In this document: positions 1 through 45,120 of the stretch, piece after piece
Position numbering within the stretch: position 1 is the stretch's first letter
How the letters are laid out: every line of letters begins with the position of its first letter
Translations under genes and position numbers: made by a program
The notes under the pieces: generated by a model
Seen by the model: the letters and a program-made list of their open reading frames with translations, nothing else
What the model was told of the DNA's origin: nothing
Database searches by the model: none
Assembly (NCBI GenBank): GCA_902773425.1
Contig: CACYEP010000007.1
Span: forward strand, 1-45,120
Direction: 5' to 3'
Origin: an uncultured Erysipelotrichaceae bacterium
Lineage (GTDB): Bacteria; Bacillota_I; Bacilli_A; Erysipelotrichales; Erysipelotrichaceae
DNA length: 45,120 bases

Positions 1-186
1 CCCAACCTGCGTGCCGAGTTTAGAATTTGCGTTGCGGATTTTACGCATGCGGACAAGATGTTCCGCGTGCGTGCCGTGAGAGAAATTCAGGCGGGCGCAG
101 TTCATTCCGGCACGGATCAGGTTTTCTAATGTTTCCTGGTCTTCACATGCCGGTCCGATGGTGCAGACAATTTTAGTTTTACGCAT
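1..186 (-). CDS. pyk: Pyruvate kinase, N-terminal fragment (cut by window edge)
   Basis: Only the first 62 residues lie in the window. They open with the family signature [12 protein letters not shown] followed by [11 protein letters not shown], the N-terminal barrel strand and the substrate-binding Arg/Asn/Ser region of pyruvate kinase (phosphoenolpyruvate + ADP to pyruvate + ATP, last step of glycolysis). The ATG at 184-186 has a GGAGG ribosome binding site 7 bases upstream. It follows pfkA by 14 bases and is the last visible gene of the polA operon. The rest of the gene lies beyond position 1, so nothing can be said about its C-terminal domains. Confidence 0.93.
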
Positions 187-200
187 TGTTATACCTCCAA

Positions 201-1163
201 CTAGACGAGACGTTCAAACATCTCGTAAAGATTTTTGCGTGATTTCTTAGGGGTTGTCAAGGCTTTTTCAAACGTCATATGTGTAATCTTGTTATCGATG
301 ATCCCGACACAGACTCCTCCGATGCCGTTTTCAATTAATTCTGCCGCATAATCTCCCATACGGGTTGCCAATATACGGTCATACGGTACCGGGGAACCTC
401 CGCGCTGGATATGACCTAAGATTGTGGATCTCCCCGCGAAACCGGTCGCTCCCGATATTTTTTTCGCCAGAATATCCGCATTTGTCAGTTTTTCGGACAA
501 AATCACGATGGCGTGATTCTTTTTCTTCGTAACTTCAAAATATTTCAATTTCTCCAAGATCTCGGTTTCATCGTATCCGCGTTCCGGTGTAATAACGATT
601 TCAGCTCCGGTGGAAATACCGGCATATAAAGCCAGGTCCCCGCAATGATTACCCATGACTTCCACGACCGAACATCTGTGATGGGAACTGGATGTATCGC
701 GAAGTTTATCGACCGCATCACAGATCGTAGATAACGCGGTATAGAAACCGATCGTGAAATCCGTTCCGGATATATCATTGTCAATGGTTCCCGGAAGACC
801 GATGCAATTGATGCCTTTCGCAGTCAGGGAAGCCGCTCCGCGGTAAGTCCCGTCTCCGCCGATCACAACCAGCGAATCAATTTTGTGTTTCTTCAGCTGC
901 TCAACCGCCTGATCCTGAACCGATTCCAGTTTGAATTCTTCCAGTCTTGCCGAACCCAAAACCGTGCCGCCGCGGACTTCCAGATCGGAGACGCTGTGTC
1001 GGTTTAATTCAAAGATATCCCCGTTCACAAGGCCCTTGTAGCCGTCACGGATTCCATATACTCTCATGCCTCTGGTTAAGGCGCTTCTGGTTACGGCGCG
1101 TATTGCGGCATTCATACCCGGCGAATCACCGCCGCTCGTCAAAATTCCGATTCTGTGTTTCAT
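201..1163 (-). CDS. pfkA: ATP-dependent 6-phosphofructokinase
   Basis: The 320-residue protein has the usual length of bacterial PfkA, which phosphorylates fructose 6-phosphate to fructose 1,6-bisphosphate and commits sugar to glycolysis. Visible motifs are [13 protein letters not shown] (residues about 11-23), the ATP-site GGDGTYRGA, the catalytic PGTIDND loop, [11 protein letters not shown] and the substrate loop [10 protein letters not shown]. The GGDGT form, with Gly after Asp, fits ATP rather than pyrophosphate as donor. The ATG has an AGGAGG site upstream. It lies 12 bases after dnaI and 14 bases before pyk. Pfk-pyk pairing is common in Bacillota, but joining the pair to the dnaB-dnaI replication genes in one tight operon is a local feature. 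Confidence 0.96.
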
Positions 1164-1175
1164 AAATATAACCTC

Positions 1176-2111
1176 CTATCGACGGGAAACTTTCACCGGT
1201 CTGGTTAAAGTTTCAATCCGTGTTTTGATCATATCCGCCTTATTCTGATCCGTTTCACGGAAAACAGTATTCGTAAAGTGATCCGTCAAATCATCATAGT
1301 TCCCGTAGGAAGTGACGATCAGAATATTCTCTTCTTCCGATAAATATTCCAGTACCGGAAGTAAAATCATATCTCTCCATGCGCTGGTAACCGTTTCCGC
1401 CCCGATTCCGTCCAGCACCAGGACATCCGCGGTCTTCATCAAACGGATCATTTCACGCATTTCATCCTGGGACAACAGATTTCCCCGAAGCTGCTGGGCG
1501 AGAGTCAGTACATTGAAATATGCGATGCGTTTTCCTTCTTTCGCAAGATCATTGGCGATTGCCGAGGCATAATATGTCTTACCCGACCCGGGCGGTCCGT
1601 ACAGGTACAGGCCCTGCCGGTCCGGATCATTCATCCATTCCTTAAACGATACATACATCCTCAGAAGATCTACGGATCCGTCTTCGTGGTTCTCCGCCAG
1701 CAATTCCTTCATGGATAATGCGAGATCTTTTTTCTTTACGGAACTGTACAGATAATTGGAAAGGTATTTTTCTTCCTCATTTTTGCGAAGCATCTTTCCG
1801 CATGCCCTTGTATGAACTGTCAAACAGCCGTTATGTACGGTAATTTCCGGCTTAAAACCTTTGGGATGGTACGGACAATACTCAACGGATACACAATCCC
1901 GGCAGACCTTCCGGGAATCAATTGCCTTCGCGAGGGAAGAAAGATAGTCTTCCGCCGCATCATCCGGCAATCCGTTCCGGTTCAATAATTCCCGCACAAC
2001 GGGATCCTTCAGGACTTTATCCCGCATGGCATCGCGAGCTTCTTTCATTTGACTTTCCAGGTCCTTCGAAAGGACAACAGGAGAAATCCGGTTCATTGAT
2101 TCATCATTCAT
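1176..2111 (-). CDS. dnaI: Primosomal protein DnaI, helicase loader
   Basis: DnaI is the AAA+ ATPase that loads the replicative helicase (DnaC in Bacillus) onto DNA with DnaB and DnaD. The 311-residue protein has an N-terminal domain with a Cys/His cluster (CRDC, then EYCPYH and two later Cys, residues about 70-110) that matches the zinc-binding helicase-interaction domain of DnaI. A C-terminal ATPase follows with Walker A GPPGSGKTYYA (about 172-182), Walker B VLVLDGIG and a downstream sensor region (IVTSYGN). It begins 3 bases after the dnaB stop, the classic dnaB-dnaI couple of low-GC Gram-positives, and is probably translationally coupled to it. Confidence 0.93.
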   Translation of the reverse strand: MNDESMNRISPVVLSKDLESQMKEARDAMRDKVLKDPVVRELLNRNGLPDDAAEDYLSSLAKAIDSRKVCRDCVSVEYCPYHPKGFKPEITVHNGCLTVHTRACGKMLRKNEEEKYLSNYLYSSVKKKDLALSMKELLAENHEDGSVDLLRMYVSFKEWMNDPDRQGLYLYGPPGSGKTYYASAIANDLAKEGKRIAYFNVLTLAQQLRGNLLSQDEMREMIRLMKTADVLVLDGIGAETVTSAWRDMILLPVLEYLSEEENILIVTSYGNYDDLTDHFTNTVFRETDQNKADMIKTRIETLTRPVKVSRR

Positions 2112-2114
2112 AGT

Positions 2115-3314
2115 TTATCCTTTCAGCAGTTTTAACAATTCTTCACGTTCCTTTTCGGAATCCGCAGACGCAGGTTCTTCCGGTTTCACACTCTTAACGG
2201 TCTGATTCACGCGCGGTTTACCTGCCGTTTTCATGATTCCTTTCGAACTTCCGATCTTTTTCATGGCATCTTCCGCAGTCTTAACATCCGCTCTGACAAA
2301 ACTGGACGCAATTTTTTCAACCTGACTGCGTTTTAATTCACCGTTGCTGGTTTCCAGCGTATATTCTACCAATACATTAATGACCGGGGAAGGAAGCTTC
2401 CAGACGCGCATTAAATCATCCAGCAGTCTGGCATCGGCATCCGACAGCTTACGTACACCGTTTTGATGTCTTCGTAAGAATTCCGCCGGTGCGATATCAT
2501 ACGGACTCTTGCATTCCGCATTGCTTCCGCCTTTCACATCGTCTTTACAGCGCTGGTAAAGTTTGTTCAAATCAAGACCGGTAAACGAACGGTTGGTGCC
2601 GCGTATCATGCTGTTTCCGACATGGGCCACCATACGCTTGGCATCGATTCCGAATAAGACCGCAGTTTGACCGATATAATCGAGATTTTCTTTGGTGCGG
2701 AACTTTGCGGGAAAAACACGCAGCGAACAATTTTCAAAGAATTGTGCATAATCAAACGGATTTTCCGGTTCAAAGCTGTTTAATTCATAGGTACCGGAAG
2801 CTTTTTGATAGTCATCCTCGTTTTTCTTGGTCCAATCCTGATTATCCGTCGGGATCAGCTTATCCCGAATTTCCGTGTATCCTTCCAAAGAGACAGGAAT
2901 CCGCGGAATTTCATTACGGATTTTCGTATATAAAGGCAATCCGGATTTTGCCAGAAAGAATCGGGACAATACCGGATGTTCCAAAAATTCATCCGGTGTT
3001 TTCGGCATTAAAGGTTCCAGAACAAACGAAGATCTTCCCTCTTCATCTTTTCTGAATACTTTTAATAATTCAAAGCGGAACAGTTCTTCGGATGCCCGGT
3101 TGAAATCTTCCGCCGTAAAGGATAATTGTTCAATCAAGACCGGGAAATCGCACGGATATTGTGATAAATCCGCATAAGAATACAGGTGCCAGAACAGTTT
3201 TTGCGCAGGTTCGCTTAATAAAACCGTATAGAAAAGACCGAACGACCGGAGTTCGTCTTCCGTGATCGTATTCATACGGCGAAGGTACACAGTGTCAATT
3301 TCTTTCGGTTTCAT
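2115..3314 (-). CDS. dnaB: Replication initiation/membrane attachment protein DnaB (helicase loader subunit)
   Basis: This 399-residue protein is the Bacillota-type DnaB, not the replicative helicase. It acts with DnaD and DnaI in helicase loading at oriC and at PriA-restart sites. The N-terminal half looks like the winged-helix DnaD/DnaB domain (LFYTVLLSEPAQKLFWHLYS), and residues about 290-345 look like a DnaB_2/DDBH2 helical domain (SDADARLLDDLMRVWKLP, then VINVLVEYTL). The C-terminus is Lys/Glu rich and probably disordered. It sits directly upstream of dnaI and 10 bases after coaE. Sequence identity in this family is low, so the call rests on architecture plus the dnaI neighbour. Confidence 0.88.
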   Translation of the reverse strand: MKPKEIDTVYLRRMNTITEDELRSFGLFYTVLLSEPAQKLFWHLYSYADLSQYPCDFPVLIEQLSFTAEDFNRASEELFRFELLKVFRKDEEGRSSFVLEPLMPKTPDEFLEHPVLSRFFLAKSGLPLYTKIRNEIPRIPVSLEGYTEIRDKLIPTDNQDWTKKNEDDYQKASGTYELNSFEPENPFDYAQFFENCSLRVFPAKFRTKENLDYIGQTAVLFGIDAKRMVAHVGNSMIRGTNRSFTGLDLNKLYQRCKDDVKGGSNAECKSPYDIAPAEFLRRHQNGVRKLSDADARLLDDLMRVWKLPSPVINVLVEYTLETSNGELKRSQVEKIASSFVRADVKTAEDAMKKIGSSKGIMKTAGKPRVNQTVKSVKPEEPASADSEKEREELLKLLKG

Positions 3315-3324
3315 AAACTGCCTC

Positions 3325-3906
3325 TTAACAATTATACTCGTTTTCTTTTTCAGAAAGTAGAAGAATCAGACGGTCCGTTTTTGAAATCAGGTCGGATATA
3401 TCCCCATTATTGGAAATAGTATAGTCGGAACGCCTTGCCTTTTCTTCCTGCGCAAGCTGTTTTAAACGTCGTTTCCTGGCTTCTTTGGGCATAATATGAC
3501 GTTCCTTCATCAAACGCTCTTCCGCAATTTTCGGATCGGTAATTACCGCAACCGTCACATCGAAATATGTTTCCCACCCGGCTTCAAACAATAGCGGTAC
3601 TTCCGCAAAAACAAGTCCATCCTTATGTTCATCCAAGAAATTCAAGACTCTTTGAAGAATCATTGGATGAAGATAGGCGTTTAAATCAAGGCGAAGCTGA
3701 TTGTCCCGGAAAATCGCCAAAGATACAGCTTCACGTGAAAACTCCTCAAGGCCGAGAAGTTCAATGATATGTTGTTTTACAGGTTCTTCGCGAAGAAGCT
3801 GACTGTTGACCTCATCCGCAGAAATCACAGGAAACCCGCATCGCGAAAGATAACCGCAAACTGTGGATTTTCCGCTTCCGATACTTCCGGTAACCGCAAC
3901 TTTCAT
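3325..3906 (-). CDS. coaE: Dephospho-CoA kinase
   Basis: CoaE phosphorylates the 3'-OH of dephospho-CoA, the last step of coenzyme A synthesis. From the ATG at 3904-3906 the protein is 193 residues and opens MKVAVTGSIGSGKSTVCGYL with the P-loop GSIGSGKST. It continues with the DEVN segment that follows the P-loop, FAEVPLLFEAGWE, and the lid-region ERLMKERH. An in-frame upstream ATG (3924) would add six residues, but the GAGGTG site is correctly spaced only for 3906. That start also gives a 4-base ATGA overlap with the mutM stop, so translation is probably coupled. The mutM-coaE pair is typical of Bacillota. Confidence 0.94.
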   Translation of the reverse strand: MKVAVTGSIGSGKSTVCGYLSRCGFPVISADEVNSQLLREEPVKQHIIELLGLEEFSREAVSLAIFRDNQLRLDLNAYLHPMILQRVLNFLDEHKDGLVFAEVPLLFEAGWETYFDVTVAVITDPKIAEERLMKERHIMPKEARKRRLKQLAQEEKARRSDYTISNNGDISDLISKTDRLILLLSEKENEYNC

Positions 3907-4709
3907 TTTTGACACCTCATACAATAATATGTTCCTCTGCCGTGATACATTACTTTTTTAACCGGAGTACCGCAAATCCTGCAGGGTTCCTTCTCCCGGT
4001 CATGCACATTTACATTTAATTGAAACAATCCGGTAATCCCCGGTTCCGGGTTATAGCTGCGGATCGTGGTTCCGCCTGCTTGGATCGCCTCGGACAGGAT
4101 CCGTCTTGTTTCATCGATCAAATATAGAATTTCTCGTTTTGAAAGACGGCTGAATCTGGCAGATGGACGGCGGCGTATCGCAAACGCGATCTCATTCGCA
4201 TAGATATTTCCGATTCCCGCAATCACTGTCTGATCCAGCAGCACATCTTTCAGCGGACGGTTTTTAGCCTTCTTTTTCAGGTAATCCGCGGTCAGAGCCG
4301 GATCAAACGGTTCCAATCCGAGCTTTTGAATGACCGCAATTTCCTCGTCCTTTTTGTATAACTCCATCCTTCCGAACTTCCGGGTATCCTTGTAATAAAG
4401 ATATCTTCCGTCGGTTAACAGGACTTTCAGATGAGTATGTTTATCGGTCAGATCATCTTTGCTGACAAAGAATTTTCCTTCCATGCGCAGATGAGAGACC
4501 CAAGTATAATGATCGGTAGTAATCAGAATATATTTTCCGCGCCTGCCGAACTTCCGGAAGTGTTCGCCCTCCAGCATGCGTTCAAAGTCTTTTTGATCCG
4601 GAGTATCCACCAATTTTCCGTACAAAACCGAAACCTTGCGAATTTCCGCGTCTGATAAACGCTTTTCAAGTGTCCTTACGACAGTCTCGACTTCCGGTAA
4701 TTCAGGCAT
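3903..4709 (-). CDS. mutM: Formamidopyrimidine-DNA glycosylase (Fpg/MutM)
   Basis: MutM removes 8-oxoguanine and ring-opened purines from DNA and nicks the backbone (bifunctional glycosylase/AP lyase). The protein starts MPELPEVETVVR, with the catalytic Pro2 and Glu3 exposed after Met removal. Lys57-region HFRKFGRRGKY, the helix-two-turn-helix AGIGNIYANEIAF and the C-terminal four-Cys zinc finger (CRICG ... CMRC) are all present. The length of 268 is normal. Its start codon overlaps the end of polA (4709) and its stop overlaps the coaE start, giving a polA-mutM-coaE run that couples replication and repair genes as in Bacillus. Confidence 0.96.
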   Translation of the reverse strand: MPELPEVETVVRTLEKRLSDAEIRKVSVLYGKLVDTPDQKDFERMLEGEHFRKFGRRGKYILITTDHYTWVSHLRMEGKFFVSKDDLTDKHTHLKVLLTDGRYLYYKDTRKFGRMELYKKDEEIAVIQKLGLEPFDPALTADYLKKKAKNRPLKDVLLDQTVIAGIGNIYANEIAFAIRRRPSARFSRLSKREILYLIDETRRILSEAIQAGGTTIRSYNPEPGITGLFQLNVNVHDREKEPCRICGTPVKKVMYHGRGTYYCMRCQK

Positions 4710-7327
4710 TACTTGGCCTCATACCATGTCGGACCGTATACCGCCACGGCTTCCAGCGGAACTTTCAATTCCATCGCGTGTTCCATCTCATTTTGAATGA
4801 GGTGACTCATTACCTCTATCTCATCTTTGGGAACATTAAAAATCAATTCATCATGCACCTGCATGATCATACGGGATTTTAATCCTTCTTCCGCTATACG
4901 GCGGTCAATTTTATTCATCGCGATCTTAATCAAATCCGCGGCTGTTCCCTGGATCGGCGCATTCATGGCCGCACGTTTTCCGAATTCTCTTCGCATATAT
5001 TCCTTTGCGTGAATCTCCGGAATTTCTCTTCTGCGGTTCAATAGAGTCTTCACATAACCGTGATCTTCGCAATACTTAACGGTATCATCAAGGAAAAGTT
5101 TCACACGCGGGTAACTCTTAAAGTAAGTGTCGATATAACTTTGTGCCTCGTAGCGGTCAATTCCCAGCCGTTCCGCAAGACCGAAGTCCGAAATACCGTA
5201 TACAATTCCGAAGTTCACGGTTTTCCCTTTGCGCCGTTCTTCCGGAGTGACTTTATTTTCCGGAATATTGAATATATCCATCGCCGTACGGGTGTGTACG
5301 TCAACATTCTTTCTGAACGTATCAATCAACACCGGTTCATCCGCCATATGAGCCAAAATACGCAATTCAACCTGTGAATAGTCCGCAGACATCAATACAC
5401 AGTCTTTCTCCGGAATGAATGCTTTCCGGATGATTCTGGATTCTTCATCACGGATCGTAATATTCTGTAAATTCGGTTCCGAGCTTGACAGACGTCCCGT
5501 GGAAACAAGGCATTGATTATATTGCGTATGTATCTTTCCGTCTTCACGGATATACTTCTTCAATCCCTCAGCATACGTGCTGTAGAACTTTTGATATTTC
5601 CGGTATTCAAGAATTTTCTCTACAACAGGATGCTTATGGCGGAGTTTTTCCAGCACATCCGCCGCGGTGGAACGCTTTTTCCCTCCGTAAAGCCCCAGTT
5701 TGTCAAAAAGGATTTCACCCAATTGCTTCGGGGAGTTCAGATTGAATTCCTCTCCGGCCAATTCGTAGATTTCCTTGGATAAGCGCTCGGTTTTCTCGAA
5801 GGTTTCCTTCGCAATCTGATCCAGCATATCTGTATCAATGCGGATTCCCTCATCTTCCATTTTAAACAGAACTCTGGCTAACGGAGCTTCCACGTCATTG
5901 TATAATTTTTCAATTTCCAATTCTTTCAAAGATTTCTCAATCACCGGCTGTAAATCAAACAGGAATTCCGAATTTTCACACGCATAAATCAATTCTTCCT
6001 CAGGATCAACCAGTTTCGGCTTGTTCAATTTACCGAAAACATCTTCGACGCTTTTCGAAATGTTCCCCTGATACTGAAGAATACGGTCCTCATAGGCAGT
6101 CATCGTATCATTCACAAGGAAGCTCGCAATCATTAAATCATAGGCACGGATGATGCCTTCATAGCCGTTGTTTTTGAAACGGTGATAATACTCTTTGATA
6201 TCATACAAGGCTTTCTCTGTTTCCCCGTACATCCATTTGTAGAACGGTCCGGCAACATTTTCTGCCGGAAGATAATAGGAAGCTTCCTTCGTCGTAAACG
6301 AATACCCGCAAAATTCCCCTTTCGTATGATCCAAAGAAGAATAAACCGCAAATACAACGGTATTCCCGGTGAAAAGCGAAGGATCAAACGCGTTCAGGCG
6401 GACACGCTCCCTGGCGGATTTTTCGGACGAAGTTTCCGAGGGTTCGCTGTTGGTCAGATATTGCGAAACATCTCCCATTTCCTTGATCAATGAGCGCAGT
6501 TCATATTTCTTGTAGAATTCATATTCCCTGAGCGGATCGGGTTTATACGTTAAATCAAATCCGTGCACATCCACCGGAACATCGGTAAAAATCGTCGCGA
6601 GCTCTTTGGACAGTAACGCAACATCATGGTCAAGAATCAGATTCTCCTTCATCTTCCCCTTGAATTCTTCCGTGTGAGCCAAAACGTTTTCAACCGTTCC
6701 GTATTTTTCAATCATGGATAACGCGGTCTTTTCACCGACCTTGCGCACACCCGGAATATTATCTGACGGATCTCCCATCAAACCTTTTAGTTCAATGATT
6801 TCCGAAGGCTTTTTCAATCCGTAGGAATTCAATAATTCCGCCTCATCGACCTTCAGAAGATCCGTGATTCCTTTTTTCATCATATAAACGGTCGCATAAG
6901 GACGGATCAGCTGAAGAATATCCTTATCTCCCGTCAGGATCATGATTTCATCTTCCGGACGGTGTTCGACAAACGTGCCGATGATATCATCCGCTTCATA
7001 CCCTTCAATTTCAAAACGGGTGATATTCACCGCATCCAAGTACTCCCGTACAATCGGAAACTGCACCACCAAATCTTCATCGGGATGTTTGCGGGTTCCC
7101 TTGTAAGCATCATATTTTAAATGACGGAACGTGGGTTTACGCGTATCAAAAGCCACCAGGATTTCTTCCGGAGAAAAGGACGAAACCGCCTTCCGGATCA
7201 TATGAATAAAACCGTAAAGCGCCCCGGTCGGAATTCCGTCCGAAGTAGTCATACGGTTTGCGTGAAGTGTAGCGTAATATGCGCGGAAAACAAGTGAGTT
7301 TCCGTCAATCAATAACAGACGTGCCAT
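4709..7327 (-). CDS. polA: DNA polymerase I
   Basis: PolA matures Okazaki fragments and fills repair gaps. The 872-residue protein has an N-terminal 5'-3' exonuclease (LLIDGNSLVFRAYYA, GYEADDIIGT, LTGDKD, GLMGDPSDNIPGV). A middle domain corresponds to the 3'-5' exonuclease, and a C-terminal polymerase domain carries motif A DYSQVELRILAHM, the O-helix RRKGKTVNFGIVYG and motif C MQVHDELIF. The middle domain shows none of the DxE/D metal ligands of proofreading PolA (around residues 315-345 there is only VFAVYSSLDHTKG), so proofreading is probably lost, as in Geobacillus and Bacillus PolA. It begins 2 bases after the lipoprotein gene stop. Confidence 0.97.
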   Translation of the reverse strand: MARLLLIDGNSLVFRAYYATLHANRMTTSDGIPTGALYGFIHMIRKAVSSFSPEEILVAFDTRKPTFRHLKYDAYKGTRKHPDEDLVVQFPIVREYLDAVNITRFEIEGYEADDIIGTFVEHRPEDEIMILTGDKDILQLIRPYATVYMMKKGITDLLKVDEAELLNSYGLKKPSEIIELKGLMGDPSDNIPGVRKVGEKTALSMIEKYGTVENVLAHTEEFKGKMKENLILDHDVALLSKELATIFTDVPVDVHGFDLTYKPDPLREYEFYKKYELRSLIKEMGDVSQYLTNSEPSETSSEKSARERVRLNAFDPSLFTGNTVVFAVYSSLDHTKGEFCGYSFTTKEASYYLPAENVAGPFYKWMYGETEKALYDIKEYYHRFKNNGYEGIIRAYDLMIASFLVNDTMTAYEDRILQYQGNISKSVEDVFGKLNKPKLVDPEEELIYACENSEFLFDLQPVIEKSLKELEIEKLYNDVEAPLARVLFKMEDEGIRIDTDMLDQIAKETFEKTERLSKEIYELAGEEFNLNSPKQLGEILFDKLGLYGGKKRSTAADVLEKLRHKHPVVEKILEYRKYQKFYSTYAEGLKKYIREDGKIHTQYNQCLVSTGRLSSSEPNLQNITIRDEESRIIRKAFIPEKDCVLMSADYSQVELRILAHMADEPVLIDTFRKNVDVHTRTAMDIFNIPENKVTPEERRKGKTVNFGIVYGISDFGLAERLGIDRYEAQSYIDTYFKSYPRVKLFLDDTVKYCEDHGYVKTLLNRRREIPEIHAKEYMRREFGKRAAMNAPIQGTAADLIKIAMNKIDRRIAEEGLKSRMIMQVHDELIFNVPKDEIEVMSHLIQNEMEHAMELKVPLEAVAVYGPTWYEAK

Positions 7328-7329
7328 AG

Positions 7330-8307
7330 TTATTCTCCGCTGCCCGACAAGCTTTCCAACGTTGTAAGGTTCTCATACATAATCGTCAGATAATCTTTGT
7401 TTTGGTTATATTCATTCTGCGTCAAAGAAGAAAGATTGGAAAGATTGACTTCGGTCAGTCCGCAATCGGCTTTGACACGTTCATATAACGCATTCATGGC
7501 TTCCGTCATATTGGATTCTTTCAAAATGTACTTGACGTCATCCGCGTTGATGCGGTTTTCAATGGCTTGGATCTGATCTTCGGTCGGAAGCGCACCGTAT
7601 CTCGACAAAATTAACGGATAAATGCCGATATTGTAGTCCTTCTGCCAATTGCCGAAACTCGGAGTTACCGTCACCAGTTTCAATCCCATCGAAGATAACA
7701 GGGAGTATTCCGAATCCAAGCGGACCAAATCTCCCTCCAGCGAACGGAAATTCGCATTATAAACCGCCGCATTGGTCGGATCTTTCGCGCTGAGCCATTC
7801 GAGTACGGTCCGCGCCATGGAAGTAAGCGCAATCGGGTCCATCCAGATTCCCATATCCTTGCCGTACGTATCGGTCATATTGAACAATCCGCCCTCATAC
7901 CAATCCGATTCCACAACGACCTTGCTGCCGGAAATCTCACCGGTTGTATAACGTTTAAAATCATAGATTGCTGCTAACGCGGATAAATCAATGATTTCCG
8001 CATTCGAACTCTTGATCTCGTCTTCATAAATCGTCCAATACGGTTCCAAATCGCCTACTTTTAAGATCAGATGTGCCTTATCCAGAGAGTCCTTGTAATC
8101 CGAAGCAATCTGGCTTACCTGAATCGGGCTGACGCCGTCGGAAAGGTTCTTGATATCAATATAATTACCCGCAATCCGTTTCAAAACATATTCCATCGGA
8201 TAAATCGTATATCCGACCGTAATTTTTTCGGCGGAACACCCGCTGAACATAACGATTTCGGCGCAGACAAGAAGCGCCGCAATAAATTTTTTCCATTTCT
8301 TCATCAT
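7330..8307 (-). CDS. ZnuA-like solute-binding lipoprotein lacking the metal-binding histidines
   Basis: The 325-residue protein has an N-terminal signal with a lipobox ending at Cys24 (FSGC), so it is probably a membrane-anchored lipoprotein. Its layout follows the metal-binding SBP_bac_9/ZnuA family: GVSPI at 58-62 aligns with the usual GVSPH, GIWMDP at 153-158 with PHxWLDP, and VTVTPSFGNW near 212-221 with VTSHxAFGY. In all three places the metal-ligating His is absent (Ile62, Gly153 and Thr215 by my alignment). No ABC permease or ATPase gene is nearby. It is the first gene of the polA operon, 2 bases before polA. Function is unknown; binding of Zn or Mn in the classical way is unlikely. 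Confidence 0.72.
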   Translation of the reverse strand: MMKKWKKFIAALLVCAEIVMFSGCSAEKITVGYTIYPMEYVLKRIAGNYIDIKNLSDGVSPIQVSQIASDYKDSLDKAHLILKVGDLEPYWTIYEDEIKSSNAEIIDLSALAAIYDFKRYTTGEISGSKVVVESDWYEGGLFNMTDTYGKDMGIWMDPIALTSMARTVLEWLSAKDPTNAAVYNANFRSLEGDLVRLDSEYSLLSSMGLKLVTVTPSFGNWQKDYNIGIYPLILSRYGALPTEDQIQAIENRINADDVKYILKESNMTEAMNALYERVKADCGLTEVNLSNLSSLTQNEYNQNKDYLTIMYENLTTLESLSGSGE

Positions 8308-8330
8308 AGTTTACTCCTATGCTGTTTTCT

Positions 8331-8339
8331 ATTATATCA
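8331..8339 (-). promoter_or_regulatory. Extended -10 promoter of the lipoprotein-polA-...-pyk operon
   Basis: On the minus strand TATAAT (8331-8336) is preceded by TG one base upstream, giving TGATATAAT. I see no good -35 at 16-18 bases. The distance to the 8307 ATG leaves room for the AGGAG site at 8313-8320. This is the only clear promoter before the eight tightly packed genes, so it probably drives all of them. Confidence 0.6.
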
Positions 8340-8405
8340 TACAATCCACTTCGGGTATCTCTTATCGTTTTTCAAATTCCATGGTATTCTATAGACAGAG
8401 GAACC

Positions 8406-9008
8406 ATGAAGAATCAAACTGTTTATAAATATATCCTGTTTTTGATCGGAGCATTTTTCTTGGGCACAGGCATTGCCTTAAGCGATATCGCCCACCTGGG
8501 AGTCGATCCGATGAGTGTAATGATCTTAGGTGCAAGCTATCATCTTCCGATTACCTTCGGTATGACAAACTTTGCGCTTTCCATCCTTCAAATCATTATT
8601 TCCTATTTCCTGGATAAGAAAAATATTACTTTGGCGACATTTCTTGCGATGTTATTCACATCTTTAGGAATCGATGCGGTCGGCGCTTTTCATTGGCAGA
8701 CTCCTTCCGCACCGTGGAATTTCGCCGTTTTGATTTTTGGATTCCTTATTTATTGTATATCTGTCGCATTATGCCAATTTCCCCGCTGCGGCTACAACAG
8801 TTATGACTGCGTAGTGTTCGGAATTATGAAACATACCGGCAAGCCCTACCATACGATCCGCTGGTTTGTTGATATTACTTACCTTTTGATCGGCTGGATC
8901 TTAGGCGGAACAATCGGCATCGGAACCGTGATCGTTATGCTGTTTGCCGGATATATCATTGAATTTGTACTGAAATTCTTTGAGAAAGTTCTGCCGCCCG
9001 CTGAGTAA
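8406..9008 (+). CDS. YczE/YyaS/YitT-family integral membrane protein
   Basis: The protein is 200 residues from the ATG at 8406. This start is favoured over 8319 because of the AGAGG just upstream and because the earlier 29 codons overlap the TGGTATTCT extended -10 element (8382-8390). It has about five hydrophobic segments (for example YILFLIGAFFLGTGIAL and FAVLIFGFLIYCISVAL) and the family's HLGVDPMSVM turn, as in YczE/YitT-type proteins whose substrate is unknown. CQFPRCGYNSYDCV near residue 126 holds three cysteines on a loop. It is transcribed alone, divergent from the polA operon. Confidence 0.75.
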   Translation: MKNQTVYKYILFLIGAFFLGTGIALSDIAHLGVDPMSVMILGASYHLPITFGMTNFALSILQIIISYFLDKKNITLATFLAMLFTSLGIDAVGAFHWQTPSAPWNFAVLIFGFLIYCISVALCQFPRCGYNSYDCVVFGIMKHTGKPYHTIRWFVDITYLLIGWILGGTIGIGTVIVMLFAGYIIEFVLKFFEKVLPPAE

Positions 9009-9022
9009 TCTTTGCTTGCAGT

Positions 9023-9751
9023 TTAATCTTCATCAAACAGTTTGCTTAAAATCATCTCACGGTGATTGAGAAATAAAGATGTCAGTCTGTAAGAATCCGT
9101 GTCTTCGTAATCGATGACACGCATTTTTTCATCGAGCGAATAAATCGTCGCTCCCGGGAACCCTAATAATATAGGCGAATGCGTTGCAATAATAAACTGG
9201 GAACCGTGCTTGACACTCTCATTGATTTCCGACAGCAACGTAATTTGTCCCTGCGCGGATAACGCAGCTTCCGGTTCATCCAGAATATAAAACCCGCCGG
9301 GACGGAAATGCCTGCTTGCTGCAGCCAGGAAACTTTCCCCGTGACTCTTGAAATGGAGATCTTCCGGAGGCGCTTTGGAAGAAGAGTCGCGTGAATATTC
9401 CGCTTCTTTGGTGGCCACATTGTAAAAACTCTCAGCGCGAAGAAAATATCCCCATGCCGCTTTACGGTAAGAGCGTATCAATTTCATTGCGCGGCAAAGC
9501 TCCGAATGGGAATCAAAGGTAGAAAACGAATAATTGAGGGTTCCCCCTTCCGGATTAAACCCGTAAGCAATCGCAACGGCTTCTAAAAGAGTCGATTTTC
9601 CGGACCCGTTTTCTCCGGCGAAATAAGATACCGGTGTCTCAAACCGCAATTCATTTAATTCTTTTATAGACGGAATATCCCGCAGATAACTGTCATCGGG
9701 AATCCTATCCCAATCGATTCTGAATCCGCGGACTATCAAATCCTGATTCAT
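9023..9751 (-). CDS. AAA-family ATPase (COG3910-like, ABC/SMC type)
   Basis: From the ATG at 9749-9751 (GGAGGG site upstream) the protein is 242 residues. Walker A is GENGSGKSTLLEA (about 46-58), followed by AIAYGFNPEGG. The signature-like SHGESF, Walker B FYILDEPEAALS and the switch His in FIIATHSPILL place it with small soluble ABC-type ATPases predicted to act as ATP-dependent switches. There is no transmembrane segment. Its start overlaps the stop of the upstream deformylase-like gene by 4 bases (ATGA), so the two are translationally coupled. The cellular role is unknown. Confidence 0.82.
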   Translation of the reverse strand: MNQDLIVRGFRIDWDRIPDDSYLRDIPSIKELNELRFETPVSYFAGENGSGKSTLLEAVAIAYGFNPEGGTLNYSFSTFDSHSELCRAMKLIRSYRKAAWGYFLRAESFYNVATKEAEYSRDSSSKAPPEDLHFKSHGESFLAAASRHFRPGGFYILDEPEAALSAQGQITLLSEINESVKHGSQFIIATHSPILLGFPGATIYSLDEKMRVIDYEDTDSYRLTSLFLNHREMILSKLFDED

Positions 9752-10158
9752 ATAAGAATTCCCTCCAAATGATCGCATTCATGCTGGATGATCTGCGCAA
9801 TCCATCCGGAATACTTCGCCGTATGAACTTTCATCAAAGAATCCTGATATTTCACGGTGATATTACGGTAACGGACGGTTTTACGAGCACCTGACAATGA
9901 AAGGCATCCTTCTTCTGTTTCATACGCTCCGGATTTCTGCAAAATGACCGGATTAAACATCACAAGATTTCCGATACCTGCGGACACTATAATGATTCGT
10001 TTTGTATATCCGATCATGTTGGCTGCCATCCCTGCGCATTCATTGCGGTGATGATTCAATGTATCCGATAGATCTTTTGCGATATACGCATCATGCACGT
10101 CCGCATCGGACGATTTTTGTTTTAATAGGAATATGTCTTTGACAATTGGTTTAATCAT
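9748..10158 (-). CDS. Peptide deformylase-like protein
   Basis: The protein is 136 residues from the ATG at 10156-10158, chosen for its GAGGTG site. Deformylases remove the formyl group from nascent N-terminal Met using a Cys/His/His-bound metal. Motif 2 (EEGCLSLSG) and motif 3 (QHECDHLEG) are intact, so the metal site and catalytic Glu are present. Motif 1, normally GxGxAAxQ, reads CAGMAANM: the Gln that stabilises the transition state is Met and the first Gly is Cys. It may therefore be a PDF-like protein with altered activity rather than the housekeeping Def. It is coupled to the downstream ATPase. Confidence 0.8.
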   Translation of the reverse strand: MIKPIVKDIFLLKQKSSDADVHDAYIAKDLSDTLNHHRNECAGMAANMIGYTKRIIIVSAGIGNLVMFNPVILQKSGAYETEEGCLSLSGARKTVRYRNITVKYQDSLMKVHTAKYSGWIAQIIQHECDHLEGILI

Positions 10159-10270
10159 ACAGGCACCTCTATGAATCACTATACACTAAATGTATCAATT
10201 TTATGACCCGGATACGGTACATTCCCTGCCTATATCAAGTAAAATAGAATCGGAAAGAAGTGATAATAAT

Positions 10271-10942
10271 ATGTTTGAGTTTGAAATATCCGGCATTCAT
10301 GTCTTTGTAACCGGAGCGCAAAACGGAAAGGTTCCCTGTGTGATTTATAATTCCGATCAGAATGACGGGCTTAAAGTATATGAAGAAATACAGAAAATCA
10401 CGGATATTCCGTTCACTTTTGCTGTACTGTCCGGATTCAATTGGAATGATGATCTGTCTCCCTGGCCGATGAAATCCTTTACGAAATGGAGCGCAGATTT
10501 TGCCGGTAACGCAGATGATTATCTAAATGTAATTACAGAACAGATTCTGCCGGAAATCAGCCGGAAACTGTCATTCAAGCCGGCCTATTATGCCATCACC
10601 GGATACTCCCTTGCCGGTTTATTCGCCGTCTACTCACTTTATAAAACAGACGTATTCAAGCGTGCAGCCGTTGCGTCCGGATCATTATGGTACGAAAACT
10701 TCATTACCTATGCCAAAACACAGAAAATGGCTGCGAAGCCGGATGCCGTATACTTCTCTTTGGGAGACCGAGAATCCCGCACAAAAAACGAAATCATGCG
10801 AAGAGTTGAGGATAATACGGCAGAGCTTTGTGAATTCTATAAAAGCCTCGGTATTCAATCCGTCTTTGAACTGAACCCGGGAGGTCATTTCCAGGATTGC
10901 GAAAAACGGATGGCCAAGGGAATTGCGTGGATACTAAAATAG
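10271..10942 (+). CDS. Alpha/beta-hydrolase esterase (esterase D-like fold)
   Basis: The protein is 223 residues from the ATG at 10271; the upstream extension to 10190 overlaps the likely promoter region (TAAAAT at 10240-10245). The nucleophile elbow GYSLAG (about 131-136) and a C-terminal GGHFQDCEKR supply Ser and His of a triad, and SLGDRESRTK probably carries the Asp. This resembles putative esterases of the EsterasePHB/Esterase D group. There is no signal peptide, so it is cytosolic. The ribosome site is weak (GGAAAGAAGTGA). It stands alone between two minus-strand units. Confidence 0.7.
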   Translation: MFEFEISGIHVFVTGAQNGKVPCVIYNSDQNDGLKVYEEIQKITDIPFTFAVLSGFNWNDDLSPWPMKSFTKWSADFAGNADDYLNVITEQILPEISRKLSFKPAYYAITGYSLAGLFAVYSLYKTDVFKRAAVASGSLWYENFITYAKTQKMAAKPDAVYFSLGDRESRTKNEIMRRVEDNTAELCEFYKSLGIQSVFELNPGGHFQDCEKRMAKGIAWILK

Positions 10943-10963
10943 AAACCGGGCGGTTCCTATTTT

Positions 10964-11290
10964 CTATTTTCGAATAAAACTATCATCTTTTACAGGGCTC
11001 TCCTCACTTGAAAAACGTTCAATCTTCATGTGAAGATCATATTTATTCCGTAAAGAAGCAATCGTTTGCATCATTTCGGATGCGTGATGAATATCCAGTG
11101 CTTCTTGGTTTTCCCATTGGTCCACCAATAAGACGGTTTCCGGGTCTTCCATCGATACAAAATAACTGTACCCGATATTTCCTTTTTCTTCACGGATCTT
11201 TTGGACAGTTCCGGACGAGATCATTTCTTCCGCAAATTTCCGCGCGTTTCCGTTTACTCCCGTATAAAACAAATGTACTGTAATGCTCAT
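10964..11290 (-). CDS. Antibiotic biosynthesis monooxygenase (ABM)-fold protein
   Basis: The protein is 108 residues from the ATG at 11288-11290, with AGGAG upstream. It matches the ABM ferredoxin-like fold: MSITVHLFYTG, NIGYSYFVSMEDP, then VLLVDQWENQEALDIHHAS, where the W-x-N/S-x-E-A-x-xxH segment is the family hallmark. Members act as heme-degrading or quinol monooxygenases or have no known substrate; the sequence does not decide between these. It lies 7 bases after the MazG-like gene and probably shares its transcript. Confidence 0.8.
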   Translation of the reverse strand: MSITVHLFYTGVNGNARKFAEEMISSGTVQKIREEKGNIGYSYFVSMEDPETVLLVDQWENQEALDIHHASEMMQTIASLRNKYDLHMKIERFSSEESPVKDDSFIRK

Positions 11291-11297
11291 ATTACTC

Positions 11298-11621
11298 CTA
11301 TAATTCCGTATACTTATCTGCTTTTCCTTTGGCTTTTTCCACCGGATACTTCTTTTCGTTCTGATCACATTTCCGGTTGATGATTTCATCCGGGTCAACA
11401 CCCAGCTTATCACATAGCTGCAGACAGTAATTCATGACATCCGCAATTTCCTCGCATGCGTGTTCCTTATCGAATTCAATATCATTCCATTGAAAACATT
11501 CCAACAGTTCACCGGCTTCAATCACAATACTTTTTGCGAGATTGGACGGGCTGTGGAATTGGTCCCAATCCCGGTCTTCCGTAAACTGTTTGATGCGCCG
11601 GAGTGTTTCATCTTTAATCAT
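11298..11621 (-). CDS. MazG-like nucleotide pyrophosphohydrolase
   Basis: The protein is 107 residues from the ATG at 11619-11621, with a GAGG site 8 bases upstream. The all-alpha NTP pyrophosphohydrolase signature is complete: EAGELLECFQW (ExxE) and EEIADVMNYCLQL (ExxD), the Mg-binding acidic residues of the MazG/RS21-C6 group, with a C-terminal NEKKYPVEKAKGKADKY typical of this family. Such enzymes hydrolyse non-canonical or surplus NTPs to NMP + PPi. It leads a two-gene unit with the ABM-fold gene. Confidence 0.86.
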   Translation of the reverse strand: MIKDETLRRIKQFTEDRDWDQFHSPSNLAKSIVIEAGELLECFQWNDIEFDKEHACEEIADVMNYCLQLCDKLGVDPDEIINRKCDQNEKKYPVEKAKGKADKYTEL

Positions 11622-11712
11622 AGTTCTTACCTCAACGATTCTATTATAGGATGGTTTGGCCTGAAACAAAAGAAAACGGCGGATATTCACCCGCCGTAAA
11701 TCAGAACAGGAA

Positions 11713-12474
11713 TTAAGCTGCGCACCAGCCGCCGTCAACCGCAAGTTCCGCACCGGAAATAAACTGAGCTTCATCGCTTGCGAGGAATAAGACAGCCTTC
11801 GCAATTTCAGACGGATCACCCGGAGCCGGAGATGTCGCCAGGTTCGGCTGAAGCTTCGCGTATGCGTTCATGTTCGGCATTCCCATAGATGTAGAGATCT
11901 CGGTTGCGAATCCGCCCGCAATGATCGCATTGGAACGGATGCCTTCCGCTTTATACATGTAAGCTGTATTTCTGGATAATGTAACAACCGCAGACTTGGA
12001 AGAGCAATATACTGCACCTGCGCAGGTCTTATACGCACCTTCGGAAGCGATATGGACGATCGATCCCTTGGAGCCCTGTGCTAAGAATGTATTGACCGCT
12101 TTTCTGGTTGCGTAGAACGGACCGAACACATTGACGTTGAATACAGCCTGGAGTTTTTCATCAGAAAAATCACCTACGGCTGCCATGTCATCCATGATGC
12201 CGGCATTATTTACAAGAATATCGAGTTTGCCGAATTTTTCAACAGCAAAGTCAATCATGCCTTCGTTGACTTCTTTCGAAGAGATGTCTCCCGGATAAGC
12301 TAGAACCTTGCCTTCTTCATTTGCTAAAGAAGCAGCCAATTCTTCCAAACGTTCTTTTCTTCACGCAACCGCAACAACGCAAGCGCCCTCTTTTGCAAAA
12401 TACGTAACGATTTCTTTGCCCATGCCGCTCGAAGCGCCGGTCACAACTGCCACTTTACCGCTTAATCTTCCCAT
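11713..12474 (-). pseudogene. SDR-family oxidoreductase interrupted by an in-frame TGA
   Basis: Reading from ATG 12472-12474, which has a strong AAGGAGG site, the frame gives MGRLSGKVAVVTGASSGMGK with the Rossmann TGxxxGxG motif. Codon 38 is then TGA (12361-12363), and the same frame continues without shift as RKERLEELAA to a normal C-terminus at 11713. The remainder is intact: NNAG, a substrate-site Ser in HIASEG, and the catalytic YCSSK (YxxxK). Homologues read VARRKER at this point, so a single CGA-to-TGA change would explain it. Translation could restart at TTG 12348, but that product would lack the NAD(P)-binding motif. TGA is an ordinary stop elsewhere in the window. It may be a true pseudogene, a strain-level mutation or a sequencing error. 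Confidence 0.85.
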
Positions 12475-12484
12475 ATAGTCCTCC

Positions 12485-12535
12485 TTGTTAAGCAATTAAC
12501 AAGCATAGTGTAACGAATGAATCCTAAAACTTCAA
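12485..12535 (-). promoter_or_regulatory. SDR promoter with perfect palindromic operator
   Basis: On the minus strand TTGAAG (12530-12535) and TACACT (12507-12512) are separated by 17 bases. The perfect inverted repeat TTGTTAA-N4-TTAACAA (12485-12502) covers the expected transcription start, a layout typical of MarR- or TetR-type repression. No regulator gene is adjacent. The spacer also holds AATCCTAA (12520-12527), whose inverted copy TTAGGATT lies at 12574-12581. Confidence 0.6.
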
Positions 12536-12629
12536 GTGAATACACAAGGAATATGTTCATTTCCTGTTTCAACTTAGGATTTCGTACAAAGTTCTTGTGA
12601 AAAATACTTTATTCATCCGAAAAATGAAA

Positions 12630-12635
12630 TATAAT
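12630..12635 (+). promoter_or_regulatory. -10 element for the YegP-family gene
   Basis: TATAAT lies 45 bases before the ATG at 12681. Only a weak -35 (TTTATT at 12608-12613, 16-base spacer) is visible. Confidence 0.45.
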
Positions 12636-12680
12636 GTAATAAAGAGGACGAATTTTCATTCATAGAAAGGGGCTCATAAT

Positions 12681-13055
12681 ATGGGAAAATTTGTAGTAAA
12701 GAAGACGAATACAGGCGTTAAATTTGATTTGAAGGCTGTCAACGGTCAGGTTGTTGCGACTTCCGAAGTTTACACCAGCCAGAAATCCTGCTTAAACGGC
12801 ATTGAATCCGTTCGTAAGAACTCTCAGATCGCTTTGGTTGAAGACCAGACCAAGGAAGGTTACGAAGAACAGAAATGCCCGAAATTCCAGGTTTACGTTG
12901 ACAAGGCCGGCGAATTCCGTTTCCGCTTATTAGCGACCAACGGACAGAACATCTGCCATTCCGAAGGTTATACCACAATTGATAACTGCTATAACGGAAT
13001 TAAATCGGTCATCAACAACGCTGCAGATTCCGAAATCGTTTTACCGGAAGAATAG
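12681..13055 (+). CDS. YegP-family (DUF1508) protein with two tandem repeats
   Basis: The 124-residue protein consists of two copies of the roughly 50-residue DUF1508 motif. Copy one runs from KFVVKKTNTGVKFDLKAVNGQ to SVRKNSQ, and copy two from FQVYVDKAGEFRFRLLATNGQ to SVINNA. Each contains the W/F-R-LxAxNGQ strand and a GYTxxxxCxNGIxSV helix. DUF1508/YegP proteins are small stress-associated proteins of unclear biochemical role. There is no signal peptide. An AAAGGGG ribosome site precedes the ATG and a strong terminator follows, so it is monocistronic. Confidence 0.88.
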   Translation: MGKFVVKKTNTGVKFDLKAVNGQVVATSEVYTSQKSCLNGIESVRKNSQIALVEDQTKEGYEEQKCPKFQVYVDKAGEFRFRLLATNGQNICHSEGYTTIDNCYNGIKSVINNAADSEIVLPEE

Positions 13056-13078
13056 TACATAATTCACGCATAATGCAT

Positions 13079-13106
13079 AAGGCGTAAGTCATCTTACGCC
13101 TTTTTT
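13079..13106 (+). terminator. Rho-independent terminator of the YegP gene
   Basis: A 10-bp stem, AAGGCGTAAG with its complement, and a 4-base loop are followed by six T. Confidence 0.92.
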
Positions 13107-13279
13107 CATTTCTGCCATTGGAAGACCATGCCGTTGATGGTCAGCTTACCGCTGGATGATGAAAGAACCTTAATGATACCCGCCACACAGCCGATACACA
13201 TCAGCCACGCAAGAAGCGCCGCCGCACTGATCGCTCCGCCGAACATCACGGATCCGAGTCCTATGATCATGCTTTTCAT
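13106..13279 (-). CDS. Small hypothetical membrane protein
   Basis: The protein is 57 residues from the ATG at 13277-13279, preceded by AAAGGGGG. One long hydrophobic stretch spans GLGSVMFGGAISAAALLAWLM and GCVAGIIKVL, followed by a polar tail SSSSGKLTINGMVFQWQK. The Gly/Ala pattern suggests one membrane helix or a tight hairpin. The stop codon touches the T-run of the opposing terminator. I do not recognise a family. The good ribosome site and hydrophobic composition are the only support. Confidence 0.5.
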   Translation of the reverse strand: MKSMIIGLGSVMFGGAISAAALLAWLMCIGCVAGIIKVLSSSSGKLTINGMVFQWQK

Positions 13280-13328
13280 AGTATTTCCCCCTTTCAATTC
13301 TTATTACGAGGGAATCCTGAATTTTCCG

Positions 13329-13355
13329 AAAAAAAGGGTCCCTTTTCAGGGACCC
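13329..13355 (-). terminator. Terminator of the pgsA-recA-hpf unit
   Basis: On the minus strand an 8-bp stem GGGTCCCT/AGGGACCC with loop GAAA is followed by seven T, starting 11 bases after the hpf stop. Confidence 0.93.
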
Positions 13356-13366
13356 GGCATCCACTT

Positions 13367-13900
13367 CTAATCTTCTTTGCGTACGTCTAATACGCCATAT
13401 CCTCCGTCATAACGGTGGTAAACGATACTTAACTGTCCGTCTTCCTCATCCGTGTAAACGAAGAAGGAATGGCCGACCATCTCCATCTGAAGAATCGCTT
13501 CGTCCAGACTCATCTTTTCGGCAACAACCAATTTGGTGCGTACCGGAGTGTCTTTTGCGTCCTCTTCCAGTTCCAAATCCACGAAGGATTTCGCTAAAGA
13601 GGAACGGTGTCTGCGGTTCAGACGGTTCTTCTGGGTGACGATCTGACGCTGAAGTTTCGCGGTTGCCTCATCCAATGCCGTACGTAAGTCAACGTTGGTT
13701 TCTTCCGCACGCAGGATCCCGGCCTTCGTATTGATTGTAATTTCAATACGAATCTGTGAACCGACTTTCTTAAGAACACAGTTCGCTACATCACCGTCAT
13801 CGATGATGAAGTACTGGTCAAGAAATTCAAGTCGTTCCCGGATGGCCTCCTCTGTCTTCGGACTGACGCTTACATCTTTCCCATGGACCTTAACATTCAT
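13367..13900 (-). CDS. hpf: Ribosome hibernation-promoting factor, long form
   Basis: Long HPF dimerises 70S ribosomes into inactive 100S particles in stationary phase. The 177-residue protein has the N-terminal S30AE/YfiA domain (MNVKVHGKDVSVSP, then VANCVLKKVGSQIRIEITI) and, after a linker, the C-terminal dimerisation domain (MSLDEAILQMEMVGHSFFVYTD ending YDGGYGVLDVRKED). The two-domain length marks the long form usual in Bacillota. AAAGGAGGT precedes the ATG. It lies 48 bases after recA, ahead of the terminator at 13329-13355. Confidence 0.95.
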   Translation of the reverse strand: MNVKVHGKDVSVSPKTEEAIRERLEFLDQYFIIDDGDVANCVLKKVGSQIRIEITINTKAGILRAEETNVDLRTALDEATAKLQRQIVTQKNRLNRRHRSSLAKSFVDLELEEDAKDTPVRTKLVVAEKMSLDEAILQMEMVGHSFFVYTDEEDGQLSIVYHRYDGGYGVLDVRKED

Positions 13901-13948
13901 ATTGTTACCTCCTTTGGACCTTGATCGAGAAGTGAAATGTACCCGTAT

Positions 13949-14959
13949 TTATTCGCTCAGAGGTTCTTTAGGGAATAATACTTCACGCAAAGCGCTGTTT
14001 AACTCTTCGGTAACTTCCGGATGAGCCAACAGGTAGTTCCGCGCGGATTCCCTTCCCTGCGCGATTTTCTCTTCTTTATAGGTAAACCAGGAACCGCTCT
14101 TTTGGATCATTCCGTTTTCTACAGCAAGATCCAATACTTCGGATACCCTGGAGATGCCTTCACCGTAGCGGATTTCCACAGTTGCCGTCTTAAACGGCGG
14201 AGCGACCTTGTTCTTTACAACCTTAATAATTACGCGGTTGCCGACTACATCGGTTCCGTTCTTAATCGCTTCCGAACGGCGTACGTCCATGCGGATCGAT
14301 GCGTAGAACTTCAAAGCGCGGCCGCCGGTTGTTGTTTCCGGATTACCGAACATGACACCGACTTTTTCACGGAGCTGGTTAATAAAGATCGCGGTGCATC
14401 CTTTTTGGTTGATGACGCCGGATAATTTACGCATTGCCTTGGACATTAAGCGCGCCTGCAGACCGATGGAAGAATCACCCATTTCGCCGTCTAATTCCGC
14501 CTGCGGAACGAGTGCGGCAACCGAGTCAATGACGACCAGATCAATGGCACCCGAACGGATCAGCATCTCAGTAATTTCAAGAGCTTCTTCTCCGCTGTCC
14601 GGCTGCGAAAGAATCAAATCATCAATATTCACGCCCAATTTTTTCGCATATTGCGGATCGATCGCATTTTCCGCGTCTATAAACGCAGCTCTTCCGCCCT
14701 GTTTTTGAACTTCCGCGATGGCATGAAGCGCAATGGTTGTCTTACCGGAAGATTCCGGACCGTAAATCTCAATAATTCTCCCTTTCGGATAACCGCCGAT
14801 TCCCAGCGCTTTATCCAATCCCAACGACCCGGTCGGAATGGCATCCACATCTACGCTGGCGCGTTCACCGAGCATCATTACCGATCCTTTGCCGAATTCT
14901 TTTTCAATCTGACGGACTGTTTCCGCCAAGGCTTTATTCTTTTCATCCAATGTTTCCAT
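13949..14959 (-). CDS. recA: Recombinase RecA
   Basis: RecA forms the nucleoprotein filament for homologous pairing and triggers LexA cleavage. The 336-residue protein shows [20 protein letters not shown], Walker [30 protein letters not shown] with the L1 region, [11 protein letters not shown], and the L2 loop [16 protein letters not shown]. The acidic C-terminal tail is short. The start has AGGAG upstream. No LexA/DinR box of the CGAACN4GTTCG type is visible in the 52 bases before it, and the gene probably shares transcription with pgsA. cinA, often between pgsA and recA in Bacillota, is absent. Confidence 0.97.
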
Positions 14960-15011
14960 AATTTTTCGACTCCTATCTACTGTTAATTACGCAGCAATTT
15001 GCCGGTTTCCT

Positions 15012-15605
15012 TTATTTTGTCTCCAAAACATAATCTTTCATCTGTAAGAAATAGTCGATTCCGCTTGCCGCAGACAGGATCACTGCCATCCAGAGAAGAA
15101 TATTCGCCATCGGAATTCCGATCCATTCAAACGGAACGTTTCCGAGAAGAATGAAGATTACCGCAAACATCTGTGCAACGGTTTTGCACTTACCTAGCAT
15201 TCCGGCCGCCACAACAACTCCCTTGCCGGCCGCCATCATTCTCAATCCGTCCACAATCGTGTCGCGCCAGATAAAGATCAATACAACGAACAGCGGAATT
15301 CTTCCGTCCACTGCCAACATGACAAACAAAGTCGTAGTCAAAAGTTTATCCGCAATCGGATCGATAAATTTTCCGAAAGTTGTAACCAGATTATTTTTTC
15401 TCGCCAGATAACCGTCGAGGAAGTCTGAGAAACTTCCGACAACGAAGATCCCGAGCAAAATCAAATCAAGCACAGGGATCCGTACAGACATCGCATCCAC
15501 GTACCCTAAGGAGATACCGAATTGTGCGTATGGGAAGCATTTAACCAGAACGCAGACCGGAACTAAGATCATGCGGAAGACAGAAATTTTATTCGGGGTA
15601 TTCAA
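15012..15605 (-). CDS. pgsA: CDP-diacylglycerol-glycerol-3-phosphate 3-phosphatidyltransferase
   Basis: PgsA makes phosphatidylglycerol phosphate, the first committed step to phosphatidylglycerol. The CDP-alcohol phosphotransferase motif DFLDGYLAR ... G ... D ... D is complete (DFLDGYLARKNN, then FGKFIDPIADKLL), flanked by several membrane segments. I place the start at TTG 15603-15605, because AGGAG and GGAGGG lie just upstream and residues then read NTPNKISVFRMILVP, where this family begins. The only in-frame ATG (15644) precedes the ribosome site and overlaps the -10 TATAAT at 15636-15641. Product length is 197. Confidence 0.92.
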   Translation of the reverse strand: MNTPNKISVFRMILVPVCVLVKCFPYAQFGISLGYVDAMSVRIPVLDLILLGIFVVGSFSDFLDGYLARKNNLVTTFGKFIDPIADKLLTTTLFVMLAVDGRIPLFVVLIFIWRDTIVDGLRMMAAGKGVVVAAGMLGKCKTVAQMFAVIFILLGNVPFEWIGIPMANILLWMAVILSAASGIDYFLQMKDYVLETK

Positions 15606-15635
15606 GAAAATCCCTCCACTCCTATATCTGTCTAT

Positions 15636-15641
15636 ATTATA
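15636..15641 (-). promoter_or_regulatory. -10 element for pgsA-recA-hpf
   Basis: TATAAT on the minus strand lies about 30 bases before the TTG start. It sits just past the rnpB terminator, where a new promoter is needed. I see no convincing -35. Confidence 0.45.
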
Positions 15642-15656
15642 CATCCTGTCGAATCT

Positions 15657-15682
15657 AAAAAAAAGAGTCCGCAGGGACTCTT
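15657..15682 (-). terminator. Terminator of rnpB
   Basis: On the minus strand GAGTCC-CTGC-GGACTC is followed by eight T. Confidence 0.92.
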
Positions 15683-16037
15683 CATTCCTATAGAACTGTA
15701 AGCCATGTTCTGTCCTTTATATAAAGGGATGACCATTTATCTGCGGAATTACTTCCGCCCCGTCCGCACTTCGGTTCGTGTTTCAGGGTTCCTCTACCAA
15801 ATTTGAGTTTCTCGCTTGAGGGGTTTACCGCGTTCCACCCGCACGGTTTCCCGTGCGCTCGTCTCTTTGGCACTTTATCGCTTATTCCCTGGGCAAAGCC
15901 TTTAGGAAAGTCAGCGGCCGTCAGCTTTCGCTGCCCGGATTTATTATTTCATCCGGCACAAACACTACAGGCATCACAGCCTGTGCGAGCATGGACTTTC
16001 CTCTGCTTTCGCAGCAGTCATCCGCGCTATAGGCATT
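15683..16037 (-). ncRNA. rnpB: RNase P RNA, class B (Bacillus type)
   Basis: This is the catalytic RNA of RNase P, which trims tRNA 5' leaders. On the minus strand the conserved core is present: GAGGAAAGTCCATGCTCGCA near the 5' end, then GATGCCTGTAGTG, AAGTGCC, GTGGAACGCGGTAAACCC, CTCAAGCGAGAAA and AACATGGCTTACAG near the 3' end. The ends pair as P1 (CCTATAG at 16027-16033 with CTATAGG at 15687-15693). The GAACGCGGTAAACCCCT...AAATTTGGTAG core resembles the Bacillus RNA. Exact ends are estimated from P1 and the terminator. Its place next to gpsB is the Bacillus arrangement. Confidence 0.96.
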
Positions 16038-16044
16038 AAGGTAA

Positions 16045-16440
16045 CTAAAGTTTTCTTCCGCCGAAGACTGCAGCTTCCAGTCTGGCAAGTCTTCTTAACA
16101 TGTCCGCGTTGGTTCCCGAAGCAAACGGGTTCGCTTCTTCTTCCGGGACTTCTTCTTTCTGCGGTTCCGGTTTAACGGCATTTTCCTTCGCAGCCGCAAG
16201 TTCTTCGCGTAAAGCGACGATTTCTTCCGCCTGTTTCCGGTTCACTTCTTCCAGCTTCTTCAGCTTATCTTCGAATACTGCGTAATCATTCATGACCACA
16301 TCAAGGAAACGGTCGACTTCGATCGGAGAATAGCCTTTATAATCGATCGCCGGCTCAAAATCCAGGATATCGTCCGCGCTTAACTGTACTTTTTCCTCCG
16401 CGTTTTCAGCGGAAACCGTGTTTTCTTCAAAGTATGTCAT
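16045..16440 (-). CDS. gpsB: Cell division regulator GpsB (DivIVA family)
   Basis: GpsB shuttles class A penicillin-binding proteins between septum and side wall. The 131-residue protein has the DivIVA/GpsB membrane-binding and PBP-binding motif LSADDILDFEPAIDYKGYSP with EVDRFLDVV (about 20-48) and a coiled coil (about 55-87). An acidic Pro/Glu linker follows, then the GpsB C-terminal trimer segment DMLRRLARLEAAVFG. It adjoins rnpB and is divergent from recU-ponA. ponA encodes its expected client PBP1, so context and sequence agree. Confidence 0.93.
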   Translation of the reverse strand: MTYFEENTVSAENAEEKVQLSADDILDFEPAIDYKGYSPIEVDRFLDVVMNDYAVFEDKLKKLEEVNRKQAEEIVALREELAAAKENAVKPEPQKEEVPEEEANPFASGTNADMLRRLARLEAAVFGGRKL

Positions 16441-16459
16441 AACATATTACCTCTTGTAT

Positions 16460-16488
16460 ATCTTATCTTAAGATTTGATAAACTTCAA
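16460..16488 (-). promoter_or_regulatory. Promoter of gpsB-rnpB
   Basis: TTGAAG (16483-16488) and TAAGAT (16460-16465) on the minus strand are separated by 17 bases. It is back to back with the recU promoter. Confidence 0.55.
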
Positions 16489-16507
16489 TGTGAAACTCCC
16501 CATAAAC

Positions 16508-16536
16508 AAGACAAATGCCGGCTTTTAAAGTATAAT
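16508..16536 (+). promoter_or_regulatory. Promoter of recU-ponA
   Basis: AAGACA (16508-16513) and a perfect TATAAT (16531-16536) are separated by 17 bases. The ATG at 16554 follows 17 bases after the -10. Confidence 0.6.
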
Positions 16537-16553
16537 TTGAACCGGGTGATCAA

Positions 16554-17141
16554 ATGGTACATTATCCCAACGGACAAACGTATATCGAAAAGGAAATCAA
16601 ACAGGGAGCCGGCGGACGGGGAATGGATCTGGAAAAAGATTTGAACCTCACCAACACCTATTACCTGGAAACCGACAAGGCAGTCATCTATAAGAAGCCG
16701 ACGCCGGTGCAGGTCGTTAAGGTAGATTACAAAAGCCGTTCGACAGCCAAGATTACCGAAGCCTATTACAAGACCCCGAGCACCATCGACTACAGCGGTG
16801 TGTACAAAGGATACCATCTGGACTTCGAGGCAAAAGAATCGCGCTCCAAGACTTCCTTTCCGCTCTCCAGCATTCATAAGCATCAGATCGATTACATTGA
16901 CAATGTGATCCGTCACGGCGGAATCAGCTTCGTAATCGTGCGTTTTGTGCTGCTGGAAGAGACATATTTGATCGAAGGTGCTAAAATAGTGAACGTATAT
17001 CGTAACCGCACCAGGGAAAGCATCCCCTATACATGGTTCAAGGAGAACGGATATCTTCTTCCCTTCGGACTTGCCCCGCGGATCGATTACCTGAAAATTG
17101 TAGATATCCTGATTGCCAAGGAGGAAGCATATGGCGAATAA
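16554..17141 (+). CDS. recU: Holliday junction resolvase RecU
   Basis: RecU cleaves Holliday junctions and modulates RecA in Bacillota. The 195-residue protein opens with MVHYPNGQTYIEKE and GGRGMDLEKDLNLTN. The nuclease core TIDYSGVYKGYHLDFEAKES carries the Asp, Glu and Lys of the PD-(D/E)xK-type site, followed by FPLSSIHKHQIDYI. All of these are RecU hallmarks. Its last 11 bases overlap the start of ponA, the same recU-ponA coupling known in Bacillus. Confidence 0.95.
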   Translation: MVHYPNGQTYIEKEIKQGAGGRGMDLEKDLNLTNTYYLETDKAVIYKKPTPVQVVKVDYKSRSTAKITEAYYKTPSTIDYSGVYKGYHLDFEAKESRSKTSFPLSSIHKHQIDYIDNVIRHGGISFVIVRFVLLEETYLIEGAKIVNVYRNRTRESIPYTWFKENGYLLPFGLAPRIDYLKIVDILIAKEEAYGE

Positions 17142-19764
17142 AAAGAAACGTCCTCTGACGAAGCTGGAGAAAAAGCTGCGCCGGAGAATTGTATGGAACC
17201 GGATCCTGATCATCATCTTATTGGTCGGCATCCTGGGAGTGGCGTGCGGATCCGCCGCGATTTATACAATTATTAAATCCTGTTCCATCACACTGGATGT
17301 AACGGACTTCAAGTCCACCGAAACAACAACGATCTTTGACCGCAACGGTGAAGAAATCGCACGTGTCGGTGTGGAAAACCGTATCAATATTACATACGAT
17401 CAGATTCCGCAGGTTGTGATCGACGCGTTTGTCGCGGTAGAAGATTCCCGTTATTTCGAACATGCGGGATTCGATATTCCGCGATTCGCAAAATCCGCGA
17501 TCGTCAATGTACTGACCCGAAGCATCGCACAGGGCGGAAGTACCTTAACGATGCAGATGGTTAAGAATACCTATTTCGTTACCGAAGAGGCTTTGGCCCC
17601 GAATACGGTCGACCGTAAGGTACAGGAAATTTATCTGGCGATGCAGGCGGAAAAAATCATCTCCAAAAAGAAGATTTTCGAACTGTACATCAACAAGATC
17701 AATTTCGGCGGAAGCACCCGCGGTATCCAGACGGGCGCGAAGTATTACTTCAACAAGGATGTATCCGAGCTGACATTAAATGAAGCTGCGATTCTCGCAG
17801 GTGTCATCAACGGACCGAACCTCTACAATCCTTACTACAACGTCGATTATTGTGAATCCAGACGCTGGGAAGTTTTATACCAGATGGTAAACCATGGGTA
17901 TATCACCCAGGAAGAAATGGATGCGTGCCTTGCGATTCCGATTCAGAATCTTCTGAGCGGACAAAGCCGCGGATACGGTGAAAACACAACCACCGACCTG
18001 CAGAGCTATATCGATCAGGTCTTGAATGAAATCGAAGAAATCACCGGTGAAGATCCATATACAACTCCGATGAGAGTCTATACGGCCATGGATCCGGCTG
18101 CCCAGAAAGCGGCGGATGAAATCTGCCAGGGCAAAACAATTGATTACCTCGGTGACGATTACTTCCAGGTAGGATTTGCGGTCGTCAACAACCATACGGG
18201 CGAAATCGTCGCATTGGGCGGCGGACGCGGAAGAACCGGTGAAAGAACTTTCAGTTTCGCAACCGACACAATGGCGTCCCCCGGTTCCTCCATCAAGCCG
18301 ATTCTGGACTATGCCCTCGCCTTCAACTATGCGGGTGTATCCACGGCGGATGAAGAATACGACAAGCCGACCAAGTGGGAATGGACAGATATTGAATTCC
18401 ACAATGCGGGCGGAAGAGAATTCGGCATGCTGAATATCTACGACTGCCTGGCACGTTCCTTAAATATCCCGGCGATCAAGCTTCTTCGTAAAGCAAGAGC
18501 CGCTATGGGAGAAAATAACGAAAAGATGGTCATCAACTACATGAAAGCCATCGGATTTGATTCCTGGGTCGCGGATAACTTCGCGGAACAGTACGGTATC
18601 GGCGGCGCCAGCATGATGGCTTCCCCGTTACAGATGGCCGGAGCCCAAGCGATGCTGCTGAACAGCGGTATCTATATTGAACCGCATTGCATCACCCGCA
18701 TTGAGTATTTAGACAGTTCTCTCGAACCGTATACTCCGGACTATCAGGGTATTCAGGTCATTACTCCGCAGGCTGCATACCTGACATGTGACTTATTAAA
18801 GAACAACGTAGACCATCACGAATGGTTACCGAATGTCGGTGAAGTTGAACGCTGGTATCCGGTATATTCCAAGACCGGTTCCAGTAACTGGGACTCTGAC
18901 GCAGCAGCAGCCCTCGGCGTACCGAACGGTTCGATGCGTGACCACTGGCAGAATACTTCCACCGAACAGTTTACGGTTGCTGTATGGACCGGTTATGAAT
19001 CGGCTTCGAAGGATCACCGTTCCTACTTCTCGGATGCGGCCTCCAATTACAACTACGCAGGAAAGATCGGCGGTATCATGATCGATACATTGGCTGAATC
19101 CTACGGTGTTCCGAGCAACGGCGTTACCCGCCCGAGCGGATTATCTTCCGTCACCTTCGTCAAAGGATCCTGGCCTTACATTACTCCGCCGTCCTATTGC
19201 CCGAAGGAAATGATTGTTACGGGTATCGCTTACAACCCGAAGACGGTTTCCTGGAAAGATCCGAGTATCGAACAGATGACCGGGCTTGAGGCTTACGTGC
19301 TTGAACAATCCACCAAGTACAACAAGGAAGGCACATCTTCTACAACGAATCTTACGGTTTCTGTAAAATGGCCTGCCTACCCGGTTGCCTATGACAAAGT
19401 ATTCACCAAACAGGAACTTGAAGGCGGAACCGACGGAATCCCGTCCAACCCGAACAAGGAAGCCGTTGTCGGCAAGCTTATCAATGTTGCGGAAATCTAC
19501 CTGGACGGCGAATTGGTTGAAACTCTGAATGCAGATACCTTCGAAAAGAAATCAACAAAGGACAGTACGAAAGAAGCTACGCTCACCTTCTCGAACCTGA
19601 CTCCGGGTGATCACGTAATTACCGTAAACGGATTCTATCAGTTCTCCAACGCTAAGATTCAATGCGATCCGGTCATTGACACAGCTACCTTCTTCGTTCA
19701 GGAAGGTCCGAAACCGGAACCGATTCCTACACCGGAACCAGTTGATCCGACTGTTCCGGAATAA
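17131..19764 (+). CDS. ponA: Class A penicillin-binding protein 1A
   Basis: This is a bifunctional peptidoglycan synthase. From ATG 17131 (AAGGAGG site inside recU) it is 877 residues: a basic cytoplasmic tail, one membrane segment (about 24-48), a GT51 transglycosylase with catalytic Glu in VEDSRYFEH (Glu104) and QGGSTLTMQ (134-142), and a transpeptidase with SSIK (Ser386, Lys389), SLN (443-445) and KTGS (581-584). A C-terminal beta-rich extension (FN3-like, about 720-860) ends in a Pro/Glu tail. The start at 17113 is rejected because it lacks a ribosome site. GpsB next door is its known partner. Confidence 0.95.
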   Translation: MANKKKRPLTKLEKKLRRRIVWNRILIIILLVGILGVACGSAAIYTIIKSCSITLDVTDFKSTETTTIFDRNGEEIARVGVENRINITYDQIPQVVIDAFVAVEDSRYFEHAGFDIPRFAKSAIVNVLTRSIAQGGSTLTMQMVKNTYFVTEEALAPNTVDRKVQEIYLAMQAEKIISKKKIFELYINKINFGGSTRGIQTGAKYYFNKDVSELTLNEAAILAGVINGPNLYNPYYNVDYCESRRWEVLYQMVNHGYITQEEMDACLAIPIQNLLSGQSRGYGENTTTDLQSYIDQVLNEIEEITGEDPYTTPMRVYTAMDPAAQKAADEICQGKTIDYLGDDYFQVGFAVVNNHTGEIVALGGGRGRTGERTFSFATDTMASPGSSIKPILDYALAFNYAGVSTADEEYDKPTKWEWTDIEFHNAGGREFGMLNIYDCLARSLNIPAIKLLRKARAAMGENNEKMVINYMKAIGFDSWVADNFAEQYGIGGASMMASPLQMAGAQAMLLNSGIYIEPHCITRIEYLDSSLEPYTPDYQGIQVITPQAAYLTCDLLKNNVDHHEWLPNVGEVERWYPVYSKTGSSNWDSDAAAALGVPNGSMRDHWQNTSTEQFTVAVWTGYESASKDHRSYFSDAASNYNYAGKIGGIMIDTLAESYGVPSNGVTRPSGLSSVTFVKGSWPYITPPSYCPKEMIVTGIAYNPKTVSWKDPSIEQMTGLEAYVLEQSTKYNKEGTSSTTNLTVSVKWPAYPVAYDKVFTKQELEGGTDGIPSNPNKEAVVGKLINVAEIYLDGELVETLNADTFEKKSTKDSTKEATLTFSNLTPGDHVITVNGFYQFSNAKIQCDPVIDTATFFVQEGPKPEPIPTPEPVDPTVPE

Positions 19765-19773
19765 GACAGAAAA

Positions 19774-19805
19774 AAACGCTCTGTGAAGATTGCAGAGCGT
19801 TTTAT
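19774..19805. terminator. Bidirectional terminator between ponA and the esterase gene
   Basis: The stem ACGCTCTG/CAGAGCGT with a 9-base loop is flanked by A-rich and T-rich runs, so it can stop both ponA and the opposing dnaD-nth-esterase transcript. Confidence 0.88.
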
Positions 19806-20617
19806 TATTGTCTGTAGAAATCATGGATCATTGCGTCGTAATAAACATCACACAGTTTTTTACGCGCTGCTTTGGCTTTCTTTGTCCAAGGCTGTAAGAG
19901 ATCAAACGCGTGAACATCACCGTGATAAACATCCAAAGAAGCGTGAATTCCCACTTCTTTTAACCGGTCAATGTATTCCAAAGTTTCGGTATAAAACGGT
20001 TCGCCGTCCTGGACGAAGGTATAGGCGGCAGGCAGCCCTTGATAATCGTTTTCCAAAGACGGAGACGCGTATTTCGGAATATCCGAAGTCCCGTATATTT
20101 TTCCGAGATAACGTTTCCATGCTCTGTGATTCCGCTTGGTGTTCCAAATCTGTCCGTGATTATTACGGGAAGATTCCGTATCAAAAGCATCAATCATCGG
20201 ATATAAAGGAATCTGGTATGCCACCGGGATACGTTTTTGATCGCGCGCATATAAACAGACGGCAGCCGTCAATCCCCCTCCTGCGCTTTCCCCGCCGACA
20301 ATGATCCGGTTTTTGTCAATGGATAATTCCTCCGCGTGATCATACATATACTCTAATGCCGTATAGCAGTCTTCAAGCGCAGCCGGATATTCCTCTCTTA
20401 GGGATAAGCGGTACTCGGGAGATACGACAATGCCGCCGAATTTCTTTGCGAGCATTTTTCCGCAGGAACCGTAGACCATGGAGGCCATTCCCGTTTCATA
20501 TCCTCCTCCGTGAATCCATAAGATGCCGGGTACTTTTCGATCTTGCACGCCGTATTTCAGCACAATCAGTTTCAAAGATCCGGCTTTGGACGGAATTCGC
20601 AGTATTTCTCTTTTCAT
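19805..20617 (-). CDS. Alpha/beta hydrolase, hormone-sensitive-lipase-type esterase
   Basis: The 270-residue protein shows the HSL-family oxyanion motif HGGGY (about 36-40), nucleophile motif GESAGG (about 108-113), a later acidic residue in DGEPFYTE and the catalytic His in DVHAFD. It is predicted to hydrolyse short-chain esters in the cytosol; the natural substrate is unknown. No signal peptide is visible. The ATG overlaps the nth stop (20614), so it is coupled to nth. It is the last gene of dnaD-nth-esterase. ypoC, found after nth in Bacillus, is not here. Confidence 0.85.
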   Translation of the reverse strand: MKREILRIPSKAGSLKLIVLKYGVQDRKVPGILWIHGGGYETGMASMVYGSCGKMLAKKFGGIVVSPEYRLSLREEYPAALEDCYTALEYMYDHAEELSIDKNRIIVGGESAGGGLTAAVCLYARDQKRIPVAYQIPLYPMIDAFDTESSRNNHGQIWNTKRNHRAWKRYLGKIYGTSDIPKYASPSLENDYQGLPAAYTFVQDGEPFYTETLEYIDRLKEVGIHASLDVYHGDVHAFDLLQPWTKKAKAARKKLCDVYYDAMIHDFYRQ

Positions 20618-21249
20618 TTCGTCTTACCTTTCAGATAGACGCAGAAGCTTTCAAACGGACATCCCCCGCAAAGCGGTCTTTGGGCTTTGCAGCGGTATCT
20701 TCCGAAGAAAATGAACAGATGATGCGCACGGATCCAGCGGTACTTCGGTATTTTGCGTTTTAACGTGCTTTCCGTGCCTTCTGTGCTTTCATCAGGGTCA
20801 ACGAGTCCTAATCTCTTTGAAACTCTTTCGACGTGTGTATCGACAGCTAATGCAGGAATCTTGAATCCCTCCGCCTGAATCACATTTGCCGTTTTCCTTC
20901 CTACGCCGGGAAGAGAAGTCAAATCGTCAAAACTCTCAGGCACCTGTCCGTCGAATCTTTCATCCAGATCCTTTGCGGTTTTCTTAAGATTCAAGGCTTT
21001 GTTGCGGTATAAACCGATGGAACGGATACAATTCTCCAGATCTTTCAGATCGGCGTCCTTCATCGTACGGGCATCCGGATACATATCAAACAGCGCCGGG
21101 GTTACCTTATTGACGGATACATCGGTTGTCTGCGCAGATAAAATCACGGCACATAGCAACTCAAAAACATTCCGGTGATCCAGTTCGCATTTCGCTTCGG
21201 GAAACATATTCTCTAACTCATCCAAAATGCGGTTGGCTTTAGTCTTCAT
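20614..21249 (-). CDS. nth: Endonuclease III
   Basis: Nth is a DNA glycosylase/AP lyase for oxidised pyrimidines. The 211-residue protein has the helix-hairpin-helix LPGVGRKTANVI with catalytic Lys in GRKTA, the catalytic Asp in VDTHVERVSKRLG, and the C-terminal 4Fe-4S ligands C-x6-C-x2-C-x5-C (CKAQRPLCGGCPFESFC). Its start overlaps the dnaD end by 11 bases. The dnaD-nth pair matches Bacillus. Confidence 0.96.
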   Translation of the reverse strand: MKTKANRILDELENMFPEAKCELDHRNVFELLCAVILSAQTTDVSVNKVTPALFDMYPDARTMKDADLKDLENCIRSIGLYRNKALNLKKTAKDLDERFDGQVPESFDDLTSLPGVGRKTANVIQAEGFKIPALAVDTHVERVSKRLGLVDPDESTEGTESTLKRKIPKYRWIRAHHLFIFFGRYRCKAQRPLCGGCPFESFCVYLKGKTK

Positions 21250-21733
21250 GTTTGCCTTTCAAAACTTTTTCAATATAAGACATGGATAATTTACGGTACA
21301 TGGACGCATCTCTCAACGCATCCAAAATATCTTCTTCACTGTAAAGGTTCTGCAGATCAATCAGACGGGAGATTTCATTGGATGAGAGAGTCCTTCCGAA
21401 TTCCGATTCAAATTCCTGTAACGCCGGCATTGTATCCGGAGTGACCTGTTCTTCACGGAATACACCGTCCATACGGAACTTTAAAGAATTACCGCGCACT
21501 TCAATGCGCAAAAAATTCCTGGCTGTCAGTTCCGAGAAAATTTCATCGATCCGGGATTCCGGAAGACCGCTGATACCGGATAAAGTTTCGGACGAACAGC
21601 GTTCTCTCTTTTCATTCATCAGATCTATCAGGGAAAGAATCAAAAACTGTTCCGGTGTCAGTTTTAATTTTCCGGCATTTTCCAATAACCACGTGCGGCG
21701 GTCTACATAACTCTCTTTATACCATTCATTCAT
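21239..21733 (-). CDS. dnaD: DNA replication protein DnaD
   Basis: DnaD works with DnaB and DnaI to load the helicase. From ATG 21731-21733 (GGGGTGA site) it is 164 residues. The N-terminal winged helix (KLKLTPEQFLILSLIDLMN, then LSGISGLPESRIDEIFSEL) is followed by a DDBH2-like domain (FESEFGRTLSSNEISRLIDL ending YIEKVLKG). It is somewhat shorter than Bacillus DnaD (232) because the C-terminal DNA-binding tail is reduced. The in-frame upstream ATG (21778) lies beyond the likely transcription start. Confidence 0.9.
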   Translation of the reverse strand: MNEWYKESYVDRRTWLLENAGKLKLTPEQFLILSLIDLMNEKRERCSSETLSGISGLPESRIDEIFSELTARNFLRIEVRGNSLKFRMDGVFREEQVTPDTMPALQEFESEFGRTLSSNEISRLIDLQNLYSEEDILDALRDASMYRKLSMSYIEKVLKGKHED

Positions 21734-21752
21734 AAAATCACCCCGTATGAGT

Positions 21753-21761
21753 ATCATATCA
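21753..21761 (-). promoter_or_regulatory. Extended -10 promoter of dnaD-nth-esterase
   Basis: TGATATGAT on the minus strand lies about 20 bases before the dnaD ATG. It sits inside a 70-base divergent region shared with the thioredoxin-fold gene. Confidence 0.5.
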
Positions 21762-21766
21762 CAAAT

Positions 21767-21796
21767 TTGATCCCCCACTTCCTTCTATGATAAAAT
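21767..21796 (+). promoter_or_regulatory. Promoter placing the start codon at the RNA 5' end (leaderless candidate)
   Basis: TTGATC (21767-21772), an 18-base spacer and TGATAAAAT (-10 at 21791-21796) form a good extended promoter. Only 8 bases separate the -10 from ATG 21805, so the mRNA should begin at or within a base or two of the AUG. No Shine-Dalgarno sequence is present. Confidence 0.6.
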
Positions 21797-21804
21797 TGAC
21801 CTGT

Positions 21805-22302
21805 ATGAAAATATCAAGAAAAGCACTGTTCTATGCATTCGTTGTATTACTGGTCATCGCCGGCATCTTTTTCATGGTGAAAGCCACTAAACCGGAAGAA
21901 GCGCCTGTAATTCATCATTCTACCGGAAGTTACGATCTGTCCTACGAAGATGTTAATGCGTTTGTCTATGCGACAAACGAGCCTACCGCATTATTCTTTT
22001 ACTCATCCGATGATCCCGATTCCCAGCTGGTAATCAAGAATATGCTGGATATTGTAAAAGTAGAAAACAACATCACAATTTACCCGAAGCTCTACTACGT
22101 GGATATGGCAGATTATTCCGGAGATCATCTGGATGACTTTATCCTGAACAATTGGTCATTCCATCATTATCCGGCCTTCCTGATCATGCAGATCAAAGAC
22201 TCAAAAACGTCTGTCTCCGATGTGCTGGAATGGGTTGCCGATTCCCCGTATTCCATAAACGATGTAAGGGACTGGCTGGCAGAACATAACATTATTCCGT
22301 AA
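21805..22302 (+). CDS. Membrane-anchored thioredoxin-fold protein without redox cysteines
   Basis: The protein is 165 residues from ATG 21805. An uncleaved N-terminal anchor (ALFYAFVVLLVIAGIFFMV, about 7-25) precedes an extracytoplasmic domain with a thioredoxin-like pattern: ALFFYSSDDPDSQLVIKNML where CxxC would be expected after FFYS, KLYYVDMADY, and YPAFLIM for the cis-Pro strand. The active-site cysteines are replaced by DDPD, and the protein has no Cys at all, so redox chemistry is ruled out. It may be a binding or scaffold domain. It is monocistronic and divergent from dnaD. Confidence 0.65.
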   Translation: MKISRKALFYAFVVLLVIAGIFFMVKATKPEEAPVIHHSTGSYDLSYEDVNAFVYATNEPTALFFYSSDDPDSQLVIKNMLDIVKVENNITIYPKLYYVDMADYSGDHLDDFILNNWSFHHYPAFLIMQIKDSKTSVSDVLEWVADSPYSINDVRDWLAEHNIIP

Positions 22303-22326
22303 AAAAGCCCTGAATCCTCAGGGCTT
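22301..22326. terminator. Terminator between the thioredoxin-fold gene and yqeK
   Basis: The stem AGCCCTGA/TCAGGGCT has a 4-base loop. The T-run is strong on the minus side (six) and weak on the plus side, so it mainly ends the yqeK transcript. Confidence 0.88.
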
Positions 22327-22328
22327 CA

Positions 22329-23111
22329 TTATATCTTGCCTTCTTTTCGAAGGAACTCCAGCTGCAGTTCCCTCTCTTTTACTACGGCTTTCTCCAGATC
22401 TGTTTCCGCCAAGCAGATCATATCCGATACGTCATAACCGCGGCTCGGATCCAGTTTATCCGCCAGATACAGAATCTTGGACAGCGTTTTCGGATCATCC
22501 CCGTCGGTATGATGGTAAATCGCATCATACACCTCAGGATCCGGATATCCCAGTACATTTGCCAGATAATACGCACCGGTATATTGATGATACACGGCCT
22601 TCGGACGGTCCATATGTTCCGGAGCACAAAGTTTCATTAAAACCTCATTATCATGATCGGAAAACGCTTTGGTGCAGTCATGAAACAATCCGGCTATTTC
22701 CGCCTTATCGGCATCATATCCGTGAATCTTTGCCAGATGCACCGTCAATTCCGTCATGGATTCCACATGGCGCACCCGGGAGGGCTTCAGCATTCTCATT
22801 GCGCACTCTCTGCGGTAGAGTCCGTTTTGGATCAATATGCCCCGCAAAGGCACCGGCAAGCCTTCAAAGTTTCCTTCCTTCAGAGAGTTCTCCTCATACA
22901 CAAACATCTCTGAAACGGCGTTTAAAGGCTGTTTTTTCATATAAAGAAACGTCGGATATCTCATCATCCAGTATTCCATATACGGCATGTCTTTTTCATC
23001 AAACTTCAGATATACATCACTCAGATGATGAAGTTCCCTCCACGCACGGATTTCCTGAAACTGTGCATGCGTTAATACATGTGCCCGGATATAAACAATT
23101 CCCGTTCTCAT
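22329..23111 (-). CDS. yqeK: YqeK-type HD-domain Ap4A hydrolase with a decayed NadD-like N-terminus
   Basis: Residues about 108-260 form an HD domain with all YqeK metal and catalytic positions: RHVES (His115), FHDCTK (His144-Asp145), YHQYTGA (His175), YHHTDGD (His200-201) and ADKLD (Asp218). YqeK symmetrically cleaves diadenosine tetraphosphate. Residues 1-105 look like a shortened NadD: MRTGIVYIRAHVLTH aligns with the MKIGIFGGTFDPIHNGH start, and VSEMFVYEENSLKEG plus LPVPLRGILIQNGLY with the ISSTxIR to VPxxVxxYIxxxGLY end, but the catalytic motifs are gone. The start overlaps the yhbY stop (ATGA). In Bacillus the order is yqeI-nadD-yqeK, so this position fits a collapsed nadD-yqeK fusion. 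Confidence 0.85.
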   Translation of the reverse strand: MRTGIVYIRAHVLTHAQFQEIRAWRELHHLSDVYLKFDEKDMPYMEYWMMRYPTFLYMKKQPLNAVSEMFVYEENSLKEGNFEGLPVPLRGILIQNGLYRRECAMRMLKPSRVRHVESMTELTVHLAKIHGYDADKAEIAGLFHDCTKAFSDHDNEVLMKLCAPEHMDRPKAVYHQYTGAYYLANVLGYPDPEVYDAIYHHTDGDDPKTLSKILYLADKLDPSRGYDVSDMICLAETDLEKAVVKERELQLEFLRKEGKI

Positions 23112-23398
23112 TTGGGGAGTGCCATTCCGTCTTTGGGACGGTGACGGAATAAGATTACGTTTTTCCCGATCACCTGAACGATTTCACTGTGGGTCGCAAC
23201 CGCCAATTCGATCTTTAATTCCTGAACCGGCATCGGGCAGCTTTTCAATACCGAAACCTTCACCAGTTCATGCGCGGTCAGGGAATTTTCCAGCGATTCG
23301 ATCAATGTGTCGGTCATTCCTTCTTTTCCGACCGTAACCGTCGGAGAAAGACGGTTTGCGAGTGATCTCAGATAGGCTTTCTGATGGTTATTCAGCAT
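23108..23398 (-). CDS. yhbY: YhbY/YqeI-family RNA-binding protein
   Basis: The 96-residue CRM-domain protein associates with pre-50S ribosomes. The sequence shows MLNNHQKAYLRSLANRL, the conserved VTVGKEGMTDTLIESLENSL and HELVKVSVLKS with a C-terminal GKNVILFRH strand. The start at 23396-23398 has AAAGGAG upstream. It lies in the usual place before the nadD/yqeK genes and follows the rplT terminator-like hairpin. Confidence 0.93.
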   Translation of the reverse strand: MLNNHQKAYLRSLANRLSPTVTVGKEGMTDTLIESLENSLTAHELVKVSVLKSCPMPVQELKIELAVATHSEIVQVIGKNVILFRHRPKDGMALPK

Positions 23399-23413
23399 AA
23401 CTTCTCCTTTCAT

Positions 23414-23442
23414 AAAACTTCCCGTATTCCGCGGGAAGTTTT
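23414..23442 (-). terminator. Hairpin terminator after rplT
   Basis: The stem AAAACTTCCCG/CGGGAAGTTTT ends in only four T on the minus strand before the yhbY ribosome site, so partial read-through into yhbY-yqeK is likely. Confidence 0.75.
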
Positions 23443-23450
23443 CGTGTTTA

Positions 23451-23807
23451 TTAAGCTAATGCGTTCTTCGCAACTTCGGTCAGGCTCTTGAATCCTTCCG
23501 GATCATGGATTGCCATTTCCGAGAGCATCTTACGGTTAACGTTCACGTTCGCGACCTTTAAGCCGTGCATGAACTTCGAATAGCTCAGATCGTATTCGCG
23601 AACCGCTGCGTTGATACGAGCGATCCATAACTTACGCATTTCTCTCTTTAAGTTTCTTCTGTCACGGTAAGCGTACTTCCAGGAATGAAGAACCTGTTCA
23701 TGCGCAGTACGATAGAGAGCATGTTTGGAACCGAAGTAGCCCTTTGCTAATTTTAATGTTTTATTTCTTCTCTGACGAGTTACATATCCGCCTTTGACTC
23801 TTGGCAT
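23451..23807 (-). CDS. rplT: 50S ribosomal protein L20
   Basis: The 118-residue basic protein shows the L20 pattern [47 protein letters not shown] and [21 protein letters not shown]20 binds 23S rRNA early in assembly. In Bacillota it represses its own operon through the infC leader. It is third in infC-rpmI-rplT. Confidence 0.97.
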
Positions 23808-23826
23808 TTCTTCTTACCTATCCTTT

Positions 23827-24021
23827 CTATCCCTGAAGCATGTCCTTGATACGCTTCATATCGCTCTTATTCACGATTGCGCTCTTTGCTAAATGCTTCT
23901 TCTGTTTGTGCGATTTATGCGGTGCTAAATGAGATACATACGCATGGAATCTTCTGTACTTACCGCTACCTGTCTTCTTTACCCGTTTTGCTAACGAGCT
24001 GCTTGTTTTCATCTTTGGCAT
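23827..24021 (-). CDS. rpmI: 50S ribosomal protein L35
   Basis: The 64-residue protein shows [41 protein letters not shown] and the C-terminal [11 protein letters not shown]. An AAAGGAGG site sits before the ATG, inside the infC coding region. The first 56 bases overlap the infC 3' end in another frame. It is second gene of the infC operon. Confidence 0.96.
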
Positions 24022-24568
24022 TTTGTTTTCCTCCTTTGTTTCTTAGCGGGGCTATCATGCAGGTCATGATATTCCCTTCCATCGATGCGGCTTTTTCAAC
24101 CTGTCCGGCATCGGACAATGCTTCAATAAAGTCGTTGAGAACCTTTTTCCCGACTTCCTGCCGGGTCATCATACGTCCGCGGAACCGCATGACGATCTGA
24201 ACTTTCTTGGTCTCTTCGAGCCACTTTCTGGCTTGCGAACATTTCGTATTGAAGTCTCCTACATCAATGACCGGACTGAGCTTTAACTGCTTGATTTCCG
24301 TCTGATGCTGATTCTTCTTGGCTTCCTTCTGTTTCTTCTGCTGTTCGAAACGATATTTGCCGTAATCCATTAACCGGCATACCGGCGGATTGGCATTCGG
24401 CGCGACGCATACAAGATCAAATCCTTCGCTTTCGGCAGTTCTTAACGCTTCCGCACGGCTCAATACACCGTATTGCGTCCCGTTCGCTCCGATTACGAGA
24501 ATTCTCGGGAAACGAATCCGTTCGTTTACCAGGTCGTCATTTTTGTTCACACGGTTGTTGTTATTTAT
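23966..24568 (-). CDS. infC: Translation initiation factor IF-3 (probable AUA start)
   Basis: IF-3 checks start-codon pairing and keeps subunits apart. Motifs are [67 protein letters not shown], and [16 protein letters not shown] ending in [11 protein letters not shown], with 21 more residues ([11 protein letters not shown]...) that overlap rpmI. No ATG has a ribosome site: the only in-frame upstream ATG (24613) lies in the loop of the leader hairpin. I place the start at ATA 24566-24568, preceded by AAGGGG 8 bases upstream, giving [16 protein letters not shown] (200 residues); ATC 24571 is an alternative. infC of E. coli uses AUU for autoregulation, so a rare start is expected. Confidence 0.9.
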
Positions 24569-24595
24569 GATCCTCACCCCTTTATTTATGGCGAT

Positions 24596-24628
24596 GAAAA
24601 AGCGGGCATTCATACTCTCACCCGCTTT
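24596..24628 (-). promoter_or_regulatory. Attenuator hairpin in the infC-rpmI-rplT leader (L20-leader-like)
   Basis: On the minus strand AAAGCGGG and CCCGCTTT enclose a 14-base loop and are followed by a T-run before the infC start. The leader between the promoter (24719-24747) and infC is about 150 bases. A terminator at this position is the known layout of L20-controlled leaders in Bacillota, so transcription is probably attenuated when L20 is in excess. I did not identify the antiterminator pairing. Confidence 0.7.
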
Positions 24629-24718
24629 AAGACTTTATCTCTAATGTCGCAGCGTTTGACCCATGACTTAAGCCATCAGGTGAGAAGTAAATCTCTTTCC
24701 ACAATTTCATGCATGTTT

Positions 24719-24747
24719 ATTCTAGTGAAATCCGGTACGGATGTCAA
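24719..24747 (-). promoter_or_regulatory. Promoter of infC-rpmI-rplT
   Basis: Consensus TTGACA (24742-24747), a 17-base spacer and TAGAAT (24719-24724) on the minus strand. It lies 17 bases after the gltX stop and is one of the best sigma-A promoters in the window. Confidence 0.85.
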
Positions 24748-24764
24748 CTGAAAAACAAGGTTTT

Positions 24765-26288
24765 TTACGCATTTAATGCGTTTTGAAGATCCTTGATTGC
24801 CTGATCGATACGGCGCAAGGATTCTTCCTTGCCTAAGATATGCGCAATTTCCGCACATCCGCCCGGCGTAGATGCTTTATTGGATAACGCAACTCTTGCC
24901 GGCCACATAACTCTTCCGTTCTTTACGCCTTTTTCTGCCGCCAGATCAATAAACATCTGGGTCAGCGCTTCATCATCGGAATAGTTATCGAAGGCTTCCA
25001 TGCGTTCCTTTACCCAATATAATGCTTCCAGGGAATTCTCCGGAGTCGTCTTCATCTTCTTATGACGGTACAGTTCCGGATTGAATTCCAAAGTGTTTTC
25101 AATGAAGTCCACGATGGAAGGAACATGTTCCACCGTTGCCTCTTCCGCGCCTTCATTCAGCACTTTCTTATCGTATCCGGTAATTTCTGCGAAGAAGAGA
25201 ATTCTGGTCTGAAGCAGCATCGAAAGTTCCCTTAAATCAACATCGCGCGTCAGCACTTTCTTATACCACGGCATCGCAAGTTCATGGAATTTCTCCAGCG
25301 GCATTCTCTTAAGATATTCGCCGTTCATCCATCCGAGCTTATCCTGGTCGAAGATGGCCGGAGAAGCATTAATACGTTCAATCTTGAAGCGCTTAATCAA
25401 CTCATCCATCGTAAAGATTTCTTCGTTGTCTTCCGGAGCCCATCCCAGCAATGCCAGATAATTCAAAATCGCATCACTGATATATCCTTTCTCGATTAAA
25501 TCGTTGTAGCTCGCGTCCCCGTTTCTCTTGGAAAGCTTCTGGGTCTGGCTCTTCATAACCGGCGGGCAATGAACATACATCGGGATGTCCCAGTTAAACG
25601 CTTTGTAAATCAGATTGTACTTCGGCGTTGAAGAAATATATTCGTTGCCGCGGATGACACAATTGATTTCCATCAAATGGTCATCAATAACATTTGCGAA
25701 GTTATAGGTCGGAAAACCGTCCGATTTCAGAAGGATCTGTTCATCCAATGTGCTGTTTTCAACTTCGATATGTCCGTGTACTGCGTCATCAAACGATGTG
25801 ATTCCTTCCGCCGGAATGGTTTGACGGACTACATACTTTTCTCCCGCCGCGATGCGTTTTCTCGCTTCTTCGACCGAAATATGATGGCAGGGATCTACAA
25901 ACTTGAACCCTTTTCCTTTCTTTTCCGCCGCTTCGCGCTGTGCCTGAATATCTTCTTCGCTGCAGAAGCAATAATGCGCTCCGCCCAAATCTACCAGTTT
26001 ATCCGCGTATTCCTTGTAAATCGGCAAACGTTCCGACTGAATATACGGTCCGTACTTTCCAGGCTTATCCGGTCCTTCATCATATTCGAGATGCGTATCT
26101 TTCAATACGCTGTAGATAAAATTAAGTGCGCCTTTCACTTCGCGGTTCTGATCGGTATCTTCAATACGGAGTATAAAATCTCCGTTATCGTGCTTTGCGA
26201 TCAGGTAACTGAACAGTGCTGTGCGTAAGTTTCCGATGTGCATATAACCGGTCGGACTCGGCGCAAAACGAGTTCTTATTTTTTTCAT
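24765..26288 (-). CDS. gltX: Glutamyl-tRNA synthetase
   Basis: This class I synthetase charges tRNA-Glu, and in Bacillota usually also tRNA-Gln for GatCAB conversion. The 507-residue protein has RFAPSPTGYMHIGNLRTA with the HIGH-type HIGN, the zinc-region-like YCFCSEED and the KMSKS-type KLSKRNGD. The first in-frame ATG (26297) touches the GGAGG site, so the ATG at 26286-26288, 9 bases from GGAGG, is preferred. The tRNA-Gln promoter overlaps its 5' end on the other strand. Confidence 0.96.
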   Translation of the reverse strand: MKKIRTRFAPSPTGYMHIGNLRTALFSYLIAKHDNGDFILRIEDTDQNREVKGALNFIYSVLKDTHLEYDEGPDKPGKYGPYIQSERLPIYKEYADKLVDLGGAHYCFCSEEDIQAQREAAEKKGKGFKFVDPCHHISVEEARKRIAAGEKYVVRQTIPAEGITSFDDAVHGHIEVENSTLDEQILLKSDGFPTYNFANVIDDHLMEINCVIRGNEYISSTPKYNLIYKAFNWDIPMYVHCPPVMKSQTQKLSKRNGDASYNDLIEKGYISDAILNYLALLGWAPEDNEEIFTMDELIKRFKIERINASPAIFDQDKLGWMNGEYLKRMPLEKFHELAMPWYKKVLTRDVDLRELSMLLQTRILFFAEITGYDKKVLNEGAEEATVEHVPSIVDFIENTLEFNPELYRHKKMKTTPENSLEALYWVKERMEAFDNYSDDEALTQMFIDLAAEKGVKNGRVMWPARVALSNKASTPGGCAEIAHILGKEESLRRIDQAIKDLQNALNA

Positions 26289-26290
26289 CC

Positions 26291-26318
26291 TTGACATCCT
26301 CCGTTATTTGGTTAAAAT
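26291..26318 (+). promoter_or_regulatory. Promoter of tRNA-Gln
   Basis: TTGACA (26291-26296), a 16-base spacer and TAAAAT (26313-26318) precede the tRNA at 26331. The -35 lies over the gltX ribosome site region on the opposite strand. Confidence 0.8.
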
Positions 26319-26330
26319 GAATATTGCGAT

Positions 26331-26406
26331 TGGGGTGTCGCCAAGCGGTAAGGCAACGGACTCTGACTCCGTCATTGCAAAGGTTCGAATCCTTTCACCC
26401 CAGCCA
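26331..26406 (+). tRNA. tRNA-Gln (anticodon CUG)
   Basis: The cloverleaf folds completely. The acceptor is TGGGGTG/CACCCCA, the anticodon stem ACGGA/TCCGT with loop CTCTGAC gives anticodon CTG, and the T arm is AAAGG-TTCGAAT-CCTTT. The discriminator is G and CCA is encoded. It reads CAG. A terminator follows at 26418-26440. Confidence 0.95.
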
Positions 26407-26417
26407 TCAGCTTACTC

Positions 26418-26440
26418 AACAGGCATATGCCTGTTTTTTT
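26418..26440 (+). terminator. Terminator of tRNA-Gln
   Basis: The palindrome AACAGGCA/TGCCTGTT with a minimal loop is followed by a T-run. Confidence 0.88.
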
Positions 26441-26484
26441 GATGACCGACGTGTATTATAACATGTCCGGCAGAAATTGTTTAC

Positions 26485-26512
26485 TTGAATTCACGATTTC
26501 CTGTGCTATACT
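26485..26512 (+). promoter_or_regulatory. Promoter of tRNA-Glu
   Basis: TTGAAT (26485-26490), a 16-base spacer and TGCTATACT (-10 at 26507-26512) lie 10 bases before the tRNA. Confidence 0.75.
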
Positions 26513-26522
26513 ATTTAAGCAC

Positions 26523-26598
26523 GGCCTGTTGGTGAAGCGGTCAACACACTGGATTCTCATTCCAGCATTCACGGGTTCAAGTCCCGTACAGGCTACCA
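26523..26598 (+). tRNA. tRNA-Glu (anticodon CUC)
   Basis: The acceptor is GGCCTGT/ACAGGCT with a G-U first pair. The anticodon stem CTGGA/TCCAG with loop TTCTCAT gives anticodon CTC, the T arm is ACGGG-TTCAAGT-CCCGT, the discriminator is A and CCA is encoded. It reads GAG. It has its own promoter, separate from tRNA-Gln. Confidence 0.93.
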
Positions 26599-26607
26599 TA
26601 GTCAATA

Positions 26608-26636
26608 AACGCACCGGTTGATGTCCGGTGCGTTTT
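26608..26636 (+). terminator. Terminator of tRNA-Glu
   Basis: The stem AACGCACCGG/CCGGTGCGTT with a 7-base loop is followed by a T-run. On the minus strand it follows the proS stop and may also help end proS. Confidence 0.88.
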
Positions 26637-26638
26637 CT

Positions 26639-28354
26639 TTATTCCTGATGATTTTTAAAGTAATCGGCAAGGATCGAAGTAATCTTTTCTTCGGCCTTGT
26701 CCGCATCAATCAGTTCGGCATTCTTTTCCGTACGGAGTTTGAATTCCACCTGATGATCTTTAAATGCTTTACCGAATGTCACACGCATCGGAATACCGAT
26801 CAGGTCCATGTCTTTGAATTTGACTCCCGGACGTTCTTCACGGTCATCCATCAGCGTATCAATTCCCGCCGCATTCAAACGGTCGTACAAATCGTTCGCC
26901 GCCTTCATCATTTCTTCATTCTTGGTATCCAGCGGAACAATTGCGACTTTATACGGTGCCACGGAAATCGGCCATAAAATGCCGAAGTCATCGTGTTTCT
27001 GTTCAACGATTGCTGCCATAGCTCTGCCGATTCCAAGACCGTACGAGCCCATAATGACCGGTTTTTTCTCATTGTTCACATCGGAATAATAAAGATTCAT
27101 TGCCTTGGAATATTTATCGCCCAGCTTGAACGGGTTCGCAACTTCAATTCCCTTGCGGAATACGATCTTGCCTCCGCAAACCGGACAGCGGTCATTTTCC
27201 TGGATCAAACGCAAATCCATCGCGGTATCAATCTTGAAATCGTGAAGATTCACATTTTCATAGTGCAAGTCGTTCTCATTGGCTCCGACAATGAAATTCC
27301 TCATATGAGTTACTTCATAATCCGCGATTACCGGAATATCCAATCCGACCGGTCCCGCAAATCCGACCTTTGCATGAGTGACTTCTTCCACCGTCTGCGC
27401 ATCCGCCAGCGCAACTTCATTTGCGCCGAAAAGCTTACGGAGCTTTGTCTCATTTACATCGCGGTTGCCTCTTACCAGGCACGCAACAACCTTATCGTCC
27501 ACCTTGTAAATCAGAGTCTTGACGAAATCCGTCGGCTTCTTTCCGAAGAATGCCGCAACTTCTTCGATTGTCTTCGCGTTCGGTGTAGAAACCTTGCGCA
27601 TCGGAAGATATTCGGACAAATCATCTTCGTAATGATCCGGACACTGCGCAACTTCAAGGTTCGTTGAAAGGTCGCATGAATCACATGTTACGATCGTATC
27701 TTCACCGGTTTCGGACAGTGCCTGGAATTCCTGGGATAATAAACCTCCCATAACGCCTGTATCCGCTGTTACAATGACATAATCCAATTCAAAGCGGTTC
27801 ATGCAGTGAACATACGCGTCATACATCTTTTTGTAGGATACATCCAATCCTTCCAAGTCTTTATCAAACGAATACGCATCGTGCATGATAAACTCACGGA
27901 CACGGAGAAGTCCGAATCTCGGTCTGGGTTCATCACGGAATTTTGTCTGCAGCTGATAAAGATTAAACGGAAGATCCTTGTAGGAATGGATTCCCTGTGC
28001 GCCCGCAATCGCAAAGAGTTCTTCATGCGTCGGGCCTAATACGAACGGTTTCCCGTTTCTGTCTTTCAAAGAGAACATGCTGGAACCGAATCCCGCGCGT
28101 CTTCCCGAAGCAACATATGTTTCTTCCGGAATCAATGCCGGCATCAGAACTTCCTGCGCTCCGGCTTTGTTCATTTCGTCACGGACAATGTTCTGAATGT
28201 TATTTAATACTTTTAAACCCAGCGGCAGAAACATATATACACCGGCGGAATTCTTACGGACAAATCCGCCGCGGACCAATAAGTTTCCGGACACCGAGTC
28301 TTCATCTTTGATATTCTCACGAATCGTGAAAAAATACGAATTGCTTAATTTCAT
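26639..28354 (-). CDS. proS: Prolyl-tRNA synthetase, bacterial type
   Basis: ProRS attaches proline to tRNA-Pro. The 571-residue length is that of the bacterial form with an editing (INS) domain between class II motifs 2 and 3. Visible are GFVRKNSAGVYMFLPLGLKV, ALIPEETYVASGR, the motif 2 region FRDEPRPRFGLLRVREFIMHDAYS, the INS segment (KTLIYKVDDKVVACLVRGNRD), motif 3 SYGLGIGRAMAAIVEQ and a C-terminal anticodon-binding domain. The ATG has a CGAGG site. A TGTTATAAT extended -10 lies at 28381-28389. Confidence 0.97.
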   Translation of the reverse strand: MKLSNSYFFTIRENIKDEDSVSGNLLVRGGFVRKNSAGVYMFLPLGLKVLNNIQNIVRDEMNKAGAQEVLMPALIPEETYVASGRRAGFGSSMFSLKDRNGKPFVLGPTHEELFAIAGAQGIHSYKDLPFNLYQLQTKFRDEPRPRFGLLRVREFIMHDAYSFDKDLEGLDVSYKKMYDAYVHCMNRFELDYVIVTADTGVMGGLLSQEFQALSETGEDTIVTCDSCDLSTNLEVAQCPDHYEDDLSEYLPMRKVSTPNAKTIEEVAAFFGKKPTDFVKTLIYKVDDKVVACLVRGNRDVNETKLRKLFGANEVALADAQTVEEVTHAKVGFAGPVGLDIPVIADYEVTHMRNFIVGANENDLHYENVNLHDFKIDTAMDLRLIQENDRCPVCGGKIVFRKGIEVANPFKLGDKYSKAMNLYYSDVNNEKKPVIMGSYGLGIGRAMAAIVEQKHDDFGILWPISVAPYKVAIVPLDTKNEEMMKAANDLYDRLNAAGIDTLMDDREERPGVKFKDMDLIGIPMRVTFGKAFKDHQVEFKLRTEKNAELIDADKAEEKITSILADYFKNHQE

Positions 28355-28380
28355 AAGTGGTTAACCTCGATTTCTCAAAG

Positions 28381-28389
28381 ATTATAACA
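28381..28389 (-). promoter_or_regulatory. Extended -10 promoter of proS
   Basis: TGTTATAAT on the minus strand lies 27 bases before the ATG. A TTGACG lies only 12 bases upstream, too close to serve as a standard -35. Confidence 0.55.
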
Positions 28390-28542
28390 TATCCTTACCG
28401 TCAAAACACCCGAAGTTCAATTTACAGCAAACCAAAGTTTCAAATGAAATGTCTTTTTTCATTTTCAAATAAAAACATGCCAATAAACTGATCCGTACCT
28501 AGATGATATGTTTACTTCCCGGCGCCTATTACGGAATAACAC

Positions 28543-29388
28543 TCAGAACAATCTATCCTTACGGAATTCGATGCGGATGATTTTCATATTTACAAAACGG
28601 TCACAGAACTGAACCATAATTTTATAGATCAACCCAAGCCTCGGATAGATATCGCGGTAACCGCGCATATAGCTTTTCGATGTCACCGACGAAAACCGTT
28701 CGCTCCAAAAGTTCAAATCGTTCTCATCATCCAAAGAGAAATAAGCTTTTACATCGGTAATACCGGCTTCCTTAAGCCAGGTGTGCCTCATCATCCCTGC
28801 ACCGAAAGAATTGCACGCATCAAACGCAATAACACCTCCCGGGAACCGTTCAGACATCGCCTTCAGCAATTCTTTAACCCGGAAGGTTTTCAAATAGTAA
28901 AAGACACCTGATGCGATAAACACCGCTCCTTCCGACGCATTGATCCGATCCATCCATGTGTAATCATTAAGATCATACCCGAGAGACAATTCACGTTCTT
29001 TATCCGGCAAAATATCTTTGCGGATTTGAATCACATCGGGAAAATCAACATTGTACCCCAAGCACAATCCGTTGTCCGCCTTACGGAATGTATCATCCAA
29101 GCCGCATCCAAGATTTACTACAGCAGCTTTAGGATGTTTCTTAAGATAATCTTTCACTTCGTAAAGAAGATCGAACTGACGCTGGGCAACTTCCAATGCG
29201 CCGAACAGACCCGCGGTACTGTTCATCAATTTTTCCCTTGAAGAAAAATCATAATCAAGACTCCCGCAGATCCTTGCTGCCTCTTCATCATTAAACAAAT
29301 CCGGATATTTCTCCGAACATACTTTTCTTGTCATCAGCGGAATCACCAATGTCTCCTGGACGGTATTCGGTTCGATGTGATATTTCAT
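28543..29388 (-). CDS. Leucine carboxyl methyltransferase (LCM/TcmP)-family SAM methyltransferase
   Basis: The 281-residue protein has the SAM-binding motif I VVNLGCGLDDTF (about 90-101), the following acidic motif YNVDFPDVIQIRK, and FIASGVFYYL. This matches the LCM/TcmP class of O-methyltransferases, which act on small molecules or carboxyl groups. Its substrate cannot be read from the sequence. AGAGGCG lies before the ATG. It lies downstream of the adhesin gene but has its own promoter. In the 188 bases between it and proS I see only the proS promoter and no clear terminator. Confidence 0.82.
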   Translation of the reverse strand: MKYHIEPNTVQETLVIPLMTRKVCSEKYPDLFNDEEAARICGSLDYDFSSREKLMNSTAGLFGALEVAQRQFDLLYEVKDYLKKHPKAAVVNLGCGLDDTFRKADNGLCLGYNVDFPDVIQIRKDILPDKERELSLGYDLNDYTWMDRINASEGAVFIASGVFYYLKTFRVKELLKAMSERFPGGVIAFDACNSFGAGMMRHTWLKEAGITDVKAYFSLDDENDLNFWSERFSSVTSKSYMRGYRDIYPRLGLIYKIMVQFCDRFVNMKIIRIEFRKDRLF

Positions 29389-29420
29389 AGTATTCGCCTC
29401 TGGTTATACATATCTAACAA

Positions 29421-29449
29421 AGTATAACACCCACTTCTTTTACGCGCAA
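29421..29449 (-). promoter_or_regulatory. Promoter of the LCM methyltransferase
   Basis: TGTTATACT (-10 at 29421-29426) has a weak -35 TTGCGC 17 bases upstream on the minus strand. Confidence 0.5.
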
Positions 29450-29464
29450 TTGATATTCCTTGCA

Positions 29465-29492
29465 GAAAAGATGCGCAGAATTACTGCGCATC
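29465..29492 (-). terminator. Terminator of the adhesin gene
   Basis: On the minus strand GATGCGCAG/CTGCGCATC with a 5-base loop is followed by TTTTC, 6 bases after the stop. Confidence 0.88.
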
Positions 29493-29497
29493 GTCTT

Positions 29498-32400
29498 TCA
29501 TCCGTTCATCTTGTTTAATCTGTATTTCCCAAGCAAAACCAACACAATCAGCACACTGACAGCCATGATGGAATACCAAAGAAACGGGTAGCGGATTGCG
29601 GAAGTAACCACCGGAATAAACGGATCGTTTTCTACCGTGATCCGGATCACACCTTTCTCTTCGGATTCATTTCCGCGCTTTACTTCAAAGATTTTATACG
29701 TCTTTCCGTAACCGATCGGAGCCCTTGTTTCACGCAGCTGATAACCGCCTTCCTTATCGTACAACTCGAATTCCAATATACCGTCATCCCCGGTAGTTCC
29801 TGCAGCAGGTTTTCCGTTAACATCATTCACGGTTTCTCCTGTTTTCGGATCAAACACCTCAAATCGGGCACCGGATAAATGGACGTTCCGGTCTTTCGAA
29901 TCAACTTTCTCAATCCGGACTTTTAACCTGATACGTTCATTTACGATTTCCAAAGTCTGCGGATTCTTGGTATCGCCGACAACGGTGAATGACTGATCTT
30001 CCGCTTTTTTATACCCGTAAGGAACATCTTTTTCCCGCAGAATATAACTGCCGTCTCCCTCAAGATACTCCGATACATCTATGCCTTCCGCACTCAAATC
30101 AGATTGAAATTCGTAAACGGTTTCTTCCTCTTTGTCACTATTAACCCGGAGGATCTGCAGCAGCGCACCGGAAACCGGATTTCCTTCGTCATCAACCTTT
30201 TTCACTTTTACCGATACAGACCTATCGATCACAGACACAATGACTTTCTCAAAGTTTTCCGGATGTTCCGGTACCGTAAACTCAACGCTTTCGGATTTGT
30301 AATACCCGGAAGGCGCTGTTATTTCGGTTATTCTGTACGAATGACCCGCAATCAGTTTTTTATCCAAAAGCACCGGTTCTTTCCCCGTCTTTTCAGGCAT
30401 CAGCTCCAGCAAAACCGCTTCCTCTCCCGTAATGTCATAAAGTTCCAAAACGGCACCTTCGACCGGATTTCCGTCTTCGTCCGTCTTTTCGATCTCATAC
30501 ACCACCGGCGCATCCTTCATCACTAGATCCGTTACTCCGGAATCTAGAGTAAACTTTATTTCCTCTGAAGAATAATATCCGTCCGGCGGTGCGGTTTCCT
30601 TCAAAATATAGGTTTGATGCATTTCAAGACCTTCCATGATATGCGGCACATCCGAACTGATCCATGAATCCAGCACTGTTCCGTTCTCATCTGTTAACTC
30701 CATAGCGGCGCCGGGTATTTCCTCCGTTCCGTTTAACGCGGTCTTCGTGATCCGCAGAACGGTCGGCGTATTGAGAGCCGTATAACGGCATTTCGAAGAT
30801 GATTCATTTGAAATTACTACCGGATGCTTCTCTTCATTTTCAACAAACCGCGCAGATTGAGACAATTCACGGACATAATAGTTCCCCGGATACAATCCTT
30901 CCGACAAAAGATATCCGTTCTGATCCGTAGATCCTTTTACGGCGCATTCATCCTTGAAATAAAGAATTTGACCGTTCGCCGGATTCACAATATCTTCTTG
31001 GGCGAACAGACCGAACTCAAACCCGGAACGGTCCGTGCGGTCAATAAAGGAAGTATCCGCGCCGGTATCCGGAAAATCCTTGAAGACCTCCAAGCTTCCC
31101 AATACCGGGTGATTTTGCACGACTATGGTATAAACATCATATCCGTCTTCCGAAGTAATCTCCGGATAATACACATCGCTTTCCGAACGTTTTAATTCGA
31201 TAAGATTTCCGATATACAGAGTTAACGGATCTCTTTGAACAAATCCCGACGGAGCTTTTATCTCCTCCAATGTATAGAAACCGTCCGGATATCTAAACGG
31301 AAATTCCGCGGTGCCTTTTTGATCCGTTTCCGAACAATACGCATCCGTCTGTTCTGGGGATTTATCGGAATTTGTCATATAGCTTGACCATGTGCTCTCT
31401 CCATTCTTCAAAACCGTTTCATTTCCATCAGCATCCGTAAGTTTAAATACCGCCGGGGATAATGTGATGATTTCGCCTGTTACCGCATCTTTTTTAACGA
31501 TGCGCAGTTTCTTTAACGGCCGGTCGCTTATGACAAATTCAAACGTCTTATCGTTTTCCTCAAATGTGTATTCCTCCCCCGGAATAATCTCATATCTCTC
31601 ATTTTCATGATCGTTTTGATATCCAGAAGCTGCGCGGGTTTCCATAAGGTAATATCCGCTTGAATCATAACGCAAAGTTCCTTGTGCCTTACCCTCTTCA
31701 TCCGTCATAAGACGCATAACTTCATTCCCGTCCGAAATGCGGTATACGGTAAATTCACACCCGGAAACCGGCAGCGCAGGATTCAGCGTATCTTTCTTGA
31801 TCACCGAAACATACACTTTTTCAGGTTCATCAACCATATTGATCACTCCGTTATTCTCTTCCGGCATAAACCGGATTTCCTGAGCTGTCTTATAACCGAA
31901 CGGAGTGTCTGTCTCTTTCAGGACATATACGGTTCCGTTTTGCAGTCCGGATATCCGGTGTTCCCCGGAACTGTCCGTGATCCATGAATCGATTTCCTGC
32001 CCGTTTAAGCCGTATACAGCGAGTTTTGCGCCGGATACAGGATTTCCTTCGTCATCTGTCTTTTTCACGGTTACAGGCATGTTTTTGGCCTTTACGGTCA
32101 GCCTTTCGGAAGACGCAGTAAACGTAATATCTTTCATTAATGCGTAGCCTTCCGGAGCAGCAACCTCATGAAGAATATAGGATTCTCCTTCCGTAAGGTT
32201 GTCCGGGATATGAGGTTTTTGATTTGAAATCCATTCGTCCAATACTTTTCCCTCTTTCAGGATCTGAAGTTTAGCGCCGGACACCGTGTTCCCTTTTTCA
32301 TCTTCCTTAACGATTTCCAAAACACCGTCCGTCATGGTTATTTCCGTAACCGATCCGTTTTTACCTGTTCGAAAGCTTACATCTTTCGCTTTAACGTATC

Positions 32401-33490
32401 CTTTCGGAGCGCTTACTTCCCTTAAAACATACATATGTTCGCATTGTAATTCGCCGATTTTCATCTTATTTCCGTCTGAGGTCCAGCGCTTAACCGGTGT
32501 GTTCATCTGATCCTTGTCATACAGTTCCAATACGGCTCCCGCAAGACCTTTTCCTTCCGGATCTTTTTTCATGACGGATATTTCCGCGTACGGGATCACG
32601 TTAACCTTGATGCTGTATTCAGTTTGATCCATGAGTTTAAAAGTCGCTTTATCCTGGCCGGTCTTATTCTCGTACACAATCACCGCGCCTTGATTCTTAT
32701 CATATTCCGAAGATGTTCTTTTAAAGGAAACTGTACCGGAAACACTGTTTTTATCCGCTGTAACCGTAACCTTATCGCCATTGATTTGCAAAACAGTTCC
32801 GGTGTTATTGACGGAAACGGAATACGTCGATATCACACCGTTCCGGTCGGTAATTACTGCCGATTCTCCGCTTTTCAGATGAATTTCCTTCTTATCAAAA
32901 TCCGGTGCGTTTTTCACATATTTCATGACGGATTTCTTATACGATTTATACGCCTCCGAATTGATTCCGAATTCTTTTCCTTCGACTTTCGCCTCAAAGG
33001 TGATCGATTCATAATGGGTATCCTCATTGAAATAATAGTCATGCGTAGAAAAATGGATTTCATTTCCGATCACATCCCAGATCAGAAGCTGGCACTTTAC
33101 GTAATCCGCCAGTGTTTTTTCCGAAATGTCGTACGCATAATAGACAATTTTCGACAGATAAAGTTTTTCATCTTCCGTCAGACGGTCCGGCTTTTCCGCG
33201 TAATATGCCTGCGGATCCCGGTAATTTTCCGGCTGAACGCAAAATGCATCCCGGATAATCCCGTCATCTCCCTTGATTCGGAAAAGATGGATTCCGTTGT
33301 AATAATCAAAACCCGCATTTGCGCCGTTTTGATAATATGCCCTCCCGTTCATATTCAATACCGATCCGGGAATATCGGTTGTAGTCGCATCTTGCGCAGC
33401 AAATACAGCCGCTAAAGGATCAAACAAACTTTCCATAATCAATAGCGTACATAACAACATCTTCCATAATCTTCTGACTGCGGTTTTCAT
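29498..33490 (-). CDS. Thioester-domain adhesin with ten SpaA/CnaB repeats
   Basis: This 1330-residue surface protein has a signal peptide (about 1-32) and a thioester (TQXA-type) domain with Cys84 in AFCVQPE and Gln134 in KCQLLIWD, the pair expected to form the internal Cys-Gln thioester used for covalent host attachment. A beta domain follows (about 200-300), then ten CnaB/SpaA prealbumin-like repeats. Each starts with a VxKxD-type strand holding the isopeptide Lys and most end with LxExxAPxGY holding the catalytic Glu. The C-terminus has a membrane segment (WYSIMAVSVLIVLVLLG) and KYRLNKMNG tail but no LPxTG; FIPVVTS stands where the sorting motif belongs. AAGGAGG precedes the ATG. It is monocistronic, with no sortase gene nearby. 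Confidence 0.9.
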   Translation of the reverse strand: MKTAVRRLWKMLLCTLLIMESLFDPLAAVFAAQDATTTDIPGSVLNMNGRAYYQNGANAGFDYYNGIHLFRIKGDDGIIRDAFCVQPENYRDPQAYYAEKPDRLTEDEKLYLSKIVYYAYDISEKTLADYVKCQLLIWDVIGNEIHFSTHDYYFNEDTHYESITFEAKVEGKEFGINSEAYKSYKKSVMKYVKNAPDFDKKEIHLKSGESAVITDRNGVISTYSVSVNNTGTVLQINGDKVTVTADKNSVSGTVSFKRTSSEYDKNQGAVIVYENKTGQDKATFKLMDQTEYSIKVNVIPYAEISVMKKDPEGKGLAGAVLELYDKDQMNTPVKRWTSDGNKMKIGELQCEHMYVLREVSAPKGYVKAKDVSFRTGKNGSVTEITMTDGVLEIVKEDEKGNTVSGAKLQILKEGKVLDEWISNQKPHIPDNLTEGESYILHEVAAPEGYALMKDITFTASSERLTVKAKNMPVTVKKTDDEGNPVSGAKLAVYGLNGQEIDSWITDSSGEHRISGLQNGTVYVLKETDTPFGYKTAQEIRFMPEENNGVINMVDEPEKVYVSVIKKDTLNPALPVSGCEFTVYRISDGNEVMRLMTDEEGKAQGTLRYDSSGYYLMETRAASGYQNDHENERYEIIPGEEYTFEENDKTFEFVISDRPLKKLRIVKKDAVTGEIITLSPAVFKLTDADGNETVLKNGESTWSSYMTNSDKSPEQTDAYCSETDQKGTAEFPFRYPDGFYTLEEIKAPSGFVQRDPLTLYIGNLIELKRSESDVYYPEITSEDGYDVYTIVVQNHPVLGSLEVFKDFPDTGADTSFIDRTDRSGFEFGLFAQEDIVNPANGQILYFKDECAVKGSTDQNGYLLSEGLYPGNYYVRELSQSARFVENEEKHPVVISNESSSKCRYTALNTPTVLRITKTALNGTEEIPGAAMELTDENGTVLDSWISSDVPHIMEGLEMHQTYILKETAPPDGYYSSEEIKFTLDSGVTDLVMKDAPVVYEIEKTDEDGNPVEGAVLELYDITGEEAVLLELMPEKTGKEPVLLDKKLIAGHSYRITEITAPSGYYKSESVEFTVPEHPENFEKVIVSVIDRSVSVKVKKVDDEGNPVSGALLQILRVNSDKEEETVYEFQSDLSAEGIDVSEYLEGDGSYILREKDVPYGYKKAEDQSFTVVGDTKNPQTLEIVNERIRLKVRIEKVDSKDRNVHLSGARFEVFDPKTGETVNDVNGKPAAGTTGDDGILEFELYDKEGGYQLRETRAPIGYGKTYKIFEVKRGNESEEKGVIRITVENDPFIPVVTSAIRYPFLWYSIMAVSVLIVLVLLGKYRLNKMNG

Positions 33491-33556
33491 ATTCTCCCTC
33501 CTTGGACTCTGTCAATGTTAATTACGCGCAAAACTCGTTATTTCCTTCCGGAAACA

Positions 33557-33586
33557 CAAAAAAACTTCCCGGAAAAATCCGGGAAG
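33557..33586 (-). terminator. Terminator of the hydrolase-G3E GTPase operon
   Basis: On the minus strand CTTCCCGGA/TCCGGGAAG with loop TTTT is followed by seven T, 14 bases after the stop. Confidence 0.93.
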
Positions 33587-33599
33587 CATCGGAATGATT

Positions 33600-34541
33600 C
33601 TAGAATGTTACATCCTGATTCTCAATCGGACGGCACGGCGTGAGTTTTGACTGATAAATCGACAGATATTCGGAATTGCTTTCAGGATCAAAATCCACTC
33701 TGGCTTTTCCGGTAACCTCGACCCAGGTCCCCGGATTCAATCCTTTTCCTGTTTGATCTACAACGCCTACTCCCATAAACTGACGGTCCTGCGCGCAGCA
33801 AACCATCGCGAACCTGCCTACCGCAACAATCGGTTTATCAAATTGAGTCGTCGGATAGGCAATCCCCTTAAAGGACAATGTTTTTCCTTTGTATTTGCGC
33901 GGATGATCCAGCGCATCCATATACCAAATTCCGTAATCGTCCGGTTCAATATTGATGCGGTCTTTGGAAAAATCAAACGGCAGTTCATCCTCACCGAGTT
34001 CTTCAATTTCGCCGCTGACGTTTTCATAGATCAGCTGTGCCATACGGTTATACGCACGCACATTGGAACGTAAGAAACTCTTCTTGACGCTCTTATCGCA
34101 GCGGTTGAAGATAATTAAATCCGCAAATCGGAGCTGTTCATACATGAATGACTTCATGTTGGCAAAATAATTCGCCGCCGTTGAAGCATCTACAGTTGCG
34201 ACAATCTGGGCAATTTCCCATCCTGCAGGCACCTTAAGTTTCAGGAAATCTTCCACTTTCCATGTGCCGTTATACTCGATCATAACTCTTTCCGGCGTAT
34301 AGAAGTCATTCAGTTCCTTCAGATGCTCAAAACTCATACCTTTCTCAAAATCATCAATGACTTCAATATGCGTATTCAGTTCTTTCGCCTTCTTTGGATC
34401 AAACTCTTCGATTCCTTCTTCCAGTACCAGAAGCAATGTCTTTTCTCCCGTGTTAAAAGCCTCATCGTGAAGAGTTTCATCGATTAAAGTTGTTTTGCCG
34501 GATTCAATGAACCCTGTGAACAGATAAACAGGTACATTCAT
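33600..34541 (-). CDS. G3E/COG0523-type GTPase fused to a DUF1980 (YcgQ C-terminal)-like domain
   Basis: Residues 1-190 form a CobW/G3E GTPase with Walker A GFIESGKTTL and an NRCD guanine motif (146-149). The family's metal-binding GCxCC motif is absent: the equivalent region reads RVMIEYNGTWKVE. Residues about 215-306 resemble the C-terminal domain of the TIGR03943/YcgQ partner of DUF318 permeases: GKTLSFKGIAYP, GRFAMVCCAQDRQFMGVGV with the hallmark Cys-Cys pair (248-249), and TWVEVTGKARV. No permease gene is present. It starts 2 bases after the His-rich GTPase gene, so the two products are probably made together. Confidence 0.8.
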   Translation of the reverse strand: MNVPVYLFTGFIESGKTTLIDETLHDEAFNTGEKTLLLVLEEGIEEFDPKKAKELNTHIEVIDDFEKGMSFEHLKELNDFYTPERVMIEYNGTWKVEDFLKLKVPAGWEIAQIVATVDASTAANYFANMKSFMYEQLRFADLIIFNRCDKSVKKSFLRSNVRAYNRMAQLIYENVSGEIEELGEDELPFDFSKDRINIEPDDYGIWYMDALDHPRKYKGKTLSFKGIAYPTTQFDKPIVAVGRFAMVCCAQDRQFMGVGVVDQTGKGLNPGTWVEVTGKARVDFDPESNSEYLSIYQSKLTPCRPIENQDVTF

Positions 34542-34543
34542 GA

Positions 34544-35707
34544 TTAATCCTCAAATAGTTTGCGAAGTTTCTTGACATCCAATTCCGTACCGATGATGCA
34601 GACTTTACCGGTATATGTCGCCGGTCCGGTATGTACATCCGGTTCGCCCGGGACATAATCGAAGTGCAGCCATTCGCCGGTTTCGGACGGAACAATACCC
34701 TTTACGCGCAAAACATGTTCGAACAGTTCCTCATCGGAAGAAACGGCTTCAAGAATGCTTGAAAGCTTTTCAACTGTATACTGTTTCGCAGTTTCGAATC
34801 CGTAGGTATCAAAAACATCGTCCGCATCATGTTCATCATGGTCATGATGATGTTCATGGTCATGGTGATGGTGATGATGTCCGCATCCGCATTCTTCGTC
34901 ATCCTCTTCGCATTCGCATTCATCATCCCCGCCGCAGCAGCATTCATGATGGTGATGATGGTGTTCATGTTCTTCTTCATCATCCTCATCGTGATCATGG
35001 TGATGATGTTCATGCTCTTCTTCATCTTCTTCATGATGACGGTGATGGTGGTGGTGGTGATGCTCATGAACCGGACGCTTACGGATTTCTTCCAGCATCT
35101 CTTCCATCATTTCATCCTTGTCTTCCAAAAGCTTTTCAACATCTTCCGCATTGAATTCTTCCCAGTCGGTTGTAACAATCTTCGCCTCCGGATTTACTTC
35201 CGCAACCATTGCGCGGACCTCTTCCAGTTTCTCCGCGGATAATCCCTTGGTATGCGATAATACAACTACATTCGCGTAACGGATCTGGTCCGTGAAGAAT
35301 TCGCGGAAGTTCTTCATATACATCTTTGCCTTCTTCGCGTCAACAATCGTTAAGGAACCTTTCACGGTCAATCCGGCATGTTCCGCTTCGGTAATTGCTT
35401 TTAAAATGTCCGAAAGCTTGCCGACTCCGCTTGGTTCAATGATAATCAGATCCGGATGATACTGCTCCACCGCCGAAGCAAGCGCAGTAACAAAATCACC
35501 GACCAGCGTGCAGCAGATGCAGCCCGAATTTAATTCCGTGATCTGCACTCCCGCATCCTGCAGGAATCCCGCATCCACGCCGATGTCGCCGAATTCATTT
35601 TCAATCAGCATGCATTTTTCATCTTTATGTGCTTCTTTTAACGCTTTCTTGATCCAGGTTGTTTTACCCGCACCGAGAAAGCCCGAAATAATTTCTACTT
35701 TTGCCAT
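34544..35707 (-). CDS. G3E/COG0523 metallochaperone GTPase with His/Cys/acid-rich insert
   Basis: The 387-residue protein has Walker A GFLGAGKTTW (9-18), the switch segment ENEFGDIGVD, the metal motif GCICC (62-66), and EPSGVGKL. An extreme low-complexity insert (about 214-297) holds dozens of His plus CCCGG and ECGCG cysteine clusters and acidic runs. A CobW C-terminal domain follows (YTVEKLSSILE to GTELDVKKLRKLFED). The guanine motif is SHTKG rather than NKxD. The family inserts or delivers Zn, Ni or Co; the insert should buffer several ions. It is middle gene of the hydrolase-GTPase-GTPase operon, 12 bases after the hydrolase. Confidence 0.9.
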   Translation of the reverse strand: MAKVEIISGFLGAGKTTWIKKALKEAHKDEKCMLIENEFGDIGVDAGFLQDAGVQITELNSGCICCTLVGDFVTALASAVEQYHPDLIIIEPSGVGKLSDILKAITEAEHAGLTVKGSLTIVDAKKAKMYMKNFREFFTDQIRYANVVVLSHTKGLSAEKLEEVRAMVAEVNPEAKIVTTDWEEFNAEDVEKLLEDKDEMMEEMLEEIRKRPVHEHHHHHHHRHHEEDEEEHEHHHHDHDEDDEEEHEHHHHHHECCCGGDDECECEEDDEECGCGHHHHHHDHEHHHDHDEHDADDVFDTYGFETAKQYTVEKLSSILEAVSSDEELFEHVLRVKGIVPSETGEWLHFDYVPGEPDVHTGPATYTGKVCIIGTELDVKKLRKLFED

Positions 35708-35719
35708 AGTAATCCTCTC

Positions 35720-36709
35720 CTATTCACCCGGTATTATAGCACTCCTCGTTTTATCAGGGTCGTTTTTGCCCGCCGTTTCGAGACACTTTTTCACAAAACC
35801 CGTAAAAACAGTCCGGTATCCTTCAGGGTCTTCATTGCGGCATCTGGCATGTCCTGCGCCTTTCACGGTAAAGAATTCTTTGGGTCCGTTATAGGCTTGA
35901 TATAGATTCTGTCCCATCTCATAAGGAACCATTTTATCTTCTGTTCCGTGAATAAACAGTCCCGGGATCACGGATTTTGTGATTGTCTTGACCGGTGAAG
36001 CATCATATAAAGAACACCCCGTAAAGATCAATCCCGAAAGATTCATCATCACAAATCCGAACTCACGCAGGATTTTGGGATACTTACGCATCAAATACCG
36101 GTATTCGTCTCCCATGTCATCGTATCCGCAGTCCTCCGCAAACCCGATCACATTCATAGGAAGCCTGCGGTCCGAGGCCATCATCATGATTGTCGCCGCC
36201 CCCATGGAAACCCCATGCAGGAAGATCTTCACTCCGGTTCCGTAACGCAATATGATTTCACGCACCCAACGGATTCCGTCATTCTTTTCTTTGACACCGA
36301 ACGTAATCAGATTCCCTTTCGAGTCTTCATGCGCCCTTTCATTCACAATCAGATAATCCGCACCGCACTCCCCGTAGACCGGCGCAAACCACCCCATGCC
36401 GGCAAGTCCCGATGAATGATAGCCGTGAAACGAAATAATTACCAGATCATTCTGCGGTTTCGTGCGGAAAAGATATCCGGTCAGCTTCAGCCCGTCCTCC
36501 GAGGTAACCGTTATTTTTTCCGGATTCTTTGATGCCAGTTCTTCCAGCATTTTATCGCGGTCTGTCTTGGAGGAAGGAATTCCTTTGGGTAATAGCGGAT
36601 TTACATATTTTCCGCGTTTACGAAGAGAAAACGAGCCGTATTGATACACCGATATGCCGGCGATTCCGGCTGCCAAGATCCCTGCGCCGATTCCGATTGC
36701 CTTTTTCAT
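35720..36709 (-). CDS. Membrane-anchored alpha/beta hydrolase
   Basis: The protein is 329 residues from ATG 36707-36709 (AGGAGG site); the upstream ATG at 36742 falls over the promoter and is rejected. An N-terminal anchor (AIGIGAGILAAGIAGISVY) precedes a serine hydrolase with SFHGYHSSG near the oxyanion hole, nucleophile elbow GVSMGA, acidic residue in GTEDKMVP and His in KGAGHARC. It resembles the YqkD/BEM46-like extracytoplasmic hydrolases of Bacillota; the substrate is unknown. It leads the operon with the two G3E GTPases. Whether that link is functional is not evident. Confidence 0.8.
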   Translation of the reverse strand: MKKAIGIGAGILAAGIAGISVYQYGSFSLRKRGKYVNPLLPKGIPSSKTDRDKMLEELASKNPEKITVTSEDGLKLTGYLFRTKPQNDLVIISFHGYHSSGLAGMGWFAPVYGECGADYLIVNERAHEDSKGNLITFGVKEKNDGIRWVREIILRYGTGVKIFLHGVSMGAATIMMMASDRRLPMNVIGFAEDCGYDDMGDEYRYLMRKYPKILREFGFVMMNLSGLIFTGCSLYDASPVKTITKSVIPGLFIHGTEDKMVPYEMGQNLYQAYNGPKEFFTVKGAGHARCRNEDPEGYRTVFTGFVKKCLETAGKNDPDKTRSAIIPGE

Positions 36710-36728
36710 ATCACGCCTCCTTTTGTAC

Positions 36729-36737
36729 ATTATATCA
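36729..36737 (-). promoter_or_regulatory. Extended -10 promoter of the hydrolase-G3E GTPase operon
   Basis: TGATATAAT on the minus strand lies 19 bases before the ATG, with no good -35. I see no obvious Zur-type palindrome here. Confidence 0.55.
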
Positions 36738-36765
36738 CTCAAAAATATGGAATCTTTCTCTTGCG

Positions 36766-36774
36766 TGGTATAAT
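36766..36774 (+). promoter_or_regulatory. Extended -10 promoter of degV
   Basis: TGGTATAAT lies 25 bases before ATG 36800, divergent from the hydrolase operon promoter. Confidence 0.55.
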
Positions 36775-36799
36775 ACTGATTCTAAAAAGGGGGATTTCT

Positions 36800-37663
36800 A
36801 TGAGAAACTATCAGATTCTGACCGATAACATGGCCGATTTACCGGAAGAATGGCTTAAAGAACATCAAATCGAAACGATTTCACTGACTTATACGATCGA
36901 CGATCAAACCTACGACAGTTCCAACGGCCTTTCTCCGGAAGAATTCTACGAACGCATCCGCAAAGGCGCTATGCCGGTTACTTCGCAAATCAATGAAAAA
37001 ACCGCCGAAACCGAATTCAAGAAGATTCTTGAAAACGGAAAAGACGTCCTCTACCTCGCTTTCTCCAGCGGATTAAGCGGCACCTACCAATCCGCGATGA
37101 GCGCAAAGAAGATTCTGGATTCGAAAGGACATGACGGAAAAATCGTCGTGATCGACACCCTCTCCGCTTCTTTGGGAGAAGGCCTATTAGTGTACTATGC
37201 CGATAAAAACCAAAGAGCCGGCATGAGTTTGGAAGAAAATGCCGCGTGGATCGAAGAGCACAAGCTTCACCTGGTGCACCTATTTACAGTCAATGACTTA
37301 TTTCACCTGCAGCGAGGCGGAAGAGTATCCAAAGCAGCCGCCGTTTTCGGAAGCATGTTAAGCGTAAAACCGGTCATGCACATGGATGATGAAGGACATC
37401 TGACTGTTACCGGGAAAGCGCGCGGCAGAAAAAAATCCCTTCAGTGCCTGATAGAGAATATGCACGCACAAATCGGGGATTATAAAAACGAAGTATTCTT
37501 TATTTCTCATTCCGACTGTTATGAGGAAGCAAAAGAAGTCGCTGAACAGATTCAAAAAGAATTCGGCATTCCGGCTTATCTGATTAACTGGGTGGGTCCG
37601 ACCATCGGAGCACACACCGGAATCGGGACGGTCGCGCTGTTCTTCTTAGGCGACCGCCGTTAG
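36800..37663 (+). CDS. DegV-family fatty-acid-binding protein
   Basis: DegV/FakB proteins hold a fatty acid for phosphorylation by FakA. From ATG 36800 (AAGGGGG site) the protein is 287 residues: ILTDNMADLPEEW, the family's MPVTSQIN, AFSSGLSGTYQSA with the ligand-binding Ser/Thr, and NDLFHLQRGGRVSKAAA, then SVKPVMHMDDEGHL and the C-terminal WVGPTIGAHTGIGTVALFF. No fakA is present in the window. Its stop codon overlaps the stop of the opposite TetM-like gene by 3 bases. Confidence 0.93.
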   Translation: MRNYQILTDNMADLPEEWLKEHQIETISLTYTIDDQTYDSSNGLSPEEFYERIRKGAMPVTSQINEKTAETEFKKILENGKDVLYLAFSSGLSGTYQSAMSAKKILDSKGHDGKIVVIDTLSASLGEGLLVYYADKNQRAGMSLEENAAWIEEHKLHLVHLFTVNDLFHLQRGGRVSKAAAVFGSMLSVKPVMHMDDEGHLTVTGKARGRKKSLQCLIENMHAQIGDYKNEVFFISHSDCYEEAKEVAEQIQKEFGIPAYLINWVGPTIGAHTGIGTVALFFLGDRR

Positions 37664-40143
37664 GTATTCAGATGCTTGCTTGAATATTGTTCAAGCCGCA
37701 GTTTCATTTCTCTCGCAGAGATTCTCAAGGCGCCGTGTGCAAATACGGCGTTTTGTATTAGTTCATCCGACGTCGCAACGGTAAGGTTATAGGATTTCTT
37801 CAGATCCGCTGAAATCTTCTCGATATAACTGTCCGCCGTCTCGTTTGTCTTGGTATAGACGATCATCATGCCGCCCTCTTTGGATGAAGACCCGGCATTG
37901 TCCGCCCTCTTATACCCGTCAAACACCAAAATGCATTTACAGCCGATATACCCCGCATAACTGTAGATGCGGTCAATCAGTTTCGAACGTGCCAGCGACA
38001 AATCCACGCGGGATATCTCTTTCAGGTCTTCCCATGCATAAATCATATTGTATCCGTCCACGATCAGACATTCCGGAAGCTGCGGTTTCGGTTTTATCTT
38101 CTTTTCTTCGTTAACCGGCTGGGTCTTTCGGACATAATGTTTTTTCTCATTTTTATTGCGCATGGAAGTATTCTTCATGATTTCCTTTAGTTCTTCTTCC
38201 GAAACCGTATACTTCTTACGCTCATAAGTGCCTGCGCTCTTTTCCGAAAGATCGATATGCGCCAATTCATCCACTTCATCCCACGGCACATAATATCCTG
38301 CCCCGTTTTTACAGAAAACCGATCCCGTCGGGTTGCGAAGGTCACTCTCCGGATCATATCCAAACTGCGCGATGATCTCTTCTGCGTCTTTCACCGGTTG
38401 ATACCCGGACAATTCAAAGTTAAAACGTCCTTTTCCCTTAGTGTAGGACAATACTTCATTGCGGTAGTTCTGCAAGTTGCGCACCGGCGCGCTTCCGGTG
38501 ACCGTCATCTCTCCATTCTCTTCTCCAACCGCCACATCGGCACCCCTCTGCTCAAGATCGTACAGTGCCTTTGAAAGACTTTCCGAAGGTAACCGCAGTT
38601 CAAACGAATAATAGGGTTCCAATAGAACGGACTCGCATTTCATCAAGCCCTGCCGGACTGCCCGCAAAGACGCCTCGCGGAAATCATAGGATTCCGTATG
38701 TTTCAGACTGCCTTTGCCGGCCAAAAACGAAATCTTTACATCCGTCAGATCAGAACCCGTCAATACTCCCTTATGGCGGATGCGCGTTAAATGATCCATG
38801 ACGGTTTTCTGCCAATGAAGCTGTAAGGAGTCCTGCGGGCATCTGTTTTCCACCTGTATACCGCTTCCGGGTTTTCCCGGTTCAATGTGCACGGCTACCT
38901 CCGCGTAATGACGCAAAGGCTCAAAATGGCCTGTTCCGTTTGCGGCCGTATTCACGGTTTCCTTGTAGACAATCCTTCCGGTTCCGAATTCCACATAAAT
39001 ACCCGTCTTATCCGCAATACGCTTTCGCAGCACTTCCTTCTGCATTTCCCCCATGATCTGAAGACGGATCTTCTTACTTTTGGAATCCACACGGATCTGC
39101 AGGGACGGATCTTCCTTCGACAACTCTTCCATGGCGGTTTGAAGTGCCAGGATATTGACTCCCTGCGGGAGAACCAGTTCATAGTTCATATACGCGTTCA
39201 GTAAACGGGTTTCACTGTTCTCTTCCGCTCCGATGCCGCTTCCCGGTTCATACGCGTTCAATCCCTTGACGGCGCATACGGTTCCGGCTTCCGCTGTATC
39301 GACAGTACGGAAAGTTTTCCCTGTATACACCCGGATTTGATCGGCTTTTTCTGTTTCGCTGAGTTTCTGTTTGGTTTTTAAGAATCCGCCGGTGATACGC
39401 ATGTGGGTTAACCTGTTTCCCAGATCATCTGTCGAAATCTTGTAGACTTTCGCGCCGAATTCCTCCGGATATTCCGTTTCTTTCGCAAATCCGGAAATCG
39501 CGTCCGCTAAAATATCTACGCCCTGATCTTTTAGCGCAGATCCGAAATAGACCGGATACAGTTCACGGTTTCTGACGGCATCCGTCAGCGCATCTTTCGA
39601 TAATGAACCGGTTTCCAAGTATTGATTCATCAATTCTTCGTTGGAAGTTGCAGCTTTTTCTTCCGCATCCGAAGATTCCATATCTACACACCGGTCGGAG
39701 AAGATTTTAATCAATCCGGCCATCAATTCTTCTCTGGATTTGAAACTGATATCCATCTTGTTGATGAAGAACATCATCGGAACATGATAAAACTCAAGAC
39801 ATTTTCCGATCGTCTCGGTATGACTCTGTACTCCGTCCTGGCCGTTGATCAACACGACTGCCAGATCCAGCACCCGCAGGACGCGTTCCATCTCCGCAGA
39901 AAAATCCACATGGCCAGGCGTATCAATGACATAAATATCGGTATCTTTCCAACGGAAAAATGCTTCCTTGGAATAAATCGTAATACCGTGATCTCTTTCC
40001 AAGGAATCATAATCCAGCGCCGTGTCTCCGTGATCGACCCGTCCGCGTTTACGGATTTGACCCGACGCATACAGCAAGCTTTCGATCAAGGTAGTTTTTC
40101 CGGCGTCTACATGAGCCAAGATTCCGATAACCAGTTTTTTCAT
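37660..40143 (-). CDS. TetM-like ribosome-binding GTPase fused to a Rae1/YacP NYN endonuclease domain
   Basis: The protein is 827 residues from ATG 40141-40143. Residues 1 to about 640 are an EF-G/TetM-type translational GTPase: AHVDAGKTT (10-18), DHGITI (51-56), DTPGH (74-78), NKMD (128-131), then domains II-V including LLEPYYSFELRLP. The domain IV loop that in Tet(M) reads YSPVS reads GKGSLKHTES, so tetracycline displacement is doubtful. After a Lys/Glu linker, residues 692-827 form a complete YacP/Rae1 domain: LIVDGYNMIYAW, ILVFDGYK, YTKTNETAD, VATSDELIQ, GALRISARE. Rae1 of Bacillus is a ribosome-dependent A-site mRNA endonuclease. No ribosome site precedes the ATG, and the promoter suggests a leaderless mRNA. 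Confidence 0.93.
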   Translation of the reverse strand: MKKLVIGILAHVDAGKTTLIESLLYASGQIRKRGRVDHGDTALDYDSLERDHGITIYSKEAFFRWKDTDIYVIDTPGHVDFSAEMERVLRVLDLAVVLINGQDGVQSHTETIGKCLEFYHVPMMFFINKMDISFKSREELMAGLIKIFSDRCVDMESSDAEEKAATSNEELMNQYLETGSLSKDALTDAVRNRELYPVYFGSALKDQGVDILADAISGFAKETEYPEEFGAKVYKISTDDLGNRLTHMRITGGFLKTKQKLSETEKADQIRVYTGKTFRTVDTAEAGTVCAVKGLNAYEPGSGIGAEENSETRLLNAYMNYELVLPQGVNILALQTAMEELSKEDPSLQIRVDSKSKKIRLQIMGEMQKEVLRKRIADKTGIYVEFGTGRIVYKETVNTAANGTGHFEPLRHYAEVAVHIEPGKPGSGIQVENRCPQDSLQLHWQKTVMDHLTRIRHKGVLTGSDLTDVKISFLAGKGSLKHTESYDFREASLRAVRQGLMKCESVLLEPYYSFELRLPSESLSKALYDLEQRGADVAVGEENGEMTVTGSAPVRNLQNYRNEVLSYTKGKGRFNFELSGYQPVKDAEEIIAQFGYDPESDLRNPTGSVFCKNGAGYYVPWDEVDELAHIDLSEKSAGTYERKKYTVSEEELKEIMKNTSMRNKNEKKHYVRKTQPVNEEKKIKPKPQLPECLIVDGYNMIYAWEDLKEISRVDLSLARSKLIDRIYSYAGYIGCKCILVFDGYKRADNAGSSSKEGGMMIVYTKTNETADSYIEKISADLKKSYNLTVATSDELIQNAVFAHGALRISAREMKLRLEQYSSKHLNT

Positions 40144-40150
40144 ATGCACA

Positions 40151-40159
40151 AGTATATCA
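40151..40159 (-). promoter_or_regulatory. Extended -10 promoter giving a leaderless TetM-Rae1 mRNA
   Basis: TGATATACT (-10 at 40151-40156) on the minus strand is followed by only 7 bases before the ATG, so RNA should start on or next to the AUG. It lies directly behind the kbl terminator, and there is no ribosome site. Confidence 0.6.
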
Positions 40160-40162
40160 TAC

Positions 40163-40192
40163 AAAAACGCGGAAGAACCGTATCTTCCGCGT
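40163..40192 (-). terminator. Terminator of the PPC-tdh-kbl operon
   Basis: On the minus strand ACGCGGAAG/CTTCCGCGT with an 8-base loop is followed by a T-run that merges into the promoter of the next gene. Confidence 0.9.
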
Positions 40193-40212
40193 GAATAGAA
40201 TTTCCTTATGAA

Positions 40213-41418
40213 CTACATGAGGCCTTCGGACTTTAACTCGTTCCGCACTTCGATAAACGCATTCACCGCAAAGTCGATATCTTCTTTCGTGTGATTGGCG
40301 CATACCTGTGTACGGATGCGTGCCTTTCCTTTCGGAACGACCGGATACGAGAATGCCACAACGTATACACCTTTTTCGATCATCCGTTTGGCATACTCTA
40401 CCGCCAATTTTTCATCATACAGCATCACCGGCACACACGGATGGCTTCCCGGAATCACATCGAATCCGTTCTTAACCAGTTTATCACGGTAATACAATGT
40501 TACATCTTCCAGATGGTCGCGAAGGTCTGTGCTTTCTTCCAGCATATCAAATAATTCAATCGATGCGCCCGCAATCGCCGGAGCCAAAGAATTGGAGAAC
40601 AGATAAGGACGGCTTCTTTGACGCAGTAAATCAATGATTTCCTTGCGCCCGGAAGTATAGCCTCCCGACGCCCCGCCCAAAGCTTTGCCCAGCGTTCCGG
40701 TAATAATATCCACTCTTCCCTGCACACCGCAGTATTCCGGAGTTCCGCGTCCTTTCTTTCCGACAAATCCGACCGCGTGGGAATCATCCACCATGGTCAA
40801 TGCCTGATACTTATCCGCCAGATCACAGATTCCCTTCAGGTTACAGATAATTCCGTCCATCGAGAATACACCGTCGGTCGCAATCAATTTGATCCGTGCG
40901 CCGTTTTCATCGGCTTCCTTCAGTTTGGCTTCCAGATCTGCCATATCGTTATTCTTGTAACGGTAGCGTTTCGCCTTGCAGAGTCTTACCCCGTCAATAA
41001 TCGACGCATGATTCAATTCATCCGAGATGATGGCGTCCTGATCAGTCAATAACGCTTCAAAAAGGCCTCCGTTTGCGTCAAAACAAGATGAGTAGAGAAT
41101 TGTATCATCTGTGCCTAAGAACTCAGAGATGCGCTTTTCAAGGCGTTTATGAATATCCTGGGTCCCGCAGATAAAACGGACGGATGCCACACCGTAGCCG
41201 CGTTTGTCATACGTGCGTTTTGCCGCTTCAATCAAACGCGGATTATCTCCCAAGCCGAGATAATTGTTCGCGCACATGCAGAGAAGTTTTCTTCCGTCCG
41301 GCAGAACCACATGAGATCCCTGCGGAGATACATACACTGTCTCCCCCTTGAACAATCCTGCGTCACGGATATCTTCCACGATACCGTGATAATACTTCAG
41401 CACTTCATTTCTTTCCAT
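40213..41418 (-). CDS. kbl: Glycine C-acetyltransferase (2-amino-3-ketobutyrate CoA ligase)
   Basis: Kbl splits 2-amino-3-ketobutyrate with CoA into glycine and acetyl-CoA. The 401-residue PLP enzyme of the alpha-oxoamine synthase family shows [60 protein letters not shown] and the PLP-Lys motif [14 protein letters not shown]. It lies 5 bases after tdh, whose product is its substrate, so the pair forms the threonine-to-glycine route. Confidence 0.95.
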
Positions 41419-41423
41419 GTTCC

Positions 41424-42491
41424 TTACTCCGTTTCATTGATTTTAGACCAATCCAGAATGACTTTCCCGGACATGCCGGAAATCATAGCCTCAAAGCCTT
41501 TTTCATAATCCCGGATATCAAAGTGATGCGTAATGATCGGCTTGATATTGAGTCCTGCCTGAATCATCGTGGTCATCTTATACCAGGTATCCCAGACTTT
41601 ACGTCCGTAGATGCCTTTCAAACTCAGTCCGTTGAAGATAACTTCTTCCAGATTTACTTTCGCATCGTCTTTCTGCAGACCTAACAGCGCAATCTTCCCG
41701 CCGTGTTTCATATGCCGGATCATACTGTCCAGTGCGATTTCGGATCCGGACATCTCCAAGCCCACATCGAATCCTTCGGTCATACCCAGATCATTCATCA
41801 CATCACGCAACGTCTCATTTTTCAGGTTTACCGTACGTGTCGCACCGAGCTTTCGCGCAAGTTCCAAACGGTATTCGTTAAAATCCGTCACGACGACATG
41901 ACGCGCTCCGGCAAATTTGACGATGGCGGCTGCCATACACCCAATCGGTCCGGCTCCCGCAATCATGACATCCTCGCCCAGACAATCATAAGTCAGCGCA
42001 GTATGCGCGGCATTTCCGAACGGATCAAAGATCGCGTAGAGTTCTTCTTCGATCAATGGGCTGCAGGGCCAGACATTCGTCGAAGGAATCACCAGATACT
42101 CCGCAAATGCTCCGTTGCGGTTTACGCCGACACCTTTTGCATCCTTGCAGTTTTCTTTATGACCTTCCAGGCAGTTCCGGCATTTCCCGCAGGTAATATG
42201 ACCTTCCCCGGATACCAAATCTCCTGCTTTGAACCCGCGTACGCCTACACCGGTCTCCACGACTTCTCCGACATATTCATGTCCGGTCGTAAGTCCGATC
42301 GGAATTGTGTTCTGTGCCCACTTGTTCCATTCATAAATGTGCACATCCGTTCCGCAGATTGCTGTCTTGTGAATCTTGATCTTCACATCATTCGGTCCCA
42401 CTTCGGGGATCGGAACCCGTTTCATCCAGATTCCGCGCTCAGGTTTCTCTTTCACCAGAGCCCACATCATTCCGTCATTATATTCTGCCAT
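41424..42491 (-). CDS. tdh: L-threonine 3-dehydrogenase (zinc-dependent)
   Basis: Tdh oxidises threonine to 2-amino-3-ketobutyrate with NAD+. The 355-residue medium-chain dehydrogenase has the catalytic-zinc region [12 protein letters not shown] and [12 protein letters not shown], the structural-zinc cysteines ([15 protein letters not shown]) and the NAD-binding [10 protein letters not shown] with the acidic VVTDFNEYR that selects NAD. GGAGG precedes the ATG. It is followed at once by kbl, and the tdh-kbl order supports threonine dehydrogenase over other alcohol dehydrogenases. Confidence 0.94.
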
Positions 42492-42513
42492 ATGGCCTCC
42501 GTTCTTATCCGGA

Positions 42514-42936
42514 TTAATTGAACTTGAATAAGTTTAATCCGGTAACTTCATCTTTAAAGCGGTCAACCGTACCATCAATGACCGTAATAAACATCTCGCA
42601 GGTCGCGCTGATCCAAGCCTCGCTTAAATGGCCTCCGACCGCATTTCCCTTTTCATCCGCCGCACTCATATGAAGATGCGAATAGTATTCCCCGTTCATC
42701 GTATTAATGGATCCATGGAGGCTTGTGACCTCATAGACGCCTTCAAAATGATTGGGAATAAACTTCTTTTCCTCTACGCTGTAAACACCTACGGTAAATT
42801 TGTTCAAAGCTCCCAGCGCATTGACTTCCGCCAGTTTGATATTCTCCTTTAACGCAATCTTTTTCAGTTCCGCAAGGATTTCTTCCCCGCGGTCCATGCG
42901 CGCAACAATTGTATTTCCGAAACGTCTGTATTCCAT
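42514..42936 (-). CDS. PPC-domain (DUF296) protein
   Basis: The protein is 140 residues from ATG 42934-42936, which has AGAGG upstream; the longer frame from 42999 would start before the promoter. The fold is the plants-and-prokaryotes-conserved domain, with [35 protein letters not shown] and the conserved GGHL: a HxH plus distal GGHL set that binds metal in bacterial members. Many are called DNA-binding by analogy with plant AHL proteins, but bacterial function is unclear. It is the first gene of the operon with tdh and kbl, so a role in threonine use or its control is possible. Confidence 0.85.
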
Positions 42937-42960
42937 AATTCCATACCTCTTTCCATCAAA

Positions 42961-42969
42961 AGTATACCA
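42961..42969 (-). promoter_or_regulatory. Extended -10 promoter of PPC-tdh-kbl
   Basis: TGGTATACT on the minus strand lies 24 bases before ATG 42936 and argues for that start. Confidence 0.55.
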
Positions 42970-43092
42970 TGATGAATTATTGATATGCACCTTCGCCATG
43001 TTAATTCTATTATAGTAACCAATCGGCTAAATCTGTAGTCCCTGCCGAAGAAAAAATTGAATCCTGTGATAATATAAAATTGAGGTGATATG

Positions 43093-44064
43093 ATGACGCA
43101 GGAAAATAAACCGATCTATACCCGCTTATTGGACGCAATGAAAAACGGACGTCTGCCCGAAGGATTTGAAGCGGAAGATTCCAACGATACCGGACCGCAG
43201 TTTTATCCGGGAGCCAAGGACGGCATTCTTTACTATCACACCGCCAAGGAGGAACTTACAGAGGAGGTTCTTTCGTGCATCGATAAGGCAATACAGCACG
43301 CTTCAAAGAATGAAGAAGAAGCCGCCTATTCCCTTTTCAAAGAGCTCACAAAGGAATATCCGGCGTTCTTTTTGTGGGATGCCGTACAGGAATCTATCAT
43401 CCGGCAAAAAGATGAACTGAACCAGTCCAATGTGTTCTCTTTCGCGATATTCCGGATGCTGTTGGAAGGTACGGATATCGAATGCGTCAAAATCGGAATC
43501 ATCATCACCGAAGTATTCTCCGAACCTGTTCAAAAACTAAAGGAAGTATTGCGGAATCTGGCCCTGTATGAGGAGTTTACCCTGTATGTGATCTGTCATA
43601 TGCGCAATTGGCAAAACCCGGATGAAGAAATGTTTGAAATTGCGAAAAAGGTCACCGGCTGGGGAAGAATCTTTGCGGCGGAATATATGGAACCGGTCAA
43701 TCATAAGATCGCCGAATGGTTCCTTTATGAAGGTTATAAAAACGATATTCTCTCTAATTACTCCGCGCTGGTTTCCTGTCTCAAATACAACCTGTATCCG
43801 CATCTTCGAAATCACGATCTGACCGACGATCAATACCACGCAGCCAGCCGGATGATTGAACAGCTGACCGATGAAACACCGTTGCCGGGATTATCCGAAC
43901 ATCCCTTCGCGGAAGAATTGCTGGATTACTATCTGGAAGAAGCTGCGTACCGTCCTTTGACCGAAGATGAACAAAAAGCTTTTTCCGCGTTGGCCGATTA
44001 TGAAGGTAACGTAAAAAACCTTGATAGACTGAAGGAAAAATACGCAAATCTGCTGCATGAATAA
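43093..44064 (+). CDS. Hypothetical acidic helical protein
   Basis: I do not recognise this 323-residue protein. It is cytosolic (no signal or membrane segment), acidic and probably almost all alpha-helical, with Trp/Tyr-rich amphipathic stretches such as KEYPAFFLWDAVQESIIRQK and GRIFAAEYMEPVNHKIAEWF. It could be a helical-repeat scaffold. Of two adjacent ATGs (43090, 43093) the second has the better 7-base spacing from GAGG. A TGTGATAAT-type -10 is just upstream. It is monocistronic with its own terminator. Confidence 0.8.
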   Translation: MTQENKPIYTRLLDAMKNGRLPEGFEAEDSNDTGPQFYPGAKDGILYYHTAKEELTEEVLSCIDKAIQHASKNEEEAAYSLFKELTKEYPAFFLWDAVQESIIRQKDELNQSNVFSFAIFRMLLEGTDIECVKIGIIITEVFSEPVQKLKEVLRNLALYEEFTLYVICHMRNWQNPDEEMFEIAKKVTGWGRIFAAEYMEPVNHKIAEWFLYEGYKNDILSNYSALVSCLKYNLYPHLRNHDLTDDQYHAASRMIEQLTDETPLPGLSEHPFAEELLDYYLEEAAYRPLTEDEQKAFSALADYEGNVKNLDRLKEKYANLLHE

Positions 44065-44071
44065 AACAAAT

Positions 44072-44101
44072 ACCGGCTTCTTCTCGAAGAACCGGTTTTT
44101 T
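44072..44101 (+). terminator. Terminator of the hypothetical gene
   Basis: The stem ACCGG-TTCTTC/GAAGAA-CCGGT with one bulged C is followed by a T-run. Confidence 0.9.
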
Positions 44102-44132
44102 CTTGTCTTAAAGGGAATCTTATAATTCATAA

Positions 44133-44160
44133 TTGCGCAAACATAAGAAAAGATTAAAAT
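44133..44160 (+). promoter_or_regulatory. Promoter giving a leaderless patatin mRNA
   Basis: TTGCGC (44133-44138), a 16-base spacer and TAAAAT (44155-44160) are followed by only 6 bases before ATG 44167. No ribosome site is present. Confidence 0.5.
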
Positions 44161-44166
44161 AGTTTT

Positions 44167-45021
44167 ATGGAACATTTTACCGGACTGATACTCGAAGGCG
44201 GCGGTATGCGCGGCGCATATACTGCCGGCTGTCTTACATGGCTTTTAGACCAAAACATTCAATTTGATGCGCATTACGGAATCTCCACCGGCGCCGTCAA
44301 TCTTTGCGCCTACCTGATGGGATCCAAAGATCATTTATTCAATTTCTTTACGGATTACATACTTGACCCTAAGGGTATCGGAATCCGTCCTTTATTGCGT
44401 GAGGGAGTATTTGTATCCTACGATTACCTGTTTGAAGAACACATGGTGAAAAACGGATTTCGGATGGAAGATCTGAAGGATTACAAAGGAAACGCAAAAA
44501 TCGGCATCTATGGGTTATCCCAGGGCAAAACCGATTTCTATTCCGTAACGAAGATGAATATTGAAATGCTGAAGGCAGCCTGTTCCCTTCCGATCCTCGG
44601 CAAACCGGTCGTATTGGACGGGAAGAAATATTTAGACGGCGGCATAACGAAGATGCTGGCCATTGAAGAAGCATTGCATGACGGAGTGAACCGCAGCCTC
44701 ATTATCGCCACAAAGCCTTTGGATTATGTCCGCAAACCCGCAAATTGGTTCGTAAAATGGCTTATGCGCGTATTATTCCATGATTCACCGCAGCTGGGTA
44801 AGGACTACGCAGTCCGTCATTTGAATTATCAGAAACAGGTTGCGATTATCAAAGATCTCGAAAAAGAAGGTAAAGCACTCTATCTTTGCCCTTCCCAAAA
44901 AACAAAAGTCACACGCATCCACGGATCCAAAGAAGAACTTGTCGAATTATTCCGGCTCGGGATACAGGACATGGAGTGCAGAAAAGAAGAAATCTATCAA
45001 TTCCTGGGCGTACAAAAATAA
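44167..45021 (+). CDS. Patatin-like phospholipase (YlbK/RssA type)
   Basis: The 284-residue protein has the patatin catalytic dyad layout: oxyanion loop EGGGMRGAYTAG (about 10-21), nucleophile GISTGA (Ser about 41) and DGG (Asp near residue 159, in KYLDGGI). Bacterial members hydrolyse lipid acyl esters and are usually cytosolic or membrane-associated. No signal peptide is visible. No Shine-Dalgarno precedes the ATG, consistent with the promoter placed only 6 bases away. An insertion sequence begins just after its stop. Confidence 0.9.
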   Translation: MEHFTGLILEGGGMRGAYTAGCLTWLLDQNIQFDAHYGISTGAVNLCAYLMGSKDHLFNFFTDYILDPKGIGIRPLLREGVFVSYDYLFEEHMVKNGFRMEDLKDYKGNAKIGIYGLSQGKTDFYSVTKMNIEMLKAACSLPILGKPVVLDGKKYLDGGITKMLAIEEALHDGVNRSLIIATKPLDYVRKPANWFVKWLMRVLFHDSPQLGKDYAVRHLNYQKQVAIIKDLEKEGKALYLCPSQKTKVTRIHGSKEELVELFRLGIQDMECRKEEIYQFLGVQK

Positions 45022-45032
45022 AGAAACCTCCG

Positions 45033-45120
45033 TGTGAACTGCCCCAGTGAAAAAGGACAGTAAATAAAAAAGACATACCCTCCTGTACAATGAAAGTATA
45101 GGAGGGTTTTAAAATGGCAA
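45033..45120 (+). mobile_element. Left end of an insertion sequence (IS3-like), cut by window edge
   Basis: From about 45033 the sequence GTGTGAACTGCCCCAGTG, with GGACAGT further in, resembles the terminal repeats of IS3-family (IS150-type) elements. It is followed by a probable transposase start: GGAGGG at 45101-45106 and ATG at 45114-45116 (only MA is in the window). The leader forms a long hairpin (45077-45107). The right end, target duplication and transposase lie outside, so the family is a guess from the terminal sequence. Confidence 0.5.
45077..45107 (+). promoter_or_regulatory. Hairpin that buries the IS transposase ribosome binding site
   Basis: ACCCTCCTGTAC (45077-45088) pairs over 12 bp, with one G-U, with GTATAGGAGGGT (45096-45107); the loop is AATGAAA. 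The 3' arm contains the whole AGGAGG site. Confidence 0.75.

Follow-up and report, generated by a model that had tools for sequence, protein, structure and literature searches.

DUF1980 proteins are widespread in Gram-positive bacteria. We found no function for DUF1980, TIGR03943 or YcgQ in the literature, and no link between DUF1980 and zinc, with subscription papers and regulon databases lying outside the search, so that an earlier mention is possible. ScfAB, made up of a TIGR03943 protein and a DUF318 permease, is needed for the fitness of group A streptococcus in mice, and had no molecular function at its description (PMC5584981). COG0523 proteins, such as YciC and ZigA, with E. coli YjiA as a solved relative, are zinc metallochaperones (PMC6103462, PMC5007448).

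Here we examined a 45,120-nucleotide stretch of DNA (the window) from an uncultured Erysipelotrichaceae bacterium whose genome is 88% complete. An earlier note on this DNA had described two neighbouring G3E GTPases, one of them fused to a C-terminal DUF1980 domain. Both open reading frames were confirmed, on the minus strand and 2 nt apart (Table 1), as was the fusion: all four Pfam matches (cobW and CobW_C in gene A, cobW and DUF1980_C in gene B) exceed the Pfam cut-offs, and the DUF1980_C match in B is the sole one in this genome. At present, both proteins go by the name 'GTP-binding protein' only in gut Bacillota annotations.

Table 1. Features of the A-B pair, with positions in the window, and small membrane protein genes at other loci
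Feature	Position	Strand	Observation
Gene A, COG0523-type G3E GTPase, 387 aa	34544..35707	-	cobW 1.4e-40, CobW_C 4.1e-6 (Pfam)
Gene B, G3E NTPase domain + DUF1980_C fusion, 313 aa	33600..34541	-	cobW 1.8e-9, DUF1980_C 4.4e-16 (Pfam)
GCICC (CxCC) metal motif, A residues 62-66	35510..35524	-	G-C-I-C-C in 100/100 A sequences
His/Cys-rich insert of A, approximate limits	34817..35073	-	35 His + 7 Cys
CobW_C domain, A residues 302-386	34550..34804	-	Pfam, 27 bits vs cut-off 22
P-loop of B, GFIESGKT	34491..34514	-	G, S, G, K invariant, 81 B sequences
DUF1980_C domain of B, PF21537	33690..33971	-	about 59.3-60.9 bits vs gathering cut-off 25.9
Cys pair of B, C248-C249	33795..33800	-	invariant in 81/81 B sequences
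Intrinsic terminator-like hairpin 3' of B	33564..33587	-	10 pairs, 6 G-C, then T run; consensus match only
Promoter-like extended -10 TGCTATAAT upstream of A	35733..35741	-	by eye
Small Cys/His membrane protein genes	L151:5632-5973, L172:7142-7441, L174:7172-7498, L180:1834-2139		CP[IV]C-type motif in three

Two unequal G3E proteins

Gene A is like YciC and ZigA in its G domain, CxCC, His-rich stretch and CobW_C, but differs from them in occurring in a pair with B, in having S-R-T-Q in place of NKxD, and in lacking a Zur box in front. Across 100 A sequences, SGFLGAGKTT, GCICC and IEPSG are near-invariant, the first two (100/100) being the G-domain and CxCC marks of COG0523 proteins. The guanine-specificity motif NKxD is replaced by S-[RH]-T-Q in the same sequences (Ser 100%, Gln 82%, Asp 10%), a departure that does not exclude A from COG0523, since other COG0523 paralogs in the same genomes also depart. 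The huge His insert that the earlier note had seen beside GCICC is about 112 aa long, and A-type inserts have a median of 35 His in the 58 relatives measured. COG0523 paralogs other than A, of about 310 aa (L154-L157), lack CxCC and also have an altered NKxD.

In all 81 B sequences the P-loop (G, S, G, K), ExN and N-R are kept, with no conserved Asp after N-R-x. As the earlier note had said of the second GTPase, CxCC is missing from all 81; the only conserved Cys of the G domain is C148, in an N-R-C motif, none of the sequences has a His-rich stretch, and among the Cys residues 248 and 249 alone are invariant, as is D252. Set against YciC and ZigA, B has neither CxCC nor CobW_C, and DUF1980_C stands in place of the latter. 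With the guanine-specificity motif degenerate in both, even GTP would be only a putative substrate of A and B.

B shares DUF1980_C, with its CC..D motif, with TIGR03943/YcgQ/ScfB (hhalign 97% to a TIGR03943 protein), but unlike them is cytosolic, has no membrane part and no partner of the DUF318 permease type (YcgR/ScfA), and is fused to a G3E NTPase. A C-terminal CCAxD typical of TIGR03943/YcgQ had been claimed for it. The motif itself (CCAQD in the window, [VT]CC..D in the family) and the above-cut-off DUF1980_C bear this out, whereas the TIGR03943 match lies below its curated cut-off (67.4 vs 88.8 bits) and covers the C-terminal half only, which indicates that B carries DUF1980_C without the membrane-anchored N-terminal part. 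We found no hydrophobic or membrane segment in B.

A single-chain structure model of B (pLDDT 88.9) has a G domain predicted to be nearest in fold to YjiA, HypB and UreG. Its C-terminal domain is modelled as an OB-like barrel (pLDDT 87.9), for which matches among solved structures were weak and closest to OB folds such as SSB; a sequence search returned no solved relatives of B. With UreG, HypB and other G3E metal GTPases, the pair has the superfamily and the G-domain fold in common, but the extra domains differ and the pair is not linked to any urease or hydrogenase genes.

An obligate pair across gut Bacillota

A scan of named genomes returned at least 554 loci encoding B relatives, which rules out a single odd fusion or an artefact; the best 80 of these lie in Erysipelotrichaceae, Lachnospiraceae (including Blautia) and a few further families. 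The fusion-bearing pair is thus a conserved family of hundreds of species of gut bacteria, not a one-off. Among 60 relatives, 37 hold both A and B and none holds only one in full, a C-terminal fragment of B in one (G015) lying at a contig end. In a sample of 392 genomes, B occurs in 57, all of which have A, and A alone occurs in none. In 56 of the 57, A scores at least 169 bits, with the next COG0523 protein at 142 bits, the threshold having been chosen after this gap was observed; the remaining genome (G384) has the C-terminal part of A, running off its contig. The earlier note had made its reading depend on a profile match to DUF1980 and on co-occurrence of the two genes in relatives, and both were found, the second in 37/37 relatives and 57/57 sampled genomes.

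Adjacency is support separate from these counts. Among the best 80 of the at least 554 loci, A or its end lies directly upstream of B in 74 of 76 informative cases, the contig beginning too near B in the other four; in one exception A is 4.6 kb from B with other genes between (L050), and in the second (L094) B stands without a neighbouring A. When flanking genes were clustered, A and B alone proved to be widely shared, with no third conserved gene near the pair, and so a larger operon is ruled out. A divergent MarR-type regulator adjoins the pair in six loci only, no zinc gene lies beside the pair in the window, and the pair gave no Rfam match to a riboswitch. Judging from the sequence around it, this compact two-gene unit possibly has a promoter to itself, situated within the 3' end of the upstream hydrolase gene. 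The extended -10 that we propose was not listed by the scan that gave the hairpin after B; TG-N-TATAAT similar to it occurs in several relatives. The hairpin after B starts 12 nt downstream of the gene.

As the earlier note had it, no permease is encoded: we found no DUF318/ArsP_1 permease in the 88%-complete genome. Among the 60 relatives, the permease is present in 13 of 37 with B and in 8 of 23 without it (Fisher p=1, a descriptive value only, since genome counts share ancestry). The failure to find one in the pair's own genome and this lack of association rule out dependence of the pair on a DUF318 permease. The suggested coupling to a membrane step is likewise not supported, given that B lacks a membrane part and that the pair is a two-gene unit.

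DUF1980_C in zinc operons and beside permeases

In the 392-genome sample, DUF1980_C above its cut-off occurs almost only as B, the exceptions being one permease+TIGR03943 pair (G402) and five short lipoproteins. Each of these five stand-alone lipoproteins (G005, G017, G151, G220, G290) is the final gene of a znuA-znuC-znuB operon, and a Fur-family regulator gene heads four of the five operons. After this pattern had been noticed, we ran a follow-up in another group, comprising 38 additional genomes, most of them from Lachnospiraceae, which gave three above-cut-off stand-alone DUF1980_C proteins; all three are again lipoproteins closing znu operons, one of them behind an inserted transposase gene. 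In unbiased family searches, then, 8/8 such proteins are lipoproteins ending znuACB operons. A ninth, from Subdoligranulum, was located via its similarity to the first eight and is likewise an above-cut-off lipoprotein at the end of such an operon. Sub-threshold DUF1980_C matches in four genomes (G054, G121, G430, G436; G104 and G329 left out) lie outside znu operons. The lipoproteins are like B in the domain and its Cys pair (hhalign 95%), but are stand-alone and extracytoplasmic, and belong to a zinc importer operon; they are described here, and we found no name for them. Tracing the domain to zinc operons bears out the earlier note's expectation that the fusion would speak to the role of DUF1980.

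In four znu operons with a terminal DUF1980_C lipoprotein, a small Cys/His membrane protein of 99-113 aa is encoded just before znuA (Table 1); the one tested had no Pfam match. In three genomes, the Fur-family regulator gene at the head of the znu operon is preceded by a perfect palindrome, TGAAAATGATTTTCA (L161:472-486, with L162 and L183 matching in position), a candidate Zur operator of this group. Three relatives have a Fur-type palindrome in front of zur-znu; A lacks it in G017, G151 and G220, and no B. subtilis-type Zur box precedes A-B in the window, where the host's own Zur operator may differ from that consensus. We therefore dropped Zur control of the pair; with no recognisable Zur boxes, its expression would be constitutive, not a response to starvation.

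On five Bacillaceae plasmids (one from Pseudalkalibacillus, four from Priestia), the permease gene of permease+TIGR03943 pairs has Zur-box-like palindromes upstream, where about 0 would be expected. The Pseudalkalibacillus locus holds four such sites and a COG0523 gene, and a zinc island on Priestia aryabhattai plasmid p-LAD2 (L190) combines three sites with a COG0523 gene, znuABC, two permease+TIGR03943 pairs and ZinT. No such site was found at Pontibacillus, Niallia and Enterococcus permease+TIGR03943 loci. The B. subtilis row of a published Zur regulon table contains znuABC, ZinT, yciC and ribosomal paralogs, and no permease+TIGR03943 pair (PMC6103462). In the plasmid-borne TIGR03943 proteins (L189-L195, L188), the loop joining hydrophobic segments 2 and 3 is rich in His/Cys, and with three such segments their DUF1980_C would face the outside of the cell.

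The Cys pair stands out in an alignment of B, the lipoproteins and one TIGR03943 protein, as CC in most, CPYC (CxxC) in two lipoproteins and HC in a TIGR03943 subgroup. Metal ligands typically show such swaps between Cys and His at a single position, and with CC, HC and CxxC exchanging here the pair would be expected to bind metal. Since the domain lies outside the cell in the lipoproteins (and, by predicted topology, in the plasmid-borne TIGR03943 proteins) and inside it in B, DUF1980_C is likely an autonomous metal-binding module.

A proposed cytosolic metal-handling unit and its alternatives

The explanation that we favour, at about an even chance, is that A and B form a two-gene cytosolic G3E metal-handling unit, most likely for zinc, with nucleotide-dependent transfer between the two proteins and no permease. 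A would bind metal via CxCC and buffer it on its His/Cys-rich insert, while B would be its diverged G3E partner, having lost CxCC and gained DUF1980_C instead, in whose OB-like fold the Cys pair would form the metal site. By analogy with other dimeric G3E/SIMIBI-class proteins, an A:B complex would depend on nucleotide, and metal would pass between A's site and the Cys pair of B, to or from a cytosolic client. The relay of two GTPases imagined in the earlier note would take this form; of that reading, the observation, the fusion, the co-occurrence and the lack of a permease have stood, and the membrane coupling alone lacks support. Zinc is assigned to the pair from the other contexts of DUF1980_C, not from the pair's own neighbourhood. 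Complementary motif loss, with A keeping CxCC and B keeping NKxD, was weakened as an argument, since all that B retains is N-R, with no conserved Asp to follow, and since NKxD is altered in other COG0523 paralogs too. A further-reaching version, tentative and on balance doubtful, would make DUF1980_C an OB module that binds zinc and serves on either side of the membrane (in ZnuACB lipoproteins, in ScfB/YcgQ with the permease, and in cytosolic B) and the pair an obligate heterodimeric zinc metallochaperone in which the module has replaced the metal site of one G3E subunit. If this metallochaperone system of two unequal G3E subunits were real, it would be carried by a large proportion of gut Bacillota. 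Taken together, these contexts point DUF1980 to zinc and name testable residues, and the pair is of value mainly in that the function of DUF1980 becomes testable.

It seems unlikely that A is mainly a zinc (metal) store, with B as a regulatory subunit that loads and unloads it through nucleotide hydrolysis and with no dedicated client enzyme. The very long insert of A would suit such a store, as would a B devoid of CxCC and of His-rich stretches, the lack of a conserved client gene on flanking-gene clustering, and promoters without zinc-starvation control, which fit a housekeeping buffer; yet A, like COG0523 delivery proteins, keeps CxCC and the P-loop in full, and the clients of COG0523 proteins are usually encoded elsewhere. 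That the pair handles nickel, cobalt, iron or copper, with DUF1980_C as a general soft-metal module, strikes us as quite improbable. G3E proteins do serve Ni, Co, Fe and Zn (PMC9164220), and the A-B pair has no Zur boxes. One Priestia permease+TIGR03943 pair has nickel transport genes nearby and two have P-type ATPase/HMA or copper genes, but at these loci Zur-box-like sites immediately precede the permease gene. Moreover, ZnuACB-type operons house all nine stand-alone DUF1980_C lipoproteins, an argument that is not absolute, as the ABC-3/ZnuA families include some Mn importers.

Very improbable, in our estimation, is a regulatory or stress module without metal transfer, in which DUF1980_C is an OB-fold binder of nucleic acid or protein, or a vicinal-Cys redox switch. 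The weak resemblance to OB folds such as SSB would agree with it, vicinal Cys can act as redox switches, and ycgRQ of B. subtilis is reported to be under ECF sigma control, as cited in a passage of PMC5584981. However, exchange of the Cys pair for HC and CxxC is typical of metal ligands rather than of a disulfide, and nucleic-acid binding is unlikely for stand-alone versions that are secreted lipoproteins of zinc importers.

Two other genes of the window may be recorded. Next to the pair (29498-33490, minus strand) lies the gene of a 1330-aa surface protein containing ten SpaA (prealbumin-like) domains, which adjoins the pair in a sister genome (L003) too. At 7330-8307, on the minus strand, lies a lone ZnuA-family substrate-binding lipoprotein gene (Pfam 1.2e-30), with no znuB or znuC adjoining.
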